A stretch of 45,812 nucleotides of DNA from Naasia sp. Lineage in GTDB: Bacteria; Actinomycetota; Actinomycetes; Actinomycetales; Microbacteriaceae. Shown one piece after another: positions 1 to 45,812 of this stretch; the first letter of the stretch is position 1, and every line of letters starts with the position of its first letter. The stretch spans positions 1 through 45,812 of the forward strand of contig NZ_JAODMK010000010.1 of NCBI RefSeq assembly GCF_025465545.1. Reading direction: 5' to 3'. A program made the translations under genes and the position numbers. Under the pieces are notes generated by a model that did no database searches, was not told the origin of the DNA, and saw only the letters and a list, made by a program, of their open reading frames with translations.

Positions 1-66
1 CCCGTGGTGCCGAAGCATGTACCCATCGGATCCCGCCCGGATCAGTCCACGAAGGAGGTGACGGCC

Positions 67-933
67 ATGGCCATTCGCTCCCTGAGCGAGCGCAGGCGCA
101 CCCTGGCCGGCTGGCTCCTGCTCTCCCCGGCGCTCCTCACGGTCGCGCTGTTCGCGATCACCCCGATCCTGGTGATCGCCCGGATCAGCATGGCCAAGGC
201 GGACGTCTTCGGCGGGGTGACGGGCGCCTTCACCGTGGACAACTACGTCGCGCTCATCGACCCGGTCTACGGCAAGACGCTCGGCTACAGCCTCGGTCTC
301 GCCGCGCTCACCTCGATCTTCTGCCTGATCCTCGGCTACGCCGTCTCCCACTACATCGTGAGCCGCCCCGCCGACCGTCAACCGCTCCTGCTGCTGCTCC
401 TGATCATCCCGTTCTGGACCGACTTCCTCGTCCGCACCTTCGCCTGGATCTCCCTGCTGGGGCGCGGCGGACCGGTGCTCGGGCTGCTCGACCTGTTCGG
501 TGTGCACGCGAACTCGCTCGTGCCCAGCCAGACGGCCGTCGTGCTCGCGATGATCTACTCGTTCCTCCCCACCGCGGTGTTCCCCATCTACGCCGCGATG
601 CGAGGAATCGACCCGTCAGTGCGGGAGGCCGCATCGGACCTCGGCGCCGGGTGGTGGCAGACCCACCTGCGCATCGTCGCCCCGCTCAGCCTCCCCGGCA
701 TCATCGCCGCCTTCCTCCTCACCTTCGTCCCCTCGCTCGGCGTCTTCGTGATCCCCGTTCTGCTCGGCGGCGGCAAGGATCTCCTGGTCGGCAACCTGAT
801 CGTCACCCTCTACACCGAGTTCCGGAACCAGCCGATGGGCGCCGCGCTCTCGATGATCCTGCTGGGCCTGATGCTGCTGTCGCTCCTGGTCGCGGCTGTG
901 GTGCTGCGCACCCGAGCGCGGAGGACCGCCTGA
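67..933 (+). CDS. ABC transporter permease, PotB-like (polyamine/opine type)
   Basis: This is a 288-aa inner-membrane permease of the spermidine/putrescine (PotB/PotH) type. About six hydrophobic segments are visible, starting with LAGWLLLSPALLTVALFAI. The cytoplasmic EAA coupling loop reads REAASDLGAGWWQTHLRI and should dock the ATPase. The ATG at 67 was chosen because GAAGGAGGTG lies just upstream at 51-60; the frame stays open to position 4, but that extension has no ribosome site and no family character. The stop overlaps the next start (TGATG), so the two permeases are translationally coupled. It is the first gene of the catabolic operon that runs to 6763, and anything upstream is outside the window. 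The substrate cannot be read from the sequence. Confidence 0.93.
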   Translation: MAIRSLSERRRTLAGWLLLSPALLTVALFAITPILVIARISMAKADVFGGVTGAFTVDNYVALIDPVYGKTLGYSLGLAALTSIFCLILGYAVSHYIVSRPADRQPLLLLLLIIPFWTDFLVRTFAWISLLGRGGPVLGLLDLFGVHANSLVPSQTAVVLAMIYSFLPTAVFPIYAAMRGIDPSVREAASDLGAGWWQTHLRIVAPLSLPGIIAAFLLTFVPSLGVFVIPVLLGGGKDLLVGNLIVTLYTEFRNQPMGAALSMILLGLMLLSLLVAAVVLRTRARRTA

Positions 934-1721
934 TGGACCGCGTCGTCGCCTGGATCGCGCGCCTCGTCTTCGTCTTCCTCTACGTGCCGATCGTCGCGGT
1001 CATCGTCTACTCCTTCAACGCCTCGCGGAGCACGTCGACCTGGGGCGGCGTGAGCCTCCAGTGGTACGGCGAGCTGTTCCGTGACGGGGCGCTGCTGCAG
1101 ACGCTGCGCACGAGCCTGATCGTGGGGATCAGTGCGGCGTTCCTCGCCACCCTGATCGGGTTCCTCGCCGCGCTCGGCCTGTCCCGGTACCGGCTCCGCG
1201 GCCACCGCTTCGTCCTCGGCGCGGTGCTGCTGCCGCTGATCGTCCCCGAAATCGTGCTCGGGGCGGCGCTGCTCTCGGTCTTCAGCTTCGCGGACATCAG
1301 ACTGAGCATCTTCACGATGGTGCTCGGGCACCTCGTCATCACGCTTCCGCTGGCAACGCTGATCCTGATGGGCGCGCTCAGCTCGCTCGACCCGACGCTG
1401 CCCGAGGCGGCCGCCGACCTCGGCGCGAGTCCCTGGCAGACCTTCACCCGCGTGCTGTTCCCGCTGACCCGGTCGGCGCTGCTCGCCGCTTTCCTGCTGA
1501 GCTTCACCACCTCATTCAGCAACATCGTGATCTCCACCTTCACCGGTGGAGTGGGCTCAACGACCCTTCCGCTGCGCGTCTACAGCCTGCTGAAGACCGG
1601 GGTCACCCCGGAGATCAACGCGCTCGGGGCGCTGCTCATCCTGCTCACCATCGGGATCGTCTCCGCCGTCGGGCTGCGGCAGATGCGGCGCATCCTCGCC
1701 GGCAGCACCCCGACTCCCTGA
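933..1721 (+). CDS. ABC transporter permease, PotC-like
   Basis: This 262-aa second permease forms the heterodimeric channel with the preceding gene. It has an N-terminal hydrophobic segment after MDRVVAWIARL, about six membrane spans, and an EAA loop PEAAADLGASPWQTFTRV before the last two spans. This matches PotC/PotI in length and layout. Its ATG overlaps the stop of the upstream permease by one base. The open frame continues upstream inside the first permease gene, but that part is simply the other reading of the upstream gene. It is followed after 49 bp by the substrate-binding lipoprotein. Confidence 0.93.
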   Translation: MDRVVAWIARLVFVFLYVPIVAVIVYSFNASRSTSTWGGVSLQWYGELFRDGALLQTLRTSLIVGISAAFLATLIGFLAALGLSRYRLRGHRFVLGAVLLPLIVPEIVLGAALLSVFSFADIRLSIFTMVLGHLVITLPLATLILMGALSSLDPTLPEAAADLGASPWQTFTRVLFPLTRSALLAAFLLSFTTSFSNIVISTFTGGVGSTTLPLRVYSLLKTGVTPEINALGALLILLTIGIVSAVGLRQMRRILAGSTPTP

Positions 1722-1770
1722 CCCACCCTGCAACACCTCTGCAAGCACACCAACACTTGAAAGGAACACC

Positions 1771-2835
1771 ATGAAGCGCTACGGATGGATGGCCCTCACA
1801 GCGGCCTCCGCACTCCTCCTCTCCGGCTGCGCCGGAGGCACCGCCTCCGGCTCGAAGGCCGCCGACTCGACGGAGCTGAACATCTACGCCTGGGCCGGCG
1901 AAGTCCCGGACGCAGTCGTCGCGGCGTTCGAGAAGGAGACCGGCATCAAGGTCACCATCGACACCTTCGACAGCAACGAGACGATGATCTCCAAGCTCGC
2001 CTCGGGCGGCTCCGGCTACGACATCGTCGAGCCCAGCCAGTACGCGGTCCAGCTGCTCGTCGGCCAGAAACTGGTGCAGAAGATCGACTATGACCAGATC
2101 GAGGGCATGGACAACCTCACCGAGAAGTTCGTGAACCCCCAGTACGACCCCGACAACGCCTACAGCATCCCGTGGGTGTGGGGCACCACCGGCCTGCTCT
2201 ACAACGAGGAGTGCACCGGCGGCGAGATCACGAGCTGGAGCTCGATGTTCGACGAGAAGTACGCCGGCAAGGTCTACATGCTCGACAACATGCTGGCCGC
2301 CTACATCGTGGGGCTGCAGGTGAACGGCCTGCCCGCCACGTCCACCGACAAGGAGGACATCGCCACGGCGACGCAGACCCTGATCGACCAGAAGCCGATG
2401 CTCGCCGGGTACAACTCGACCGACTACTACGACCTCGTCGCATCCGGCGACGCCTGCATCGCCGAGGCCTGGGGTGGCTCGTCCGTGGCGCAGGTCGTGA
2501 ACGACAACCCCAACGTGCACTACATCCTCCCCGAGGAGGGCGGCACCATCTGGACCGACAGCTTCTCCATCGCCAACGACGCGCCCCACCTGGACGCGGC
2601 CTACAAGTGGCTGAACTTCACGCTGAAGCCCGAGACGGCCGCCATCGCCACGAACGAGGGATCGATGGCCACCGCGAATGCCGGCGCGGCCGCCCTGATC
2701 ACCGACGACGCCTTGCTCAGCAACGCCGCGATCTTCGCCCCCGACGAGATGCTCACCAAGTCCGAGTTCATCGTCGACCCCGGAGAGGCGATGACCTACT
2801 ACCAGGACGGCTGGACCCGCGTGAAGGCGTCCTGA
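1771..2835 (+). CDS. Extracellular solute-binding lipoprotein, PotD/PotF-like
   Basis: This 354-aa receptor captures the substrate outside the cell for the two permeases upstream. The signal peptide ends in a lipobox LLLSGC with the lipidated cysteine at residue 20, so the mature protein should be anchored on the outer face of the membrane. The mature part begins ELNIYAWAGEVPDAVVAAF, the usual opening of the polyamine-binding family 1 fold, and length is normal. AAAGGAACACC precedes the ATG. Family members bind putrescine, spermidine, opines or other small cationic or amide compounds; the specificity here is not visible. Confidence 0.92.
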   Translation: MKRYGWMALTAASALLLSGCAGGTASGSKAADSTELNIYAWAGEVPDAVVAAFEKETGIKVTIDTFDSNETMISKLASGGSGYDIVEPSQYAVQLLVGQKLVQKIDYDQIEGMDNLTEKFVNPQYDPDNAYSIPWVWGTTGLLYNEECTGGEITSWSSMFDEKYAGKVYMLDNMLAAYIVGLQVNGLPATSTDKEDIATATQTLIDQKPMLAGYNSTDYYDLVASGDACIAEAWGGSSVAQVVNDNPNVHYILPEEGGTIWTDSFSIANDAPHLDAAYKWLNFTLKPETAAIATNEGSMATANAGAAALITDDALLSNAAIFAPDEMLTKSEFIVDPGEAMTYYQDGWTRVKAS

Positions 2836-2863
2836 TCCACTCCTCTCTCGAAAGCGACTGAAG

Positions 2864-3958
2864 ATGACCCCGTCAGCTCCTGCTGCCGTCGCGGCTCCCG
2901 CCGTTCGACTGGCCGGCATCACGAAGCGGTTCGGCGACACCACGGCCGTCCACCCCGTCACCCTGGAGATCGGCCAGAACGAGTTCTTCTCGATCCTCGG
3001 CCCCTCCGGGTGCGGCAAGACGACCCTGATGCGCATGATCACCGGCTTCGAGACGCCGACCGACGGCAGCATCGAGCTGGCGGGGTCCTCCGTCGACGGA
3101 GTACCCACCCGCAAGCGCGACCTCAACATGCTGTTCCAGAGCTATGCGCTGTTCCCCCACCTCACCGTCTTCGAGAACGTGGCCTTCGAGCTGCGCGTCC
3201 GCAAGGCCCCGAAGCGGGAGCTGCGCAGCCGCGTCGAGGCGGCCCTCAACCTGGTGCGCCTGGGCCACCTCGCCGATCGCAAGCCGGACCAGCTCTCCGG
3301 CGGGCAGCGGCAGCGGGTGGCGCTGGCTCGCGCCGTCGTCTCCCGCCCGGCGGTCGTGCTGCTCGACGAGCCGCTCGGCGCCCTCGACCAGCAGCTCCGC
3401 AAGGAGATGCAGATCGAGCTCAAGCGCATGCAGCGCGAGGTCGGCATCACCTTCATCTACGTGACGCACGACCAGGAGGAGGCGCTCACGATGTCGGATC
3501 GCATCGCGGTGATGTCGCAGGGCCGCCTCCTGCAGGTCGGCTCGCCCCAGGACATCTACGACCGTCCCGCCTCGACCTTCGTCGCTGCCTTCATCGGCAG
3601 CTGCAACGTCATCCCCGCCGTCAACACGGGCGCGCCAGGCACGGTGACCGTCGCCGGAGTCGGACCCGTGCCGGCCGTCGGCGGAGATGCCGCCTTGAGC
3701 GGCGCCGAGGTCTGGGTCGCCGTCCGCCCGGAGCGGGTCGCCGCCTCCGCTGTCCGCACGCCGGGCGCCGCGCAGGGCACCCTGCTCGAGGCCGTCTACA
3801 TCGGCGACCGCTGGCGCTACGTCGTGCGCCTCGGCGAGGCGACCGTGACCGCCTCGGTCGACAGCGCCGAGGTGTCCCCCGAGCTCGCCGCCCTCGCCCC
3901 CGGCGCACCCGTCTGGCTGTCCTGGCGCCCCGAGCACGCCCGCGTCCTCACCGAGTGA
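2864..3958 (+). CDS. ABC transporter ATP-binding protein, PotA-like
   Basis: This 364-aa ATPase powers the importer. The Walker A motif is GPSGCGKTT (around residues 46-54), the ABC signature is LSGGQRQRVALARA, and Walker B is VVLLDEPLGALD, followed by the H-loop in YVTHDQEEA. Residues after about 240 form a TOBE-type C-terminal domain with the paired WVAVRPERV and VWLSWRPEH strands seen in PotA/FbpC proteins. All catalytic motifs are intact. It lies 28 bp after the receptor gene and 40 bp before the amidohydrolase gene, on the same strand. Confidence 0.94.
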   Translation: MTPSAPAAVAAPAVRLAGITKRFGDTTAVHPVTLEIGQNEFFSILGPSGCGKTTLMRMITGFETPTDGSIELAGSSVDGVPTRKRDLNMLFQSYALFPHLTVFENVAFELRVRKAPKRELRSRVEAALNLVRLGHLADRKPDQLSGGQRQRVALARAVVSRPAVVLLDEPLGALDQQLRKEMQIELKRMQREVGITFIYVTHDQEEALTMSDRIAVMSQGRLLQVGSPQDIYDRPASTFVAAFIGSCNVIPAVNTGAPGTVTVAGVGPVPAVGGDAALSGAEVWVAVRPERVAASAVRTPGAAQGTLLEAVYIGDRWRYVVRLGEATVTASVDSAEVSPELAALAPGAPVWLSWRPEHARVLTE

Positions 3959-3998
3959 CGCGCCCCCTCTCCCCCTCCTGCTCCCCGAAAGGACTCCC

Positions 3999-4799
3999 GT
4001 GAAGGTCGCCATCGCCCAGTTCGGGCCCACCGCCGACTTCGACGCCAACTACGCCGAGATCCGCACGCTCACCGCCCGTGCGGTCGCCGAGGGGGCGCGC
4101 CTCGTCGTGTTCCCGGAGGAAGCGATGGTCCTCGCCGAGGCGCTTCGGGAGCCGATCGCCGGGGCGGTCGCGGTGCAGTGGCCGCGCTTCGAGCAGCTGC
4201 TGACCGCCCTTGCCGTCGAGCACGATGTGGCGATCATCGCCGGCGGCTACGAGCCGAGCAGCAGCGAGCGCCCCTACAACACGCTGCTCGCGGTCGACGC
4301 CGGCGGCGTGGTCGCCGCGCGCTATCACAAGCTGCATCTCTACGACGCCTTCTCCTACCAGGAATCCGCCTACGTGACGCCCGGTGCGGACCTGCCCCCG
4401 GTCGTGCAGCTGGCGGGGCTGAAGGTCGGGCTCATCAACTGCTACGACATCCGCTTCCCCGAGCTCGCCCGGCACCTGATCGACTCCGGTGCCGAACTGC
4501 TCACCGTGTCCGCGGCCTGGGTCGACGGCCTGCGCAAGGCCGAGCACTGGTCCACCCTGCTCTCGGCGCGCGCCATCGAGAACACCGTCTGGCTGGCTGC
4601 CGCGGGCAGCATCTCGGCCGGCTGCATCGGTGACAGCGTGATCCTCGATCCGCTCGGCGTGGAGAGAGCCGCCCTCGGCGACGAGCTGTCGGCGGTCGCC
4701 GTGATCGATGTCACGGCCGAACGGACCGAGTTCGTCCGCGCCAAGCTTCCCGCCCTCGCCAACCGCCGGCTCGATCTCGCCATCACCGTGAGGAACTGA
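3999..4799 (+). CDS. Carbon-nitrogen hydrolase (nitrilase superfamily amidase)
   Basis: This 266-aa cytoplasmic enzyme belongs to the nitrilase superfamily, which hydrolyses amide or nitrile C-N bonds. The catalytic triad is present: Glu40 in VVFPEEA, Lys111 in YHKLHLYD and Cys148 in INCYDIRFPE. The YHKLHLYD motif resembles deaminated-glutathione amidase and omega-amidase branches. It starts with GTG after the clear ribosome site GAAAGGAC. Its position between an importer and two keto-acid-type enzymes suggests that it removes ammonia or an amine from the imported compound; this is inference. The stop is followed after one base by the next ATG. Confidence 0.9.
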   Translation: MKVAIAQFGPTADFDANYAEIRTLTARAVAEGARLVVFPEEAMVLAEALREPIAGAVAVQWPRFEQLLTALAVEHDVAIIAGGYEPSSSERPYNTLLAVDAGGVVAARYHKLHLYDAFSYQESAYVTPGADLPPVVQLAGLKVGLINCYDIRFPELARHLIDSGAELLTVSAAWVDGLRKAEHWSTLLSARAIENTVWLAAAGSISAGCIGDSVILDPLGVERAALGDELSAVAVIDVTAERTEFVRAKLPALANRRLDLAITVRN

Positions 4800-4800
4800 C

Positions 4801-5472
4801 ATGCCGATCCAGATCGGAGCGCCGCCCGCGCCGCTCGACCCGGAGCTCGTCGAGAAGCTCGACCGCCTCTCCTTCCCCACTCTCGGGCACTACCTCGAGC
4901 AGGGCTTCGCCGACCCGGGCCTCGTCCGCCAGGTGGGCACGCGCCGCATCGTGGGCCGGGCCATCACGGTGCGCATCACGGCGACTGACTCGACGATGCT
5001 CCACCACGCGGCCGGGACCCTCGAGCCGGGCGACGTGCTCGTGCTCGACACCGGGGGCGACCTGCGGCACGCCGCCGTGGGTCTCGTGCTGACCGCCGCG
5101 GCCGCCATCCGTCGCGCCGCCGGGGTCGTCATCGACGGCGTCGTGACCGACGTCGATGAGGCGGCCGCGTACGACCTTCCCGTCTACGCGCGCGGCCGGA
5201 GCATGCTCACCACCAAGCTGCACGGGATCGACGAGGGCTCGCTCAACCTGCCGATCACCTGCGGCGGGGTCGTCGTCAACGCCGGCGACATCGTGCTCGC
5301 CGACGCCAACGGCGTCTACTTCGGCGACCCCGTCCAGGTCGCCGGCATCGTCGATCTCGCTCTGCAGGACGACGCCGAGGAGCCCGAACTGATCGAGGCC
5401 CTCCGCGCGGGCGCCCGTCTGGGCGACGAGACCGGAGCCACCGCCACGATCACGGCCCTCGCCGCGCAATGA
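4801..5472 (+). CDS. RraA/HMG-aldolase-fold protein
   Basis: This 223-aa protein has the RraA/demethylmenaquinone-methyltransferase-like fold used by 4-hydroxy-4-methyl-2-oxoglutarate aldolases and oxaloacetate decarboxylases. Supporting segments are LEPGDVLVLDTGGDL (about 75-88), AAGVVIDGVVTDVDEA (106-121) and LPVYARG. In the catalytic members the VIDG strand is followed by an Arg-Asp pair; here the Arg position is Thr116 before Asp117, so aldolase activity is doubtful or the substrate differs. It starts one base after the amidohydrolase gene and overlaps the BKACE gene by four bases, so it is firmly part of the operon. Confidence 0.85.
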   Translation: MPIQIGAPPAPLDPELVEKLDRLSFPTLGHYLEQGFADPGLVRQVGTRRIVGRAITVRITATDSTMLHHAAGTLEPGDVLVLDTGGDLRHAAVGLVLTAAAAIRRAAGVVIDGVVTDVDEAAAYDLPVYARGRSMLTTKLHGIDEGSLNLPITCGGVVVNAGDIVLADANGVYFGDPVQVAGIVDLALQDDAEEPELIEALRAGARLGDETGATATITALAAQ

Positions 5473-6251
5473 CGACACTCCCCTCGACTCCCCAAGGCAC
5501 CATGTTCCTCAAAGCAGCAATCAACGGCGGTCGCACGTTCGCCGACTCGCCCGCCGTCCCTGTCAGTGCCGAGCAGATCGGGGAGGACTCCTCCCGGGCC
5601 ATCGCCGCCGGTGCCGACGTCGTGCACGCTCACGCACGGACCGCCGACGGCGGGCAGACGATCGCGCCGGACGACATCGCTCGCATGGTGCGTGCGATCC
5701 GGGCGGCCGACCCGTCTGTCGTGGTCGGCACCACCACCGGGCTCTGGACCTGCGCCGGGCATCAGGAGCGCATGCGCCACCTCGCCGCCTGGCCCGTGGA
5801 CGCGCTCCCCGACTTCGCGTCGGTGGCGTTCTCCGAGGAGGGCGCCGCGGAGGCCGCCGAACTGGTGCTGGCCCGGGGAATGGTCCTCGAGAGCGCGGTC
5901 TGGTCGATGGCGGACCTCCCCGCGCTTCTCTCCTCGCCCACGCTCGCGCGGAACGTGCGGATCCTGATCGAGCCGGAGACGCCCGATCCGGACCGTGCGG
6001 TGGCGGAGTGCCGCGAGATCGCCGCGGCGCTGCGCGCCGCCGGCGTCACCGCGTCGCTGCTCTATCACGGCTATGACCAGACCGCCTGGCCGGTCGTGGA
6101 CGCCGCGATCGAGGATGGTGTCGAGACCCGCATCGGCTTCGAGGACGTGACCGTGATGCCCGACGGCTCACCCGCCCCCGGCAATGCGGCGATGATCCGC
6201 GAGGTCCGCGCTCGCGCCGCAGCCCGGCAGGGCGTGGGCGCGACGATCTAG
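5469..6251 (+). CDS. Beta-keto acid cleavage enzyme (BKACE, DUF849)
   Basis: This 260-aa protein belongs to the BKACE family, typified by 3-keto-5-aminohexanoate cleavage enzyme of lysine fermentation. Members react a beta-keto acid with acetyl-CoA to give acetoacetate and a new CoA ester. Family landmarks are KAAINGGR (15-22), the zinc pair His53/His55 in VVHAHAR, Glu141, and RIGFEDV, which supplies Arg221, Glu225 (third zinc ligand) and Asp226. All the catalytic positions I know of are kept. It overlaps the RraA-like gene by ATGA. The natural beta-keto acid is unknown; the operon suggests an amino- or amido-derived keto acid. Confidence 0.9.
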   Translation: MTTLPSTPQGTMFLKAAINGGRTFADSPAVPVSAEQIGEDSSRAIAAGADVVHAHARTADGGQTIAPDDIARMVRAIRAADPSVVVGTTTGLWTCAGHQERMRHLAAWPVDALPDFASVAFSEEGAAEAAELVLARGMVLESAVWSMADLPALLSSPTLARNVRILIEPETPDPDRAVAECREIAAALRAAGVTASLLYHGYDQTAWPVVDAAIEDGVETRIGFEDVTVMPDGSPAPGNAAMIREVRARAAARQGVGATI

Positions 6252-6286
6252 GCTCGACTCCTAGGCCGGCGAGGAGAGGACGCGAA

Positions 6287-6763
6287 GTGCTCGACAGCAC
6301 CGATCACGGCATCATCCGCCTCCTCGCCACCGACGGGCGTCGCCCGTACACCTCGATCGCCGCGCAGCTCGAGGTGAGCGAGGCCACGGTCCGCACCCGG
6401 GTCGGGAAGCTTCACGACACCGGAGTGCTCCGCATCGTCGCCCTCTGCAGCCCGCTCACCCTCGGGCACCAGTCCGTGCGCTTCCTCATCTCCGTCCGCG
6501 ACTACAGCGTCAGGGCCGTCGCATCGACGCTGGCCCAGATCCGGATGGTCAACCACATCGCGCTGATCACCGGCGGACGCGACATCTACCTGGAGGCGAC
6601 CTGCCGCGACCTCGAACAGCTCGTCGATCTGGTCGACGAGATCCGTCACGTCGCCGGCGTCGACGAGATCGACCAGTTCATCCTCACCGAGCTGTACAAG
6701 GACTACTCCTCGGTCGCCGAGCGTGGGCGGCTCGGCACCTCCGTGCTCGGCACGCCCCGGTAG
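6287..6763 (+). CDS. Lrp/AsnC family transcriptional regulator
   Basis: This 158-aa DNA-binding regulator has an N-terminal winged helix (TDHGIIRLLATDGRRPYTSI, then LEVSEATVRTRVGKL as recognition helix) and a C-terminal RAM-type effector domain in which VNHIALITGGRDIYLEA fits the ligand pocket strand. It starts at GTG 6287 after the ribosome site GAGGAGAGGA (6271-6280). Located 35 bp after the BKACE gene on the same strand, it is likely the local regulator of the uptake and breakdown operon, responding to the substrate or a product. It ends 23 bp from the end of a second, converging Lrp gene. Confidence 0.9.
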   Translation: MLDSTDHGIIRLLATDGRRPYTSIAAQLEVSEATVRTRVGKLHDTGVLRIVALCSPLTLGHQSVRFLISVRDYSVRAVASTLAQIRMVNHIALITGGRDIYLEATCRDLEQLVDLVDEIRHVAGVDEIDQFILTELYKDYSSVAERGRLGTSVLGTPR

Positions 6764-6786
6764 CGGAGACGGCGCGCCTACGCCGA

Positions 6787-7308
6787 TCAGCCCTCCGGCG
6801 CCGGTGCGACGGGCCGCGTGTGCTTCTGCGGAACGTACCGGGTCACGGGATCCCGGAACCCCGCCCACAGATAGGTCTCCTTGAGCACTTCGAGCACGGC
6901 CGAGGTCTCCACGCTGTAGACGCCGCGGATCTTCCGCAGCCGCTCGTGCACGAACTCGGAGAGGTGCGCGTTGTCGCGGCAGCGCACGTCGACGCTCAGG
7001 TCGTATGCGCCGAGGGCGCTGGCTACGAAGCTCACTTCGGGATGAGCCGCGAGGTTCTGGGCGACGGTGTCGAGCGGCACGCCCCGCACCCGGAGGGAGA
7101 GGTGCGCCTCCACGTCGCCGACCTTCTGCGCGTCCGACATGCCGATGACCCGCACGATGCCGAGGTCGACGAGGCGGTTGTAGCGCTGGCGGGCGCTGGC
7201 CTCGCTCAAGCCGACGTACCGCCCGATCTCGCCGAAGGAGCGCCGCCCGTCGATGCGCAGCTGATCGATCAGCTTGCGGTCGATGTCGTCCACCGGCTGA
7301 TAGTCCAC
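6787..7308 (-). CDS. Lrp/AsnC family transcriptional regulator
   Basis: This 173-aa Lrp-type regulator has the helix-turn-helix in IDRKLIDQLRIDGRRSF to LSEASARQRYNRLVDLGIV and the RAM effector domain after residue 70 (VSFVASALGAYDLSVDV). It starts with GTG at 7308; there is no ribosome site, but CAGAAT lies exactly six bases upstream, consistent with leaderless translation. It is convergent with the other Lrp gene and lies 36 bp downstream of the SDR gene on the same strand. The two Lrp proteins are only moderately similar, so this is not a recent duplication. Its target could be the catabolic operon or the SDR gene. Confidence 0.9.
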   Translation of the reverse strand: MDYQPVDDIDRKLIDQLRIDGRRSFGEIGRYVGLSEASARQRYNRLVDLGIVRVIGMSDAQKVGDVEAHLSLRVRGVPLDTVAQNLAAHPEVSFVASALGAYDLSVDVRCRDNAHLSEFVHERLRKIRGVYSVETSAVLEVLKETYLWAGFRDPVTRYVPQKHTRPVAPAPEG

Positions 7309-7314
7309 GGGCTC

Positions 7315-7320
7315 ATTCTG
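7315..7320 (-). promoter_or_regulatory. Probable -10 box CAGAAT of a leaderless mRNA
   Basis: CAGAAT reads on the minus strand exactly six bases before the GTG of the Lrp gene at 7308, and no Shine-Dalgarno sequence is present. The first T of TAnnnT is replaced by C, so this is the weakest member of the leaderless set in the window. Confidence 0.35.
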
Positions 7321-7344
7321 CCGTTCGCCGCGAGGTGCGGCGAA

Positions 7345-8184
7345 CTAGCCCCGCGGAGCGTTCCGCGCCGCGACGACGTCGGCCCCGAACACGCCGGGAC
7401 GGCGCTCCGACGTGACCGACGCTCCCCCGTCGACCACCAGCACCTGGCCGGTGATGTAGGCGGCGCCCGGAGTGCACAGCCAGGCGACGGCTGAGGCGAC
7501 CTCGTCCGGGGTGCCGCTGCGGCCGGCCGGGACCAGGCCGCCCTCGGTGATCTCGGTGTCGAGCTGGGAGGCGGTCGCGATCCATCCTGGGGCGATCGCG
7601 TTCGCAGTGATGCCGTTCTCCGCCTCGTCCACCGCCAGCGCCTTGGTGAGGCCGACCATGCCCGCCTTCGCGGCCGAGTAGACGACGTCGCCGCGGAGGG
7701 CGGTGATGGGTCCGGAGTCGCTGGACATGTTGACGATGCGGCCCCAGCCCCGCTCGCGCATGCCGGGGACGAAGGCGCGGCTGACCAGGAACGCGCTCGT
7801 CAGGTTCATGGCCAGGCCGCGGTCCCAGGTGTCGGCCGGCATGGTGATGTCGCCGCCCGCCATGCCCTCCTCGTCGGAGACCGCGATCATGCCCGCGTTG
7901 TTGACGACGATGTCCGGCTGCAGGCCGGCCGCGGAGATGGCGTCGGCGAGGGCGGTGGCGCCGGCTTCTGTCTCCAGGCGGCCCGCGAATCCGTGGGCGG
8001 GGATGCCCTCAGCGCTCAGCTCGGCGACCCGCTCCTGGATCCGGTCCGTGGTCGAGGTGATCACGACCATCGCGCCCAGCTGGCCGAGGGCGCGGGCGGA
8101 GGCGAAGCCGATGCCCAGGGCGCTGCCTGCCCCGGTGACGAGTGCGGTGTGGCCGCTGAGGTCGAGGAACGCGGGGAGGGTCAT
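7345..8184 (-). CDS. SDR family NAD(P)-dependent oxidoreductase
   Basis: This 279-aa enzyme is a short-chain dehydrogenase/reductase with the nucleotide-binding [14 protein letters not shown] (17-30), the NNAG structural motif (VVNNAG), the catalytic Ser in VNMSSDSG and the YSAAKAG catalytic Tyr-Lys pair, then [13 protein letters not shown] near the end. The insertion of Ala-Leu in the usual TGxxxGIG glycine motif is slightly unusual. No ribosome site precedes the ATG; TAGCGT sits six bases upstream, pointing to a leaderless mRNA. The last 25 residues after the VDGG motif are an extra tail. The substrate is unknown. Confidence 0.9.
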
Positions 8185-8190
8185 GGGGAG

Positions 8191-8196
8191 ACGCTA
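8191..8196 (-). promoter_or_regulatory. -10 box TAGCGT of a leaderless mRNA
   Basis: TAGCGT fits the actinobacterial TAnnnT hexamer and lies six bases before the ATG of the SDR gene (8184), so transcription should start at or beside the A of the start codon. The intervening bases CTCCCC are pyrimidines and cannot act as a ribosome site. Confidence 0.5.
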
Positions 8197-8263
8197 CCGG
8201 GGAGCGCCCGGTCGGGGTGTTTCGGGGCATCCGCTGAGCGGGGTCCTCCGCACCGGGTGGAGC

Positions 8264-9088
8264 TCAGCTGGCCGCCAGGCGGGACTTCTCGTGGGCGATG
8301 TCGAAGGGCGGGGTCGGCCACTTCGGGTTGATGTCGCGGAGGGCGTCGAACAGGAGGCGCTGCACCGCTAGCCGGGCGTACCACTTGCGGTTCGCGGGAA
8401 CCACGTACCAGGGCGCCTCGCGGGTGGAGGTGCGGCGGAGAGCCAGCTCGTACGCCTCCATGTAGGCGGGCCAGAGCTCGCGCTCGTCGACGTCGCCCGG
8501 GTTGTACTTCCAGTTCTTCTCCGGGCGGTCCAGCCGCGCCTGCAGGCGGGCCTTCTGCTCGTCGGGAGAGATGTGCAGCATCACCTTGATCACCGAGGTG
8601 CCGCCCTCGACCAGCTCCCGCTCGAAGTCGACGATGTCCTGGTAGCGCTGCTCGATCACCTCCGGCGTCGCGAAGCCGCGGACCCGGGCGATCAGCACGT
8701 CCTCGTAGTGGGAGCGGTCGAAGACGCCGATCATGCCGGGGCCGGGCAGCTCGCGGCGCACCCGCCAGAGGAAGTCGTGCGCCTTCTCCTCGTCGGTGGG
8801 CGCCTTGAACGCGTGCAGCTTGACGCCCTGCGGGTCCACCGCGCCGACCACGTGCGCGACGATGCCGCCCTTGCCCGCGGTGTCCATCGCCTGCAGCACG
8901 AGCAGCACCCGGCGGGTGTCGCCGAACCGGCTGGCGGCGAAGAGCCGCTCCTGCAAGGCCGAGAGCTCGCCGGCGTTCTTGTCGAGCTCCTTCTCCCCCG
9001 CCTTCTTCTTTCCGGGAAAGCTCGGCGTGGACTGCGGGTCGACATCGGCGAGCCGGAAGTCGGGGCCGACCGGGGAGAGCTCTGGCAT
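8264..9088 (-). CDS. Polyphosphate kinase 2 family protein
   Basis: This 274-aa cytoplasmic enzyme belongs to the PPK2 family, which transfers phosphate between polyphosphate and nucleotides. It has Walker A in LQAMDTAGKGG (65-75), the Walker B/lid start GVFDRSHYEDVLI (121-133), and the lid region RLDRPEKNWKYNPGDVDER (starting near 205). The single PPK2 domain and length match the actinobacterial polyphosphate:nucleotide phosphotransferase branch. The class (AMP, ADP or NMP/NDP acceptor) cannot be settled by eye. The ATG has no ribosome site but has TAGCCT six bases upstream. Confidence 0.93.
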   Translation of the reverse strand: MPELSPVGPDFRLADVDPQSTPSFPGKKKAGEKELDKNAGELSALQERLFAASRFGDTRRVLLVLQAMDTAGKGGIVAHVVGAVDPQGVKLHAFKAPTDEEKAHDFLWRVRRELPGPGMIGVFDRSHYEDVLIARVRGFATPEVIEQRYQDIVDFERELVEGGTSVIKVMLHISPDEQKARLQARLDRPEKNWKYNPGDVDERELWPAYMEAYELALRRTSTREAPWYVVPANRKWYARLAVQRLLFDALRDINPKWPTPPFDIAHEKSRLAAS

Positions 9089-9094
9089 GGCGTC

Positions 9095-9100
9095 AGGCTA
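9095..9100 (-). promoter_or_regulatory. -10 box TAGCCT of a leaderless mRNA
   Basis: TAGCCT lies six bases before the PPK2 ATG at 9088 on the minus strand; the bases between (GACGCC) hold no ribosome site. Confidence 0.5.
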
Positions 9101-9149
9101 GCGCCGACGGGCGGCGCGGATCCCGGAGCTTGACAGCGCCGGGGCCGAA

Positions 9150-10004
9150 TCAGACCGAGATCAGGGCGCCGAGGATCTCGAACGGCCGGGTGCCGTCCTC
9201 GAGCGGGTTGCCGTCGGGAAGGCTCCGGGCCTCTCCGATGCGGGCGACCAGCACCTCGCCCCCGGTGCCGTCGTTGCGCGTGGCTCCGATCAGATTCTGC
9301 GCATCCGCCAGAACACCGTCCGCCGACCTCGGACTCGAGACCATCGTGGCGCACGCGTCGGCCGCCTCGGCCGAGTCGACGGGGTAGACCTGCCGTCCGC
9401 CCGCTTTCAGGCCGTCGACGATCTCCTGCACGTACCAGGTGTCCCATTCGAGGTCCGAGACGAGGAACACCTCGGTGATCCCCTCGTCCGCCGCCCAGGC
9501 GAGGAATGGCGCGCACATGGCCGTCGGGTCGCTGCCCTCCTGGGTGGCCCGGTAGGACCAGAGCACTTCGGCCTTCGCACAGGTGACCTGCAGATAGCCG
9601 CAGAACCCCGTTCCGGTGGGCGCGTCCGCCAGCTCGAATCCGGCGGGCGGCGGCATCGACGTGGCCCGGTCGATCAGCGCCTGCTCGCGGACGTTGATGG
9701 TGGTGCCGAAGAAGAGCGAGGCGACCGTCGCGCCGACGAGAACGAGGCTCAGCGCGATGGCGCCGACTCCCCACCAGCGCCCCTGACGGCCGACGATGGC
9801 CACCACGCCCAGAGTGAGCGCGAGGACCACCACGACGGGGCCGAGGAGGGGGAGAAACAGGTTGAGGAGCGCGGCCGCCGCAAGGAGAAGGGCGAGGATG
9901 CCGAGCAGCGGAGATCTGCGCGGGCGCTGAGGCGCTCGGCTGCCCGCCGCCGGTGATCCCTCCGCCGGAGGCGGGTTCTCGATGACCACTGCGTCGGGAG
10001 GCAT
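9150..10004 (-). CDS. Membrane protein of unknown function
   Basis: This 284-aa protein is not recognised. A Pro-rich cytoplasmic start (about 1-30) is followed by three hydrophobic segments (LLGILALLLAAAALLNLFLPL, VVVVLALTLGVVAIV, GVGAIALSLVLVGATVASLFF), so the remaining 170 residues likely lie outside. That part has four cysteines (in FCGYLQVTCAK, MCAPF and ACATMV) which could form disulfides. The membrane part resembles the DUF4190-like small actinobacterial domain. A 16-codon ORF ends four bases before its ATG, and both probably share one leaderless transcript. No function can be assigned. Confidence 0.75.
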   Translation of the reverse strand: MPPDAVVIENPPPAEGSPAAGSRAPQRPRRSPLLGILALLLAAAALLNLFLPLLGPVVVVLALTLGVVAIVGRQGRWWGVGAIALSLVLVGATVASLFFGTTINVREQALIDRATSMPPPAGFELADAPTGTGFCGYLQVTCAKAEVLWSYRATQEGSDPTAMCAPFLAWAADEGITEVFLVSDLEWDTWYVQEIVDGLKAGGRQVYPVDSAEAADACATMVSSPRSADGVLADAQNLIGATRNDGTGGEVLVARIGEARSLPDGNPLEDGTRPFEILGALISV

Positions 10005-10008
10005 CGCG

Positions 10009-10059
10009 TTACCGATCCGCGCCCCGCGAGGTCAGGACAGCGCACGTCAGCGTGCTCAT
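10009..10059 (-). CDS. 16-aa leaderless upstream ORF
   Basis: A short frame encodes MSTLTCAVLTSRGADR and stops with TAA four bases before the ATG of the membrane protein gene at 10004. TAGCTT (10066-10071) is exactly six bases before its ATG, the same spacing as at other leaderless genes in this window. The peptide is therefore probably the first thing translated on that mRNA and may couple or regulate translation of the membrane protein. It holds a single Cys and no run of one amino acid, so a classical attenuator is not evident. Confidence 0.4.
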   Translation of the reverse strand: MSTLTCAVLTSRGADR

Positions 10060-10065
10060 GCGCGC

Positions 10066-10071
10066 AAGCTA
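10066..10071 (-). promoter_or_regulatory. -10 box TAGCTT of a leaderless mRNA
   Basis: TAGCTT is six bases upstream of the ATG of the 16-codon ORF (10059) and is the only TAnnnT hexamer well placed for the downstream membrane protein gene. Confidence 0.45.
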
Positions 10072-10191
10072 CTCCTGCGCCGCGGTCTCTGGCAATGAAC
10101 CGGCGAGTATTGCTCAGCCTGGGGTCGCGCCCGCCTGCTCACCACGCGGCTGAGAGCGAGCCCGGCCGGTCAGCCGAGTCAGGGACCGCGG

Positions 10192-10207
10192 TTGACCGCG
10201 AGGTCAA
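10192..10207. promoter_or_regulatory. Inverted repeat TTGACC-N4-GGTCAA, possible operator
   Basis: A perfect inverted repeat with 6-bp arms and the spacer GCGA lies 40 bp upstream of the -10 box TAGGAT of the HerA-like gene. The geometry fits a dimeric regulator site near or just upstream of -35. It differs from the actinobacterial LexA box. No regulator can be assigned. Confidence 0.3.
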
Positions 10208-10246
10208 GGGTCTCCTCCCGCCAGGTGCGGGGGCGGATCGGGACCA

Positions 10247-10252
10247 TAGGAT
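10247..10252 (+). promoter_or_regulatory. -10 box TAGGAT of a leaderless mRNA
   Basis: TAGGAT lies seven bases before ATG 10260; the seven bases (CCACACC) contain no ribosome site. This supports both the start choice and leaderless translation of the HerA-like gene. Confidence 0.5.
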
Positions 10253-10259
10253 CCACACC

Positions 10260-12101
<1,842 letters not shown>

Positions 12102-12186
12102 GCAGGGTCCTCGTCCTCCCCAGGTCCCGCAGGATGACATGTCGCACCGATGCGCGGCGGCCCCAGGTCCGCCGATTCCCGCTCGC

Positions 12187-12192
12187 TACCGT
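12187..12192 (+). promoter_or_regulatory. -10 box TACCGT of a leaderless mRNA
   Basis: TACCGT lies six bases before GTG 12199, the first codon of a 15-codon ORF that overlaps the thermonuclease start. Confidence 0.4.
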
Positions 12193-12198
12193 TTCCCC

Positions 12199-12246
12199 GT
12201 GATCAGACTCGGGCGACGCGGCCAACCCACGCGAGGCCCGTCATGA
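12199..12246 (+). CDS. 15-aa leaderless upstream ORF overlapping the nuclease start
   Basis: The frame starting at GTG 12199 encodes VIRLGRRGQPTRGPS and its TGA overlaps the nuclease ATG as ATGA. It sits six bases after TACCGT, the spacing found at the other leaderless genes. The nuclease ATG itself lacks a good ribosome site, so termination-reinitiation from this Arg-rich leader peptide is a plausible way of translating it. It could also be a chance frame. Confidence 0.35.
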   Translation: MIRLGRRGQPTRGPS

Positions 12247-12827
12247 CATCACCTGCCCTCCGGCGGCAGCTCCCGCTCCTGCTCGTCGCCGCGTGCGTGG
12301 GCGGGCTGCTCGTGTGGCTGTTCGTCGGAGTTCCGGGCGGCACGTCCCGGAACGACCCGACCGGCGCATCGCCGGCGTCGTCGACCGCCACTCCGAAGTC
12401 GGGCGGCGGCTCGACGGCTGTTGTGGAGCGGGTGGTGGATGGCGACACGATCGTCGTCGACCTGGACGGGGAGCGGACCCGCGTCCGCCTGCTCAACGTC
12501 GACACCCCCGAGACCGTGGCGGAGGACAGGCCCGTGGAGTGCATGGGTCCGGAGGCGTCCGCGTTCACCAAGGAACTGCTGCCCGAGGGAACCGAGGTGA
12601 GCCTGGAGTACGACGTGGTGCGCACCGATCCGTACGACCGCACGCTGGCGGCGGTCTTCACGCCGGACGGCAGGAACGTGAGCGTGGAGCTCGCCCGTCG
12701 CGGGCTCGGCAAGGCGGTCTCGTATGGGGACAACGTCAAGTACCTGGCCGAGGTGCAGGAGGCGATGGCGGAGGCGCGGCACGACCACGAGGGGCTGTTC
12801 TCCGCGACGCTGGACTGTGCGAGCTGA
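12243..12827 (+). CDS. Membrane-anchored thermonuclease (SNase-like)
   Basis: This 194-aa protein has an N-terminal membrane anchor or signal (LPLLLVAACVGGLLVWLFV, about 10-28), a Ser/Thr/Pro-rich spacer, and an SNase-like OB-fold nuclease domain (from about 58). Motifs are VVDGDTIVVDLDGE, RVRLLNVDTPET with the catalytic Arg, and DPYDRTLAAVF with the second catalytic Arg. Three cysteines remain in the exported part or anchor. It probably degrades DNA or RNA outside the membrane. The ATG at 12243 is preferred; an in-frame extension to 12150 is open but lacks support. A strong hairpin follows at 12848. Confidence 0.9.
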   Translation: MTSPALRRQLPLLLVAACVGGLLVWLFVGVPGGTSRNDPTGASPASSTATPKSGGGSTAVVERVVDGDTIVVDLDGERTRVRLLNVDTPETVAEDRPVECMGPEASAFTKELLPEGTEVSLEYDVVRTDPYDRTLAAVFTPDGRNVSVELARRGLGKAVSYGDNVKYLAEVQEAMAEARHDHEGLFSATLDCAS

Positions 12828-12847
12828 CCCGGCCAGCCCGGCGTCCC

Positions 12848-12870
12848 GCCCAGCCGTTCCCCGGCTGGGC
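12848..12870. terminator. Probable bidirectional terminator hairpin
   Basis: GCCCAGCCG and CGGCTGGGC form a perfect 9-bp stem around the loop TTCCC. It lies 20 bp after the nuclease stop and between that gene and a converging small gene. There is no U tract, as is common in high-G+C bacteria. Confidence 0.55.
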
Positions 12871-12916
12871 GAACCGGCCACCGGCGGGATGAGCGGGGGC
12901 TGTTCCGGCAGGGGCG

Positions 12917-13033
12917 TCAGTCGGTGAGATACCAGGACGGGTCGTCGAAGCCGTCGTCCAGGAGCGACGGGCCGTCGCCCGTGCGCGCGCAGCGGTCGTC
13001 GTGAGCGAACGCGGAGAAGCCGAAGTCGTCCAT
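12917..13033 (-). CDS. Small acidic protein, 38 aa, unknown
   Basis: This frame starts MDDFGFSAFAHDDRCART and ends DDPSWYLTD. Nearly every codon ends in G or C, as expected for a real gene in this genome. It is very acidic (ten Asp) with one Cys and one Trp. No clear ribosome site precedes ATG 13033; a longer form from ATG 13084 is possible. No family is recognised. It is convergent with the nuclease gene and divergent from the Crp/Fnr regulator. The 293 bp up to that regulator hold no other gene that I can support, only a G+C-rich promoter region. Confidence 0.45.
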   Translation of the reverse strand: MDDFGFSAFAHDDRCARTGDGPSLLDDGFDDPSWYLTD

Positions 13034-13258
13034 CAGAGCCCCATCTCGTCGAGTTCCGACGCCGGATCGGCCTCGTGCCCTCATGCTGGTCGCTCGCCCT
13101 TCGAGCGCGCAGTGGTGATTCAGTGAACAGTCGAAGACCGCTCAACATTCCCTGAGGCGGGCCGCGCGTCCCGGGCAGGCCCCGCTTCTTCCGCGACGGC
13201 CGCGGCGGGGCGGTCGCTCAGCGGGACGCGCGTGGACGAGGAGTCCGTAGCGGCGCGA

Positions 13259-13271
13259 GGCGCGACGCGCC
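13259..13271. promoter_or_regulatory. Inverted repeat GGCGCG-A-CGCGCC upstream of the Crp/Fnr gene
   Basis: A perfect 6-bp inverted repeat around one A lies 55 bp before the Crp/Fnr start. It may be an operator, but G+C-only palindromes occur easily by chance at this composition. Confidence 0.2.
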
Positions 13272-13326
13272 ATGCTGGGTCCATCGCGCCCCCACGGGAG
13301 GGCGGAAGACCCGAGAGCAGGAACCC

Positions 13327-13974
13327 ATGAGCTGGTTCGACGACCTGTCCGGCGTGGAGCGCGCCCTGATCGAGCCGCGCTTTCTCAAGCGCACGTTCAA
13401 GCGGGGAGACACCATCGTCTTCCAGGGGGACGACAGCGCCAGCGTCTGCATCCTCGACGCGGGCCACGTGGCGGTGAAGGTGGCGACCCCGCGCGGCGAG
13501 TCCGTCACCGCGACGGTGCTCGGCCCGCACGCCAGCTTCGGCGAGATCGCGGCCGTCACCCGGCACGGCAGGACGGCGACCGTCGTCGCACTCACCGACG
13601 TGACCGTCCGCGTGCTCCCCGGCTCCGCGTTCGACGACGTGCGCCACCGCGAGCCCGAGATCGACCGTGCTCTCCTCCGATCCATGGCGGCGCGGCTGGA
13701 CGACCTCAGCGCGCGACTGGCCGAGGCCTCCTATGAGACCGTTCAGCGCCGCTGCGAGCACCGGCTCGTGGAGCTCGCCGAGTCGTTCGCCGCCCCGGGC
13801 GGCACGTCCGCGTCAATCCCCCTGACCCAGGAGGACCTCGCCGGTGTGGTCGGCGCGACCCGCCCCACCATCAACCAGGTGCTCGGGGCGCTTGCCGATC
13901 AGCGTCTGCTCACCGTGAGCCGAGGTCGCATCGACGTGCCCGACATCGAGGCCCTGCGCAGGCACGCGCGCTGA
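13327..13974 (+). CDS. Crp/Fnr family transcriptional regulator
   Basis: This 215-aa regulator has a cyclic-nucleotide-binding-type beta-barrel (about 20-120, with VFQGDDSASVCILDAGHVAV and GPHASFGEIAAVTRHGRTAT), a dimerisation helix (ALLRSMAARLDDLSARLAE) and a winged helix with LTQEDLAGVVGATRPTINQ as the recognition part. There is no N-terminal cysteine cluster, so it is not an iron-sulfur Fnr sensor; the ligand could be a cyclic nucleotide or none. The FGEIAAVTRHGRTAT segment approximates the phosphate-binding cassette. AGCAGGAA lies just upstream of the ATG. Target genes are unknown. Confidence 0.92.
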   Translation: MSWFDDLSGVERALIEPRFLKRTFKRGDTIVFQGDDSASVCILDAGHVAVKVATPRGESVTATVLGPHASFGEIAAVTRHGRTATVVALTDVTVRVLPGSAFDDVRHREPEIDRALLRSMAARLDDLSARLAEASYETVQRRCEHRLVELAESFAAPGGTSASIPLTQEDLAGVVGATRPTINQVLGALADQRLLTVSRGRIDVPDIEALRRHAR

Positions 13975-14183
13975 ACTGCCGCACCTGCCAGGTGGCCGAG
14001 CGTCGGCGCGAGGTCCTCGGATCGCGCAGAGGGAGGGTCGGTCCCCGGCGACCCGGACAGTGCCGTGCATCGTGACCGGGTGGATGTGCGGGAGCTGCAT
14101 TCAACGGCCGAGTCGGACGCCGCGGGTCCTGCTGCGGCGGGAGGAGCTGGCGGTGCGGCCTGGCGGCCGCCTCGCCGTCGGCG

Positions 14184-14288
14184 TCAGTCCGCGGCCCGGG
14201 CGAGGCGGGTGGCCGAGACCAGGGAGGCGTACGACTCGTCGACGAAGTCCGTCTGGAAGTCGATCACGGTGGCGGTGGTGTCGTTCAC
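14184..14288 (-). CDS. Small protein, 34 aa, unknown
   Basis: The frame starts with GTG at 14288 after a very good ribosome site, AAAGGA, seven bases upstream, and codons end almost only in G or C. It reads VNDTTATVIDFQTDFVDE and ends SATRLARAAD. The first half is acidic and amphipathic, the second mildly basic. It has no signal peptide or membrane segment. It lies between the Crp/Fnr regulator and the CoA-ligase gene. The combination of ribosome site and codon bias makes a real gene likely although it is very short; no family is recognised. Confidence 0.55.
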   Translation of the reverse strand: MNDTTATVIDFQTDFVDESYASLVSATRLARAAD

Positions 14289-14415
14289 GGAAGGGTCCTT
14301 TCGTCGAGAAGTGCTGTGCTGGACAGTGTTCTCCCGCCGCGCCGGTCAGGCCGTCGGCACGCCGACGGTTGCGACATTCGGTCGCCGACACAAGCGGGTC
14401 GGCCGCCCGCCGCGC

Positions 14416-16011
14416 TCAGCCTGGCGCGGCGGCCGCCTCCCGCGCCTTGAGATCCTTCCGCAGGATCTTTCCCGAGCTCGACTTGGGCACCGCCTCGACG
14501 AACTCGACCGAGCGCACCTTCTTGTACGGGGCCACATGCTCGGAGACGAATGCCATCACCTCGTCCTCGGTCACCGCCGACCCCGGCGAGCGGACCACGA
14601 ACGCCTTGGGCGCCTCGCCGCTCTCTTCGTGCGGGATCCCGATCACCGCCGCATCGGCGATGCCAGGATGGGTGAGCAGGAGCGCTTCGAGCTCGGCGGG
14701 CGCCACCTGGTAGCCCTTGTACTTGATCAGCTCCTTGAGCCGGTCGACGATGTAGAGCACGCCGTCCGAGTCGACGGAGGCGACGTCGCCGGTGTGCAGG
14801 AAGCCGTCCGCGTCGATGGTCTGATGGGTCGCCTCGTCGCGGTCGAGGTAGCCGATCATCACGTTCGGCCCGCGCACCAGCAGCTCGCCGGGCCGGCTGC
14901 GTCCCTCGGCCGGGAGATCGATCTCCTCGCCCGTCTCGGTGTCGATCAGCTTGCTCTCGACGTTGGCGACCGGCACGCCGATCGAACCGAGGGAGATGTC
15001 ATCCCGGTCGGGCGGGATCACGTGCGACACGGGACTCAACTCCGTCATGCCGTAGCCCTGGCGCACCCGCGCGTCGAGCCGCTGCGCGAGAGCCCGGCCG
15101 AGGGCCTCGTCGAAGGGGGCCGCGCCGGAGAGGATCGCCCGCACGGACGACAGGTCGTACCGGTCCACCATCGGATGCTTCGCGAGGGCGACGCCGATGG
15201 GTGGCGCGATGAACAGGTAGGTGCAGCCGTGCTCGCTGACGATGCGCAGGAATTCGGCGAGGTCGAACCTCGGCATGGTCACGAGCCGTGCCCGGCGCTC
15301 GAGGGCGATGTTGAGCAGCACCGTCATGCCGTAGATGTGGAAGAACGGCAGGAGCGCGAGCACCCGGTCCTCCGCCTCCACGTCGAGGACCGGGCCGCAC
15401 TGCAGCACGTTGGCGACCAGGTTGCGGTGGCTGAGCTGCACGCCCTTCGGTGTGCCGGTCGTGCCCGACGAGTACGGCAGGACGGCTACCTGGGTGGCGG
15501 GATCGAAGGCGACGTCGGGGGCGGCCCTGCCCTCGCCGAGCAGGTCCCGCAGCGAGGCGTGGCCGTCGGCCCCGTCGAGGACGATCACGTGATCGGCGGC
15601 CAGGCCGATGCGGCCGGCGGCCTCCTCGGCGCCGGCCAGCAGCGGCGATACGGTGAACAGCCAGGTGGCCTTCGCGTCGGTGAGCTGGCCCGCCATCTCC
15701 TCCCCGGTCGACAGCGAATTGACGGTGGTGGCCGTGGCACCGGCACGGAGGATGCCGTGGAAGACCGTGGCGAACGCGGGGACGTTGGGGCAGTGCAGGC
15801 CGACGACCGTGCCGACGCCCACTCCCCTGGACGCCAGTGCGCCGGCGAGCAGGTTGACCTGGCTCACCAGCTGCCGGTAGGTGGTCTCGGCCCCGGACGT
15901 GCCATCGACCAGGGCGATGCGGTCGAGATCCTCCGCGTCGAGGTCGCGGAAAAGGAAGTCGTACACGCTGACTGCCGGGATCTCGACGTCGGGGAACGGG
16001 CTGCGGAACAT
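14416..16011 (-). CDS. AMP-dependent acyl/aryl-CoA ligase, 4-coumarate-CoA-ligase-like
   Basis: This 531-aa enzyme activates a carboxylic acid with ATP and joins it to CoA. The P-loop-like core motif is LPYSSGTTGTPKGV (178-191), then YGMTELSPVSH, GELLVRGPNVMIGYLDRDE, the hinge YKGYQVAPAELEALLL and the C-terminal catalytic Lys in SSSGKILRKDLK. The motif order and length fit the 4-coumarate-CoA ligase branch, which also contains fatty-acid and aromatic-acid ligases and luciferase-like enzymes; specificity is not determinable here. ATG 16011 has AAGGAG five to six bases upstream. The longer open frame to 16089 is unsupported. Confidence 0.92.
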   Translation of the reverse strand: MFRSPFPDVEIPAVSVYDFLFRDLDAEDLDRIALVDGTSGAETTYRQLVSQVNLLAGALASRGVGVGTVVGLHCPNVPAFATVFHGILRAGATATTVNSLSTGEEMAGQLTDAKATWLFTVSPLLAGAEEAAGRIGLAADHVIVLDGADGHASLRDLLGEGRAAPDVAFDPATQVAVLPYSSGTTGTPKGVQLSHRNLVANVLQCGPVLDVEAEDRVLALLPFFHIYGMTVLLNIALERRARLVTMPRFDLAEFLRIVSEHGCTYLFIAPPIGVALAKHPMVDRYDLSSVRAILSGAAPFDEALGRALAQRLDARVRQGYGMTELSPVSHVIPPDRDDISLGSIGVPVANVESKLIDTETGEEIDLPAEGRSRPGELLVRGPNVMIGYLDRDEATHQTIDADGFLHTGDVASVDSDGVLYIVDRLKELIKYKGYQVAPAELEALLLTHPGIADAAVIGIPHEESGEAPKAFVVRSPGSAVTEDEVMAFVSEHVAPYKKVRSVEFVEAVPKSSSGKILRKDLKAREAAAAPG

Positions 16012-16146
16012 GCGATCTCCTTCGATCGGTCCAGACCCTGATTCTGTCCGGCGGTTCGCGCGCCCGGCAACCGCATGACGGCGTCTCACAGCTGGGCCAC
16101 GCTCGCTAAGCGTGCTCGGCCCGGGCGAAGGCGGGTTCGACTCGGC

Positions 16147-16356
16147 CTAGGCGGGCTGCCGGAGTTCGATCCGGTTGCCTTCCGGGTCGTGCAGCGTGGC
16201 GAGGCTGCCGAAGGAGTAGCTGACCGGGTCGCGCGGCGCCTCACCCTCGCCGGTCGGCGGCGCCGACACTCCGAGGTGCTCGGCATACCACTCGCTCAGG
16301 CTCTTCGGATCCCGTGCCGGGAAGAAGAATCCGCCGATGCCAGTGACCCGTTCCAT
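16147..16356 (-). CDS. VOC/glyoxalase-like protein, internally shortened (69 aa)
   Basis: The protein starts MERVTGIGGFFFPARDP and ends LHDPEGNRIELRQPA. These are the normal first and last parts of a one-domain VOC (glyoxalase/bleomycin-resistance) protein of about 120-130 residues. The middle of about 55-60 residues, with the central strands and the VRDLDA-type second helix, is missing at roughly residues 46-50. The deletion is in frame. GAGGGGAA precedes the ATG and TACGCT lies further upstream, so it is probably still expressed. Whether the remnant folds, perhaps as a dimer of half-modules, is unknown; it may be a pseudogene. Confidence 0.65.
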   Translation of the reverse strand: MERVTGIGGFFFPARDPKSLSEWYAEHLGVSAPPTGEGEAPRDPVSYSFGSLATLHDPEGNRIELRQPA

Positions 16357-16386
16357 GCGATTCCCCTCGATGGTCGTCAGGGAATC

Positions 16387-16396
16387 AGCGTAATCT
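16387..16396. promoter_or_regulatory. Overlapping divergent -10 boxes
   Basis: TACGCT (minus strand, 16387-16392) fits a -10 box for the VOC gene, and TAATCT (plus strand, 16391-16396) fits one for the 50-aa basic protein gene. The two share bases, so the two promoters would compete for RNA polymerase. Confidence 0.35.
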
Positions 16397-16439
16397 CAGG
16401 CCGACGGAGTCATCGTGGCTGCGGAGGACGGGGACTGCA

Positions 16440-16592
16440 ATGGGCGAGAAGATCGTTCGCGGAAGCGGCAACAAGACGGCGGCCGCGAAGACGCTCAAGG
16501 AGAAGCGGAACGCGAAGCACGACAAGAAGGCCGCGAACGAGCGGACCGAGAACACCGATGCCGTGTCCAAGGTGAAGAAGCGCAACTCCTAG
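16440..16592 (+). CDS. Small Lys-rich basic protein, 50 aa
   Basis: The frame reads MGEKIVRGSGNKTAAAKTLK at its start and ends AVSKVKKRNS. GGAGGA lies about ten bases upstream of the ATG, and codons carry the genome's G/C third-position bias (AAG for nearly all Lys). About a quarter of the residues are Lys and the middle (KTLKEKRNAKHDKKAANE) should be one helix, suggesting nucleic-acid or ribosome binding; this is inference. It is divergent from the VOC gene. A small hairpin follows at 16600. Confidence 0.7.
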   Translation: MGEKIVRGSGNKTAAAKTLKEKRNAKHDKKAANERTENTDAVSKVKKRNS

Positions 16593-16599
16593 ACGCAGT

Positions 16600-16613
16600 C
16601 GGCCACAAGGCCG
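16600..16613. terminator. Weak hairpin after the basic protein gene
   Basis: CGGCC-ACAA-GGCCG forms a 5-bp stem eight bases after the stop codon. A second G+C-only hairpin, GCCCC-CTGG-GGGGC (16722-16735), lies in the same 284-bp gap between converging genes. I see no gene in the gap 16593-16876. Confidence 0.3.
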
Positions 16614-16876
16614 GCCGTCGCCCCTTCCGCGCGGTCCCCTCTGCGGCTGCCGTCCAGCCGGATCAGGTCGTGCGCTTCGAGTGAGGCGAGTCCTGCCCCT
16701 CGCGTCCCCGTTCAACCGTGTGCCCCCTGGGGGGCTGTGGCCGCCCCGAGCCGGGGACGCGCCGTCCGGACGCCGGTCACCGGAGTGATCCGCCGGCGGC
16801 GCGCAGACCACGCCTCGGGCGACGGGCGCCGCGGCCCGCCGGCGCCCCTCCCTGCGGGCACGCCGGGTCGCAGACC

Positions 16877-19300
16877 TCAGGGCGCGGAAGTCGCTGAGGG
16901 AGTCGGCGTCGGCGGTGCGACGGCGGACGGCGTCGGCGACGGCACGGGAGTGGCGGGCGGCGAGGCGGCCGGCGTCACCGGAACCGACGGCTCCGCGGGA
17001 TCCGGACCGGCGGGCTGCGAGCCGTTCGGATCGGGTGTCCCTGCGGGATCCGGAGTGGCGCTGCCGGGCGCGGCGGGAGAAGGCCCCGGCGTCGAAGAGC
17101 CGGCGACGGACGGGACCGGGGTGGGCGTGGCCGCAGGGTCCACTGCGGGCACGGCTGCCGGGTCCGCTTGGATGACGGCTGCCATCCGGTCCCGGATGTC
17201 ACTGAGCCGGGCCTGGATCTCGGACAGGGGCACGTCCCGGATGTTCCTGCCGAACTCCGCGAGCTCCTCGAACAGCCCGGCGAGGTCCGTCATGCTTCCC
17301 TCGCTCAGCGGACCCGTCACCGTGAGCACCAGCTGCTGGGCCAGCGCGAACGCGACGCAGTCCACGCAGTTGTAGTTGACGGCCTCGGCCAGGTTCTGCG
17401 GCACGACGACATCCGCCTGCCCCACGACGAGGACCACCTGGAAGCCGACGGCGACCGCCGCGCAGCCGGAGCAGCTCGCGAAGGCGTAAGCCTCGTTGGT
17501 CGTGTCGACCGTTCCGCCGTCGGCCCAGACCAGGGCGAAGGCGACGTCGTAGACGACCGACCCGTCGGTGGTGTTGACCGCGAGCGCCTGGCTGCCATCG
17601 CCATCCGGAGCGTTCGGCCGGTCGAAGGGGAAGACCCAGGCCGGAGGGTCGGTCCCCGAGCCGGTGTCTTCGCCGGCGGCCGGGCTGGGCCTGCCGACCG
17701 GCGCCGGAGCGGCGCCAGGGTTCCGGGGAACGAGCAGCAGCGACAGGGCCGGGCTGTCGGCGGTCGGCAGAGCGGCGTCGGCGGGCCAGAGCACCACGGT
17801 GTCGTCCTGGGCGCCCGCCCGCAGCTGCCCAGCCATGGGGGCGACGGCGCGGACGGCGTCGAGCACGGTGCCGGACTCGTAGGCCTGAACGGGCCGATAG
17901 GCCTGGCCGTCCGGCCACCAGACGAACGCGAGTGCCGCGAGGACCGCGACAGCCGCTCCCCCGGCAAGCCCCCGTCGCACCGGCCGGTCGCGGGTCGACT
18001 GCCAGGCGCTCGTGACCGTCTGGCGCAGCACCCGGAGCAGGATGTAGACGAGCCCCGCGACGGGGATGGCGATGGCGACGATGCCCAAGGCCCGCGCCGC
18101 GACCCCGCCGACGTCCCCGGTGCTCCACGCCGTGCTCAGGTGCTGCTGCTGCTCCACGATGCTCGCCCATGCGGTGCCCAGCACGCGGGGGAAGGCGAGG
18201 ACCATCAGCAGAAGCGAACCCAGCAGCATCGGCACGACGAGCAGGACCCAGAGAGAGATCACCGCGCGCGCGCCGGGCTTGAGGACCTTCGACTCCTGGT
18301 CGCCCCAGTGCCAGGGCAGCAGGCCCCGCAGAGTCGGCCGGATGCGCTGGAAGAGGTCGGGGACGCCGGTGGCGTCGGCCAGCAGGTGGTAGCCGTCGAA
18401 GCGCACGATGGGAGTCAGCTGGCGCAGCATCTGCAGGATCTGCGTGGCGACGATCAGGAGGAGTGCGTCGTACCGGGTGGCGAGCCAGAGCAGGACGATG
18501 ACGACCGAGACGATGGCGTTGAAGTAGAGGCCGCCCGCGTCGGTGCGGAGGCGGCCGACGCGTCCCAAGCGGTAGGAGTCGGTCACGTCCGTGTAGAAGG
18601 CCGGCCAGACGAGGTAGAGGCCGGCGCCCATGGTCCCGGGCGCCGCTCCCCCTCGGGTGGAGGCGGCGGCATGGCCGAACTCGTGGAATCCTGCCGACAG
18701 GAGGGTGACGAGGAACACCAGCAGGAGCAGGCCGGGCTTCTCGAACGCCTGATGGGTTGCGGAGCCGAGGCCCTTGTCGAAGAGCAGCCACCAGCAGATC
18801 GCGAGGAACGCGAGCAGCACCGGCACTGCGACGAACGGCGTGAAGAGTCGGGCGAAGGGCGCGGTGAGGCGGCGGGTGCGCTCGGGGTCGGTGACCGCGA
18901 TGCGGAACCGCATCCGCAGCAGGGGGTTGGCGCGCTTCACCTCCGGTTCGGTGCCGTCCGGGCGCTGCAGCAGGCCGAGCGGGAGCAGCTGGGCGGCGAT
19001 CAGCTTCTCGATGTCCGCGCCCGTCACGGATCGGGAGGTCGCGCTGCTGACGGTCCCGGCGATCTCGTCGGTCGTGCGGACGCCGTCGATCGCCTCCATC
19101 ACCTGGTAGAGCAGCGGCGTCAGCTGAAGGGTCTGGCCATCGCCGCGGCGTACCAGGGACGGGGGTTCCCGATACCCGGAGCCCGCGAGCTCGCCGAGCA
19201 GCTGCACGCCCGCGGCGTGCGTCGGCACGCTGCGTCCGGGCGGCGCTGCCTGAGCCGGTGGGCCGTCCGCACCCGGCGGCCCACCGGCCTCGATGGACAT
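16877..19300 (-). CDS. Polytopic M50-type zinc metalloprotease with PqqD/RRE-like N-terminal domain
   Basis: This 807-aa protein starts with a winged-helix domain of PqqD/RRE type (about 48-112; QLTPLLYQVMEAIDGVRTTD, then the GLL end), a fold known to bind leader peptides in RiPP systems. About eight membrane spans follow (157-460). Zinc-site motifs are HEFGH (206-210) in a membrane segment and FDGYH (301-305), whose Asp302 would be the third ligand, as in site-2-type peptidases. A large presumably extracellular part (465-710) contains CSGC (610-613) and CVDC (645-648), and the tail (711-807) is Pro/Thr/Ser-rich. It starts six bases after the repeat-protein gene with no ribosome site of its own, so translation is coupled to it. 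Related proteins are usually labelled peptide zinc metalloprotease; the function is unknown. Confidence 0.8.
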   Translation of the reverse strand: MSIEAGGPPGADGPPAQAAPPGRSVPTHAAGVQLLGELAGSGYREPPSLVRRGDGQTLQLTPLLYQVMEAIDGVRTTDEIAGTVSSATSRSVTGADIEKLIAAQLLPLGLLQRPDGTEPEVKRANPLLRMRFRIAVTDPERTRRLTAPFARLFTPFVAVPVLLAFLAICWWLLFDKGLGSATHQAFEKPGLLLLVFLVTLLSAGFHEFGHAAASTRGGAAPGTMGAGLYLVWPAFYTDVTDSYRLGRVGRLRTDAGGLYFNAIVSVVIVLLWLATRYDALLLIVATQILQMLRQLTPIVRFDGYHLLADATGVPDLFQRIRPTLRGLLPWHWGDQESKVLKPGARAVISLWVLLVVPMLLGSLLLMVLAFPRVLGTAWASIVEQQQHLSTAWSTGDVGGVAARALGIVAIAIPVAGLVYILLRVLRQTVTSAWQSTRDRPVRRGLAGGAAVAVLAALAFVWWPDGQAYRPVQAYESGTVLDAVRAVAPMAGQLRAGAQDDTVVLWPADAALPTADSPALSLLLVPRNPGAAPAPVGRPSPAAGEDTGSGTDPPAWVFPFDRPNAPDGDGSQALAVNTTDGSVVYDVAFALVWADGGTVDTTNEAYAFASCSGCAAVAVGFQVVLVVGQADVVVPQNLAEAVNYNCVDCVAFALAQQLVLTVTGPLSEGSMTDLAGLFEELAEFGRNIRDVPLSEIQARLSDIRDRMAAVIQADPAAVPAVDPAATPTPVPSVAGSSTPGPSPAAPGSATPDPAGTPDPNGSQPAGPDPAEPSVPVTPAASPPATPVPSPTPSAVAPPTPTPSATSAP

Positions 19301-19306
19301 CGGCGA

Positions 19307-20047
19307 CTACTGCTGCAGATCTGACGTCTGGTCGGCGTTCGCCGTGGCCGATCCGTCGATCTGCTGATTGATGATGGCGTCCTGCTGCGCGATCGCGACG
19401 GCATCGCTGTCCACCGAGCCGATGTTGGCGGCGACGGCGGCATCGATGGGCGCGGCGACGTTCGCGTTGGCGGCGACGGCGCCGTTGATGGGTGCGGCCA
19501 GGTCGGCGTCGGCGGCGAGGTTGACGTCCACGTTGAGCAGGTCGCCGTCCAGGGCCGACGCGGCGTCGCCCACGGCGCTCGTGCCGGCATCGGGCAGGGA
19601 ACCGCCGGGCAGTGCCGCGCCCGCGTCGGGAAGCGCACCGTCGACGGGGATCCCCTGGGCGTCCGCCGCCGCGGCGTCCGGTGCCGCGGTCGGGTCCGCC
19701 GCGGTGGCATCGGGCGCGGCGCTCCCGTCCTGGGTGATCACGCTGTCCTGGCCGCTGGTCGCGGTGGCGTCAGCGGCGATGCCCTGGTCGATGAGGGTGC
19801 CCTGGTCGGCCAGGGCTTGGGCGCTGGAGCCCGAGGAGAGGATGTTGGCCCCGACGGCCGCATCGATGGGGGCGGCGACGTTCGCGTTCGCGGCGACCGC
19901 GAGGTCGATGGGGGCGGCCACATCGAGGTTCAGATCAAGGTCGGCGTTGAGATCGAGGATCGAGGCGACTTCCTTGTCGGGCAGCGCAATGACGGTCTGC
20001 GCCTCCAACTCGTCGTGGGTCAGCGGCGGAAATTCCTCTGCGGTCAT
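19307..20047 (-). CDS. Acidic Ala/Asp-rich repeat protein, possible substrate or precursor of the M50 protein
   Basis: This 246-aa protein has no Arg, Cys, Trp or Tyr, and only one Lys (25), one His (11) and one Phe (6). Residues 1-30 are unique and leader-like (MTAEEFPPLTHDELEAQ, then VIALPDKEVASIL). Two long repeats of about 60 residues follow (41-100 and 181-240), each beginning with two tandem 14-residue units such as VAAPIDAAVGANIL, and ending in a Gln/Asp-rich segment. An Ala/Pro/Asp-rich linker (101-168) joins them. There is no signal peptide or membrane span. AGGGAG lies upstream of the ATG. It is the first gene of the operon with the M50 protein, which suggests that it is processed or exported by that protein; this is inference. 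Function unknown. Confidence 0.75.
   Translation of the reverse strand: MTAEEFPPLTHDELEAQTVIALPDKEVASILDLNADLDLNLDVAAPIDLAVAANANVAAPIDAAVGANILSSGSSAQALADQGTLIDQGIAADATATSGQDSVITQDGSAAPDATAADPTAAPDAAAADAQGIPVDGALPDAGAALPGGSLPDAGTSAVGDAASALDGDLLNVDVNLAADADLAAPINGAVAANANVAAPIDAAVAANIGSVDSDAVAIAQQDAIINQQIDGSATANADQTSDLQQ
19328..19507 (-). repeat. Second copy of the 60-residue repeat inside the repeat protein
   Basis: It encodes residues 181-240, with the tandem units LAAPINGAVAANAN and VAAPIDAAVAANIG followed by DAVAIAQQDAIINQQIDGSA. It aligns without gaps to residues 41-100, exactly 140 residues (420 bp) apart. Confidence 0.7.
19748..19927 (-). repeat. First copy of the 60-residue repeat inside the repeat protein
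   Basis: It encodes residues 41-100, with the tandem units VAAPIDLAVAANAN and VAAPIDAAVGANIL followed by AQALADQGTLIDQGIAADAT. It pairs with the copy at 19328-19507. Confidence 0.7.
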
Positions 20048-20086
20048 GACAATCTCCCTAGTCAGGAGCCGGTTATGCTCGGTTCC

Positions 20087-20116
20087 GTCCTACCGCGAGC
20101 AGGGCGCCGGGTGCAA
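20087..20116 (-). promoter_or_regulatory. Possible promoter of the repeat-protein/M50 operon
   Basis: On the minus strand TTGCAC (20111-20116) and TAGGAC (20087-20092) are separated by 18 bp. The -35 is close to consensus; the -10 has C instead of T at its last base. It lies 40 bp before the repeat-protein ATG. Confidence 0.3.
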
Positions 20117-20174
20117 CCGCTTCCTGTGAGGTTGCCGCACGACTGAAGAAGCGCTAGTGGAGACCTGAAGACCG

Positions 20175-20936
20175 CTAATTCGGCGGCTGGCCGTTCGAGG
20201 CCGTCACTCCCCCGTCGACCGGGAGGATCACGCCGGTGAGGAAGCGTGCGTCGTCGCTGGCGAGGAAGAGGATCGCGTCGGCGACCTCCTCCGGCTCGCC
20301 GAAGCGGCCGAGCGGGATCCGCTCCTGGAAGGCGGCGAGGATCTGGGGGTCGCCGATCATGTCCTCGGTCATCGCCGACCGGATCAGGGTCGGCGCCACC
20401 GCGTTGACCCTCACGCCGTCCTTGCCCGAGTCGAGGGCCATCGCCCGGGTCAGGTTGCTCACCGCACCCTTCGCCGCGTTGTAGGCCGCCTGGCGCCAGT
20501 CGGCCGCGAGCCCCGAGACGCTGGACATGTTGACGATGTTGCCCTTCGACCTCACGAGGTGGGGCAGCGCGGCCCGGCAGCCGAAGAAGACCCCGTCGAC
20601 GTCGACGCTCATGATCTTGCGCCAGTCCTCGGTGCTCGTCCCCGGCACGTCCGCCATCACGACGACGCCTGCGTTGTTCACCAGCACGTCGAGCGAGCCG
20701 AAGGAGTCGGCGGTCTCGTCGATGAGGTCGGTGATCTGCTGCTCGTTCGACACGTCGGCGACCCTGACCGTCGCCGTGCCCGCCGGCAGGTCGGCGGCGA
20801 CCGAATTCAGTCCCTCCTCGTTCTGGTCGACCAGGACGACGTGGGCGCCCTCCCGGCCGAACGCTCGAGCCGTGGCTGCACCGATGCCCGAGCCCGCGCC
20901 TGTCACGATCACGACCTTGCCCTCGAACCGCGCCAT
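20175..20936 (-). CDS. SDR family oxidoreductase
   Basis: This 253-aa classical short-chain dehydrogenase has TGAGSGIGAATA (12-23) for NAD(P), LVNNAG (about 85-90), the catalytic Ser in VNMSSVSG, YNAAKGA with the Tyr-Lys pair, and FLTGVILPVDGGVT near the end. An Asp (VLVDQN) after the second strand favours NAD over NADP. Length is normal. It lies between the helicase gene and the repeat-protein operon on the same strand with a 127-bp gap to the latter, so it is probably a separate unit. The substrate is unknown. Confidence 0.92.
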   Translation of the reverse strand: MARFEGKVVIVTGAGSGIGAATARAFGREGAHVVLVDQNEEGLNSVAADLPAGTATVRVADVSNEQQITDLIDETADSFGSLDVLVNNAGVVVMADVPGTSTEDWRKIMSVDVDGVFFGCRAALPHLVRSKGNIVNMSSVSGLAADWRQAAYNAAKGAVSNLTRAMALDSGKDGVRVNAVAPTLIRSAMTEDMIGDPQILAAFQERIPLGRFGEPEEVADAILFLASDDARFLTGVILPVDGGVTASNGQPPN

Positions 20937-20993
20937 GGATTCCGCCCCTCGTGTCTGTCCGGTCTTCAGCCTGGCATGCCCGAGTGCGATCAG

Positions 20994-23477
20994 TCAGAGG
21001 CGGTCGAGGCCCAGGATGCGGACCACCGCGATGCCCTCCTCCTCGGAGGCGACCAGATCCACTTCGGCGCGGAGGCCCCAGTCGTGGTCGCCCGACGGAT
21101 CGTCGAGGATCTGCCGCACCTTCCAGACCCCTGGCTCCTCGGTGACCAGGAGCATCGTCGAGCTGCGGGCGGCCGGCCCTGTGCCGATCGTGTCGTGCTC
21201 CCCGTAGTACGCGTCGAGCGCGGCCGCCCAGGCGTCGCCGTCCATTCCGGACTCCGCGTCGAGCGCGCCGAGGTCGTCGGGCCGGTCCAGGGCCGCCAGC
21301 TGCACGCGGCGGAACAGCTCGTTGCGCACCAGAACCAGGAAGGCGCGACGGTTGGTGAGCACGCTCGGCGGGGCCGGCGGCACCACGGGGGCCTCCGGAT
21401 CGAGGGCGGGGTTGACCAGCTGCTCCCACTCGTCCACCAGGCTGGAGTCGACCTGCCGCACCAGCTCGCCGAGCCACTCGATCAGGTCGAGGAGCTCCTC
21501 CCCCTTCGACTCCTCGGGCACGGTCTGCCGGATGGCCCGGTAGGCGTCGCTGAGGTAGCGGAGCACCAGGCCCTCGCTGCGGCCCAGCGCATAGAAGGAC
21601 ACGTACTCGCCGAACGTCATGGCCCGCTCGAACATGTCGCGCACCACCGACTTGGGGCGCAGCTCGAAGTCGCGCACCCACGGCTGGCTGGACGCGAACG
21701 TCTCGAACGACTGCTCGAGCAGGTCGGCGAGGGGGCGCGGGTAGCTGATGCCCTCGAGCAGCTCCATCCTCTGGTCGTACTCGATGCCCTCCGCCTTCAT
21801 GGCGGCGACCGCCTCGCCGCGCGCCTTGAACTCCTGCTGGGAGAGCACCGGCCGCGGGTTGTCCAGGGTGGACTCGATCACACTGATCACGTCGAGGGCG
21901 TGGGTGGGGGAATCGGGATCGAGCAGCTCGAACGCCGCGAGGGCGAACGGCGAGAGCGGCTGGTTGAGGGCGAAGTTGGGCGGCAGGTCGACCATCAGCC
22001 GGATCTGCCCGCCGACCACCTCGACGACCTCCGCGGCGACGAGGGTCCGGTAGATCCCGATGGCCCGCCGGGCCAGCTCGAACTGCCGGGCTCGGGGCTC
22101 GTGGTTGTCGAACACCAGGCTGCGCACGTTGTGCAGCACGTCTCCCCCGCGGGCGATCACGTTGATGAGCATCGCGGCGGTCAGCTGCATGCTGCTCGCC
22201 AGCGGCTCGGGCTCCGCATCGACCAGCTTGCGGAAGCTCGGCTCGCCCCAGGAGACGAAGCCCTCCGGCGCCTTCTTCCGGATGATCTTGCGGCGCTTCT
22301 TCACGTCGTCGCCGGCCTTGGCGATCGACTTCGCGTTCTCGATCTCGTGCTCCGGCGCCTCCACGATCACCGTGCCGGCGGTGTCGTAGCCCGCGCGTCC
22401 GGCTCGACCGGCGATCTGGTGGAACTCGCGGGCCGTCAGCTGCCGGGTCCGGGTGCCGTCGTACTTGGTGAGGGCGGTGAGCAGCACGGTGCGGATCGGC
22501 ACGTTGATGCCGACGCCGAGGGTGTCCGTGCCGCAGATGATCTTGAGCAGGCCGCGCTGCGCCAGCTGCTCCACCAGCCGGCGGTACTTGGGCAGCATGC
22601 CCGCGTGGTGCACGCCGATGCCGCTCCGCACGAGGCGGCTGAGGGTGCGGCCGAAGCCGGTGGTGAACCGGAAGCCGCCGATCTCGTCGGCGATCCGGTC
22701 GCGGGCGTCCCGGTCGATGACCCGGATGCTGCTGAGCGCCTGCGCTCGCTCCATGGCGGCCGCCTGGGAGAAGTGGACGATGTAGACCGGCGCCTGTCCG
22801 CTGTGCAGCAGCTCCTCCACCGTCTCCTGCACCTGCGTGCCCGCGTAGTAGAAGTGCAGCGGAACGGGCCGCTCCACACTCGTCACCCGCGCGGTGGGGC
22901 GGCCGGTCCGCCTGCTCAGGTCTTCGGCGATCGCGGAGACGTCGCCGAGGGTGGCCGACATCAGCACGAACTGCACGCGCGGCAGGGTGAGCAGCGGCAC
23001 CTGCCATGCCCACCCGCGGTCCGGGTCGGAGTAGAAGTGGAACTCGTCCATCACGACCTGATCGACCGGGGCATCGGCGCCGCGGCGGAGCGCGAGGTTG
23101 GCGAGGATCTCGGCGGTGCAGCAGAGGATCGGCGCGTCCGGGTTCACCGAGGAGTCGCCGGTCACCATTCCCACGTTCGCCGCGCCGAAGATGTCGACGA
23201 GGGCGAAGAACTTCTCGCTGACCAGCGCTTTGATCGGCGCGGTGTAGTAGCTGCGCTTGCCCTGCGCCACGGCGGTCGCGTGCGCAGCGACCGCGACGAG
23301 GGACTTGCCGCTGCCGGTGGGCGTGGCCAGGATCACATGCGAGCCCGTGACGATCTCGAGCAGCGCCTCGTCCTGCGCCGGGTACAGCTGCAGTCCCTGC
23401 TCCGCGGCCCAGTCGGCGAAGGCAGCGTAGGCGGCATCCGGATCGTCGGTGGTCGGCATCCGGTCGAGGAGGGGCAT
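20994..23477 (-). CDS. Ski2-like superfamily 2 helicase, DEAD/DEAH type with actinobacterial C-terminal domain
   Basis: This 827-aa ATP-dependent helicase has motif I ATPTGSGKS (51-59), motif II DEFH (144-147), motif III MSATL and motif VI QIAGRAGRAG. This is a Ski2/Mtr4-like core. The C-terminal half matches in layout the DUF3516-type region of actinobacterial helicases. Motif II reading DEFH instead of DEVH or DEAH is a minor variant. ATG 23477 was chosen because the next gene upstream is divergent with its ATG at 23540 and the longer frame to 23567 would run into it. RNA or DNA unwinding in repair or RNA decay is likely; the exact role is unknown. Confidence 0.9.
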   Translation of the reverse strand: MPLLDRMPTTDDPDAAYAAFADWAAEQGLQLYPAQDEALLEIVTGSHVILATPTGSGKSLVAVAAHATAVAQGKRSYYTAPIKALVSEKFFALVDIFGAANVGMVTGDSSVNPDAPILCCTAEILANLALRRGADAPVDQVVMDEFHFYSDPDRGWAWQVPLLTLPRVQFVLMSATLGDVSAIAEDLSRRTGRPTARVTSVERPVPLHFYYAGTQVQETVEELLHSGQAPVYIVHFSQAAAMERAQALSSIRVIDRDARDRIADEIGGFRFTTGFGRTLSRLVRSGIGVHHAGMLPKYRRLVEQLAQRGLLKIICGTDTLGVGINVPIRTVLLTALTKYDGTRTRQLTAREFHQIAGRAGRAGYDTAGTVIVEAPEHEIENAKSIAKAGDDVKKRRKIIRKKAPEGFVSWGEPSFRKLVDAEPEPLASSMQLTAAMLINVIARGGDVLHNVRSLVFDNHEPRARQFELARRAIGIYRTLVAAEVVEVVGGQIRLMVDLPPNFALNQPLSPFALAAFELLDPDSPTHALDVISVIESTLDNPRPVLSQQEFKARGEAVAAMKAEGIEYDQRMELLEGISYPRPLADLLEQSFETFASSQPWVRDFELRPKSVVRDMFERAMTFGEYVSFYALGRSEGLVLRYLSDAYRAIRQTVPEESKGEELLDLIEWLGELVRQVDSSLVDEWEQLVNPALDPEAPVVPPAPPSVLTNRRAFLVLVRNELFRRVQLAALDRPDDLGALDAESGMDGDAWAAALDAYYGEHDTIGTGPAARSSTMLLVTEEPGVWKVRQILDDPSGDHDWGLRAEVDLVASEEEGIAVVRILGLDRL

Positions 23478-23539
23478 CGAGGAACCAGTCTTCCCTACTG
23501 GGGCTTCCTCCTCTCCGGGAAGCGGTGTTGGCTTGCCCC

Positions 23540-24481
23540 ATGGCACAGGCATGGCAGGCGACGGCATTCGGCGGACCCGAGGTTCTCGAGCTCACGGAGA
23601 TCGAGGTTCCCGAGCCGCAGCGCGGCGAGGTCACCATCGACGTGCGGGCGGTGGGGCTCAACCCCACCGACTTCAAGGCGTTCAGCGGCCGCAACAACTC
23701 CGATCCGAGCACCCTGCCGATCCGGATCGGCCATGAGGTGGCCGGGGTGATCTCGGCCATCGGGCCCGGCACCGAGCTCGCGAGCGGCGGCGGCGCGGTC
23801 GGCGACGAGGTGCTCGCCTACCGGGTGAAGGGCGCCTGCGCGACATCGATCACGGTGCCCGCGAGGGACGTCTTCGCCAAGCCCGCCGCCCTCCAGTTCC
23901 CCGAGGCGGCCAACCTGCTGCTCGCCGGTGCCACGGCCTCCGAGATGCTGCACGTCACCGCAGTCGCCGCGGGCGAGACGATCGTCGTGCATGGCGCCTC
24001 GGGAGCGGTCGGCGTGAGCGTGCTTCAGCAGGCGCGCCGGCTCGGCGCCCGGGTGATCGGCACGGCGAGCGAGCGGAACTTCGACGTGATCCGCCGCTTC
24101 GGGGCCGAGCCGGTCGCCTACGGTGCCGGGCTCGAGTCCCGCCTGACTCGGCTCGCCCCGGAAGGATTGGACGCGTCCCTCGACACGGTCGGCACCGACG
24201 AGGCGGTCGACGTCTCGCTGTCGCTGCTGGCGGACCGCTCGCGGATCGTCACCATCGCCGCCTTCGGCCGCGCGCAGCGTGACGGCATCCGGCTGATCGG
24301 CGGCATGATGCCGGAGAGCGCCAGGTACCGGGACGAGGTGCGAGCCGAGCTCGTCCGGCTGGCGGAAGCGGGCGAGCTGGTGGTGCCGATGGCACGGACG
24401 TTCCCGTTCGACGAGGCTCCCGCCGCGCTCCAGCTGCTCAAGTCGGAGCATCCGGGCGGCAAGATCGCCCTGGTCCGGTAG
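23540..24481 (+). CDS. Zinc-independent MDR-type NADP oxidoreductase (quinone oxidoreductase-like)
   Basis: This 313-aa protein is a medium-chain dehydrogenase/reductase of the quinone oxidoreductase type. It has the GroES-like start (QATAFGGPEVLELTEIEVPE), LNPTDFKAFSG, GHEVAGVISAIGPG and the nucleotide-binding VVHGASGAVGVSVLQQARRL, with TASERN after the second strand favouring NADPH. No zinc ligands are present. The ATG at 23540 begins MAQAWQATAF, the normal N-terminus; it is divergent from the helicase gene by 62 bp. The substrate is probably a quinone or an enal, but this is not visible in the sequence. Confidence 0.9.
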   Translation: MAQAWQATAFGGPEVLELTEIEVPEPQRGEVTIDVRAVGLNPTDFKAFSGRNNSDPSTLPIRIGHEVAGVISAIGPGTELASGGGAVGDEVLAYRVKGACATSITVPARDVFAKPAALQFPEAANLLLAGATASEMLHVTAVAAGETIVVHGASGAVGVSVLQQARRLGARVIGTASERNFDVIRRFGAEPVAYGAGLESRLTRLAPEGLDASLDTVGTDEAVDVSLSLLADRSRIVTIAAFGRAQRDGIRLIGGMMPESARYRDEVRAELVRLAEAGELVVPMARTFPFDEAPAALQLLKSEHPGGKIALVR

Positions 24482-24505
24482 GGGCACGGGCCGGACTGCG
24501 CTCCT

Positions 24506-24523
24506 GTCGACGGGGCCGTCGAC
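24506..24523. terminator. Hairpin after the oxidoreductase gene
   Basis: GTCGACGG and CCGTCGAC are perfect 8-bp arms around GG, 24 bp after the stop. Because a 2-base loop is too tight, the effective stem is about 7 bp. It is a terminator candidate. Confidence 0.35.
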
Positions 24524-24707
24524 GGGATGCGAATCGACGATCGGGCCGGGCACCCCACCGATCAGGTCGACGAGCTGTCCGTCGGGGTCCGAGGCTCAGC
24601 CGGGCGGCGCGCAATAGCCGCCGCCCGTTCTGGGGCCGCCCCTTCTGGGAGTGTCGTCCCTGGTGGCGATGGGAATAGCGTCGGCGCACCAAGCGAAAGA
24701 CGGACCG

Positions 24708-25502
24708 ATGACCCTCACTTCCTCTGCGACGAGCACCGGCCTGGCCGGGCAGCTCCTCATCGACGAAGTCCTGCGCCGGCTCGAACGCCAGCCCGAGCGC
24801 ACCCTCCTCGATCGCGTGCTGGGCCACTCGCCCATAGCGGAGCGGGATCTGCCCTGGTATCTCGGAGCCAAGGGCGAACGGGTGGTCGGCGCCGTCCTCA
24901 GTCGGCTCCCCCAGGGGTGGGCCGTTCTGCACTCGCTGCCGATCGGCCACGCGGCCGATATCGACCACATCGTGATCGGGCCGGGCGGCGTCTTCGTGGT
25001 CAGCACCAAGCATCACCCGGGCAAGAAGGTGTGGGTGGCCGGTCACGGCTTCCTCGTCTCCGGCCGCCGACTTCCCTACATGGGCAAGGCGGGCCGCGAG
25101 GCGGACCGCGTGACGGAGACCCTCGCCTCGGCCGGAGCGTTCGGCATCCCCGTGGAGCCGATCATCGTGCTCGTCGGCGTCGCGTCGCTCACCGTCCGGA
25201 GCCAGCCCGACGTTCCCGTGCTCGAGGCCCGGCGTCTGCTCTCCTGGCTCGCCTCGCAGCCGCAGCGGCTCGAGGCGGAGGCCGTGCAGGAGCTCGTCCG
25301 CCGGCTCTCCCGAGCCGACCTGTGGGCGGACACCCGTCCGCACGTCGCTCACGCCGGTGTCCGCTTCGGGCAGCTGGATGCGCAGGTGCGCGCCGCTTCC
25401 GTGGTCCGCCGGCTCTGGACCGTCGGAATCGTCGGTGCGGCGGTCTGGTGCGGCATGATCGCCGTGCCCTCCGCGATGGCCGCGCTGACGCTGACGCAGT
25501 AG
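24708..25502 (+). CDS. NERD domain protein with C-terminal membrane segment
   Basis: This 264-aa protein contains a NERD (nuclease-related) domain. The key stretch is ADIDHIVIGPGGVFVVSTKH, where the Asp and Lys match the nuclease-like D...(S/E)xK pattern of the family, after GAKGERVVGAVLSRLPQGW. The last 30 residues hold one hydrophobic span (LWTVGIVGAAVWCGMIAV), so the protein is probably tail-anchored with the NERD domain in the cytoplasm. Start at ATG 24708, with AAAGACGGA upstream. It converges on a membrane protein gene with only six bases between. NERD function is not established. Confidence 0.85.
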   Translation: MTLTSSATSTGLAGQLLIDEVLRRLERQPERTLLDRVLGHSPIAERDLPWYLGAKGERVVGAVLSRLPQGWAVLHSLPIGHAADIDHIVIGPGGVFVVSTKHHPGKKVWVAGHGFLVSGRRLPYMGKAGREADRVTETLASAGAFGIPVEPIIVLVGVASLTVRSQPDVPVLEARRLLSWLASQPQRLEAEAVQELVRRLSRADLWADTRPHVAHAGVRFGQLDAQVRAASVVRRLWTVGIVGAAVWCGMIAVPSAMAALTLTQ

Positions 25503-25508
25503 CCGCTT

Positions 25509-26516
25509 CTACACGGCGGTCGGCACGCGGTTCTCGACCGGCGGCCGTGCTGCCGCCGCTCGCCGTCGCGACAGCAGGGCCGTGCCGAGGAGCGCCGCGA
25601 TCGAGACGCCGCAGGCGAGCCCGATGGCGCTGCCTGCCAGGAGCACCGCTCCGGCCGGCGAGACGATCGACTGGCCGGACAGGGCCTGCCAGGTCACGAC
25701 CGCGACCGTGGCCGCGTAGGTGACGGTCAGCACCGCAACGAGGCGGAGCCGCAGCGCCGGGTCGGACAGCAGCGGGATCCGCCGGGCGAGCACCTCGAGC
25801 AGGATCGCCGCGATCGGCAGCAGCTGCAGCGCGTGCATGCCCACGAAGTGCGGAATCCGCAGATCGCCGGCGACGGTGCTCCAGCCGAGGATCGGCAGCC
25901 CCGGTCCGCCGTCGGCGAGGCCGACGGTGTGCGCTCCCGCGATCCCGCCGAAGTCGGCGAGCTGCGCGGCGGTGGGAGAGGTCATCAGGAAGGCCAGCGC
26001 CATGCCGATCGCGCCGATAACCGCGCCGGCCCGGATCGCGAGGGCGCGGGCGGGGTCGCCGAGGCGGTTGCGGAAGAGCAGCACCGCGACGAGGAGTGCC
26101 ATCAGCCACACCACCGCGATGGTGCCGCCCATCACGGCGAAGACGGTCGTGGAGAGCGCGCTGGACACGTTGAAGTGGCTTGTGGTGCCCGCCGCCGCCG
26201 CCCAGACGATGAGGAGCAGCTCGATCGCCAGCCCGACGGTCACGATGGTGCCTGCGACGCTCGCGGTCCGGCGGAACCTGGTGAGCAGCCCGATCAGGAC
26301 GGACAGCGAGACCGCGTAGACGCCCGTGGACAGGGCGAACTTGAGCGGCTTCGCCCACACGTCGAGTCCGGTCACCTGACGCGGGTCGACCAGGAGGGCG
26401 ACCGCACAGAAGACCGTCAGCGCCGCCATCGCGACGGCGAGGGCCAGCAGCGGGCGGTGCCAGCGCACCTGGCGCAGGTCCAGGAGCGGAGCGGCGGCGG
26501 GCAGCGGGGAGATCAT
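25509..26516 (-). CDS. Polytopic membrane protein, unknown
   Basis: This 335-aa protein has about eight to nine hydrophobic segments, for example LLALAVAMAALTVFCAVALL, VGLAIELLLIVWAAAAG and LLAGSAIGLACGVSIAALLG. The motif ITGLDVWAKPLKFALSTGVY-like stretch (VTGLDVWAKPLKFALST) is characteristic of a family of uncharacterised membrane proteins in actinobacteria and proteobacteria. ATG 26516 was chosen because TACCTT is exactly six bases upstream and there is no ribosome site; an open extension to 26579 is unsupported. No function assigned. Confidence 0.8.
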   Translation of the reverse strand: MISPLPAAAPLLDLRQVRWHRPLLALAVAMAALTVFCAVALLVDPRQVTGLDVWAKPLKFALSTGVYAVSLSVLIGLLTRFRRTASVAGTIVTVGLAIELLLIVWAAAAGTTSHFNVSSALSTTVFAVMGGTIAVVWLMALLVAVLLFRNRLGDPARALAIRAGAVIGAIGMALAFLMTSPTAAQLADFGGIAGAHTVGLADGGPGLPILGWSTVAGDLRIPHFVGMHALQLLPIAAILLEVLARRIPLLSDPALRLRLVAVLTVTYAATVAVVTWQALSGQSIVSPAGAVLLAGSAIGLACGVSIAALLGTALLSRRRAAAARPPVENRVPTAV

Positions 26517-26522
26517 GGTCAG

Positions 26523-26528
26523 AAGGTA
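26523..26528 (-). promoter_or_regulatory. -10 box TACCTT of a leaderless mRNA
   Basis: TACCTT lies six bases before ATG 26516 on the minus strand; the bases between (CTGACC) hold no ribosome site. Confidence 0.45.
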
Positions 26529-26575
26529 TCGGCGGCCCCATTCCCCGGGCATCAACCGACCGGCTGAGTTGCGGG

Positions 26576-27430
26576 TCACCCGGAGGCGAGGAGCACGGAC
26601 CCGGCCAGGGCGAGCACGATGCCCGCGCCCTGCACCCAGCTGAGGCGCTCGCGCAGCACGAGGAACGCCAGGAGCACGGTGCCGAGCGGATAGAGCGAGC
26701 TGAGCACCCCCATCACCGCCAGGTCGCCGAGATGCAGCCCGATCACGAGCAGGATGTTGCCGACGGCCAACGCCACTCCGGTGAGCAGCGACTGGTTGAG
26801 CGCCCGACCGTCGCGGAGCCCGGCCAGCTCGGCGGAGCCGCGACGGAGGCGCCCGCCGAGGAGCAGCAGGCCGAACAGCGCGGTCGCGACGAGGAGGTCG
26901 ACCGCGAGGGGCGCGAGGCCCGACTCGGGGGGCGTCGCATGGATGGCGATGATGTAGCCGGCGTAGCCGACGCCGGCGACCACAGCCAGCAGGGCCGCCC
27001 GCCCCGATACCCGCAGCGCGTCGCCCTGGCGGCGCACTCCGAGCAGCACCGCCGCCCCGATCACCGCGGCCAGGGCGATCCAGCCGAGCGTCGAGAATCG
27101 CTCACCGAGGGAGATTCCGACGATGGCCGGCAGCAGCGCGTAGATCGCGGCGACCCCGGGAGAGAGGATGCTCATCGGGCCCAGGGCCAGGCTGGCGTAG
27201 AACGCCCACGTGCCGATCGCACCGAGTACGCCACCGAGGGCGCCGAGCAGGACCGCAGCCATCGACCAGACGGGCCGCTCGACCAGCACGACGAGGACCA
27301 CGAGGACCATGGCGACCCCCGTGCTGAGGAAGCTGACGAGCAGCGACGAGATCCGGCGCGATGCCAGGCCGCCGAGGAAGTCCGATGCGCCGTAGATGAT
27401 CGCGCTCGTCAGACCGAGGAAGGCGACCAC
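26576..27430 (-). CDS. EamA/DMT family transporter
   Basis: This protein has ten hydrophobic segments in two EamA repeats of five, as in drug/metabolite exporters (YdcZ/RhaT-like superfamily). Landmarks are FLGLTSAIIYGASDFLGGLA at the start, ALGPMSILSPGVAAIYALLP, and in the second half LSSLYPLGTVLLAFLVLRER before a last span. GTG 27430 gives the normal N-terminus VVAFLGLTSA and has AGGAT upstream; ATG 27475 would add a basic 15-residue extension. It exports or imports a small metabolite of unknown identity across the cytoplasmic membrane. It is upstream of the preceding membrane protein gene by about 60 bp. Confidence 0.88.
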   Translation of the reverse strand: MVAFLGLTSAIIYGASDFLGGLASRRISSLLVSFLSTGVAMVLVVLVVLVERPVWSMAAVLLGALGGVLGAIGTWAFYASLALGPMSILSPGVAAIYALLPAIVGISLGERFSTLGWIALAAVIGAAVLLGVRRQGDALRVSGRAALLAVVAGVGYAGYIIAIHATPPESGLAPLAVDLLVATALFGLLLLGGRLRRGSAELAGLRDGRALNQSLLTGVALAVGNILLVIGLHLGDLAVMGVLSSLYPLGTVLLAFLVLRERLSWVQGAGIVLALAGSVLLASG

Positions 27431-27584
27431 TGCCCCATCCTGGCGGAGAAGCGGCTCGCGGCGCGCGTGACGCATCGCTCCCGCCCTCGCCGGTCACCTC
27501 CCGGGAAGCGTGCCGACGTGCCAGCAGCTGGCGCTTCCGGGGCCCGGGCACGTCAGCTGTGGCACCTGCGTCCCTCTCCGCGCG

Positions 27585-28475
27585 TCAGCGCCCGTCCGCC
27601 GTCGCTCGCGAGTGGGGCATCCACCGCTGCGGGGAGATGCGCCCGTCGTAGAGCGGCAGCTCGAGCACCTTGTCGTCAGGCAGGAACTGCGCCCACATCC
27701 GGTTGGTCCCGGCGGTTCCTGCAGCCCGCACGCGGGTCACCTCGTCGAGGTCGAGGGTGTGCACGAGGACAGCCGGCTCCGCCCCCGCGGACTCCTCGAG
27801 CACGACGCCCTCCGGATCCACCAGGAGGCTGCGTCCCTCGCCGATGGGTCCGGCGCAGTTGACGCTGACCGTGAAGGTCTGGTTGACGATCGAGTTGGCC
27901 TGGGCGAGGATCACCTCCTGCGCGCGGTCCGGGGTGGTGGTCTTGACCACGTTGAGCACCACCTCGGCGCCCATCCAGGCCAGGTGGCGGGTGACCTCGG
28001 GGAACCAGGCGTCGTAGCAGATGGAGAGGCCCACCCGGCCGACGCCCGTCATGTCGAACACCACGAAGCGGTCCCCGGGCGTGGCGGGCTCGAACGGCCG
28101 CCAGGGGAAGATCTTGCGATAGCTCGCCACGAGTTCGCCCTGCGGGGAGAAGGCCAGGGCGGTGTTGAAGAGCTCGTCGCCGGGGCCCCGCTCCCAGATG
28201 CTGCCCGGGACGAGCCAGACCCCGGCCGCCTCCGCGACGCGTCCGAGGTCTCTCACCAGCTCCCCGTCGAGCGGGACCGCCGCCTCGAGCAGCTCGTCCC
28301 TGCCGTCCGCGCGCTCCTCCTCGGACCCGAACAGGTGCAGCTCGGGGTAGACGACGCAGTCGACCTCCTGCTCCGCGTCGAGGACCCGGCGCAGGTCGTC
28401 CGCGAAGGAGGCGAGCGCCGTGCCGCTCGGCACCGGCGGCGCCTGCACGGCCGCGATCCGCACGCTGCGGGGCAT
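27585..28475 (-). CDS. Carbon-nitrogen hydrolase (nitrilase superfamily)
   Basis: This 296-aa amidohydrolase has catalytic Glu45 (VVYPELHLFG), Lys121 (SYRKIFPWRPFEP) and Cys153 (SICYDAWFPEV). The YRKIFPWRPFEP and NRMWAQFL segments resemble the formamidase/aliphatic amidase-like branch found in actinobacteria rather than the omega-amidase-like enzyme at 3999. ATG 28475 lies one base after the ChaB-like stop (TGAGATG), so the two are coupled. A physical link with ChaB is unexpected and its meaning is not clear. Substrate unknown. Confidence 0.9.
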   Translation of the reverse strand: MPRSVRIAAVQAPPVPSGTALASFADDLRRVLDAEQEVDCVVYPELHLFGSEEERADGRDELLEAAVPLDGELVRDLGRVAEAAGVWLVPGSIWERGPGDELFNTALAFSPQGELVASYRKIFPWRPFEPATPGDRFVVFDMTGVGRVGLSICYDAWFPEVTRHLAWMGAEVVLNVVKTTTPDRAQEVILAQANSIVNQTFTVSVNCAGPIGEGRSLLVDPEGVVLEESAGAEPAVLVHTLDLDEVTRVRAAGTAGTNRMWAQFLPDDKVLELPLYDGRISPQRWMPHSRATADGR

Positions 28476-28476
28476 C

Positions 28477-28875
28477 TCAGTCGCGCGCCCTGCGCGTCTC
28501 GCGCGCGTTGGCCTTCTGGATGGCGTCCACCAGCTGGTCCTTGGTCATGGAGGAGCGCCCGCCGATATCGAGCCGCTTGGCCACGTCCATCAGATGCGCC
28601 TTCGACGCGTTCGCATCCACGCCGCCGTGCGTCTGGCCAGGAGAGCTGCGGCCGCCTTCGGCCTTCGCGTCGGAGGGGCCCTTCTCGTCCTTCTCCTCCC
28701 AGTGGTCGCCGACCTTCTCGAAGGAATGCTTGAGGGACGCGAACGCGGTGCGATGTGCGCGCTCGCCGTCGCCGTATTCGCCGATCGCCGACTCCAGGGT
28801 CTCGCGATAGATGTCCTGCGCGTGCTTCGGCGACCGCTCGATCGTCGACGGCAGGTCGGGCTCCTTGTCGGGCAT
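28477..28875 (-). CDS. ChaB family protein with Rho-N/SAP-like C-terminal domain
   Basis: This 132-aa protein has an N-terminal ChaB domain (LPSTIERSPKHAQDIYRETL, then AHRTAFASLKHSFEKVGDHW), a charged linker (61-88), and a C-terminal helix-extended-helix module (AHLMDVAKRLDIGGRSSMTK then LVDAIQKAN), typical of Rho N-terminal-like or SAP domains that bind nucleic acids. ChaB was named as a cation-transport regulator, but the evidence for that is thin. GAGGAG lies eight bases before the ATG. It is the middle gene of an operon with a 39-aa protein upstream and a nitrilase-type enzyme downstream. Confidence 0.88.
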   Translation of the reverse strand: MPDKEPDLPSTIERSPKHAQDIYRETLESAIGEYGDGERAHRTAFASLKHSFEKVGDHWEEKDEKGPSDAKAEGGRSSPGQTHGGVDANASKAHLMDVAKRLDIGGRSSMTKDQLVDAIQKANARETRRARD

Positions 28876-28890
28876 GTCGGGTCTCCTCGT

Positions 28891-29010
28891 TCAGTCCTGG
28901 ACCGGATCGGTGATTCCACCGGTCGGGTCGGCGTCTTCCACGATGTGCCGCCCGCCAAGGCGCTCGGTGAGACCCCGGCCGGCCTCGATCGCCTCGTCCC
29001 TGCACAGCAC
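28891..29010 (-). CDS. Small protein, 39 aa, unknown
   Basis: The frame starts with GTG 29010 after GGGAG seven bases upstream and reads VLCRDEAIEAGRGLTERLGG, ending EDADPTGGITDPVQD. Third positions are G/C-rich, as in neighbouring genes. It ends 15 bp before the ChaB-like ATG and so is probably first in that operon. The frame is open further upstream to 29208 but lacks a supported start and runs into the alditol oxidase promoter. No family is recognised; a short helix followed by an acidic, Gly/Pro-rich tail is predicted. Confidence 0.55.
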   Translation of the reverse strand: MLCRDEAIEAGRGLTERLGGRHIVEDADPTGGITDPVQD

Positions 29011-29102
29011 AGTGAACTCCCGCGGAGGGCGTCCGGGAACCCCTTGCGCGGTCGGCGGTCTCGGTGCATCCGCCCATGTCTGCCCGGACGGGCGCGATCC
29101 GC

Positions 29103-29125
29103 CGGTTTGGCTGGGGTCCAAACCG
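29103..29125. promoter_or_regulatory. Inverted repeat CGGTTTGG-N7-CCAAACCG, possible operator
   Basis: Perfect 8-bp arms surround a 7-bp spacer (CTGGGGT), immediately followed by TAGGAC, a possible -10 box for the alditol oxidase gene 55 bp downstream. A repressor bound here would cover the promoter. An RNA hairpin is the alternative. Confidence 0.4.
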
Positions 29126-29179
29126 TAGGACGATGGTCGAGCCCGGTGACGTCGCGGGGCGACCGGAGCGAGGAGCGGC

Positions 29180-30430
29180 ATGAGCGCGGGAACGAACTGG
29201 GCGGGCAACTACGCCTTTCGGGCGGCACGGGTGCTCCGTCCCCGCACCGTGGACGAGGTCCAGGAGCTGGTGGGCGGCGCGGATCGGCTCCGCGCCCTCG
29301 GCACCCGCCACTGCTTCAACGATCTCGCGGACTCCGCAGGCGACCTGCTCAGCGTGGAGGAGCTGCCCGTCGAGGTCTCCGTCGATGCCGCACGGGGTGT
29401 CGCGATGGTCAGCGCCGGCACTCCGTACGGGATCCTCGGCACGGAGCTGCAGCGGCAGGGCTACGCGCTCCCGAATCTGGCGTCGCTTCCCCACATCTCG
29501 GTGGCCGGCGCGATCGCCACAGGAACCCACGGGTCCGGCGTCCGGAACCGGAGCCTCGCGGCCGCCGTCACCGCGCTCGAGCTGGTGGACGGGACGGGAG
29601 CGCTCCGGCGGTTCTCCGCCGAGGACCGGGATTTCCCCGGCACAGTCGTGTCCCTCGGCGCGCTGGGCATCGTCACGCGGGTGGAGCTGGCGGTCGAGCC
29701 GACGTTCGAGGTGGCTCAGCACGTGTTCGAGGCGATGCCGCTCGCCGTCGCGCTCGAGCACTTCGACGAGGTGATGGGCGCGGCGTACAGCGTCAGCATG
29801 TTCACCACCTGGGCGCGCCCGGAGATCGAGCAGATCTGGGTGAAGCGGCGCACCGATCAGCCCGCACCGCCGCCCGACCTGTTCGGCGCGCTGCCGGCAG
29901 AGGTCGACCGCCACCCGATCAAGAGCATGCCCGCGCTCAACAGCACTCCGCAGCTCGGGCGTCCCGGCCCGTGGCTGGACCGGCTCCCCCACTTCCGGCT
30001 CGAGTTCACGCCGAGTGCCGGGGACGAGCTGCAGACCGAGTACCTGCTCCCCCGACGGCATGCCGCGGACGCCCTCACCGCGGTGGCCGGACTCGCCGAC
30101 CGGCTGGCCCCCCTCCTGCAGGTGTCCGAGGTCCGCACCATCGCGGCCGACGATCTGTGGCTGAGCATGTCGTCCGGGGCGGACGCGGTGGCGCTGCACT
30201 TCACCTGGGTGCCGGATGGCGCCGCCGTGCGCGAGGTTCTGCCCGCCCTCGAGGCCGCACTCGCCCCCTTCGACGCGCGCCCGCACTGGGGCAAGGTCTT
30301 CACGACGAGCGCCGACCGCCTGCGGGAGCTCTACCCCCGGTTGCCCGACTTCGTCGCTCTGGTCGAGCGGCTGGATCCCCGCGGCGTGTTCCGGAACGAG
30401 TATCTGGAGCGCACGATCCTCGCCGGGTAG
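29180..30430 (+). CDS. FAD-linked alditol/xylitol oxidase-like oxidoreductase
   Basis: This 416-aa flavoprotein is of the VAO/AldO type, which oxidises sugar alcohols such as xylitol or sorbitol with oxygen to give the aldose and hydrogen peroxide. It starts TNWAGNYAFRA, has GTRHCFNDLADSAGDLLSV where His44 corresponds to the covalent FAD-binding His, then LPHISVAGAIATGTHGSG for FAD, and HWGKVFT near the C-terminus for substrate. The Ser of the usual RHSFND is Cys45. Length matches AldO. GAGGAG precedes the ATG. It has its own promoter region with an inverted repeat and a downstream hairpin. Confidence 0.9.
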   Translation: MSAGTNWAGNYAFRAARVLRPRTVDEVQELVGGADRLRALGTRHCFNDLADSAGDLLSVEELPVEVSVDAARGVAMVSAGTPYGILGTELQRQGYALPNLASLPHISVAGAIATGTHGSGVRNRSLAAAVTALELVDGTGALRRFSAEDRDFPGTVVSLGALGIVTRVELAVEPTFEVAQHVFEAMPLAVALEHFDEVMGAAYSVSMFTTWARPEIEQIWVKRRTDQPAPPPDLFGALPAEVDRHPIKSMPALNSTPQLGRPGPWLDRLPHFRLEFTPSAGDELQTEYLLPRRHAADALTAVAGLADRLAPLLQVSEVRTIAADDLWLSMSSGADAVALHFTWVPDGAAVREVLPALEAALAPFDARPHWGKVFTTSADRLRELYPRLPDFVALVERLDPRGVFRNEYLERTILAG

Positions 30431-30442
30431 AGTCCTGCCGAG

Positions 30443-30459
30443 CCGAGCGAGCCGCTCGG
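30443..30459. terminator. Terminator hairpin after the alditol oxidase gene
   Basis: CCGAGCG-AGC-CGCTCGG forms a perfect 7-bp stem with a 3-base loop, 12 bp after the stop. No U tract follows. Confidence 0.45.
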
Positions 30460-30548
30460 ACGAACGAATACGGGTCTGAAACGTGGAAATCCCCGGAATT
30501 CCGCGCCGACACCCGCCGCGCCTGCGGAGCTGCACTGCTCCTCACTTC

Positions 30549-30554
30549 TAGTCT
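30549..30554 (+). promoter_or_regulatory. -10 box TAGTCT of a leaderless mRNA
   Basis: TAGTCT lies six bases before ATG 30561, and the bases between (CTTGGT) hold no usable ribosome site. Confidence 0.5.
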
Positions 30555-30560
30555 CTTGGT

Positions 30561-31337
30561 ATGCCCTTCGATCCGCGCAGCACCGCCGATCCCGGGTACC
30601 TGACGCCTCGGGCGACCCCGTTCTGGCAGGCGGCCCGCGCGACGGGCGCCGGAGCCGTCTCTCCGATGGTTCCCGACGATCTCGCCGACCCGGACCTCGG
30701 GGCGGCGGCCGAGGACGATCCGACCGTCACCGGTCCCCTCTACTGGGCTCGGGCACGAGTGCAGAGGCCGCCCTCGACGCGGTCGCGCACGGGAATCACC
30801 CTGAGCCCCTACCGGGCCGCTTCCGATGAGCAGGTCAGCTCGCCGGAGATCCTCCGCAACCTCCGCATGGCCGCGCCCGGGGTGGTTCGGACCGCCAACG
30901 AGATCCTCGACATCGAGGGCCCGATGCCCCTGCAGCGGCTCGTCACTCTGCTGGCGCGGAGGTTCGGCATCCCCCGCCTGGACCCGCAGCGCCGCCACCA
31001 CCTCACCCGGGTCGTCGGCCCGCAGTTCCGCCTGATCGACGACTTCGCCTGGCCGAACGGGATGAAGCCCAGAACGTGGCGGGGAGCGCGTCGCGTGGGC
31101 GACCCGAACGACCGTCGCATCACCGACATCAGCCGCGAGGAGCTCCAGAACGCGATGGAGTTCGTGCTGGGCGACGTGGAGGTGATCCCGCGCGATCGGC
31201 TTCTGACCGAGACGGCGACGCTGCTCGGGTACGCCCGGATTCCGGGGCCGATGCTGCCGTGGATGACCGTGGCCCTCGAATCCGGAGTGGAGTCCGGCCG
31301 CTTCGTGGCGACCGAGAGCGGGCTCTCGCTCGCCTAG
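30561..31337 (+). CDS. Free-standing DUF3320-like protein
   Basis: This 258-aa protein has a variable N-terminal part (1-90) and a C-terminal region like DUF3320, usually the last domain of large DUF4011-type superfamily 1 helicases. The signature is ANEILDIEGPMPLQRLVTLL followed by ARRFGIPRL, RRITDISREELQNAMEFVLG and TATLLGYARIPGP. No helicase or nuclease domain is present in this protein or next to it. It seems complete rather than truncated, because the start has its own -10 box. Function unknown; a DNA-binding or regulatory role is inferred only from the helicase context of the domain. Confidence 0.75.
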   Translation: MPFDPRSTADPGYLTPRATPFWQAARATGAGAVSPMVPDDLADPDLGAAAEDDPTVTGPLYWARARVQRPPSTRSRTGITLSPYRAASDEQVSSPEILRNLRMAAPGVVRTANEILDIEGPMPLQRLVTLLARRFGIPRLDPQRRHHLTRVVGPQFRLIDDFAWPNGMKPRTWRGARRVGDPNDRRITDISREELQNAMEFVLGDVEVIPRDRLLTETATLLGYARIPGPMLPWMTVALESGVESGRFVATESGLSLA

Positions 31338-31352
31338 GCGCCCGCCCCGCCG

Positions 31353-32225
31353 CTACGGGGTCTCGGAGCGCTCCTGGGTGAGCTGCACGACCTCGTCCGG
31401 CGACAGCGCGAGTTCCACTGCCCGAGCCGAGTCCTGGATGCTCGACGGCCGGGAAGCGCCGGGGATGGGGATCACGACGGGCGCCAGCGCGAGCTCCCAC
31501 GCCAGGGTGGCCTGCTGCGGGCTGACGCCATAGGTGTCGGCGAGAACCTGGAAGCCGCCGTGGCTGCCGACGCGGGCCGCCCTCCCGATGCCCCCGAGCG
31601 GACTCCAGGGCAGGAACGCGATGCCGAGCTCGGCGCAGAGGTCGAGCTCGGGGCGGCTGCTCTGGAAGGCGGGCGAGAACTGGTTCTGCACCGACGCCAG
31701 CCGGCCGCCGAGCACCTGCTGCGCCAGCCGGATCTGCTCAGGGTTCGCGTTGGAGATGCCGGCCATCTCGATGATGCCCTCATCGAGGAGGTCGGCCAGC
31801 GCGCCGACCGAGTCGGCGTAGGGCACGGCGGGGTCCGGCCGATGGAACTGGTAGAGGCCGATGGCGTCGCCGCCGAGCCGCGCGAGCGAGGCGCGCGCCG
31901 CCTCCTTGAGGTAGCCGGGACGCCCGTCGACCGTCCAGGCTCCGCCGCCGGGGCGGAGGTGCCCACCCTTGGTGGCGACCAGGACGCGTGAGGTGTCTCC
32001 GCCGGAGGAGGCCAGGGCGCGCGCGATCAGGAGCTCGTTGTGCCCGACCTCCTCGGGACCGAGGCAGTACGCGTCGGCGGTGTCGATGAGCGTCACCCCC
32101 GCCTCGAGTGCGGCGTGGATGGTGGCGAGCGACTGCGAGGAGTCGGGACGACCCTCGATCGACATCGGCATCCCGCCGAGCCCGATCGCGCTGACCGAGC
32201 GGTGGCCGATGGTGCGCTGCTGCAT
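31353..32225 (-). CDS. Aldo/keto reductase
   Basis: This 290-aa TIM-barrel oxidoreductase uses NADPH. The catalytic tetrad is visible: Asp and Tyr in LIDTADAYCLGPEE, Lys in LVATKGG and His in LYQFHRPDP. The C-terminal VIPIPGASRPSSIQD binds the cofactor. GAGGAG lies upstream of the ATG, with TAGTGT at 32268-32273 as possible -10 box. The second aldo/keto reductase at 32364 lies 138 bp upstream on the same strand; the two share only family-level similarity. Substrate unknown. Confidence 0.92.
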   Translation of the reverse strand: MQQRTIGHRSVSAIGLGGMPMSIEGRPDSSQSLATIHAALEAGVTLIDTADAYCLGPEEVGHNELLIARALASSGGDTSRVLVATKGGHLRPGGGAWTVDGRPGYLKEAARASLARLGGDAIGLYQFHRPDPAVPYADSVGALADLLDEGIIEMAGISNANPEQIRLAQQVLGGRLASVQNQFSPAFQSSRPELDLCAELGIAFLPWSPLGGIGRAARVGSHGGFQVLADTYGVSPQQATLAWELALAPVVIPIPGASRPSSIQDSARAVELALSPDEVVQLTQERSETP

Positions 32226-32363
32226 GTCGAGCTCCTCGTCGTGTGCAGGCCGGAGCGGCCCCCATCGACACTATGCGCGGCGCCGGCGGGAGCCGAACCG
32301 GAGGCGCCGGGGTTGACGGCGGCGCTGCAGAGCTCCGCCGGACGGCGGCGCGCCCGGCGCCCG

Positions 32364-33341
32364 CTAGAAGCCGACGGGACGGTGCGGCACGTAGCTCTCC
32401 TCGAGTCGCCGCACCTCGTCCTCCGTGAGCTGCACGTCGACCGCCGCCACGGCGTCCGCGAGGTGAGCGGGCTTCGTGGCCCCCACGATGGGCGCGGTGA
32501 CGGCGGGCCGGGAAAGCAGCCAGGCGAGGGCGACCTGGGCACGCGGGATGCCGCGTTCGGCGGCCACCGCGGCCACCGCCGAGGCGACCCGCCGGTCGGA
32601 CTCCTCGGCCTGCGTGTAGAGCGTCCGGCCGAAGTCGTCGGAGGAGGTGCGGGCGGTCTCCTCGTCCCAGTCCCGCGTGAGCCGGCCGCGCGCGAGCGGG
32701 CTCCAGGGGATGACGCCGACGCCGGAGTCGAGGCAGTACGGCAGCATCTCCCGCTCCTCCTCGCGCATCACCAGGTTGTACTGGGGCTGCATCGAGATGA
32801 AGCGGGTCCACCCGCCGAGGTGGGCCACGTACTGCGCCTGCACGAATCGCCACGCGGGCATGGAGGAGGCGCCGAGATAGCGCACCTTCCCGGCTCGGAC
32901 CAGGTCGTGCAGCGCCTCCATGGTCTCCTCGATCGGCACCGTGGGGTCGTACCGGTGGATCTGGTAGAGGTCGAGGTAGTCGGTCCGGAGGCGCCGGAGG
33001 CTCTCGTCGACCTGGGTGAGGATCGCGCCGCGCGACAGGCCTGCGCCGTTGGGGCCCGATCCCATCCGTCCGTGCACCTTCGTCGCGATCACCAGCTCGT
33101 CCCGTCGGGCGAACTCGGGAAGCAGCCGCCCGAGAAAGTCCTCGCTGCTGCCCGCCGAGTAGACGTTGGCGGTGTCGAAGGTGGTGATGCCCGACTCGAC
33201 CGCGGCACGGAGGAACCCGCGGGTCTCCTCGATGCCCAGGCTCCACGCGTGGCTGCCCTTATCCGACGCGCCGTAGCTCATGCAGCCGAGGATGATCCGC
33301 GACACCTCGAGGCCTGAGCCGCCGAGCTTCGTGTACTCCAT
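32364..33341 (-). CDS. Aldo/keto reductase, YajO/YghZ-like
   Basis: This 325-aa enzyme belongs to the larger aldo/keto reductase group, with VSRIILGCMSYGASDKG at the start, catalytic Asp/Tyr in TFDTANVYSAGSSE, Lys in VIATKVHGRMG and His in YQIHRYDP, and the cofactor motif PIVGATKPAHLADA. GGGAGG precedes the ATG and TAGGCT (33369-33374, minus strand) is a likely -10 box. It is divergent from the SIR2-like gene and shares a 144-bp intergenic region containing a tandem repeat. Confidence 0.92.
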   Translation of the reverse strand: MEYTKLGGSGLEVSRIILGCMSYGASDKGSHAWSLGIEETRGFLRAAVESGITTFDTANVYSAGSSEDFLGRLLPEFARRDELVIATKVHGRMGSGPNGAGLSRGAILTQVDESLRRLRTDYLDLYQIHRYDPTVPIEETMEALHDLVRAGKVRYLGASSMPAWRFVQAQYVAHLGGWTRFISMQPQYNLVMREEEREMLPYCLDSGVGVIPWSPLARGRLTRDWDEETARTSSDDFGRTLYTQAEESDRRVASAVAAVAAERGIPRAQVALAWLLSRPAVTAPIVGATKPAHLADAVAAVDVQLTEDEVRRLEESYVPHRPVGF

Positions 33342-33391
33342 GAGCCGCCTCCCGTGATGTGCGCGGTCAGCCTAGAGGCGGCGCCTCCCCT

Positions 33392-33429
33392 CCGCCCCCG
33401 CTACCCGCTTCCGCCCCCGCTACCCGCGT
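33392..33429. repeat. 19-bp tandem direct repeat
   Basis: Two adjacent 19-bp units beginning CCGCCCCCGCTACCCGC differ at one position. A hairpin, CGCGGGC-N8-GCCCGCG (33431-33452), follows directly. Both lie between the aldo/keto reductase and the SIR2-like gene. Confidence 0.5.
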
Positions 33430-33485
33430 CCGCGGGCAGGCGCAAGCCCGCGCGGGCGGACGGGCACGCGGGAAGAATAGGAACC

Positions 33486-35063
33486 ATGAGCGCGACCTCG
33501 TCGCATCTGTTCGTCGTGCGGGCCAACATCGCGGCCCTCGCCTGCGACGCGTGGCTGCTGCCCACCGACGCGCGACTCGAACTCACCGAGGCCTGGCGCC
33601 GGGCGGTGCCGGACCTCGCCGACCGCCTCGCGCGGACGCCCCTCGACGGGCTGACGCGGGGCGAGGTGCTCGCGGCGCCCCTCGCGACCCGGCTCGGCGA
33701 TCCTGTTCCCGTGCTCACGGTCGGGCCTCTCCAGGGTCTCCGCACGGCCGACGAGCTGCGGCCCGCCGTCCGCGCCTTCCTGGAGCTCGGCGTGCGCCTG
33801 GCGGAGGAGACACGCGCTCAGGGCCTCGGCACCGCCGCCTTCCGGTCCGTGCCGCTCCTCGCCCTCCCCTTCTTCGGCTCGCGAGGCGGCGGCGGGCGGC
33901 TCACCCAGGGGTCACTGCTCACCACGCTGCTCGACGAGGCCGCCATTGCGGGGACCCGCCTCGGCGTCGACGTGGCCCTGGTGCTGTCGGATGAACCGGC
34001 ATACGCGCTCGCCCAGCAGCTGCGGAGGGTGCGCGGCGACGCGTGGCGGGAGCTCTCCGCCGACCTCCTCGGCGAGGCGGAGCGACTGGCCATCGAGGCT
34101 CGCGCCAATCGCCTCGTCCCGTTCATGGGAGCCGGCGTGAGCGTGACCGGCGGCGCCCCGGACTGGCCGGGGCTCATCGAGGGTCTGGCGGACGCCGCCG
34201 GCCTCGACGACGAGGAGAGGGCGAGCCTGCTCCGCACGGGCCGGGACGCTCGAGATCAGGCGGCGTTCCTCCGCGCCGCGTTCCTGCGGAACGCGTCGGA
34301 GGAGGAGCCGGACGGAGGATTCGCGGCCGCGGTGATCGCGATCGTCGACGTCCCGCGCTACGGGCTGGCGCCGGCGCTCCTCGCCTCCCTGCGGGCGGAG
34401 CAGGCGATCACCCTCAACTATGACGAGCTCTTCGAGCGGGCGGCGTGCGACGCGGGGCAGCCCAGGTCCGTCATCCCAGGCGACGAGCGCGTCACGTCGC
34501 GGTGGCTGCTCAAGCTGCACGGCTCGGTCGCCGTGCCGGGCAGCATCGTGCTCACCCGCGACGACTACCTCGGCTTCCACGTGGAGCGCGCCGCATACAG
34601 CGCCCTCGTCGCCGCCACGATGATGACGAGGCACCTGCTGTTCGTCGGCTTCGGTCTGGCCGACGACCACTTCCACGAGATCGTGCACGACGTTCGCCGC
34701 ACCACGAGGCAGTCGGCGACCCTCGGCACGGTGCTGACCCTGCGCGACGACCCCCTGGCGATGACGATCTGGTCCGAGGAGCTCACCTTCGTGCGAGCGG
34801 CCGTCGCCACGGAGGACTCGCCGCGCTCCTCATCCCGGGCGATCGAGATATTCCTCGACGCCGTCATGGCGCTCGCGACGGATCGACATCCGTTCCTGCT
34901 CGCGGAAGGCTTCGAGGACGGCCTCGACGCTGACGAGCTCACCCTGCGCCAGGAGCTGCTCGCCCTCGACCGTGCCGCTGGCGAGGACGTCCGCGGCACC
35001 GAGGCCTGGGCGCACGTCGACCGGGCCCTCCGCGAGCTCGGCCTGGGCCACAGCGCCGACTGA
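33486..35063 (+). CDS. SIR2-like domain protein with N-terminal macro-like domain
   Basis: This 525-aa protein has two parts. Residues 1-185 look like a macro/SLOG-type nucleotide-binding fold (VVRANIAALACDAWLLPTDA, then GSRGGGGRLTQGSLL and VDVALVLSDEPAYALAQQLR). Residues about 205-465 are a SIR2-like domain: GAGVS (215-219), ITLNYDELFERA with Asn311, KLHGS with His345, and LLFVGFGLADDHF. Such SIR2 domains in bacterial defence proteins hydrolyse NAD. The NAD-handling residues look intact, so NADase or ADP-ribose chemistry is plausible; this is inference. It is a lone gene with no obvious partner. The start at ATG 33486 follows AGAATAGGAACC; the upstream extension is low-complexity. A perfect 60-bp palindrome follows. 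Confidence 0.8.
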   Translation: MSATSSHLFVVRANIAALACDAWLLPTDARLELTEAWRRAVPDLADRLARTPLDGLTRGEVLAAPLATRLGDPVPVLTVGPLQGLRTADELRPAVRAFLELGVRLAEETRAQGLGTAAFRSVPLLALPFFGSRGGGGRLTQGSLLTTLLDEAAIAGTRLGVDVALVLSDEPAYALAQQLRRVRGDAWRELSADLLGEAERLAIEARANRLVPFMGAGVSVTGGAPDWPGLIEGLADAAGLDDEERASLLRTGRDARDQAAFLRAAFLRNASEEEPDGGFAAAVIAIVDVPRYGLAPALLASLRAEQAITLNYDELFERAACDAGQPRSVIPGDERVTSRWLLKLHGSVAVPGSIVLTRDDYLGFHVERAAYSALVAATMMTRHLLFVGFGLADDHFHEIVHDVRRTTRQSATLGTVLTLRDDPLAMTIWSEELTFVRAAVATEDSPRSSSRAIEIFLDAVMALATDRHPFLLAEGFEDGLDADELTLRQELLALDRAAGEDVRGTEAWAHVDRALRELGLGHSAD

Positions 35064-35072
35064 CCCCCGACA

Positions 35073-35132
35073 AGTGCCCGTTCCGGCGGGAAGTGCCCGC
35101 TATAGCGGGCACTTCCCGCCGGAACGGGCACT
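35073..35132. terminator. Perfect 60-bp palindrome between converging genes
   Basis: The two 30-bp arms are exact reverse complements with no spacer, centred on GCTATAGC at 35102/35103. Each arm contains two copies of AGTGCCCG separated by TTCCGGCGGGA. It lies nine bases after the SIR2-like stop and 17 bases from the stop of the converging LLM gene, so it would act as a terminator from both sides. Its perfection and internal repetition also fit a dispersed intergenic repeat of the genome. Confidence 0.7.
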
Positions 35133-35149
35133 CGAGGAGTCTCTGGTGG

Positions 35150-36166
35150 TCAGGAGAGGGCCGGGGCGATGTGCTTGACGATCGTCTCGAGCAGGTGCGC
35201 GTTGTAGTCCACGCCCAGCTGGTTCGGCACGGTCACCAGCAGGGTGTCCGCCGCCCGCACGGCCTGGTCGTTCGCGAGCTGCTCAGCGATCACCGCCGGG
35301 TCGCCCACGTAGGACTTGCCGAACCGGGCGAGACCGCCGTCGAGCCAGCCCACCTGGTCCTCCCCGCTCTGCTCCGCCATGCCACCGAAGTACATGCGGT
35401 CGAGGTCGTTGGCGATCGGCAGGATGCTGCGGCTCACCGACACCCGCGGTTCGCGCTCCCAGCCCGCTGCGGTCCAGGCGTCGCGGAAGATCCGGATCTG
35501 CTCGGCCTGCAGCTCGGCGAACGGCACCCCGGTGTCCTCTGTGAGCAGGGTGCTGCTCATCAGGTTCATGCCCTGCTCTGCCGTCCATGTGGCGGTGCCG
35601 CGCGTGCCAGAACCCCACCAGATGCGGTCGGTGAGCCCCGGCGACTGGGGCTGGATCGCGAGCGATCCGGAGCGTCCCGTCATCTGCGGGTTCGCGGTCG
35701 CCACGCCGGCGCCGGCGATGGCGGCACGGAAGAGTTCGGTGTGCCGGCGGGCGAGGTCCGCGTCCGTCTCGCCGTCCGCGGGGAGGTAGCCGAACGACTC
35801 GCTGCCGCGCAGCGCCGTCTCGGGCGATCCCCTGCTGATGCCGAGCTGCAGGCGGCCGCCGCTGAGCAGGTCCGCGATCGCCGCCTCCTCGGCCATATGC
35901 AGCGGGTTCTCGTAGCGCATGTCGATGACCCCGGTGCCGAGCTCGATCCGGCTGGTGCGGGCCCCCATCGCCGCGAGCAGCGGAAACGGCGACGCGTACT
36001 GCGGCGCGAAGTGGTGCACCCGCACGTACGCCCCGTCGAGGCCCAGTTCCTCAGCCGCGACCGCGAGCTCGACCGCCTGCAGGTAGGCGTCGGCGGCCGT
36101 CCGCACCTCCGAGCCGCGCACCGGCTGCCAGTGGCCGAAGGAGAGGAATCCGATCCGCTTCGTCAT
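35150..36166 (-). CDS. LLM class flavin-dependent oxidoreductase (luciferase-like)
   Basis: This 338-aa TIM-barrel flavoprotein belongs to the bacterial luciferase-like family, which uses reduced FMN or F420 from a partner. It starts RIGFLSFGHWQPVRGSE, has ELGLDGAYVRVHHFAPQYAS, and the core RIELGTGVIDMRYENPLHMA and LSGGRLQLGISRGSPE typical of the LuxA-like group. Length is normal. The putative terminator palindrome lies at its 3' end. No ribosome site is clear at the ATG. Substrate unknown. Confidence 0.92.
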   Translation of the reverse strand: MTKRIGFLSFGHWQPVRGSEVRTAADAYLQAVELAVAAEELGLDGAYVRVHHFAPQYASPFPLLAAMGARTSRIELGTGVIDMRYENPLHMAEEAAIADLLSGGRLQLGISRGSPETALRGSESFGYLPADGETDADLARRHTELFRAAIAGAGVATANPQMTGRSGSLAIQPQSPGLTDRIWWGSGTRGTATWTAEQGMNLMSSTLLTEDTGVPFAELQAEQIRIFRDAWTAAGWEREPRVSVSRSILPIANDLDRMYFGGMAEQSGEDQVGWLDGGLARFGKSYVGDPAVIAEQLANDQAVRAADTLLVTVPNQLGVDYNAHLLETIVKHIAPALS

Positions 36167-36205
36167 GGCAGAGGGAGCGCCCCGAGGCCGCCCGCTATTC
36201 CCGCG

Positions 36206-36670
36206 TCAGGCCTGCGGCCCGGTGAGCGCCGCGAGCAGCGCCGCCTTCGACATCGACGAGTAGCCCCGCACGCCGCGCTCCCGGGCCAGCGTCCGGAGCT
36301 GGGCGACCGTCCAGGTGCTGTCGGGGTCCGACTCGCGCGTGTCGTCGCCCGCCGGCTCGAGGAACGGCGTCTCCTCAGCGGAGTCCGCGGCGGACACGGC
36401 CTCGGCGCCGAAGACGGGAACGTCCTCCGGCTGCACCGGTGCCTCGGTTACCGCGGTCTCCAGCTCGTCCGGCTCCCCGGTCACGCCGGACGGCGCTGCC
36501 GCAGGTGCGGTCGCCGTGCCTGCCGCCGGTGCAGCGGGCGCCGCCGGCGGCTTCTGCGCTGCGGGAGCCGGAGCGCCGGCGCTCTTCTCGCCCCGGCCGC
36601 CGATGCGTCCGAACGCCGCCTTCAGCGTGCCGACGATCCCCCTGGGTGCCTTGTCCTGCGCGTCTGCCAC
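36206..36670 (-). CDS. Small protein with C-terminal Rho-N/SAP-like domain
   Basis: This 154-aa protein starts with GTG 36670 after GGGGGA. The N-terminus is basic and amphipathic (GIVGTLKAAFGRIGGRGEK), the middle (30-115) is low-complexity Ala/Pro then acidic, and the last 35 residues form a Rho N-terminal/SAP-like module (WTVAQLRTLARERGVRGYSS, then MSKAALLAAL). The same module ends the ChaB-like protein at 28477. Nucleic-acid binding is likely from the module; the role is unknown. It is divergent from the broken AAA ATPase gene. Confidence 0.75.
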   Translation of the reverse strand: MADAQDKAPRGIVGTLKAAFGRIGGRGEKSAGAPAPAAQKPPAAPAAPAAGTATAPAAAPSGVTGEPDELETAVTEAPVQPEDVPVFGAEAVSAADSAEETPFLEPAGDDTRESDPDSTWTVAQLRTLARERGVRGYSSMSKAALLAALTGPQA

Positions 36671-36787
36671 GATTCCCCCTTCACGAGCCACCCATTCTTC
36701 CGGTTCCGAGCCGGCTTTCAGGCAACGGGGGGCGTGGTGTCGCAGAAAGACGAGCGAACGGGGGCGTCCGTCCCCGAGAATCACGGG

Positions 36788-37967
36788 ATGGACCCTGACC
36801 AGAGCGCCTTCGTCGAGAGCTTTCGGCAGTTCCTGGATCGCATCAACCGGCTGCCGGCCAGTCCGCCACGGCTCACGCCGCTCGGCGAGGTGGTCGAGCG
36901 GCACATGGGAGTGGACGTCACGACGGTTCCGCTCGTCACAGAGGACCTCGCTCCCCTGCGCCTCGTCGACGCGGACGTGGCCATGGCCGAGCTCAGCGGC
37001 GGCGTCGCGCCCCTCGGCGTGACGGGGCGGCATGAGCGGGTCAAGGAGAGCCTGCCCGAGCTGCTCAGTCATCCGTGGACCCGGTACACCCTGCCCGCCG
37101 TCGACGATGTACGGCTCGGGGGCGCCGGGCGCCAACTTCCTCCCGCGTCCGGAGGTCCCCGCTGACGCGCTGATCCTGCCCGAGGGGGTGCTTGAGCGCA
37201 TCACTCGGCACGTCGTGGGCATCGGCGAGCATCGAGCCGAGCTGCAGGACGCCGGGCGGCACCTCAAGCGGGGAGTGCTGCTCTACGGGCCGCCGGGAAC
37301 CGGCAAGACCCTCACCGTGCGCCACCTGCTCGGCCGCACCGCGGGGGTCACGGGCGTGCTGCTCACCGGTCCGGCCGTCGCCCACATCTCGGCGGCGACG
37401 GAGCTGGCGCGCGTCCTCCAGCCCTCGATCGTGGTGCTCGAGGACGTCGACCTCGTGGCGATGGAACGCGACATGTACGGGCCGCAGCCGCTGCTGTTCG
37501 CCGTGCTCGATGCCCTGGACGGTCTCGACGGCGACGCCGATGTCACGTTCCTGCTCACCACCAATCGGGTCGAGCTGCTCGAGCGGGCGCTCGTCGAGCG
37601 ACCGGGCCGCGTCGACCTCGCCGTGGAGATCCCGCTGCCCGACCCGGTCGTGCAACGCCGGCTCTTCGCCCACTACGGGGAGGGCCTCGCGCTCTCCCCG
37701 GCGGCGCTCGATGCCGCGGCGGACCGATCGGCGGGAGCCACGGCGTCCTTCGCCAAGGAGCTGATGCGGCGAGTGGTCCTCGGCGCAGCGGAGGCCGCCG
37801 CGCCGGTCACCGACGAACTCCTCACGGCAACCCTCGACGACCTGCTCTCCACCCGGGACGACCTCACCCGGGCGCTGCTCGGCGGGAGGAGAGGCGAGAG
37901 CGGCACCGAGGGCGGCCACGACGGCGGGATGCCGGGCGGCTTCGCCGCCCACCCCGGGCGCTACTGA
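36788..37967 (+). pseudogene. AAA ATPase gene with an internal out-of-frame deletion
   Basis: The N-terminal part reads from ATG 36788 (MDPDQSAFVESFRQFLDRIN) in one frame up to about LPAVDDV at 37108. The rest continues in another frame from YGSGAPGANFLPRPEV to the stop at 37967. In related AAA proteins, as I recall them, these pieces are separated by roughly 80-100 residues, so a segment seems deleted and the frame lost. The C-terminal piece keeps Walker A GPPGTGKT, Walker B VVLEDVDLVAME, TTNRVELLERALVERPGRVD (sensor 1 and arginine finger) and could be made from ATG 37107 as a 286-aa AAA module. A sequencing error cannot explain the missing segment. Function of the intact family is unclear. 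Confidence 0.65.
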
Positions 37968-38001
37968 TCGGCACGCCTCGACCGTTCCGGCCCGTCTCGG
38001 G

Positions 38002-38023
38002 CGACGCTCCCTCCTCAGCGTCG
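38002..38023. terminator. Hairpin after the AAA ATPase gene
   Basis: CGACGCT and AGCGTCG form a perfect 7-bp stem with an 8-base loop, 34 bp after the stop. It may terminate before the promoter of the next gene. Confidence 0.4.
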
Positions 38024-38080
38024 GGGCGTCTCGGCCTGCCCGCGACGGGCATGCCGGCGTCCTCTGTCGGCGGCGCTTGA

Positions 38081-38086
38081 TACGTT
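38081..38086 (+). promoter_or_regulatory. Probable -10 box TACGTT
   Basis: TACGTT lies 27 bp before ATG 38114 and fits TAnnnT; a short leader with the ribosome site GGAAGGGAGG follows. No convincing -35 is seen. Confidence 0.4.
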
Positions 38087-38113
38087 CCTGGAGCCCGAAG
38101 GAAGGGAGGGACC

Positions 38114-41100
38114 ATGTTCGTACGCGAGGGAACGGTGCACTACAGCGCCAGCGACCTGACCGCCGCCGTCACCTGCGAGTGGGCCCTGATGCGCCGCCTC
38201 GACGCCAAGCTCGGCCGCATCGCCGCCGTGGAGGAGCCTGAGGACGCGATGCTGCTGCGCGCCAGCGCGCTCGGCGGCACCCATGAGGAGCGCACCCTGG
38301 AGCGCTATCGCGAGTCGTTCGGCCCGCACTCCCCCGGAGCGCCCGGCGGAGTCGCCGAGATCGAGCGGCCCGAGCCGTCCACCGACGCCGCGGCACTGCG
38401 CGGGGCGATGGCGGCGACGGTGCAGGCGATGCTCGAGCGAGCGGACGTCGTCTTCCAGGGCACCTTCTTCGACGGCCGGTTCGTCGGCTTCGCCGACTTC
38501 CTCGTGCTCACCGATGCGGAGTCCGGCGAATACGAGGTGTACGACACCAAGCTGGCTCGCCGGGCCAAGATCTCCGCCCTCCTGCAGCTCGCGGCGTACG
38601 CACTGCAGCTGAAGGCGCTCGGCATCCCGGTCGGCCCGCAGGTGCACCTGCTGCTCGGCGACGGCAGCACCTCCACCCACCGCCTGGCCGACATCCTGCC
38701 CGTCTACGAGGACCGGCTCGCCCGCCTCCTCACGATGATCGATGCGCGCGTCGCGGATCCGCAGCCGCTGCCCTGGGGCATCGACGGCTACACCGCGTGC
38801 GGGCGCTGCGCGGCCTGCACCGAGCAGGTGGAGGCGAGCCGAGACGTGCTGCTCGTCGCGCGCCTCACCGCGAACCAGCGGCGCCGGCTGGCCGACGCGG
38901 GCATCACCACGATCGAGCAGCTGGCGGAGAGCACCGGCGACGTGCCCGGTGTCGGCGCGGCGACGCTCGAGAAGCTGCGGGATCAGGCCCGCATGCAGCT
39001 CTCCGCACCGCCGCACGGGCCAGGAGGCCGGCCCGAGGTCGCCTACCGGGTGCACGACACGGCCGGTCTCGCCGCGCTGCCCATGCCCGACGCCGGAGAC
39101 ATCTTCTTCGACTTCGAGGGCGACCCGCTCTGGACGGACGGCGACACCCGGTTCTGGGGGCTCGAGTACCTCTTCGGGGTGATCGATCATGACGGCGAGC
39201 GTGAGCACTTCCGGCCGTTCTGGGCCCACGACCGGGCGGAGGAGAAGCAGGCCCTGCTCGACTTCCTCGGCTATGTGACCGAGCGGCGGTCCCGCTTTCC
39301 CGGCATGCACATCTACCACTACGCGGACTACGAGCGCAGTCACCTGCAGCAGCTCTGCGCCCGGCACGGGGTGGGCGAGGTGATGCTCGACGATCTGCTG
39401 CGCGAGCACGTGTTCGTGGACCTCTACCCGGTGGTGATGCACAGCGTCCGCATCTCGGAGCGCTCCTACAGCCTGAAGAAGCTGGAGCCGCTCTACATGG
39501 GCGACGAGCTCCGCCGCAGCGACGTCACGAACGCGGCGGACTCGATCGTCGCCTATGTCGACTACACGGTCCTCCGCGACTCCGGCCGGACGGAGGAGGC
39601 GGAGGCGCAACTGGCGGAGATCGAGGAGTACAACCGCTACGACTGCGTCTCGACCCTCCGTCTCCGGGACTGGCTGCTCGATCGCGCCGACGAGGCCGGC
39701 GTCGGGCGGCGCCGGGTGCCCATGGTGGATGAGCCGCGCGACACCCGGATCGGACGCCGGGAGGACCGGGTGCGCGACCGCCTCCTGGGGACGATCGCGG
39801 GCATCCCGGCCATCGATCGCACGCCCGACCAGCAGGCGGTGGCCCTCGCTGCCGCGGCCATCGAGTACCACCGCCGCGAGGACAAGACCTGGTGGTGGGA
39901 GCACTTCAACCGCGAGATCACGCCGCTCGAGGAGTGGGCCGACACCCGCGACGTGTTCGTGGTGGACTCGGCGGAGGTCGTATCCGACTGGGAGCTGCGG
40001 GGCCGGAAGAAGTCGGACAGCCGAATCGTGCGCCTGCGCGGGCGGCTCGCCCCCGCCAGCCGCATCGAGGTCGGCGGGCAGCCGCACGCGATGTACTGCT
40101 CCCCCGTCCCTCTGGGCTGCCCGCCCGTCCCCGAGGGCCAGCGCGGAGAGCACGACAGCACCGAGGTGCTGTCCGTCTCGGAGACCCCGGCAGGCGCCGA
40201 GGTGCTCCTCGAGGAGACCTCGGGCGAGGGCGTCGACGGCTGGGCGGAGCTGCCGTTCGCGCTCACGCCGGCCCGGCCGATCCCCACCGCCGCGCAGCGC
40301 GCGGCGATCCTCGAGTGGGGCGACGAGCTGGCCGGCGCCCTGCCCCGACTCGTGCCCGGCGCAGCACTCGACCTGCTGCGCCGTGGAGCCCCTCGCTTCG
40401 CGGATGGCGGGGAGCTCGAGCCGGTCCGCCACGCGGGCACCGTCGACGCCATCGTGCGGAGCATCGACCGGCTCGACCGCTCCTACCTCGCCGTGCAGGG
40501 CCCTCCCGGCTCCGGCAAGACCTTCGTGGGCGCCGGCGTCATCGCCCGACTGCTCGCCGACGGGCGGCGGATCGGCGTGGTCGCCCAGTCCCACGAGGTG
40601 GTGGAGAACGTGCTCCGCCGCGTGGTCGCTCTCGGCGTCGACCCGGCCCGCGTCGCCAAGAAGGCCCCGAGCCGGGGGTACGAGACGCCGCCGGAATGGA
40701 CGGTCCTCACCGACAACAAGCAGGTGATGAACTTCGTCCTCGCCGAGCGCCGCCGCGGCTTCGTGCTCGGCGGCACCGCCTGGGACTTCGCCAACGCCAC
40801 CAAGGTCCCGCGCAACTCCCTCGACCTCCTCGTGATCGATGAGGCGGGCCAGTTCTCGCTCGCCAACACGATCGCGGTCGCCACCAGCACGCGCAATGTG
40901 CTGCTCCTCGGCGACCCGCAGCAGCTGCCGCAGGTGAGCCAGGGCCTGCATCCCGAGCCGGTGGACCAGTCGGCGCTCGGCTGGCTCTCCGCCGGGCACG
41001 ACGTGCTGCCCGCCGGGCTCGGCTACTTCCTCGACCAGAGCTGGCGCATGCATCCCGTGCTCTGCTCGGCCGTCTCCGACCTCTCCTACGAGGGCCGGCT

Positions 41101-41647
41101 CACCTCCCGGGTGCCGGAGACCACGGACCGGCTCCTCGACGGGGTGGCCCCGGGGCTGCACTCCTCAGCGGTGGAGGCGGCAGGCAACTCGATGGCATCG
41201 CCGGAGGAGGCGGCCCGGGTGGTCGAACTCGTGCGTGCGCACGTGGGGCTGCCGTGGACCGACGAGGAGCTCGGTCGCGTGGCCGACCCCTTGCGCCCGT
41301 CCGACCTGATCGTGGTCGCGCCGTACAACGCCCAGGTCGACCTGATCCGGCGCGAACTCGACCAGGCGGGCTTCCGGGACACCCCGGTCGGCACGGTCGA
41401 CAAGTTCCAGGGGCAGGAGGCTGCGGTCGCGATCGTCTCGCTGACCGCATCGAGCGCCGATGACGTTCCGCGGGGCATCGCCTTCCTGCTGCTGCGCAAC
41501 CGCCTGAACGTCGCGATCTCGCGGGCCAAGTGGGCGGCCTACCTCGTGCACTCCCCCGCCCTGCGCGACTATCTGCCGCACACCGCGGAGGCGCTCGGCG
41601 AGCTCAGCGCGTTCATCCGGCTCACGCAGACAGACGCGGAACGCTGA
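38114..41647 (+). CDS. TM0106-type RecB nuclease / RNase H-like / UPF1-like helicase fusion
   Basis: This 1177-aa protein combines three modules. Residues 1-250 form a RecB-type nuclease with GFADFL and YDTK (125-146) and four cysteines: Cys21 and CGRCAAC (229, 232, 235), the spacing of an iron-sulfur-stapled AddB/Cas4-like nuclease. Residues about 330-530 form an RNase H-like exonuclease (DIFFDFEGDPLW, HIYHYADYE, YNRYDCVSTLRL). The C-terminal helicase has Walker A QGPPGSGKTF, DEAGQF, GDPQQLPQV, YFLDQSWRMHP, VDKFQGQEAAV and LNVAISRAK. It is probably a DNA or RNA repair or degradation enzyme; no partner is encoded nearby. GGAAGGGAGG precedes the ATG. Confidence 0.9.
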   Translation: MFVREGTVHYSASDLTAAVTCEWALMRRLDAKLGRIAAVEEPEDAMLLRASALGGTHEERTLERYRESFGPHSPGAPGGVAEIERPEPSTDAAALRGAMAATVQAMLERADVVFQGTFFDGRFVGFADFLVLTDAESGEYEVYDTKLARRAKISALLQLAAYALQLKALGIPVGPQVHLLLGDGSTSTHRLADILPVYEDRLARLLTMIDARVADPQPLPWGIDGYTACGRCAACTEQVEASRDVLLVARLTANQRRRLADAGITTIEQLAESTGDVPGVGAATLEKLRDQARMQLSAPPHGPGGRPEVAYRVHDTAGLAALPMPDAGDIFFDFEGDPLWTDGDTRFWGLEYLFGVIDHDGEREHFRPFWAHDRAEEKQALLDFLGYVTERRSRFPGMHIYHYADYERSHLQQLCARHGVGEVMLDDLLREHVFVDLYPVVMHSVRISERSYSLKKLEPLYMGDELRRSDVTNAADSIVAYVDYTVLRDSGRTEEAEAQLAEIEEYNRYDCVSTLRLRDWLLDRADEAGVGRRRVPMVDEPRDTRIGRREDRVRDRLLGTIAGIPAIDRTPDQQAVALAAAAIEYHRREDKTWWWEHFNREITPLEEWADTRDVFVVDSAEVVSDWELRGRKKSDSRIVRLRGRLAPASRIEVGGQPHAMYCSPVPLGCPPVPEGQRGEHDSTEVLSVSETPAGAEVLLEETSGEGVDGWAELPFALTPARPIPTAAQRAAILEWGDELAGALPRLVPGAALDLLRRGAPRFADGGELEPVRHAGTVDAIVRSIDRLDRSYLAVQGPPGSGKTFVGAGVIARLLADGRRIGVVAQSHEVVENVLRRVVALGVDPARVAKKAPSRGYETPPEWTVLTDNKQVMNFVLAERRRGFVLGGTAWDFANATKVPRNSLDLLVIDEAGQFSLANTIAVATSTRNVLLLGDPQQLPQVSQGLHPEPVDQSALGWLSAGHDVLPAGLGYFLDQSWRMHPVLCSAVSDLSYEGRLTSRVPETTDRLLDGVAPGLHSSAVEAAGNSMASPEEAARVVELVRAHVGLPWTDEELGRVADPLRPSDLIVVAPYNAQVDLIRRELDQAGFRDTPVGTVDKFQGQEAAVAIVSLTASSADDVPRGIAFLLLRNRLNVAISRAKWAAYLVHSPALRDYLPHTAEALGELSAFIRLTQTDAER

Positions 41648-41663
41648 CCGCTCGCCCGCCGGA

Positions 41664-43589
41664 TCAGGGGTGTACGGCCAGGAGGTCATCCACGCGCAGC
41701 TGGATGGGCCCGTTGGTGACGCCACCGGAGAGGTAGGTCGTGATGCCGACGCTTCCCGTCGTCTGCAGGGCGGCCGTCGAGTCGGTGACGCTGCGCTGCC
41801 ACGCGGCGGGCTCTGCGGACCCGGTCGGCCACATCTTCGCCTGCACGAGGGTCGGACTGGTCCCGGTCGCCCGGACTCGCAGGGAGAACTGAGAGCCGGC
41901 CGGGTAGGTGCCGGGCACAGCGACGCCTGCCTGAAGCGACGTCTCCGCCGACCCATCCAGCCGGACGAGAGCCACCGTCGCCTTGCCTGCGCTGGAGAGG
42001 ACCACCTTCGCCTGGTAGGCGCCGACGGACCCGATGCGGCGTGCCGCCTCGGAAACGTAGACGCTGCCGCCCGCGGGCAGCTTGTCCACCGCGTAGTCAA
42101 CGCGCAGGTCGGTGTCGGCCGAGGAGACGGATTGGAGGTTCATCCGCAGGGTGCTGCCTGCGGTCAGCGATACGGTGCCCACGCCTCCCCCGACGGCGAA
42201 TCGAGTCGCCGTGCCGGTCAGAGTCCAGGGGCCGCCGGTGGTCGCCGAGCCCCAGCCGGAGGAGACGGTGCGGCCGAAGGCGTCTTCCGCCAGGACCGAC
42301 GTCGCCGGCGGCGCAGTGGGGCTCACCGACGAACTGGCTGTGTCGGTTGCGCCGCCATTGTCGGTGACCTTCAGCGTGACCGGGTAGCTGCCGGCGGCGC
42401 CGTAGGGGTGGCTGGGAGTGGGTCCGGTCCCGGTGCTGCCGTCCCCGAAGGTCCACGCATAGGACGAGATCGTTCCGTCCGAGTCGGATGACGAGGACGC
42501 GTCGAATCGGCAGCTCAAGTCGGTGCACGCGCTGGTGAACGTCGCGGTCGGCGGAGAGTTGGCCGGCGGGGTGCCGCGGGTGATCGTGAAGCTGTCGGTG
42601 AACGTGCCGCCCGTCGCCCGGTTGAACGACGCGTTCAGGGCGTCGGCCGTCACGGTGACGTCGAGAGATCCCCAGGTGGGGTTGGTCGTCGAGCCGGCGG
42701 TCGCCGCGAAGTAGGGCGCTTCCGGATCGGTGGAGTCGATGGGGCGCATCGCCTGCCCGCCGGTTCCGACGGTGTCGATGACGGTTCCGACCCCCTGAAC
42801 CATCGACGCGTCCGTGTCGACCACGCAGGCCGCCGTGAAGGTGCCGGGGGTCATGCTCGGGCACCCCGAGCGCAGCGTGAGCTGGTCGGTCCGCTGATAC
42901 AGGTGCTCGTGGCCGTTCAGCACGAGGTCCACCTTCTTGCTGAGCAGCAGGTTCATGATGTCCACGCCGGGATCGCAGCTGTACTCACCGAGCGAGAGGC
43001 ACGGCTTGTGCATGCCCACGACCACCCAGGGGATGTTCGCGCTACGCGCACCATCGATCGCGGCCGAGGTCCAGGCATACCGGGGGGTGCCCGCCGCATA
43101 GCTCCAGGTGCTGTCGGGAAATGCGAGCGCCGGGGAGATCATGACGAACCGGACGAGCGGATTCACGGCTGGAACGTCGACGTAATACTGACGCCCGTAG
43201 GTGCCGATGACGCCGGGCAGCTGGTTGGGCAGGCACGACGCGAAGTCGTTGATGTTGCCGTTCAGTCCGTTGCTCTCGTGATTGCCCGAGATGAGCTCGA
43301 ACGGGAAGCCCGCCCCGACCCCGGCCGTCACCGCATCGCACCATGCCTGCTCCTGGCCCGCGCTGCCGTAGGAGAGGTCGCCGAGCGCGAGATGGAGGTC
43401 GGGGCCGATCGCTCCGATGTCCGCGAACACCGCCCGTGCGTTGGCGTTGGCCGTGAAGTCGCCGGACGCCGTGAAGTGGACCGACCGCGTATCCCCGGCA
43501 GCTCGCGAAACCGGCGCGGCGGCGACGGCGATGACCGCGACCATCCCGGCGGCGAGCGTGAGGGCGGAGGCGAGGCGGAGGACTCTCAT
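41664..43589 (-). CDS. Secreted metallophosphoesterase with PKD and C-terminal lectin-like domains
   Basis: This 641-aa protein has a Sec signal peptide (about 1-31, ending APVSRA). The calcineurin-like domain has SGDF, LGDLSYGS, ISGNHES, GMHKP and LNGHEHLYQR, the five metal-site motifs. A PKD domain (about 320-400) includes SSYAWTFGDGSTGTGPTPSH. The last 230 residues resemble a concanavalin/laminin-G-like beta-sandwich (AEDAFGRTVSSGWGSATTGG). No sorting signal is seen, so it is probably secreted. ATG 43589 has AAAGGAG upstream. It likely hydrolyses phosphoesters outside the cell; substrate unknown. Confidence 0.88.
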   Translation of the reverse strand: MRVLRLASALTLAAGMVAVIAVAAAPVSRAAGDTRSVHFTASGDFTANANARAVFADIGAIGPDLHLALGDLSYGSAGQEQAWCDAVTAGVGAGFPFELISGNHESNGLNGNINDFASCLPNQLPGVIGTYGRQYYVDVPAVNPLVRFVMISPALAFPDSTWSYAAGTPRYAWTSAAIDGARSANIPWVVVGMHKPCLSLGEYSCDPGVDIMNLLLSKKVDLVLNGHEHLYQRTDQLTLRSGCPSMTPGTFTAACVVDTDASMVQGVGTVIDTVGTGGQAMRPIDSTDPEAPYFAATAGSTTNPTWGSLDVTVTADALNASFNRATGGTFTDSFTITRGTPPANSPPTATFTSACTDLSCRFDASSSSDSDGTISSYAWTFGDGSTGTGPTPSHPYGAAGSYPVTLKVTDNGGATDTASSSVSPTAPPATSVLAEDAFGRTVSSGWGSATTGGPWTLTGTATRFAVGGGVGTVSLTAGSTLRMNLQSVSSADTDLRVDYAVDKLPAGGSVYVSEAARRIGSVGAYQAKVVLSSAGKATVALVRLDGSAETSLQAGVAVPGTYPAGSQFSLRVRATGTSPTLVQAKMWPTGSAEPAAWQRSVTDSTAALQTTGSVGITTYLSGGVTNGPIQLRVDDLLAVHP

Positions 43590-43788
43590 CGGCCGCTCCT
43601 TTGCAGCAGACGACTGCACTCGTGCTCAGCCGAGCGGGTCGGGCGGCTGCGGAGCGGGTGCCGGGTGCACACAGGCTAGACCTCGGGACCCCGGCAGCGA
43701 TAGGGCGTGGCGCTGGACGCTTCGCAACCCCTTGTCCCGCCGCCCGGGCCCGGCTTGGCTGGAGTCCCCATCCTGGAAGGATCTGCGC

Positions 43789-44076
43789 ATGAGCGACTCG
43801 ACCCGCGATCAGCCCGACGGGAGCGGCCGGCGTCCCACCGTCGCGTCGCTCGCCACGGTCACCTCCACCTCCGACGACCTCGAGGCCGCGAGGCCCAGCC
43901 ACCCGGACCGCCCGGTCGGGGTGAACGTGGACACGGCCGACCTCGGCACCGACCCCGGCGACAGCGAGGAGCAGAGCGACGCGGACCTCGCTCCCGACGA
44001 GCAGCCCGCCGGCGAGGACTCCGACGAGGCACTCGGGGCGGCACAGACGGACGCGGCCGACAGCAGGGAGGCCTGA
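43789..44076 (+). CDS. Small acidic hydrophilic protein, 95 aa
   Basis: The protein starts MSDSTRDQPDGSGRRPTVAS and becomes strongly acidic (DPGDSEEQSDADLAPDEQ). It has no hydrophobic core, cysteine or membrane segment and is probably disordered. GGAAGGAT lies upstream of ATG 43789; the frame is open to 43417, but that part is antisense to the phosphoesterase gene and its promoter. No family is recognised. A hairpin separates it from the converging MBL gene. Confidence 0.65.
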   Translation: MSDSTRDQPDGSGRRPTVASLATVTSTSDDLEAARPSHPDRPVGVNVDTADLGTDPGDSEEQSDADLAPDEQPAGEDSDEALGAAQTDAADSREA

Positions 44077-44102
44077 GCCGCTCCCCGGAGCGCCGGCCGG
44101 AG

Positions 44103-44116
44103 CCCCGGCTGCGGGG
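44103..44116. terminator. Hairpin between converging genes
   Basis: CCCCG-GCTG-CGGGG forms a 5-bp stem between the stops at 44076 and 44123. It is short but well placed as a shared terminator. Confidence 0.35.
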
Positions 44117-44122
44117 ACAGCG

Positions 44123-44905
44123 TCAGGACGCGCCGGCCCGCATGGCGAGGCCGACGGCGGAGCGGATGCCGTCCTTCCAGGGCTCTCCGTGCCCGGGCAG
44201 CACGATCTGCGCCCCCGTCTGGGCCAGCGCCTCGAGGGAGGCGAGCGCCTGGATGCTGTCCGCCGTCGCGGCGCCGGACACGATCTGCGGGCCCGTTGCG
44301 CCCGTGTACGGGTCGAGGGTGACCAGAGCGTCGCCGACCAGGATCGCGTCACGGTCGGGCAGGAGCAGCGCCGAGTGCCCGAAGGTGTGACCGGGGCAGA
44401 AGACCACGCGAGGATGTCCGGGAACGTCGATCGTCTCGCCGTCCGTGTAGAACGCGAGGTCCTCGACCCCGCGCACCGCGAACGCCCCTGCTCGTGCCAT
44501 CGCGGCGAGGATCGGGGCTCCCCGGGGATGCCGGAGCGGGTACAGCGCGCGCGGATTCTCGTGCGCATACCGATACGGGTGCCGGGCGATGTATGCCTCG
44601 TACGGGTGTCCCCACACCGGGATCTCCCACTCCCGCCGAGCCCTGCGGGCGAAGCCCAGGTGGTCGAAGTGCGCGTGCGTCAGCACGATCGCACGCACCT
44701 GCGCCGGCCGGACGTCGATGGCCCGCAACGCCTGCTCGAGCAGCGGCCACGTCGCGGGCAGAGCTGCGTCGACGATCGTGACCTCGTCGCCCTCCTCCAC
44801 CAGGTAGCAGTTGACGTAGGCGTGCGCGAGCCGGTGCACCCCGGGTGCCACGTTTCGGGTGAAGGTCGCACCCTTTCGGGTGGTGGTCGACTGGCTGATC
44901 AGCAT
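44123..44905 (-). CDS. MBL-fold metallo-hydrolase
   Basis: This 260-aa enzyme has the metallo-beta-lactamase fold with the zinc motif THAHFDHLG (about 76-84), a following His in CPGHTFGHS, the Asp in LVGDALV and the last His in VLPGHGEP. It belongs to the general hydrolase branch (glyoxalase II/lactonase-like), not to true beta-lactamases; no signal peptide is seen. AAGGAG lies upstream of the ATG and TAGCGT (44935-44940) is a likely -10 box. The substrate is unknown. Confidence 0.92.
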   Translation of the reverse strand: MLISQSTTTRKGATFTRNVAPGVHRLAHAYVNCYLVEEGDEVTIVDAALPATWPLLEQALRAIDVRPAQVRAIVLTHAHFDHLGFARRARREWEIPVWGHPYEAYIARHPYRYAHENPRALYPLRHPRGAPILAAMARAGAFAVRGVEDLAFYTDGETIDVPGHPRVVFCPGHTFGHSALLLPDRDAILVGDALVTLDPYTGATGPQIVSGAATADSIQALASLEALAQTGAQIVLPGHGEPWKDGIRSAVGLAMRAGAS

Positions 44906-44934
44906 GTCCGGGTACTCCTTGCGGCGGTGCCCCC

Positions 44935-44940
44935 ACGCTA
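44935..44940 (-). promoter_or_regulatory. Probable -10 box TAGCGT
   Basis: TAGCGT on the minus strand lies 29 bases before the MBL ATG and leaves a short leader with AAGGAG. No clear -35 is visible. I see nothing else in the 158-bp gap up to the Fic gene. Confidence 0.4.
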
Positions 44941-45063
44941 GGCGCGGGCCACGAACACCGAGAGGGGGTTGCGCACCGCGTACGGCACGGGGAAGACGCC
45001 ACCGCGGGGCCGGATCTCACCGGGCCGGACAGGACCCGTGCCGACGCGACGGAGGGCGAGGGC

Positions 45064-45812
45064 TCAGCGCTGGCGCCGCGTTCGCTCGGAGAAGGCGTCG
45101 AGCACGGCCAGCACGTCCAGGGCGGCCCAGGTGCGGTTGCGGCGGGCTCCCCCGACCTGGCTGAGGATGCCGTCGGAGGCGAGCCGGTCTATCGCGAGAC
45201 CGGCGTTGGGCGGCGTCACGTCGAGGAAGGACGTGGCGGTGCCGGAGGTGATCACCGGCCGGCTCTCGAGCAGCGGCAGCAGCCGGCGCGCCCCCGACCC
45301 CTGCCGGGCGGTGGTGCGCTCCGCCCAGCGCCGGCGGAGGGCGGTCAGGTCGTCGACGAGCTCCCGCGCATTCGCCACGGCGTCCTCCGCCGCCGTGGCG
45401 AAGACCTCGACGATGGGGTCGATCCGCCCGGAGCGGTACTTGGTGAGGGCGTCGAAGTAGCCGGCGGTGTCCTGCAGCAGGCCGGAGGACAGCGGGACCA
45501 CGAGGGCGCGGGTGAGATCCGCCTTGCGGAACATCGCCTGCATGAGCGCCCGCCCGGTGCGGCCGTTCACCTCGAGGAACGGATGGATCGTCTCGTACTG
45601 GGCGTGCGCGACCGCGATCTGGGCCAGTGCGGGGAGCTGCGGCTGGCGGATGAAGCGCACCAGGTCCGACATGAGCTCGGGGACCCGGCTGTGGTGCGGG
45701 GGCACGAAGGATGCTCGGCCGGGGCCGAGCGTGCCTCCGCCGATCCAGACCTGCTGGTCGCGCCAGCGGCCGCGTCGCTCCGGCCGGCTGGAGGCCATCA
45801 GCGTGCGCTGGA
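45064..45812 (-). CDS. Fic family protein, N-terminus outside the window
   Basis: The frame is open to the window edge (QRTLMASSRPE...), so the N-terminal part with any inhibitory helix is missing. The sequence RDQQVWIGG and ASFVPPHHSRVPELMSDL are typical of the Fic core, and the active-site motif HPFLEVNGRTGR follows. The usual sixth residue Gly (HPFxxGNGRxxR) is Val here, which may weaken binding of the nucleotide phosphates. A winged-helix-like C-terminus (TPPNAGLAIDRLASDGILSQ) completes the usual layout. Fic proteins transfer AMP or similar groups to target proteins; target unknown. Confidence 0.85.
   Translation of the reverse strand, partial: QRTLMASSRPERRGRWRDQQVWIGGGTLGPGRASFVPPHHSRVPELMSDLVRFIRQPQLPALAQIAVAHAQYETIHPFLEVNGRTGRALMQAMFRKADLTRALVVPLSSGLLQDTAGYFDALTKYRSGRIDPIVEVFATAAEDAVANARELVDDLTALRRRWAERTTARQGSGARRLLPLLESRPVITSGTATSFLDVTPPNAGLAIDRLASDGILSQVGGARRNRTWAALDVLAVLDAFSERTRRQR

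Follow-up and report, generated by a model that had tools for sequence, protein, structure and literature searches.

A conserved gene pair in Naasia sp. encoding a leader-bearing repeat protein and a putative RRE-containing M50 membrane protease

A 45,812-nt stretch of DNA from Naasia sp. (contig NZ_JAODMK010000010.1, referred to here as the window) carries two adjacent genes, encoding a repeat protein and a membrane protease, which form a conserved pair. Sequence comparison and structure prediction support this pairing, the RRE and M50 folds of the protease, and the division of the repeat protein into a leader and a core. These features also favour the suggestion of a first-pass annotation of this DNA that the repeat protein is a ribosomal product that is recognised and then processed or exported. 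We consider it fairly probable that the pair constitutes a dedicated leader-directed maturation system, for which we infer leader binding, cleavage, an export route, assembly and a role of the core outside the cell. The precursor would be synthesised in the cytosol with a leader of ~30 residues, whose motif (LxxxEL...ALPDKEV) would be bound by the N-terminal RRE of the protease. The membrane-embedded M50 site would then remove the leader, at or near the membrane, and the core, made of two putative beta-forming modules with a flexible linker and lacking Cys and aromatic residues in the window protein, would leave the cell. A CxxC domain, which in the window type is the C-terminal and probably outside part of the protease, may hold or organise the core. 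The system is apparently a variant of RRE-M50 maturation without modification.

Organization and conservation of the gene pair

Both ORFs described in the first-pass annotation are present, each with an ATG start: the precursor gene of 246 aa (19307..20047) is followed by the protease gene of 807 aa (16877..19300), with 6 bases (19301..19306) between the precursor stop and the protease start. The two genes and all of their parts given below lie on the minus strand. The annotation had proposed that the pair be checked for conservation together, and among the best 80 of 204 precursor relatives, a same-strand protease was found 3' of the precursor in 80 of 80 loci. The intergenic gap in 79 scored loci has a median of 7 nt (range -4 to 245) and is 40 nt or shorter in 76 of them; L098, whose protease start is miscalled and whose contig ends inside the gene, was omitted from the gap statistics and from the protease alignment. 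In all seven pairs tried, dN/dS lay between 0.155 and 0.302 in the precursor and between 0.299 and 0.361 in the protease. Given these values, the existence of precursor relatives and the same-strand adjacency, the pair is not due to chance. An artefact of low-complexity GC-rich ORFs was likewise rejected on the basis of purifying selection and conservation across genera.

An operon of more than two members was considered and discarded, as the next most frequent neighbour family occurs in just 36 of the 81 window-type loci; no transporter or any other conserved third gene was detected in these loci. This neighbour family is, by eye, an S9-type peptidase, and ackA/pta-like genes are also frequent. 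Since the listed loci are all from Arthrobacter or Pseudarthrobacter by title, this was taken as synteny. A Pfam scan of the ten flanking genes in the window revealed a PF13561 short-chain dehydrogenase, encoded directly upstream of the precursor (20178-20936), and a zinc-type alcohol dehydrogenase, and detected no aminotransferase, methyltransferase or radical SAM enzyme. A promoter and terminator scan found neither. Four proteins were compared with the PADLOC anti-phage defence models and had no match at E <= 0.001, so membership in such systems was rejected. The literature searched, mostly outside subscription papers, contained no description of the pair or of the leader motif, which agrees with the earlier remark that no named system is known to have this pair.

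Leader and core of the precursor

The precursor begins with a non-repeated N-terminus, as had been annotated. Residues 1-36 (19940..20047; the end is approximate) contain a predicted helix at 11-16 and align with the leaders of small precursors of 66-81 aa (hhalign of profile A3 against A1, 99%). Within this region, the motif ALPDKEVAS (residues 21-29, 19961..19987) is nearly invariant in the 81 window-type precursors, and LPx[R/K] is the leader motif in other precursor types. An upstream small ORF with the leader motif was identified in 18/18 scored distant loci of the class, the motif being present in 31/140 near ORFs versus 2/1083 other ORFs; L185, where the protease extends to the end of the contig, is not part of this count. 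In other classes, a widened leader pattern was found in 12 of 18 loci (21/163 near ORFs versus 9/1009 far ORFs), and four more leader-bearing loci found afterwards brought the total to 16/18. Since the motif is kept beside distant proteases while the cores differ, the N-terminus is, judged from sequence, a leader, and these precursors show the leader plus variable core expected of RiPPs. No classical signal peptide was seen on the precursors.

In the rest of the window precursor, a module of ~75 residues occurs twice, with a variable linker in between, which bears out its description as a repeat protein. Core module 1 (residues 37-106, 19730..19939) and core module 2 (residues 171-246, 19310..19537) are the two halves of this internal duplication, with predicted strands at 75-91 and 94-105 in the former and at 215-231 and 234-245 in the latter. 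The linker (residues 107-170, 19538..19729) is rich in Ala, Asp, Pro, Gly and Thr and poorly conserved, and the model gives no confident structure there. Window-like cores share a 15-residue alternating motif, SxAxAxxxQxAxIxQ, which is predicted to be beta and is present twice here (residues 74-88, 19784..19828, and residues 214-228, 19364..19408). In its strict form, the motif occurs in 81/81 window-type precursors and 14/19 small precursors; it was found in 28 of the 2494 ORFs of L141-L152 and L183-L202, every one of the 28 being a precursor, and a relaxed form matched 33 of the 2494, one of which is not a precursor.

Long and acidic, the window precursor is an Ala/Asp-rich repeat protein whose Ser, Ala and Gln residues follow an alternating pattern, and it ends in Gln. 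The absence of Cys claimed for the product holds throughout the type, with Cys in 0/81 and Trp also in 0/81 precursor sequences. In the window protein, basic residues are limited to His11 and Lys25 and aromatic rings to Phe6 and His11, and each of these residues lies in the leader. No Pfam domain was found in the precursor at E <= 1, and its hydropathy over 19 residues reaches 1.37 at best, with no clear transmembrane helix.

The system was seen in many actinobacterial families, and its cores are of five or more visibly different kinds. Simpler loci contain one to three precursors of 66-81 aa, each consisting of a leader and one core, and those of L249 and L251, with a leader and two cores, stand between the small form and the window form. 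The cores of type F and L262-L264 contain Cys. This distribution points to a widespread peptide-maturation route, in which relatives in many actinobacteria would use a like grip on quite different peptides.

Domains of the protease

The N-terminal domain of the protease looks like an RRE, and three routes of sequence and structure comparison support this assignment. The domain is predicted to form a three-stranded sheet followed by three helices, a PqqD-like beta3-alpha3 fold, as the first-pass annotation had supposed; its limits are about residues 24-115 (18956..19231) instead of the 45-115 given there. It has a profile match to PqqD, the match to the NCBIfam daptide_HExxH model begins at residue 47, and its best matches among solved structures are RREs with bound leader peptides. 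The same fold is seen in PqqD (3g2b) and in the lasso B1 RREs 5v1v, 6jx3 and 5v1u, which were solved with leader bound; the window RRE differs from them in being fused to a protease and in its leader motif. That it would bind a leader is suggested by the conserved leader motif that co-occurs with it. When applied to its own genome, the Pfam PqqD model fails to detect the RRE of this protease.

The membrane and M50/site-2 protease part spans residues 145-465 (17906..18868). The two zinc motifs claimed earlier were located at residues 206-210 (HEFGH, 18671..18685) and 301-305 (FDGYH, 18386..18400), giving HExxH and DG motifs within a membrane core, and H206, E207, G209, H210, D302, G303 and Y304 are the same in all 60 proteases aligned. 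D302 is presumably the third zinc ligand, a role taken from the S2P family. The structure matches include RseP, SpoIVFB and mjS2P, which have the site-2 protease core in common with the window protease; the latter adds the RRE and the CxxC domain. No Pfam family matched the protease at E <= 1, which weakens just the sequence-level M50 assignment, and searching PDB sequences with profiles of the protease, the precursor, the CxxC domain and the RRE yielded no usable hit.

The CxxC-CxxC domain (residues 550-712, 17165..17653) is fused to the protease here and is a separate protein in other types, where several cases have an apparent signal peptide by eye. Its two Cys pairs, C610 and C613 (17462..17473) and C645 and C648 (17357..17368), are invariant in the aligned rows; the Pro/Ser/Thr-rich tail that follows (residues 713-807, 16880..17164) is unconserved in sequence. 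Of 344 genomes, 29 contain the domain, and each of these also has the protease at 330 bits or more. Among the class loci, it is present in 13/13 with the relaxed core motif and 0/10 without; these counts omit L185, the fused loci L148-L152, L147 (type B, with a single precursor lacking the core motif and no CxxC match), and L141 and L200, whose precursors and protease are on different contigs of one genome. In other classes, it was found in 6/8 loci with the core motif, the remaining two being cut by contig ends, and in 0/7 loci lacking both a window-like core and the motif. Overall, it accompanies other cores in 0/17 cases. Sequence and model evidence thus supports a link between the CxxC domain and beta-motif cores. 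A comparison of the core with the CxxC unit (hhalign 17%, P 0.0014) gives only a hint that they may be homologous, and the CxxC profile reaches other-class precursors with E values of 0.005-0.8 within a set of small ORFs.

Relation to known systems and alternative readings

According to PMC10036551, the daptide protease MpaP/DapP (NF041824) likewise has an N-terminal RRE fused to an intramembrane site-2 protease, and both it and the window protease are encoded with leader-bearing precursors. The NF041824 profile matches residues 47-329 of the window protease at 97.6 bits, below its curated cut-off of 300. The same source gives daptides the leader motif ELExMEAP, a core ending in Thr, and clusters that include a DUF-RRE, a methyltransferase, an aminotransferase and an oxidative decarboxylase, and names a PF13561-type oxidoreductase for Bacillota clusters. 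The window system differs in its leader (ALPDKEV), in its long repeat core ending in Gln, in the added CxxC domain and in its lack of aminotransferase and methyltransferase genes among the ten flanking window genes. The epipeptide protease EpeP/YydH/LiaK is likewise an M50 protease, which PMC10885120 and PMC7614699 hold to cleave, and possibly to export, a ribosomal peptide. NF058609 covers only residues 152-308 of the window protease, at 34.9 bits against a cut-off of 225, and the radical SAM epimerase expected of an epipeptide locus is missing from the ten flanking genes.

The alternating small/Gln pattern of the cores is reminiscent of curli repeats, and the L262-L264 cores seem chaplin-like, by eye only. 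Pfam contains curlin and chaplin models; at E <= 10, the 19 small precursors had no curlin match and the L262-L264 precursors no chaplin match, so membership in both families was rejected. Unlike curli and chaplins, these precursors carry a leader motif and no visible classical signal peptide. The window pair is possibly a surface-fibre system. That such a route is phylum-wide, with an RRE-bound leader replacing the Sec signal, a site-2 protease releasing the core across the membrane and the CxxC domain anchoring or nucleating a beta-fibre, is a tentative and somewhat unlikely extension. The anchor would then be the CxxC domain, whose pattern is similar to that of the core, and the window form would be two core units in one chain with this anchor fused to the protease. 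If so, the system would be an actinobacterial counterpart of E. coli curli built from unrelated parts, and surface fibres of beta-motif cores would mean that these soil bacteria have, as a phylum, an assembly route of a new kind.

Several other readings compete with leader-directed maturation. The cores might be antimicrobial or signalling peptides that, like epipeptides, are secreted and act in a bacteriocin-like or cannibalistic way, with the CxxC protein providing immunity or serving as a receptor-like partner. The relationship to proteases maturing daptides and epipeptides and the sets of one to three precursors per locus fit this view, as does an ABC transporter gene near the protease of the type-E locus L190; we nevertheless regard it as unlikely, given the missing conserved transporter or third gene, the long acidic window product, and a CxxC domain that tracks core type and is part of the protease in the window type. 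RREs usually serve modifying enzymes, and a modified RiPP with tailoring enzymes elsewhere in the genome or unrecognised would accommodate the upstream PF13561 gene, a P450 gene near L190, and the Cys in type-F and L262-L264 cores. The lack of a third conserved family and, among the ten flanking window genes, of aminotransferase, methyltransferase and radical SAM genes, together with window-type cores free of Cys and Trp, makes it quite improbable. Least probable is a role of the precursor as a regulator or anti-sigma-like substrate whose cleavage sends a signal. Well-studied site-2 proteases do work by regulated intramembrane proteolysis, and SpoIVFB and RseP are among the structure matches, but the precursor has no clear transmembrane helix or Pfam domain, and its leader is constant while the cores differ between types.

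RRE-guided processing is a known step in making modified natural-product peptides. Leader-directed maturation would here have a minimal setting, with one substrate gene, one protease gene and no conserved tailoring enzyme alongside, and would offer a clean system for studying leader presentation to a membrane protease, exit of a core without an evident Sec signal, and substrate divergence within one pathway under a constant leader. Moreover, the leader pattern and the CxxC domain offer a way to search for short precursors, which are easily overlooked.

The alignments comprise 44 of 81 precursors (A1), 51 (A2), 27 (A4), 19 (A5), 25 (A6) and 60 (A7) rows, and the protease reference list omits L098, L064 and L026. 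Of 25 genomes with a protease of 330-400 bits and no window-type precursor, 18 were taken in and 7 left out; 17 of 18 other-class genomes with a match above 265 bits were included, G533 being left out. In the tree made with the 13/10 CxxC count, one outgroup (L106) fell below 40 bits, and the type-A clade has a support of 0.141 and types B-F 0.989 or more. One genome (G041) encodes a 406.5-bit daptide protease in addition to a protease of the kind described here.

Conservation of the gene pair

The first-pass annotation had proposed a two-gene system with six-base spacing, and both genes were indeed present on the minus strand: the precursor gene (19307-20047) and the protease gene (16877-19300) lie 6 bases apart. 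Each has a single match in its own genome (2.76 Mb). The flanks of the window encode members of ordinary families, including an AMP-binding enzyme, a DUF3516 helicase and a short-chain dehydrogenase, whose gene adjoins the precursor gene directly upstream. An ordinary NERD-domain protein is encoded at 24651-25499.

A genome-contig search identified 204 precursor relatives, and the best 80 were kept. The adjacency check suggested in the first-pass annotation was run on these loci, and the protease gene was found downstream on the same strand in all 80. The median gap between the two genes was 7 nt, with at most 40 nt in 76 of the 79 scored loci among these best 80 of 204. Genera with the pair include Arthrobacter, Nocardioides, Blastococcus, Saccharothrix, Actinokineospora and Mycolicibacterium. 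Among 344 genomes of Actinomycetes, the precursor was detected in 22, of which 21 have a protease of at least 400 bits and the remaining one is cut at a contig end. Low dN/dS values were obtained for both genes in 7 of 7 pairs. No third conserved gene was found; the next commonest neighbour family is shared by 36 of the 81 loci. The gene pair is genuine and has been conserved. In Arthrobacter sp. OVS8 (locus L064, 8676-11035), the protease match is split in two pieces, perhaps by a frameshift or sequencing error, and two other loci (L085, 7171-8181; L088, 6983-7972) have a second stretch resembling the C-terminal part of the protease just upstream of the precursor.

Shared leaders and divergent cores

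The window-type precursor consists of a leader followed by two modules. The leader contains ALPDKEVxSxLDLN, which is nearly invariant in 81 sequences. Trp is absent from all 81, and so is Cys, as the first-pass annotation had stated for the repeat protein of the window. All 81 window-type precursors contain the strict 15-residue core motif. Conserved residues alternate in the second halves of the modules (23 of 37 even vs 5 of 36 odd positions; P = 3e-5, for regions picked after the alignment had been seen), and no such bias was found in the leader or the AAPIDAAVAAN stretches. Predicted strands (residues 75-91, 94-105, 215-231 and 234-245; pLDDT near 70) fall in these alternating halves, and the rest of the precursor model is without confident structure.

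Type-B loci, found in the search of Actinomycetes, have one to three small precursors (66-81 aa), each with one leader (GEELPDREAMSL) and one core. A shorter protease comes next, and most of these loci also encode the CxxC domain as a protein of its own. A further 25 genomes of this class have protease relatives scoring 330-400 bits, and 19 loci were fetched from 18 of them. Small ORFs with the leader pattern lie upstream of the protease in 18 of 18 scored loci of the class (31 of 140 near ORFs vs 2 of 1083 others). Core kinds differ among types C, D, E and F: type C has two precursors with SVAESQASQSISVKQ-like tails, type E has paired precursors with GSPGSNN and NQW, and type F contains Cys. 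The alternating tail is common to window-type, C and D cores and absent in E and F. In the type-F precursors (L187 and L188, upstream of the protease), Cys residues lie near the C-terminus (ACQ...TC[VTI]PA), so these precursors could form a disulfide or undergo other chemistry.

In other classes, 18 loci from 17 genomes were analyzed. A widened leader pattern revealed precursors in 12 of them (21 of 163 near and 9 of 1009 far ORFs), and reading together with a both-strand search added four, giving 16 of 18. New core kinds here are short hydrophobic (L259, L261) and, by eye, chaplin-like (L262-L264, such as VAVPVGIAANVCGINAAVL); no chaplin match in the latter was found in Pfam. L249 and L251 encode a leader with two cores, an arrangement intermediate to the window form. 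In a tree of 54 proteases, types B-F are each supported, and type A groups together with weak support. In L252 and L255, precursors and protease are encoded on opposite strands. The C-terminal part of the type-D protease in L193 (residues 517-665) matches MinD/ParA-like ATPase models below cut-offs.

Association of the CxxC domain with the core

The CxxC domain (protease residues 550-712) contains two CxxC motifs, whose four Cys are invariant in the aligned rows. It was found in 29 of the 344 genomes, all among the 46 with a protease of at least 330 bits (Fisher value 1e-30, which ignores relatedness). Among class loci, all 13 that have the core motif also have the domain, and none of the 10 without the motif does. 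Types E and F have neither motif nor domain, and they occupy separate parts of the tree, with E next to D and F close to C. In other classes, 8 loci have the core motif; the domain was found in 6 of them, and in the remaining two (L250, L258) the contig ends within the protease. The window-type locus L247 misses the motif pattern and has the domain fused to its protease; L249 and L251, whose window-like cores miss the strict motif, show no such domain, and their contigs extend 765 and 189 bases beyond the protease. None of seven other-class loci without such a core (L257, L259-L264) has it. Based on this presence and absence across class and other-class loci, the CxxC domain goes with the core, not with the leader or protease. 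There is also a hint of sequence resemblance between domain and core, albeit vague (17%, with weak profile touches). L243 encodes a 392-aa CxxC-domain protein (6926-8104), and the 15 kb retrieved for this locus showed neither a protease nor a precursor.

Proposed maturation and relation to known systems

Sequence and model predictions support the pair, the RRE and M50 folds, the leader/core split and the CxxC-core linkage. By analogy with daptide and epipeptide proteases (PMC10036551; PMC10885120; PMC7614699), the RRE would present the leader and the M50 domain would cut it. Export by EpeP is likewise only a prediction (PMC7614699). We infer that the core may leave the cell, by a conjectural route, and that the CxxC domain may retain it on the outside. 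A possible role of the core in surface fibres would fit the alternating pattern and the CxxC-core linkage.

Since no conserved tailoring gene accompanies the pair, its products seem to be unmodified. That they are modified RiPPs, with tailoring enzymes elsewhere in the genome or unrecognised, appears improbable, though slightly less so in view of the short-chain dehydrogenase next to the window's precursor. Confidence in our best explanation, leader-directed maturation by the RRE-M50 protease, is slightly reduced by the tentative topology and by the loci in which the CxxC gene lay out of view.

The daptide protease (NF041824) is kin to the window protease, but the latter is not a daptide protease by cut-off, leader, core or neighbours scanned. 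No description of the system was found in the literature searched, largely open-access papers; we regard the window pair as a new form of RRE-M50 maturation. In one genome (G041), this system coexists with a daptide protease that exceeds the cut-off (406.5 bits), the two being encoded on separate contigs (L104, L112).
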